This document shows, piece after piece, positions 1 through 11,314 of a stretch of DNA of 11,314 nt; position 1 is the stretch's first letter; the number at the start of each line of letters is the position of its first letter. The stretch is from assembly GCA_946409885.1 (NCBI GenBank), contig CAMJYF010000022.1, forward strand, positions 1-11,314, written 5' to 3'. Under the pieces are notes generated by a model that did not search any database, was not told where the DNA came from, and was given only the letters and a program-made list of their open reading frames with translations. Origin of the DNA: an uncultured Clostridia bacterium. Lineage in GTDB: Bacteria > Bacillota > Clostridia > Oscillospirales > Acutalibacteraceae. Position numbers and translations under genes: made by a program.

Positions 1-147
1 TAGCGCGGCACCTCAGTGCCGCTCGATGCCCAAGCAAACTATTATCACAATAAAAATGACGGCAACTCCGGAAACACAAAGGTTCAGCCGTTTTTTTAGG
101 TTTTTCAAAGTATCTTTTGTGAATAGCGGCACTGAGGTGCCGCGCTA
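1..147. repeat. Inverted-repeat element with self-palindromic ends (REP-pair / MITE-like)
   Basis: Bases 1-23 and 125-147 are perfect reverse complements. Each arm is itself a hairpin: GCGGCAC and GTGCCGC (7-bp stem) around a 4-base loop (CTCA, or TGAG in the other arm). Both arms end outward in TA. The roughly 100-base centre is AT-rich and has no credible gene. Paired inverted REP sequences and small non-autonomous transposons both look like this. No transposase is visible, and the window starts exactly at the left arm, so a target duplication cannot be checked on that side. It lies just downstream of the ABC-F gene (stop at 193), and its hairpins could also stabilise or end that transcript, although no T-run follows. 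Confidence 0.75.
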
Positions 148-192
148 CCGCAGAAACACCCCTACAAATCCCTTTTTTCCGCCCTCCACGTG

Positions 193-1653
193 TTACAGCG
201 TGATCACCTGTGTGGCCAACGCGTCCTGAAACGCCTTGTCATGCTCCACCAGCAGCATGGTGGGCTGCCAGGCGGCGATGAGCCTTTCCAGCTGCCGTCG
301 GGAGTAGATATCGATATAATTCAGCGGCTCGTCCCACAGGTACAGATGCGCCTTTTCGCACAGGCTGGCGGCGATGCAGACCTTCTTTTTCTGCCCGGCG
401 GAATACTCCCGCAGGTCCTTCTCATACTGCGTCCGGGAAAAACCGAGCTTTTGCAGGATCGCTTTAAACAATACGCCGTCGATCCCCCTTTCGGCGGCAA
501 ACCCGTCGAGCCCGCCGCTCAGGGCGGAGGTATCCTGCGGAACGACGGAAATGATAAGGCCGGAGCCCTTGTACAGGGTGCCGTGATAATCGATCCCCTC
601 CTCATACAGCAGCTTCATCAAGCTGCTTTTTCCGCTGCCGTTGCTGCCATTCAGAAAGATCCGGTCCCCGGCGCGGATCGAAAAAGAGACGGGCGCGTTC
701 ACCGCCCTTCCGTCATAAACGACGGATACCTGACGGTACTCCGCCAGTTTTTCCGAATGATAGGGCAACGGCCATATTTTTAACGTTTCGTCATATTCCA
801 CGTTTTTCAGCAGACGGGACTTTTCCTCCACCGCCCGCTGCTGCCGGTGCTGCAGATTTTTTGACCGTTGCATCATTTTGGCGGCCATGTGCCCCACATG
901 CCCCTTATCCCCGGCGCCGATCTTGGACCGTTCCACCTTGTCCGACCAATCCGCCGTTCTTCTTGCCGCCTGCCGCAGCCGCCGGATATCCTTCTGAAGG
1001 CGCTCGTTCTGCTCCTGCTCCAGCGCCTGCTGCCGCTCAAAATCGGCAAGCCAGGTGGTAAAATCGCATTGTTTCACCTCGATATCCGCTTTGTTGATGG
1101 ATAAGATATGATCGACGCAGGCGTCCAGAAACGCCCGGTCATGGGACACGAGAATGAACCCCTTCTTCCGGTTCAGGTACCGGGCGACGGTCTCCCTGGC
1201 CGCCAGATCAAGATGATTGGTGGGCTCGTCGATGAGCAGAAACTGATTTTCGTTGAGGAACAGCGCCGCCAGCAGCGCCTTTGCCCGCTCCCCGTTGGAA
1301 AGGGTATCAAACGGCCGGTACAGGCTTTCCGCGGGCACGGCCAGCAGGGACGTTTCCCGCAGCAGCTCCCACTCCTCCGCCGCCGGGCAGACAGCGGACA
1401 GTACATCCAACGTGAGAAGCGAGGGATCCGGTACCGGATAGGGGAAATACTCAAACGCCACGGAACTGGCAATACTGCCGCTGTATTCATACTCCCCCAT
1501 CAACAACCGGAACAGGGTGGTTTTGCCCCGCCCGTTGCGGCCGACAAAGCCCAGCTTCCAATCAGTATCCAGCAGTACGCTGGCGTGGTCAAATACATTA
1601 TCGAAACTGCCGGGATAGGCAAAGCTCAGATTCTCTATTTTGATCAACGACAT
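193..1653 (-). CDS. Lsa-type ABC-F ribosomal protection ATPase (antibiotic resistance family)
   Basis: A 486-residue cytoplasmic protein with two ABC ATPase domains and no membrane segment, as in ABC-F proteins. Domain 1 has Walker A GRNGRGKTT (38-46), signature LSNGE (118-122), Walker B LLIDEPTNHLD (139-149) and switch His171. Domain 2 has GSNGSGKSS (336-344), YSAGQ (417-421), LYLWDEPLNYID (437-448) and His471. Between them is a charged helical linker (about 195-300), the part that reaches the ribosome's P site and peptidyl-transferase centre. The DEPLNYID form, the MKMMQRSK-like linker region and the length match the Lsa group (Lsa(A) is about 500 residues), which in enterococci gives resistance to lincosamides, streptogramin A and pleuromutilins. 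The exact drug range is inference. The frame stays open up to 1800, but the start chosen at 1653 has a GAGAGGT ribosome site and gives the typical N-terminus MSLIKIENLSF. The upstream part is an attenuator leader, not coding. Confidence 0.9.
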   Translation of the reverse strand: MSLIKIENLSFAYPGSFDNVFDHASVLLDTDWKLGFVGRNGRGKTTLFRLLMGEYEYSGSIASSVAFEYFPYPVPDPSLLTLDVLSAVCPAAEEWELLRETSLLAVPAESLYRPFDTLSNGERAKALLAALFLNENQFLLIDEPTNHLDLAARETVARYLNRKKGFILVSHDRAFLDACVDHILSINKADIEVKQCDFTTWLADFERQQALEQEQNERLQKDIRRLRQAARRTADWSDKVERSKIGAGDKGHVGHMAAKMMQRSKNLQHRQQRAVEEKSRLLKNVEYDETLKIWPLPYHSEKLAEYRQVSVVYDGRAVNAPVSFSIRAGDRIFLNGSNGSGKSSLMKLLYEEGIDYHGTLYKGSGLIISVVPQDTSALSGGLDGFAAERGIDGVLFKAILQKLGFSRTQYEKDLREYSAGQKKKVCIAASLCEKAHLYLWDEPLNYIDIYSRRQLERLIAAWQPTMLLVEHDKAFQDALATQVITL

Positions 1654-1670
1654 ATCCGTTACCTCTCTTT

Positions 1671-1713
1671 CAAAACAAATGACGCCGCAGGGAGAATATC
1701 CCCACAGCGTCAT
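1671..1713 (-). promoter_or_regulatory. Attenuator hairpin upstream of the ABC-F gene
   Basis: Reading the minus strand, ATGACGC (1713-1707) and GCGTCAT (1685-1679) form a perfect 7-bp stem. It continues inward through G-C and G-U pairs to GGGA/TCCC, about 15 pairs around a TATTC loop. TTGTTTT follows directly at 1678-1672, ending 18 bases before the ABC-F start codon. A T-tailed hairpin between promoter and gene fits transcription attenuation, as known for other resistance ABC-F genes. Two alternative pairings could break it: GCGTC just upstream with the GACGC of the 5' arm, and a CGC..GCAGG segment (1794-1785) with CCTGC.GGCG of the 3' arm. Confidence 0.65.
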
Positions 1714-1793
1714 CACAATACGACGCCCGGCCGCGCGGCCGCGTATCGCAAAGGTATCGGATCTGTTTGTGAAAAGATAATCTGCCTGCAAGC

Positions 1794-1823
1794 GCAGCAA
1801 GGGGCACTGCCCCCTTGGTCTGC
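1794..1823 (-). promoter_or_regulatory. Leader hairpin in the ABC-F 5' region
   Basis: On the minus strand, CAAGGGG (1817-1811) pairs with CCCCTTG (1804-1798). Outside it GCAG (1823-1820) pairs with CTGC (1797-1794) across a two-base bulge, giving 11 pairs. No T-run follows, so it is not a terminator itself. It lies between the short leader ORF and the attenuator. It also separates two exact copies of CGCTTGCAGG (1847-1838 and 1794-1785), the first of which lies inside the leader ORF. It may act as an anti-antiterminator or as a pausing structure. Confidence 0.5.
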
Positions 1824-1834
1824 AAAATTCTGTT

Positions 1835-1855
1835 TTACCTGCAAGCGTGAATCAT
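1835..1855 (-). CDS. Short leader peptide MIHACR preceding the ABC-F gene
   Basis: A minus-strand ATG at 1855-1853 opens a six-codon ORF, MIHACR, ending with TAA at 1837-1835. It has a strong ribosome site, AGAGGTG at 1867-1861, five bases before the ATG, better than that of many full genes here. It starts about 25 bases after the expected transcription start. Short translated ORFs before resistance ABC-F, erm and cat genes sense drug-stalled ribosomes. The position, upstream of a hairpin and an attenuator, fits that role. The peptide sequence itself is not one I recognise, and function is inferred from layout. Confidence 0.55.
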   Translation of the reverse strand: MIHACR

Positions 1856-1885
1856 CTTTCCACCTCTTTCGTTGTTTCTGACGCC

Positions 1886-1914
1886 AGTATAGCATATCTG
1901 TTTGGAAAACGCAA
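1886..1914 (-). promoter_or_regulatory. Sigma-A promoter for the ABC-F leader and gene
   Basis: On the minus strand, TTGCGT (1914-1909) is followed by a 17-base spacer and TATACT (1891-1886). Transcription would start near 1879, leaving a leader of about 225 bases before the start codon at 1653. It is divergent from the promoter at 1940-1968, with about 25 bases between the two -35 boxes. Confidence 0.7.
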
Positions 1915-1939
1915 GCCGAAATCAAAAAATAAAAGACGC

Positions 1940-1968
1940 TGGACAAGCGGAAAAAAATAGGGTATAAT
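1940..1968 (+). promoter_or_regulatory. Sigma-A promoter for the beta-propeller-like gene
   Basis: TGGACA (1940-1945), a 17-base spacer and a perfect TATAAT (1963-1968). The gene's AAGGAGG ribosome site (1984-1990) lies just after the expected start of transcription, so the untranslated leader is very short. Confidence 0.75.
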
Positions 1969-1998
1969 ACCACCGGAAACCGGAAGGAGGTTGATCGG

Positions 1999-2823
1999 GT
2001 GAAGAAAAACACATGGCCGAAGGCGCTTGATTTCAGCGGCAGGGTATTATCCGGCGATTCGCGGCTGGTGGACAGCCGCTATTACACGGGAACGGATTTT
2101 TACGCTTCCGCCCAGGGCATTACCAACGACGGCGCGTACTACTACTGCACGGGCACGGTGCTGCCGCTGCGTTTTCACGGGCTTTCCAAAATCGATATGC
2201 GGACGGGCCGGGTGGTGATGAAAAAGGAACGCTACCTGCCGGAGGAGCTGGCGTGGCAGAACTTCAACCACTACGGCGGCTGCACCTACTTTGAAAACAA
2301 GCTGTACGTGGCGGTGGAGGACCAGAACCGCCTGCATCCCTGCCTGGCGGTGTTCAGCGCCGAAACGCTGGAATTTACCGGCCAGTACCGGATTTTAGGA
2401 CCGGCCATCCAGCCCAACGGCAACCTGCCCTGGTGCGCGGCGGACAAGGATAACCGGCTGCTGTACACCGGTTATTTCAACCACTGCGACCACATCAACG
2501 TGTTCAACATCGATACGCTGGCATTCCTGCGCCATATTCCCATCAGCCGCGTGGTGGAGCACACCCAGGGCGGCGAGATGTGGGGCGGGCTGATCTACAT
2601 CTCCTGCCACGATACCTGGCGCAAAAAGCACATCTATTCCATCGACCCCGCCACCGGGGAAACAAAGCTTGTGATGGAACGGGACGCGGGCAGGAACCTG
2701 GTGGAATCGGAGGGGATCACCATCTGCCCCACGCCCGACGGCGCGTTCTTTCACCAGCTGGACGTGATCTATCCCTTCACGCTGGCCATCCGCCGCTACA
2801 CCGCCCCCAAGGGGTTGCTGTAA
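1999..2823 (+). CDS. Probable beta-propeller protein of unknown function
   Basis: A 274-residue protein starting with GTG, supported by AAGGAGG eight bases upstream. I do not recognise a named family. No signal peptide or membrane segment is visible, so it should be cytoplasmic. Segments of the kind 'strand, short turn, hydrophobic-D-x-x-T-G/L' recur: LSKIDMRTGRVV, LAVFSAETLEF, INVFNIDTLAF and IYSIDPATGETK. Each follows an aromatic stretch such as KLYVAVED, LLYTGYFN or LIYISCHD. This is the look of a WD40/YVTN-type propeller with four to five detectable blades. His, Cys and Trp residues are frequent (WCAAD, FNHCDHIN, ISCHDTW), which could mean a ligand or metal site, but no catalytic motif is clear. 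The gene is monocistronic: own promoter upstream and a terminator at 2856-2888. Confidence 0.75.
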   Translation: MKKNTWPKALDFSGRVLSGDSRLVDSRYYTGTDFYASAQGITNDGAYYYCTGTVLPLRFHGLSKIDMRTGRVVMKKERYLPEELAWQNFNHYGGCTYFENKLYVAVEDQNRLHPCLAVFSAETLEFTGQYRILGPAIQPNGNLPWCAADKDNRLLYTGYFNHCDHINVFNIDTLAFLRHIPISRVVEHTQGGEMWGGLIYISCHDTWRKKHIYSIDPATGETKLVMERDAGRNLVESEGITICPTPDGAFFHQLDVIYPFTLAIRRYTAPKGLL

Positions 2824-2855
2824 CACAACGCCCAGGAGATTGAAGACACCCACAG

Positions 2856-2888
2856 AAAGATCTGTCTTTTCGGATGGATCTTTTTTTT
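2856..2888 (+). terminator. Intrinsic terminator after the beta-propeller-like gene
   Basis: AAAGATC (2856-2862) pairs with GATCTTT (2877-2883). The stem extends inward through TGTC/GATG pairs, and eight T's run from 2881 to 2888. It lies about 30 bases past the stop codon. Confidence 0.85.
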
Positions 2889-2897
2889 GTTTTGGCC

Positions 2898-2926
2898 GTG
2901 CAAAACGCGGAAAGATGTGCTATGAT
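2898..2926 (+). promoter_or_regulatory. Probable extended -10 promoter for the GH116 gene
   Basis: TATGAT (2921-2926) is preceded by TG at 2918-2919, an extended -10. The -35 at 17 bases (GTGCAA, 2898-2903) matches the consensus poorly. It lies between the terminator at 2856-2888 and the start codon at 2969, where a promoter is needed. Confidence 0.45.
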
Positions 2927-2968
2927 AAAAGAAAACGCCAACGGCAACGGAAAGGAACGACGGGAATT

Positions 2969-5521
2969 ATGAGCAACAGACGGACGGTTTATACCAAGGA
3001 AGCGCTGCGGGAGATCTCGTTTCCGCTGGGCGGGATCGGCACCGGCAGCATCGGGCTGGCGGGCAACGGCAGCCTGCGGGACTGGGAGATCTTCAACCGC
3101 CCCAACAAGGGCGGCGACAACGGCTTTTCCCATTTCGCCATCAAGGCCTCGCGGAACGGACAGACGGTGGACGCGCGGGTGCTTTGCGCCGACGACAACG
3201 CCCACCTGACCGGCGAATACGGCCACGGCTACGGCGCGGGCAAGCGCAGCGTTTCCATGCAGGGATTCCCTCACTTCCGGGATGCGGTTTTTACCGGAGA
3301 GTTCCCTGTGGCGACGGTGGAGCTGATCGACGGGACCTTTCCCGGCCAAGTGACGCTGACGGGGTGGAACCCGCTGATCCCGCGCAACGACAAAGATTCC
3401 TCCCTGCCGGTTGCCCTGGTGGAGATCGCCGTGACCAACACGGGGACGGAGGAGCTGACCTATACCGTCGCGGGGACGCTGCGCAACCCGTCGGAGGGCT
3501 CCGTCAACGAATTCACCCCCACGGCCAACGGGGGCAGGCTGTTCCTGCGGCAGGTGAAGCACGGACCGGACAGCCCCGACTACAGGGACCTGACGCTGGC
3601 GGCCGCCGGCTGCGGAGACGTATTTTGCCAGGAATACTGGTACCGGGGCGGCTGGAACGACGGGCTGGAGCGCTATTGGCGCAACCTGACGGAATGCGAC
3701 GCCCTGCCGCCGCGCCGCTACGACGCCCCCGGCAGTGGGGACCCGGGCACGCTGGCCCTGCGCCTGACGGCGGCCCCCGGGCAGACGGTGACAGCGCGGT
3801 TTGTGATCGCCTGGCACCAACCGAACTGTTATAATTACTGGAACCGCTGCACCGAAACGGACGCGGAGGGACAGGAAAAAGACGTCTGCTGGAAAAACTA
3901 CTACGCCACCCTGTTCCGGGATTCCGCCGCCGCGGCGGATTACGCGCTGGCCAACTGGGACCGGCTCTGGCGGGAAACCGTGCGCTACCGCGACGCCATT
4001 TTTTCCTCCTCGCTGCCGGAGGCGGCCACGGAGGCGCTGGCCTCCGCCGTGGCCGTGCTGAAAAGCCCCACGGTGCTGCGGCTGGCCAACGGCGAATTCT
4101 ACGGCTGGGAGGGCGTGTGGGAACACAACGGCTCCTGCGAGGGCAGCTGCACCCATGTGTGGAACTATGCCTACGCCCTGTGCTTTTTGTTCCCCCAGCT
4201 GGAACGGTCCCTCCGGGAGACGGATTTCGCGTATAATCAGGATGAGACGGGCCGCATGTCCTTCCGGATGCAGCTGCCCCTGGGGCGGCCGCGCGGGGGC
4301 TTCCGGGCTTGTGTGGACGGCCAGATGGGCGGCGTGATCAAAACCTACCGGGAGTGGAAGCTGTGCGGCGACGACGCGTGGCTGAAGCGTCTGTGGCCGA
4401 AGGTCAGGAAATCGCTGGAATACGCCTGGAGCGAAGAAAACCCCGACCGCTGGGACCGGGATCACGACGGTATGCTGGAGGGCCGCCAGCACCACACGCT
4501 GGATATGGAGCTGTTCGGGCCATCCTCCTGGCTGGAGGGCTTCTACCTGGCGGCGCTGCGCTGCGGCGCGGCAATGGCGCGGCGTGTGGGGGACAGCGAG
4601 GCCGCGGCGGAATACGAATCGCTGTTCCGCCGGGGCAAGGAGCGCTGCGACAGGGAGCTGTTCAACGGGCAATGGTACTGCCAGCAAATCGACCTGGAGG
4701 ACAAGGCCCTTCTTGCCCCCTATCCCGACGCCGCCGGAACCTACTGGAACGGGGAATCCGGCGAGATCAAGTACCAGATCGGCGAGGGCTGCGGGATCGA
4801 CCAGTGCCTGGCCCAGTGGCACGCCAACCTGTGCGGGATCGGAGAGATCTTCGACAAGGCGCAGCTGCGCACGGCCCTGCGAAGCCTGTACCGGCACAAC
4901 TTTCTGCCGGATATGCGGCGGCACTACAACACCTTCCGGCTGTTCGCGGTGAACGACGAGGCGGGGGCGGTGATCTGCTCCTTCCCCGACGGCGTCCGCG
5001 CGCCAGCCATTCCCATCCCCTACGCGCAGGAATCCATGCACGGCTTTGAGTACGCGCTGGCGGGGCTGATGATTTCCGAAGGGATGATCGACGAGGGGAT
5101 GGCCATCGTCACGGCGGTGCGCGACCGCTACCGGGGGCACAACCGCAACCCCTTCAACGAGATCGAGTGCGGCTGCAACTATGCCCGCAGCATGGCCTCC
5201 TTTGCGCTGCTGCCGCTTTTTTCCGGCTTTTCCTTCGATCTGCCGGAAAAGAGCGTCGGATTCCATCCCCTTTTGCCGGGGGATTTCCGCGCGCCGTGGT
5301 TTTTGGACTGCGCCTGGGGCGAGTTTGTGCGCACAGGCGATACAACAACGCTGACGGTGTTCGACGGCGCCCTGCCGCTGCGAACGCTGGCGCTGCCCTA
5401 TCTGAAAAACGTCCGCGCCGTCACGGCGGACGGGGCGGACGTTCCGTTCAGTTTCAAAGACGGCAAGCTGTCGCTGGATCTTACATTAAAAGGGCGGCTG
5501 GTGATCGAGGGCGAAGCGTAA
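2969..5521 (+). CDS. GH116-family glycoside hydrolase (beta-glucosidase / glucosylceramidase-like)
   Basis: An 850-residue enzyme without a signal peptide or membrane segment, so probably cytoplasmic. The N-terminal beta-sandwich half opens with FPLGGIGTGSIGL (18-30) and RDWEIFNRP (37-45), typical of the GH116 N-terminal domain (GBA2-type). The C-terminal half is an (alpha/alpha)6-barrel of the DUF608 type, with THVWNY (395-400) and FGPSSWLEGFYLAAL (about 515-529). GH116 enzymes are retaining glycosidases acting on beta-glucosides, sometimes beta-xylosides. By position the likely nucleophile is Glu391 (SCEGSC) and the acid/base Asp512 (HTLDMELFG). Their spacing resembles that of the archaeal SSO1353 type more than the GBA2 type. 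The residue assignment is by eye. The frame is open from 2840, but that region holds a terminator and promoter. ATG at 2969 has AAGGA 12 bases upstream and gives the family N-terminus. No transporter or other sugar gene is adjacent, so the substrate is open. Confidence 0.85.
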   Translation: MSNRRTVYTKEALREISFPLGGIGTGSIGLAGNGSLRDWEIFNRPNKGGDNGFSHFAIKASRNGQTVDARVLCADDNAHLTGEYGHGYGAGKRSVSMQGFPHFRDAVFTGEFPVATVELIDGTFPGQVTLTGWNPLIPRNDKDSSLPVALVEIAVTNTGTEELTYTVAGTLRNPSEGSVNEFTPTANGGRLFLRQVKHGPDSPDYRDLTLAAAGCGDVFCQEYWYRGGWNDGLERYWRNLTECDALPPRRYDAPGSGDPGTLALRLTAAPGQTVTARFVIAWHQPNCYNYWNRCTETDAEGQEKDVCWKNYYATLFRDSAAAADYALANWDRLWRETVRYRDAIFSSSLPEAATEALASAVAVLKSPTVLRLANGEFYGWEGVWEHNGSCEGSCTHVWNYAYALCFLFPQLERSLRETDFAYNQDETGRMSFRMQLPLGRPRGGFRACVDGQMGGVIKTYREWKLCGDDAWLKRLWPKVRKSLEYAWSEENPDRWDRDHDGMLEGRQHHTLDMELFGPSSWLEGFYLAALRCGAAMARRVGDSEAAAEYESLFRRGKERCDRELFNGQWYCQQIDLEDKALLAPYPDAAGTYWNGESGEIKYQIGEGCGIDQCLAQWHANLCGIGEIFDKAQLRTALRSLYRHNFLPDMRRHYNTFRLFAVNDEAGAVICSFPDGVRAPAIPIPYAQESMHGFEYALAGLMISEGMIDEGMAIVTAVRDRYRGHNRNPFNEIECGCNYARSMASFALLPLFSGFSFDLPEKSVGFHPLLPGDFRAPWFLDCAWGEFVRTGDTTTLTVFDGALPLRTLALPYLKNVRAVTADGADVPFSFKDGKLSLDLTLKGRLVIEGEA

Positions 5522-5550
5522 GGCAGCCCCGCGGGACCTCCCCCGCCGCG

Positions 5551-6414
5551 TCACGGGTTCTCCGGCCGCGCCTCGGCGAAAAACGGCAGCGTCGCGTTCA
5601 GCACGCCGCCGATAAGGATGATCTGCAGGCAGGAATACCCCCACACCAGCAGAAACGCCACCCCGGTGAGGCTGCCGTAAAAGGAGTTGTACACATTGCT
5701 GCCGCCGCTGTACCAGGAAAAGAACGCGGTAAAGGCGGTAACGCCCACGGCGGCAAACGCCGCGCCGGGCAGCTGAAGCAGGTATTTCCGCCTTCCGGCG
5801 GGGGCAAGCTTGTAGATCAGCGCCAGCGCCAGTGTGAGCAGCGCCACGGACAGCAGATACTTGCCGATCCTGGCCCAGTTGCCGAAAAACTGCCGTAAAG
5901 TGGCCGTCAGACCGATGATCTCCTCCAAGGAATGTCCCTTGGCGTAAAAGAACAGCAACGCTCCCGCAGCCGCCAGCAGGCCCAGCGTATACAGCAGGGC
6001 GCGGGAGACCACGGCAAAATAGCCCCGCGCGCCGTCCTTTCCGTAGATGGCGTCCAGCGCGCGGATCAGGGCGGTCATCAGCTTGGCGGAGGACCACAAC
6101 AGCACCACGCAGGAGAGGGAGAAAACGGAGACACGGGAGGAATAGGCCTCCCGCACGATGGATGCCGTCAGTCCATGGACCGCCTCCGGCGTCACCTGTC
6201 CGATGGCCTCCGTCAGGGCGGCGGTGCTGATCCCCGTATAGGGCAGCAGCGAGCACAGCAGCGTGAACAGGGGGATGAGGGCCAGAAAGAAGTAAAAGGC
6301 CAGCGCCGCCGCCTTGGAAGCGATCTTCTGCCGCCCGATCTGTTCAATGACTGCCAGCGCCTCGCGGCCGACGGCGTTGCGCCGTAGCCGTTCGATTATT
6401 CCGGATAGCTTCAT
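5551..6414 (-). CDS. YihY/BrkB-family inner membrane protein
   Basis: A 287-residue integral membrane protein with six likely helices, near 35-58, 95-113, 133-158, 186-204, 211-235 and 249-275. Family marks are the KAAALAFYFFLALIPLF segment in helix 1, the LLWSSAKLMTALIRALDAIYG region after helix 2, and GSLTGVAFLLVWGY entering the last helix. The family (named for YihY and Bordetella BrkB, and once wrongly called RNase BN) has no settled biochemical role; membrane transport or envelope functions are suggested. The frame is open to 6468, but ATG at 6414 gives the usual amphipathic N-terminus. Its ribosome site (AAAAGAGA) is weak. It converges on the GH116 gene with only 29 bases between stops and no T-tailed terminator there. 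Confidence 0.88.
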   Translation of the reverse strand: MKLSGIIERLRRNAVGREALAVIEQIGRQKIASKAAALAFYFFLALIPLFTLLCSLLPYTGISTAALTEAIGQVTPEAVHGLTASIVREAYSSRVSVFSLSCVVLLWSSAKLMTALIRALDAIYGKDGARGYFAVVSRALLYTLGLLAAAGALLFFYAKGHSLEEIIGLTATLRQFFGNWARIGKYLLSVALLTLALALIYKLAPAGRRKYLLQLPGAAFAAVGVTAFTAFFSWYSGGSNVYNSFYGSLTGVAFLLVWGYSCLQIILIGGVLNATLPFFAEARPENP

Positions 6415-6454
6415 GTCGCGTCTCTTTTCATCGGTTCTACACCAGCATGATACA

Positions 6455-6496
6455 CCGCTCTGCGTCAAAATAACGCAGGGCGGCGTTCTTTTTTTT
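6455..6496 (+). terminator. Plus-oriented hairpin with T-tract between two minus-strand genes
   Basis: CCGCTCTGCGT (6455-6465) and ACGCAGGGCGG (6473-6483) form 11 pairs with one G-T, around the loop CAAAATA. CGTTC and eight T's (6489-6496) follow on the plus strand. On the minus strand, where both flanking genes lie, the hairpin follows the ACT gene but has no T-tail. It may therefore end antisense transcription, or weakly end the ligase/ACT operon before the YihY/BrkB gene. Confidence 0.5.
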
Positions 6497-6518
6497 GGGG
6501 TGCGCGTTTTTTCCGCCG

Positions 6519-6953
6519 TTACAGCGCGGCAAGCTCCTCCTGGGAAAGCGGACGGAGGCCGTGGGCCACCAGGGCCGCCTCGGAGGTTTTGGTATCCGAC
6601 ACCCGGAACAGCATATAGGCCTTGGAGGGATCTTTGCTGCCCAGGCAGGAATACATATACACGATGTTGACCTTGGCCTCGTTAAAGGCGTTCAGCAGCT
6701 TGTTAAGGCCGCCGGGCACGTCCGGCACGGCAAAGGCCAGCACATGGGAAATGTTGGCGATAAAATCCGAGTTACGCAGCATATTGACGGCCTCGTAAGC
6801 GTCGTCCACGATCATGCGGGCGATGCCGAAATCATTGGTCTCCGCCAGGCTCAGCGCCCTTATATCGATATTGTTGGCGGCCAGCAGAGCGGTCATCTCG
6901 CTGAGCTTGCCGGGCTTGTTCTCCAAAAAAACGGAAATCTGTCTGATGCTCAT
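6519..6953 (-). CDS. Tandem ACT-domain protein linked to the arylacetate-CoA ligase
   Basis: A 144-residue cytoplasmic protein made of two ACT domains, about 3-68 and 70-138. ACT1 shows ISVFLENKPGKLSEMTALL and NIDIRALSL. ACT2 shows LAFAVPDVPGGLNKLL, KVNIVYMYS and AYMLFRVSD. Each has the PGxL turn where ACT domains bind amino acids or similar small ligands. There is no fused catalytic domain. Stand-alone tandem-ACT proteins are commonly found beside phenylacetate-CoA ligase genes in anaerobes. Here the ATG overlaps the ligase stop (ATGA), with AGGAGG inside the ligase end, so the two are translationally coupled. A regulatory role, sensing an aromatic or branched-chain amino acid, is inference. 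Confidence 0.9.
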   Translation of the reverse strand: MSIRQISVFLENKPGKLSEMTALLAANNIDIRALSLAETNDFGIARMIVDDAYEAVNMLRNSDFIANISHVLAFAVPDVPGGLNKLLNAFNEAKVNIVYMYSCLGSKDPSKAYMLFRVSDTKTSEAALVAHGLRPLSQEELAAL

Positions 6954-8251
6954 AGCTTCCTCCTGTCTATCACGCGCACGGCCTTGCCCTCGCTTCTTTC
7001 AATGGTCTTGGGGGCCACCAGCGTCACCTTGGCGGTCAGGCCCAGCATGGAGCGCAGGCCCTCCACCAGCGTTTTCTGCATCTTCTGGATATCGCCGATG
7101 TCGTCGGTGAACATCTCCGGCGTCATTTCCACGCGCACGTCCAGCGTATCGGTGTTGTTGACACGGTCCACGATGATCTGATAATTGGCCGCGTAGCCGT
7201 TGTTGATGAGGACGGTCTCGATCTGGCTGGGGAAGACGTTGACGCCCCGGATGATCAGCATGTCGTCCGTGCGTCCTTTGGGTTTGCCCATGCGCACGTG
7301 GGTCCGGCCGCAGGGGCAGGGCTCGCGGGTCAGGGTGCAGATATCCCGGGTGCGGTAGCGCAGCAACGGGAAGGCCTCTTTATCCAGAGAGGTGAACACC
7401 AGCTCCCCTTCCGTGCCGTCCGGCAGCACCTCTTCCGTGACGGGGTCGATGATCTCCGCGATAAAGTGGTCCTCGTTGATATGCATACCCTGCTGGGCGG
7501 AGCGTTCAAAGGCCACGCCGGGGCCTGACAGCTCCGTCAGACCATAGATATCGTAGGCCTTGATGCCCAGCGTTTTTTCGATGTCATGGCGCATCTCTTC
7601 GCTCCACGCCTCCGCGCCGAAAATGCCGGCCTTCAGCGGAATGTCGTCGGGGCCGTAACCCATCTCCTTCATCCGCTCGCCAAGATAGGCGGCGTAGCTG
7701 GGGGTGCAGCAGAGAATGGTGGCCTGCAAATCCATGATGAACATGATCTGCCGGTCGGTGTTGCCGGAGCTGGTGGGGATGGTAAGGCACCCCACCTTGT
7801 GGCTGCCGCCGTTCAGGCCGGGGCCGCCGGTGAACAGGCCGTAGCCGTAGGAGACCTGGCATACGTCTTCATTGGTGCCGCCCGCCGCGGTAATGGCCCT
7901 GGCGCAGCAATCCTCCCACAGATCAATATCGTGTTGGGTATAAAACGCCACCACCCGCTTGCCGGTTGTGCCGGAGGTGGACTGAATGCGGACGCAATCT
8001 TTCACGGGCTTGCCCATCAGCCCGTAGGGATAGGCCTCCCGCAGGTCGCTTTTGCTTAAAAAGGGCAGCTTGCACAGATCGTCGATGGTATGGACGTCCT
8101 CCGGGGTTAACCCCTTCCCTTCCATTTTTTTGCGGTAATAGGGCACGCTGTCCCACACGTGGCGCACCTGCTTCACCAGGCGCTCATTCTGCAGGCGGAT
8201 GATCTCCTCCCGCGACGCGCACTCAATTTCGGGCTGATAATACCTTTCCAT
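6950..8251 (-). CDS. paaK: Phenylacetate-CoA ligase-type adenylate-forming enzyme
   Basis: A 433-residue ANL-superfamily enzyme, the usual length for PaaK-type ligases. It activates an arylacetate with ATP to the acyl-adenylate, then transfers it to CoA. Motifs: AMP-binding loop STSGTTGK (91-98), YGLTE (236-240), GELVFTSL (282-289), LLRYRTRD (296-303), GRTDDMLIIRGVNVFPSQIE (326-345) and the C-terminal lysine loop EGKAVRV (421-427, Lys423 the likely catalytic lysine). CPCGR (312-316) sits in the usual small Cys loop. Phenylacetate is the reference substrate; in anaerobes lacking the aerobic paa pathway, relatives may use indoleacetate or other products of 2-oxoacid ferredoxin oxidoreductases. 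No such oxidoreductase genes are in the window. The frame is open to 8344, but that extension runs into the -35 box; ATG at 8251 follows AAGAAGGTGT. First gene of an operon with the ACT protein. Confidence 0.92.
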   Translation of the reverse strand: MERYYQPEIECASREEIIRLQNERLVKQVRHVWDSVPYYRKKMEGKGLTPEDVHTIDDLCKLPFLSKSDLREAYPYGLMGKPVKDCVRIQSTSGTTGKRVVAFYTQHDIDLWEDCCARAITAAGGTNEDVCQVSYGYGLFTGGPGLNGGSHKVGCLTIPTSSGNTDRQIMFIMDLQATILCCTPSYAAYLGERMKEMGYGPDDIPLKAGIFGAEAWSEEMRHDIEKTLGIKAYDIYGLTELSGPGVAFERSAQQGMHINEDHFIAEIIDPVTEEVLPDGTEGELVFTSLDKEAFPLLRYRTRDICTLTREPCPCGRTHVRMGKPKGRTDDMLIIRGVNVFPSQIETVLINNGYAANYQIIVDRVNNTDTLDVRVEMTPEMFTDDIGDIQKMQKTLVEGLRSMLGLTAKVTLVAPKTIERSEGKAVRVIDRRKL

Positions 8252-8315
8252 GGGTAATACACCTTCTTTTTTCCGTTTTCGGGCGGTTATTGTCCCTTCG
8301 CCCTTTATGCGTTCT

Positions 8316-8344
8316 ATTATAAGGAATCTGATACGGTTTCGCAA
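8316..8344 (-). promoter_or_regulatory. Sigma-A promoter for the ligase / ACT operon
   Basis: On the minus strand, TTGCGA (8344-8339), a 17-base spacer and a perfect TATAAT (8321-8316). The start codon at 8251 is about 65 bases downstream. The AT-rich stretch behind it (8345-8465) shows no gene. Confidence 0.8.
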
Positions 8345-8465
8345 GTGATTTTTCAGGAAAAGACTTGAAGATTCCTAATATTCGTCTTTATTTTTCAGAA
8401 TGAAAATACCTTTTCCTCCCCTGTTCGATTTTCTGATTTTCGCTTCATTTTTTTTGCGGAATCTA

Positions 8466-8494
8466 TTGACAAAACCGGCGTTATGACTTATAAT
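8466..8494 (+). promoter_or_regulatory. Consensus sigma-A promoter of the tRNA cluster
   Basis: A perfect TTGACA (8466-8471), a 17-base spacer and a perfect TATAAT (8489-8494). It is followed by a leader of about 40 bases before tRNA-His. The full match to consensus suits a stable-RNA promoter. Confidence 0.9.
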
Positions 8495-8539
8495 ATTGCA
8501 AGCGTCACAGAGACAGTACACCAATGTGACCGTGTATGC

Positions 8540-8617
8540 GGTGGGTATAGCTCAGTTGGTTAGAGTGCCAGGTTGTGGCCCTGGAGGTCGTCGGTTCGAC
8601 CCCGACTACCCACCCCA
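8540..8617 (+). tRNA. tRNA-His (anticodon GTG)
   Basis: The acceptor arm GTGGGTA (8541-8547) pairs with TACCCAC (8607-8613). Anticodon stem CCAGG/CCTGG encloses loop TTGTGGC with anticodon GTG at 8575-8577. The T arm contains GTTCGAC. The extra G at 8540 can pair with C at 8614, the G-1:C73 pair specific to tRNA-His. CCA is encoded (8615-8617). Confidence 0.97.
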
Positions 8618-8620
8618 CTT

Positions 8621-8650
8621 ATCGCAAGGTCCGCCGATCTTGCGATTTTT
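8621..8650 (+). terminator. Hairpin after tRNA-His
   Basis: ATCGCAAG (8621-8628) pairs with CTTGCGAT (8639-8646), followed by TTTTT and CTTT. It could end the tRNA-His transcript, or act only partly so that tRNA-Gln is co-transcribed. I see no strong separate promoter before tRNA-Gln. Confidence 0.75.
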
Positions 8651-8715
8651 CTTTGCGGTAAACGTTCCGCCGGACGCCATCCAACCGGCCGCAACGTTTC
8701 CTTTATACCCGCCGT

Positions 8716-8790
8716 TGGGGAGTCGTCAAGCGGTAAGACACAGCACTTTGACTGCTGTATGCGTGGGTTCGAATCCCGCCTCCCCAGCCA
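8716..8790 (+). tRNA. tRNA-Gln (anticodon TTG)
   Basis: Acceptor TGGGGAG (8716-8722) pairs with CTCCCCA (8780-8786). Anticodon stem CAGCA/TGCTG encloses loop CTTTGAC, anticodon TTG, reading CAA. The T loop is GGTTCGAATCC. Discriminator G is at 8787 and CCA is encoded at 8788-8790. Confidence 0.97.
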
Positions 8791-8792
8791 TG

Positions 8793-8819
8793 AAAAAGCA
8801 CGCTTCGGCGTGCTTTTTT
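8793..8819 (+). terminator. Terminator after tRNA-Gln
   Basis: AAAAAGCACGC pairs with GCGTGCTTTTTT around a TTCG tetraloop, directly after the CCA of tRNA-Gln. The A-run and T-run make it possibly two-way. Confidence 0.92.
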
Positions 8820-9005
8820 CAATGAAGTCGCTCCCTTTGCGGGGCTAATGAAGAAATTAAGACGCTTCGCTAATGAAGACGGTCCGCTGATGAAAATAAT
8901 TCGCTAATGAAGACGTGCCTTCTGAGCTGATTGTTTGCCGGGGCGACTTCGCTTCATTAGGCGCATCTTGTAGCGCCGTCTTCATTATGCATGTCTTCAT
9001 TAAGC
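8820..9005. repeat. Cluster of forward and inverted GCTAATGAAGACG-like repeats
   Basis: Forward copies are at 8844-8853, 8869-8881, 8886-8896 (variant GCTGATGAAAA) and 8903-8915, with a partial AATGAAGTCG at 8821-8830. Inverted copies are at 8952-8960, 8977-8987 and 8993-9005. Copies at 8869 and 8903 match over 13 bases. Other pairs add to the symmetry: 8824-8834 with 8940-8950 (11 pairs, one G-T) and TGATTGTTT 8928-8936 with AAACAATCA 9021-9029. The patch can fold into a large branched hairpin. It has no plausible gene or ribosome site. The rest of the gap, 9006-9122, is AT-rich and I see nothing else in it. Confidence 0.75.
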
Positions 9006-9122
9006 AAGCATGAACTTTCTAAACAATCAATGGATTTTGCTGTTTCGATCATCAACATTGTAAGGTTAAACGTCAATACAGGCACTGCATGAGATTGGAA
9101 TATTATAAATCTACAAATATCG

Positions 9123-9151
9123 AAAAAAAGAGTTGCCGGTTAAGGCAACTC
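9123..9151 (-). terminator. Terminator of the complete exported-protein gene
   Basis: On the minus strand, GAGTTGCC (9151-9144) and GGCAACTC (9137-9130) form a perfect 8-bp stem followed by seven T's (9129-9123). It lies about 40 bases after the stop codon. Confidence 0.92.
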
Positions 9152-9192
9152 TGAAACAACTCTGTTCAAACTGCAAATCTGAAAATCAGAAA

Positions 9193-9981
9193 TTATTTTC
9201 TTTTCTTGGTCACGACGAACGCAGCACCAGCCAGAGCGATCACGCCAGCCACAACAGCGATGACACCGTTGTCACCAGTGTTCTTGCCGCCATCGGTCTT
9301 GGGAGTGGTCTTGGCGCCAGTATTGGTCTTGGCAGCATCAGCAGCCTCAGCCTTGGTCTCCTCAACGGGCTTGCCCTGATCGTCCTTCTTCTCCTCGGTC
9401 TTGGAAGCGTCCGGGATAGAATCGACCTTCTTGGTGTCGTCTCTGGGAGTAGCAGTGCCAAGGTTCAGGACCTGATCAAAGCTATCGGCGCCGCCGTAAA
9501 CATCTTTGCCCTCGAAGTGAAGGGTGACGTTGGCGTTGGCAGGATCAAGAACTTTGAAGTTCAGAGCAGCGATATCGAAGTTAGCGTCATCGATCTCGAC
9601 TTCACCTTTCTCAGCGAAAGTGGGGGCATCCCACAGGTTGTCCGTGAAGAAGAAACCAAACACAACGGAGCCACTGCCGGAAGCAGTATCGTTGATGTCA
9701 TAGGAGAAGCCGTTGCCGGCAGCATCGTTGACAGCCTTCGCCTGAGCGCCAGCGCCGCCATAGTTGAACATAACACCAGCGGGATCATACTTAACGGTAA
9801 CAGTACCGGAAGCAAGACCAAGCGCATAGCTGGCATAGAACGTCACTCTGGCGTTCTCGCCCTTATCAGCGGTGGTAGCGGTCGCATAATAGCTGCCTCT
9901 GGTGGCGAACGCCATTGCGGACATGCAAGCGATCAGGCCGAGAGCCATGACGATTGCGAGAACTTTCTTTGCAAGTTTCAT
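9193..9981 (-). CDS. Exported cohesin-like surface protein with C-terminal anchor tail
   Basis: A 262-residue protein. Signal peptide: basic MKLAKK, hydrophobic core 7-24 and likely cleavage after AFA (26). Residues about 29-175 are beta-rich with a cohesin-like pattern (FYASYALGLASGTVTVKYDPAGV, split by eye; FGFFFTDNLWDAP at 108-120; VTLHFEG). Residues 177-232 form a charged, low-complexity Lys/Glu/Ala/Thr linker, suited to spanning the wall. The end is NTGD (234-237), a hydrophobic helix (239-258) and KKRK, the layout of a sortase sorting signal, but without a proper LPxTG; PKTD (227-230) lies just before it. Wall linkage or simple membrane anchoring are both possible. ATG at 9981 has AAGGAAGG upstream and a consensus promoter. 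No sortase or dockerin gene is in the window. It is a paralog of the gene at 10220. Confidence 0.8.
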   Translation of the reverse strand: MKLAKKVLAIVMALGLIACMSAMAFATRGSYYATATTADKGENARVTFYASYALGLASGTVTVKYDPAGVMFNYGGAGAQAKAVNDAAGNGFSYDINDTASGSGSVVFGFFFTDNLWDAPTFAEKGEVEIDDANFDIAALNFKVLDPANANVTLHFEGKDVYGGADSFDQVLNLGTATPRDDTKKVDSIPDASKTEEKKDDQGKPVEETKAEAADAAKTNTGAKTTPKTDGGKNTGDNGVIAVVAGVIALAGAAFVVTKKRK

Positions 9982-10073
9982 TGTTAGAACCTTCCTTTAA
10001 ATAAGATTTTTATATCAGGACCTTACAATCCTAAATATACGTAATACGACCCCTTCACATGGAGTACAGGAGC

Positions 10074-10102
10074 ATTATACAGGATAATCCAGCGAATGTC
10101 AA
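10074..10102 (-). promoter_or_regulatory. Consensus promoter of the complete exported-protein gene
   Basis: On the minus strand, a perfect TTGACA (10102-10097), a 17-base spacer and a perfect TATAAT (10079-10074). The untranslated leader is about 85 bases. A full consensus match suggests strong, constitutive expression. It begins about 40 bases beyond the terminator of the upstream paralog, so the two genes are transcribed separately. Confidence 0.88.
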
Positions 10103-10143
10103 TACTTTTCCGCGAAAAACTTAATGATACTTTAAAATTTTAC

Positions 10144-10178
10144 AAAAAACGGAGTTGTCCGTGCAACCGGACAACTCC
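10144..10178 (-). terminator. Terminator of the partial exported-protein gene
   Basis: On the minus strand, GGAGTTGTCC (10178-10169) pairs perfectly with GGACAACTCC (10160-10151), followed by G and six T's (10149-10144). The arms resemble those of the terminator at 9123-9151. Confidence 0.92.
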
Positions 10179-10219
10179 TTAACCCTGATAAACTGCAAAT
10201 TAACGATCAGAAGCAGAAA

Positions 10220-11314
10220 TTACTTTCTCTTCTTGGTAGCCACATAAGCAGCACCAGCCAGAGCGATCACGCCAGCCATGATGGCCAGGACGCTGTTGTC
10301 GCCGGTGTTCTTGCCGCCGTCGGTCTTGGGAGTGGTCTTGGCGCCGTTGTTGGCAGCAGCCTTCTCGGTGGGCTTGTCAGCAGCCTTCGCGTTGCAGGCG
10401 CACTTGGCGTCCGTGCACTTGGAAGCAGCAGTCTTGCCATCGCACTTGCAATCCTTGTTGGTGCACTTGCAATCCTTGTTGCCGCAGGGGCAGACATAGG
10501 GGATACCATTGTTGTTGGGCTCGATGTCATATTCCTTCTCGGTCTTGGAAGGAGCAACAGGCTTGGCAGCGCCGCAAACGGTGCACTTGCCGTCGGAGCC
10601 GTAGCTGTGAGCGATCTTGGCGATGCTTTCGGTCTTGGTAGCGCCGCAGACGGAGCAGGTGAAGGTCTTGACGCCTTCAGCGGTGCAGGTAGCAGCGGTC
10701 GTCACTTTGCCTTCATCCCACTTATGACCCAGAGCGGGGATCTCTTCGGTCTTGGTGTTGCCCAGATTGCTGGTAAAGGTCTTAACGCCCTTTTCCGTGC
10801 AGGTGGCTTCCTTGGTCACTTTGCCAGCATCCCAAGTCTCTTTGACCTCGCCAAGGACGAAGCTCGTATCCACAGGAACAGAAGTCTCACCGATCACAAG
10901 GTTACCGGTCACAGTGACCTTGGTGCCGGCCTCGCCGGTGAAGGTGAAGACAGCAGCTTCAAAGTTCTCACCGTTGACTGCAGCGTCAGCGTTCTCGGCG
11001 GCAGCCCAGGTAGCGCTGTCCCACAGATTCTCTTTGAAATAGAAGCCGAATTCGGCGGGATTGATGGTGCTGTTGAACTCGCTGGAGAAAGCGTTGTCAA
11101 CATCGCCGATGTTCTTGGCGTCCGCGCCGTTCTTCTTGGCGATCTTGGTGACTTTGCCATTCTCATAGCCGAAATACAGCTTACCGGATTTCAGACCAAC
11201 TGCATCCGCGAACTTGACGGATACCGCATAAGTGCCGTCGCCATTATCAGTAACACCGAAAGTAGCGGAAGCGGCAAAAGCGACTGCCGTGAGAGCGGCG
11301 ATCATTGCAAGAGC
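10220..11314 (-). CDS. Exported cohesin-like paralog with repeat modules and a Cys-rich stretch (5' end beyond window)
   Basis: A partial gene: 364 residues are visible and the N-terminus lies past 11314. The first residues read ALAMIAALTAVAFA, the core and cleavage region of a signal peptide, so the in-frame ATG at 11305 is probably internal. Numbering from that Met: cohesin-like region about 14-150, with FGFYFKENLWDSATW (86-100) matching FGFFFTDNLWDAPTF of the neighbour; two repeats, W158-H194 and W196-H233, of the form WDxGKVTxxATCTxxGVKTFT; a short third copy with CTVCGAAKP (241-249); a Cys-rich stretch 272-304; then PKTDGGKNTGDN (326-337), a hydrophobic helix and KKRK. The GVKTFTCSVCGATKTE repeat type is common in clostridial surface proteins, with no settled function. 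It is likely exported and held at the wall or membrane. The anchor tail is nearly identical to that of the neighbour. Confidence 0.8.
   Translation of the reverse strand, partial: ALAMIAALTAVAFAASATFGVTDNGDGTYAVSVKFADAVGLKSGKLYFGYENGKVTKIAKKNGADAKNIGDVDNAFSSEFNSTINPAEFGFYFKENLWDSATWAAAENADAAVNGENFEAAVFTFTGEAGTKVTVTGNLVIGETSVPVDTSFVLGEVKETWDAGKVTKEATCTEKGVKTFTSNLGNTKTEEIPALGHKWDEGKVTTAATCTAEGVKTFTCSVCGATKTESIAKIAHSYGSDGKCTVCGAAKPVAPSKTEKEYDIEPNNNGIPYVCPCGNKDCKCTNKDCKCDGKTAASKCTDAKCACNAKAADKPTEKAAANNGAKTTPKTDGGKNTGDNSVLAIMAGVIALAGAAYVATKKRK
10442..10481 (-). repeat. 21-base tandem repeat encoding NKDCKC units
   Basis: GCACTTGCAATCCTTGTTG occurs at 10442-10460 and again at 10463-10481, a 21-base period. 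It encodes NKDCKCT followed by NKDCKCD in the exported protein. The two copies are identical over 19 bases, including synonymous positions, so the duplication is recent. Confidence 0.85.
10607..10834 (-). repeat. Two tandem protein repeats in the partial exported protein
   Basis: Residues 158-194 (10834-10724) and 196-233 (10720-10607) align as WDxGKVTxxATCTxxGVKTFT followed by a CxxC-type end and NTKTEEIPALGH or ATKTESIAKIAH. The second copy keeps CSVC; the first has SNLG there, so its pair of cysteines is lost. The third, shortened copy (241-249) has CTVC. Confidence 0.85.

Follow-up and report, generated by a model that had tools for sequence, protein, structure and literature searches.

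The DNA analysed here (the window, 11,314 nucleotides) is contig C22 of a draft genome of 428 contigs and 2.33 Mb with a completeness of 69%. It carries an ABC-F resistance gene that is preceded by a structured leader, present as a single copy in the draft genome. The gene product gives 685 bits over its full length with the NCBIfam model NF000167 (Lsa), the top of 177 models and below the curated cut-off of 750, and 433.9 bits with the general model for ribosomal-protection ABC-F proteins (NF000355), above the cut-off of 380. Because of these two scores, we call the gene Lsa-type and divergent. The ribosome is protected by Lsa-type genes against lincosamides, streptogramin A and pleuromutilins. 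Certain genes of this type are mobile.

The elements of the leader are given in Table 1. A preliminary description of this DNA had proposed that ribosomes stalling on a short uORF control the gene, and the parts it listed are where it had placed them. These are the promoter (a consensus match), the six-codon uORF with its SD, two exact copies of CGCTTGCAGG on the minus strand (1847-1838, inside the uORF, and 1794-1785), the 11-pair hairpin and the T-tailed terminator. It had omitted a 14-pair stem, in which the SD and start of the uORF (1863-1850) pair with 1782-1769, and the anti-SD segment. The 14-pair stem and a 9-pair stem make up the U:M duplex. Since the 10-mer is nearly self-complementary when G-U pairs are counted, the two CGCTTGCAGG copies pair with each other, each supplying one strand of the upper stem of U:M. 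The inner hairpin joins GCAG (1823-1820) to CUGC (1797-1794) and CAAGGGG (1817-1811) to CCCCUUG (1804-1798). The anti-SD segment and the hairpin at 1747-1717 sit between arms M and T.

Table 1. Lsa-type gene and elements of its leader
Feature	Position	Strand	Basis or remark
Lsa-type ABC-F gene	193..1653	minus	486 residues; start ATG at 1653
Promoter-like TTGCGT 1914-1909, 17-base spacer, TATACT 1891-1886	1886..1914	minus	consensus match only
uORF MIHACR, ATG 1855-1853, stop ends 1835, SD GAGGTGG 1866-1860	1835..1855	minus	sequence; uORF likewise placed in four distinct close relatives
Arm U (1863-1850 and 1846-1838), pairs with M	1838..1863	minus	duplex -28.7 kcal/mol; 91.3% of cells paired, five leaders
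Inner 11-pair hairpin within the U:M stem	1794..1823	minus	fold
Arm M, partner of U or (1789-1776) of T	1769..1793	minus	triple-fit search, fold energies
Anti-SD segment, complementary to gene SD/start 1666-1651	1750..1765	minus	0/100 shuffles as good
Hairpin between M and terminator, apex of the M:T fold	1717..1747	minus	fold
Intrinsic terminator, hairpin 1714-1672 with T tract	1672..1714	minus	-25.8 kcal/mol; ends 18 bases before ATG 1653
Arm T inside the terminator	1687..1700	minus	pairs with M (1789-1776) at 12/14 positions

An Rfam scan of the whole window gave only two tRNAs at gathering score. The leader alone had no match at that score (FinP reached 12.9 of 45 bits), and the seven related loci searched gave no match either. 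Two repeats lie elsewhere in the window. Positions 1-147 hold a short, MITE-like element whose inverted ends match perfectly over about 22 bases. In the draft genome, its 18-base core is present in 38 forward and 37 reverse copies (at most one mismatch), and copies often face each other in pairs at a spacing of about 60 to 200 bases. At 8820-9010, 3' of the genes for tRNA-His and tRNA-Gln, there is a block of 'taatgaag'-like units in both orientations.

Folding of the leader

The region 1630-1885 folds at -111.1 kcal/mol, compared with -75.3 (sd 4.7) for shuffled sequences (z -7.6; 0 of 200 as good). In the window, the duplex of U with M is worth -28.7 kcal/mol, that of M with T -13.7 and the terminator hairpin alone -25.8. 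The preliminary description had the second repeat copy leave the uORF for the terminator. This exchange of partners is supported by the comparison of leaders, but the register and length it gave are not, as the alternative pairing is longer and joins 1789-1776 to 1700-1687. It had also proposed folding the leader with the uORF occupied and free. With the uORF masked, the terminator still forms with a probability of 0.988-0.992. A plain equilibrium switch is thus rejected, since the terminator persists at about 0.99.

Because of this persistence, forced folds were then compared. In the full leader, the M:T fold costs 21.5 kcal/mol with U free and 4.8 kcal/mol with U masked. At seven lengths of the growing RNA, again with U masked, the terminator beats the M:T fold by 1.3 to 6.8 kcal/mol. 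As the terminator is the better fold even with U masked, the switch, if it works, would be decided during transcription.

Comparison with related leaders

Relatives of the gene were collected at several depths. A search of genome contigs gave 30 loci, two of them remote. Lsa-type genes are found in 3 of 26 genomes of the same genus (E < 1e-250, source genome included), 58 of 250 genomes of the same family (E ≤ 1e-90), 36 of 398 genomes of the same phylum and 137 of 197 genomes of a Paenibacillus-like family (E ≤ 1e-120), which we take to be Paenibacillaceae. In the latter, upstream regions were read at 30 loci and at 60 more taken down the list. Among 72,556 plasmid records, 134 carry an Lsa-type relative, 111 of them from Enterococcus, and four were fetched. 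The comparison set comprises 201 upstream regions of related ABC-F genes; L025, L027 and L031 were left out since their 5' part is missing.

The strict pattern, consisting of an SD, a start codon and an arm TT[CT][TC]TGC that ends at +15 to +19, was found automatically in 141 of the 201 regions. Among controls, it matches 32 of 4020 sequences resampled by a Markov model, none of the 201 reversed sequences and 14 of the 201 reverse complements. The window's clade lies outside the 141, having another arm, CGCTTGC or TACTTGC. A looser pattern matched 150 regions. Removing eight false or mis-registered matches and L183 (by score) and adding 15 leaders placed by eye (the window with its four close relatives, three leaders in a corrected register and seven with other arms) gave a set of 156. 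For each of these, we scored how well M fits both U and a site at least 25 bases further down, and compared the score with 40 shuffles. This triple fit is equalled by at most 2 of 40 shuffles in 143 of the 156 leaders (1 of 40 for the window; 117 of 6240 overall). It is weaker in the other 13, for example L205 (17 of 40) and L101 (14 of 40). The sequence of M is mostly GCAAGAAAG, GCAGGAAAG or GCGGGAAAG, and in the window's clade GCTTGCAGGC or its kin.

Covariation between U and M was tabulated from 142 of the 156 leaders (13 with other arms and one without M left out), and that between M and T from 108. At one position of U-M, the pairs are T-A 98, T-G 28, C-G 15 and C-A 1 (Fisher p 2.8e-8, kinship ignored). 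One position of M-T has A-T 66, A-C 4, G-T 16 and G-C 22 (Fisher p 3.1e-9, kinship ignored). The preliminary description had proposed checking conservation and covariation among relatives. Close to the window, the uORF keeps its place in four relatives, and the five leaders have 91.3% of cells paired in U:M, 85.7% in M:T and 91.3% in the terminator (slid controls, 24 to 57%). Covariation is found across the family but is weak in these five leaders, since five are too few: shuffles reached the scores in 185 of 500 cases for U:M, 45 of 500 for M:T and 20 of 500 for the terminator. The comparison of related leaders thus supports an attenuator ahead of the gene. Because of the triple fit and the covariation of U, M and T, we assign it to the kind known from vmlR and cplR. 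Three features of such attenuators are found: a uORF with its own SD, a hairpin that holds the uORF and excludes the antiterminator, and a terminator that separates the uORF from the gene. A fourth, sequestration of the gene SD in read-through RNA, is seen in the window, L003, L005 and L014 and not in L002.

Of the 197 Paenibacillus-like genomes, 22 contain the exact U/M/T pattern, at 24 places in all and with no reversed-control match among the matches listed, and 23 of the 24 places are directly before a gene recognised as lsa by tblastn. The 24th (L253), read by eye, precedes an apparent decayed lsa remnant. This tie to lsa bears on the idea that the terminator is constitutive, or a decoy, and does not respond to drugs, the arms serving another signal such as general slow translation or RNA processing. 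The M:T fold is disfavoured at equilibrium, as this idea would have it. But a design placed so consistently before one gene argues against it, as does the control of vmlR and cplR by their uORFs, which has been shown by experiment (PMC9226507, PMC10201436). We consider a constitutive terminator highly improbable.

Control could also be mainly translational, with the SD of the gene hidden by RNA and the T-tailed hairpin of minor importance. In the fold of the window, the SD of the gene is paired with a probability of 0.77, and in four of the five close leaders, the SD-complementary segments change in step with the SD region. Shuffles as good as the anti-SD segment number 0 of 100 for the window, 2 for L003, 1 for L005 and 0 for L014, but 28 of 100 for L002, where the pairing fails. 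Taken over 142 family leaders, SD pairing does not exceed that of shuffles (6641 of 14,200 shuffles as high), so that sequestration of the gene SD was not found as a feature of the whole family. Moreover, the pairing probability stays at 0.77 with U masked, and it is arm T and the terminator that recur across the leader family. Mainly translational control is thus very unlikely in our estimation.

Some leaders were noted in passing. The plasmid gene lsa(E) of Enterococcus faecium pY13 (L114) has a leader of the same family with the uORF MYNFSC, which is also found at its tree neighbour, the chromosomal locus L132 (genome G570). Lsa(B) (L111) and its kin (L112, L143, L145-L149, L153 and L154) are preceded by another kind of leader, in which a distinct short ORF and the repeat TCCGTATA.GTCG are conserved. 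In L144 and L150-L152, two leaders apparently stand in tandem, an Lsa(B)-like one (TCCGTATAAGTCG) adjoining the gene and a start-stop one far upstream.

Encoded peptide and distance from the start codon

The preliminary description had proposed checking whether MIHACR is conserved. As a peptide it is not: the uORFs in this position encode MILACK, MILACR, MINTCK and MINTCN in the four distinct close relatives. In peptide arrest, as known from the leaders ErmCL and MsrDL, the drug would halt translation at one specific residue of the encoded peptide (such as ...SC or ...ACR). Cys is indeed frequent at codon 5 or 6, with 84 uORFs carrying residue-Cys. Outside the Paenibacillus-like family, moreover, most uORFs have six codons (54 of 78 distinct leaders; seven codons in 15, two in three, nine in two, and eight, five, three and one codons once each). 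However, the codons follow what pairing demands, as Cys is TGC in 83 of the 84 uORFs and all 74 Ser codons are TCT or TCC. The arms are kept where the peptide ends in SR (MISRSR twice, MRNISR and MRHFSR in L091, L093, L095 and L096). The residue is absent from uORFs that stop before the arm, namely MK* (L015, L129), MR* (L135) and MRK* (L101), and from one-codon uORFs. The conserved peptide that is the hallmark of arrest leaders is therefore lacking, as the peptides vary and some uORFs encode only one to three residues. By codon use and natural peptide variants, peptide-specific stalling is not favoured, and we regard it as quite unlikely.

What recurs is a distance. When starts are picked by their SD match and nothing else, 107 of 137 leaders have an arm that ends at +15 to +19 relative to the start codon; 12 of the remaining 30 are cases in which the SD rule chose a TTG inside the arm. 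A ribosome that is held at the start codon has its leading edge in this interval, and the start codon is a site at which lincosamides, streptogramin A and pleuromutilins are known to stall ribosomes. This comparison of sequences suggests that the encoded peptide is less important than the RNA arms and their spacing to the start codon. Of the stall on a leader ORF that the preliminary description proposed, the ORF is retained, and the relatives point to its start codon as the site.

In 55 of the 78 Paenibacillus-like leaders, from 11 genus codes, a stop follows the start codon directly (UAA 25, UAG 20, UGA 10), compared with 5.7% stop triplets in these leaders overall. The other 23 have a sense codon, GAT in 12, and L213 can alternatively be read as MDM* from an earlier ATG. 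On a tree of 60 Lsa proteins, made by a short search (60 of 61 passed the length filter, L159 having been left out beforehand), the 33 stop and 27 sense states require at least seven changes, with 17 of 56 inner branches open. Judging by position and SD, the AUGs of the start-stop leaders would be used as starts. As proof of selected termination, these triplets are weakened by the fact that they usually lie in the U:M duplex, which takes in 33 of 33 bases of UGA, 54 of 60 of UAG, 68 of 75 of UAA and 45 of 69 of sense codons. Every U-purine-purine triplet is able to pair at this place, and of the four such triplets only one is not a stop. Since the triplets also pair with M, they may be by-products. 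UGG follows the start once (L175), compared with about 4 of 56 expected for independent purines, which fits selected termination as well as pairing alone.

The lsa leaders may be pure start-codon sensors, in which the arm at the edge of the initiating ribosome is kept and the peptide is let go. The Paenibacillus-like ORF would therefore often be just a start and a stop, and the one-codon ORFs would report a catalytic centre blocked before the first peptide bond. We hold this to be a little short of an even chance.

Proposed mechanism and comparison with known systems

We put the probability at roughly 80% that the leader is a ribosome-gated transcription attenuator of the Lsa-type ABC-F gene, to which the window's clade adds a second lock at the level of translation. 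Without drug, ribosomes would leave the tiny uORF, U would pair with M, the terminator would form and transcription would end. In the window's clade, RNA that is read through would hold the SD of the gene in pairing with 1765-1750. When formation of the first peptide bonds is blocked by a drug (a lincosamide, streptogramin A or a pleuromutilin), the ribosome would be held at the start codon of the uORF, its edge at about +16 covering U as far as the conserved TTGC. The freed M could then pair with T and spoil the terminator. The anti-SD segment lies within the M:T helix and the SD of the gene outside it, so that both pairings are impossible in one nested fold; once formed, M:T would thus exclude the anti-SD pairing. 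The peptide would be largely a by-product, and what is kept would be an RNA arm whose distance to the start codon is fixed. We infer the drug, the stall, the switch itself and a decision while the RNA grows from what can be read in the sequences: the uORF, the arms, their three-way covariation across the family, the distance rule and the terminator.

If the start codon is the sensor, these leaders offer a natural test of whether the drugs are sensed at initiation in the cell. In addition, many of them would escape a search that looks for conserved leader peptides. A 2016 term-seq study reportedly covered lmo0919.

The leader is a new example of uORF-controlled ABC-F attenuators, and the preliminary description was right in kind. 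The variant in which the conserved quantity is the distance from start codon to arm is, as far as our searches reach, undescribed. The open-access PMC literature that we covered contained no M-x-x-x-S-C leader and no start-stop drug sensor; the uORFs named there are MIN, MDN, MDK, MRK, MR[I/M], MK[L/Q], MAGN, MLV, MRS and MVGDDDISG (PMC9226507, PMC10219788, PMC10201436, PMC12421871, PMC9841429). In E. coli, AUGUGA and GUGUGA also place a start codon used by ribosomes directly before a stop, but they shift ribosomes between overlapping frames, and the sections available describe neither drug sensing nor attenuation (PMC9841429). LsaA is likewise an Lsa gene with a short conserved uORF. Compared by consensus peptide, its MAGN is unlike all uORFs tabulated here in both peptide and length (PMC10201436).

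The cplR leader of Clostridioides difficile, which is induced by lincomycin and retapamulin, shares a 5' hairpin that sequesters the uORF and a terminator, which in cplR also hides the SD of the gene. It differs in that the gene belongs to ARE1, the uORF has three codons (MR[I/M]) and the SD lies within the terminator stem itself (PMC10201436). The vmlR leader of Bacillus subtilis, compared by its described layout, is alike in having the uORF in an anti-antiterminator hairpin, a middle hairpin, an intrinsic terminator and a pairing that sequesters the SD, a predicted one in the window. Its gene is of clade ARE2 and its uORF has three codons, MIN, with the variants MDN, MDK and MRK (PMC9226507). 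The start codon of this uORF was shown by a 30S toeprint at +16, and induction by lincomycin requires both the start codon and the SD (PMC9226507). Stalling at the start codon has thus been reported on uORFs of ABC-F leaders (PMC9226507, PMC12421871). In Streptomyces, are5sc (MLV) and tiaA (MVGDDDISG) are ARE5 genes of actinomycetes with other peptides. Their toeprints at the start codon depend on lincosamides, tiamulin and pristinamycin IIA, and they share with our proposal the drug-dependent stalling at the start codon of the uORF (PMC12421871).
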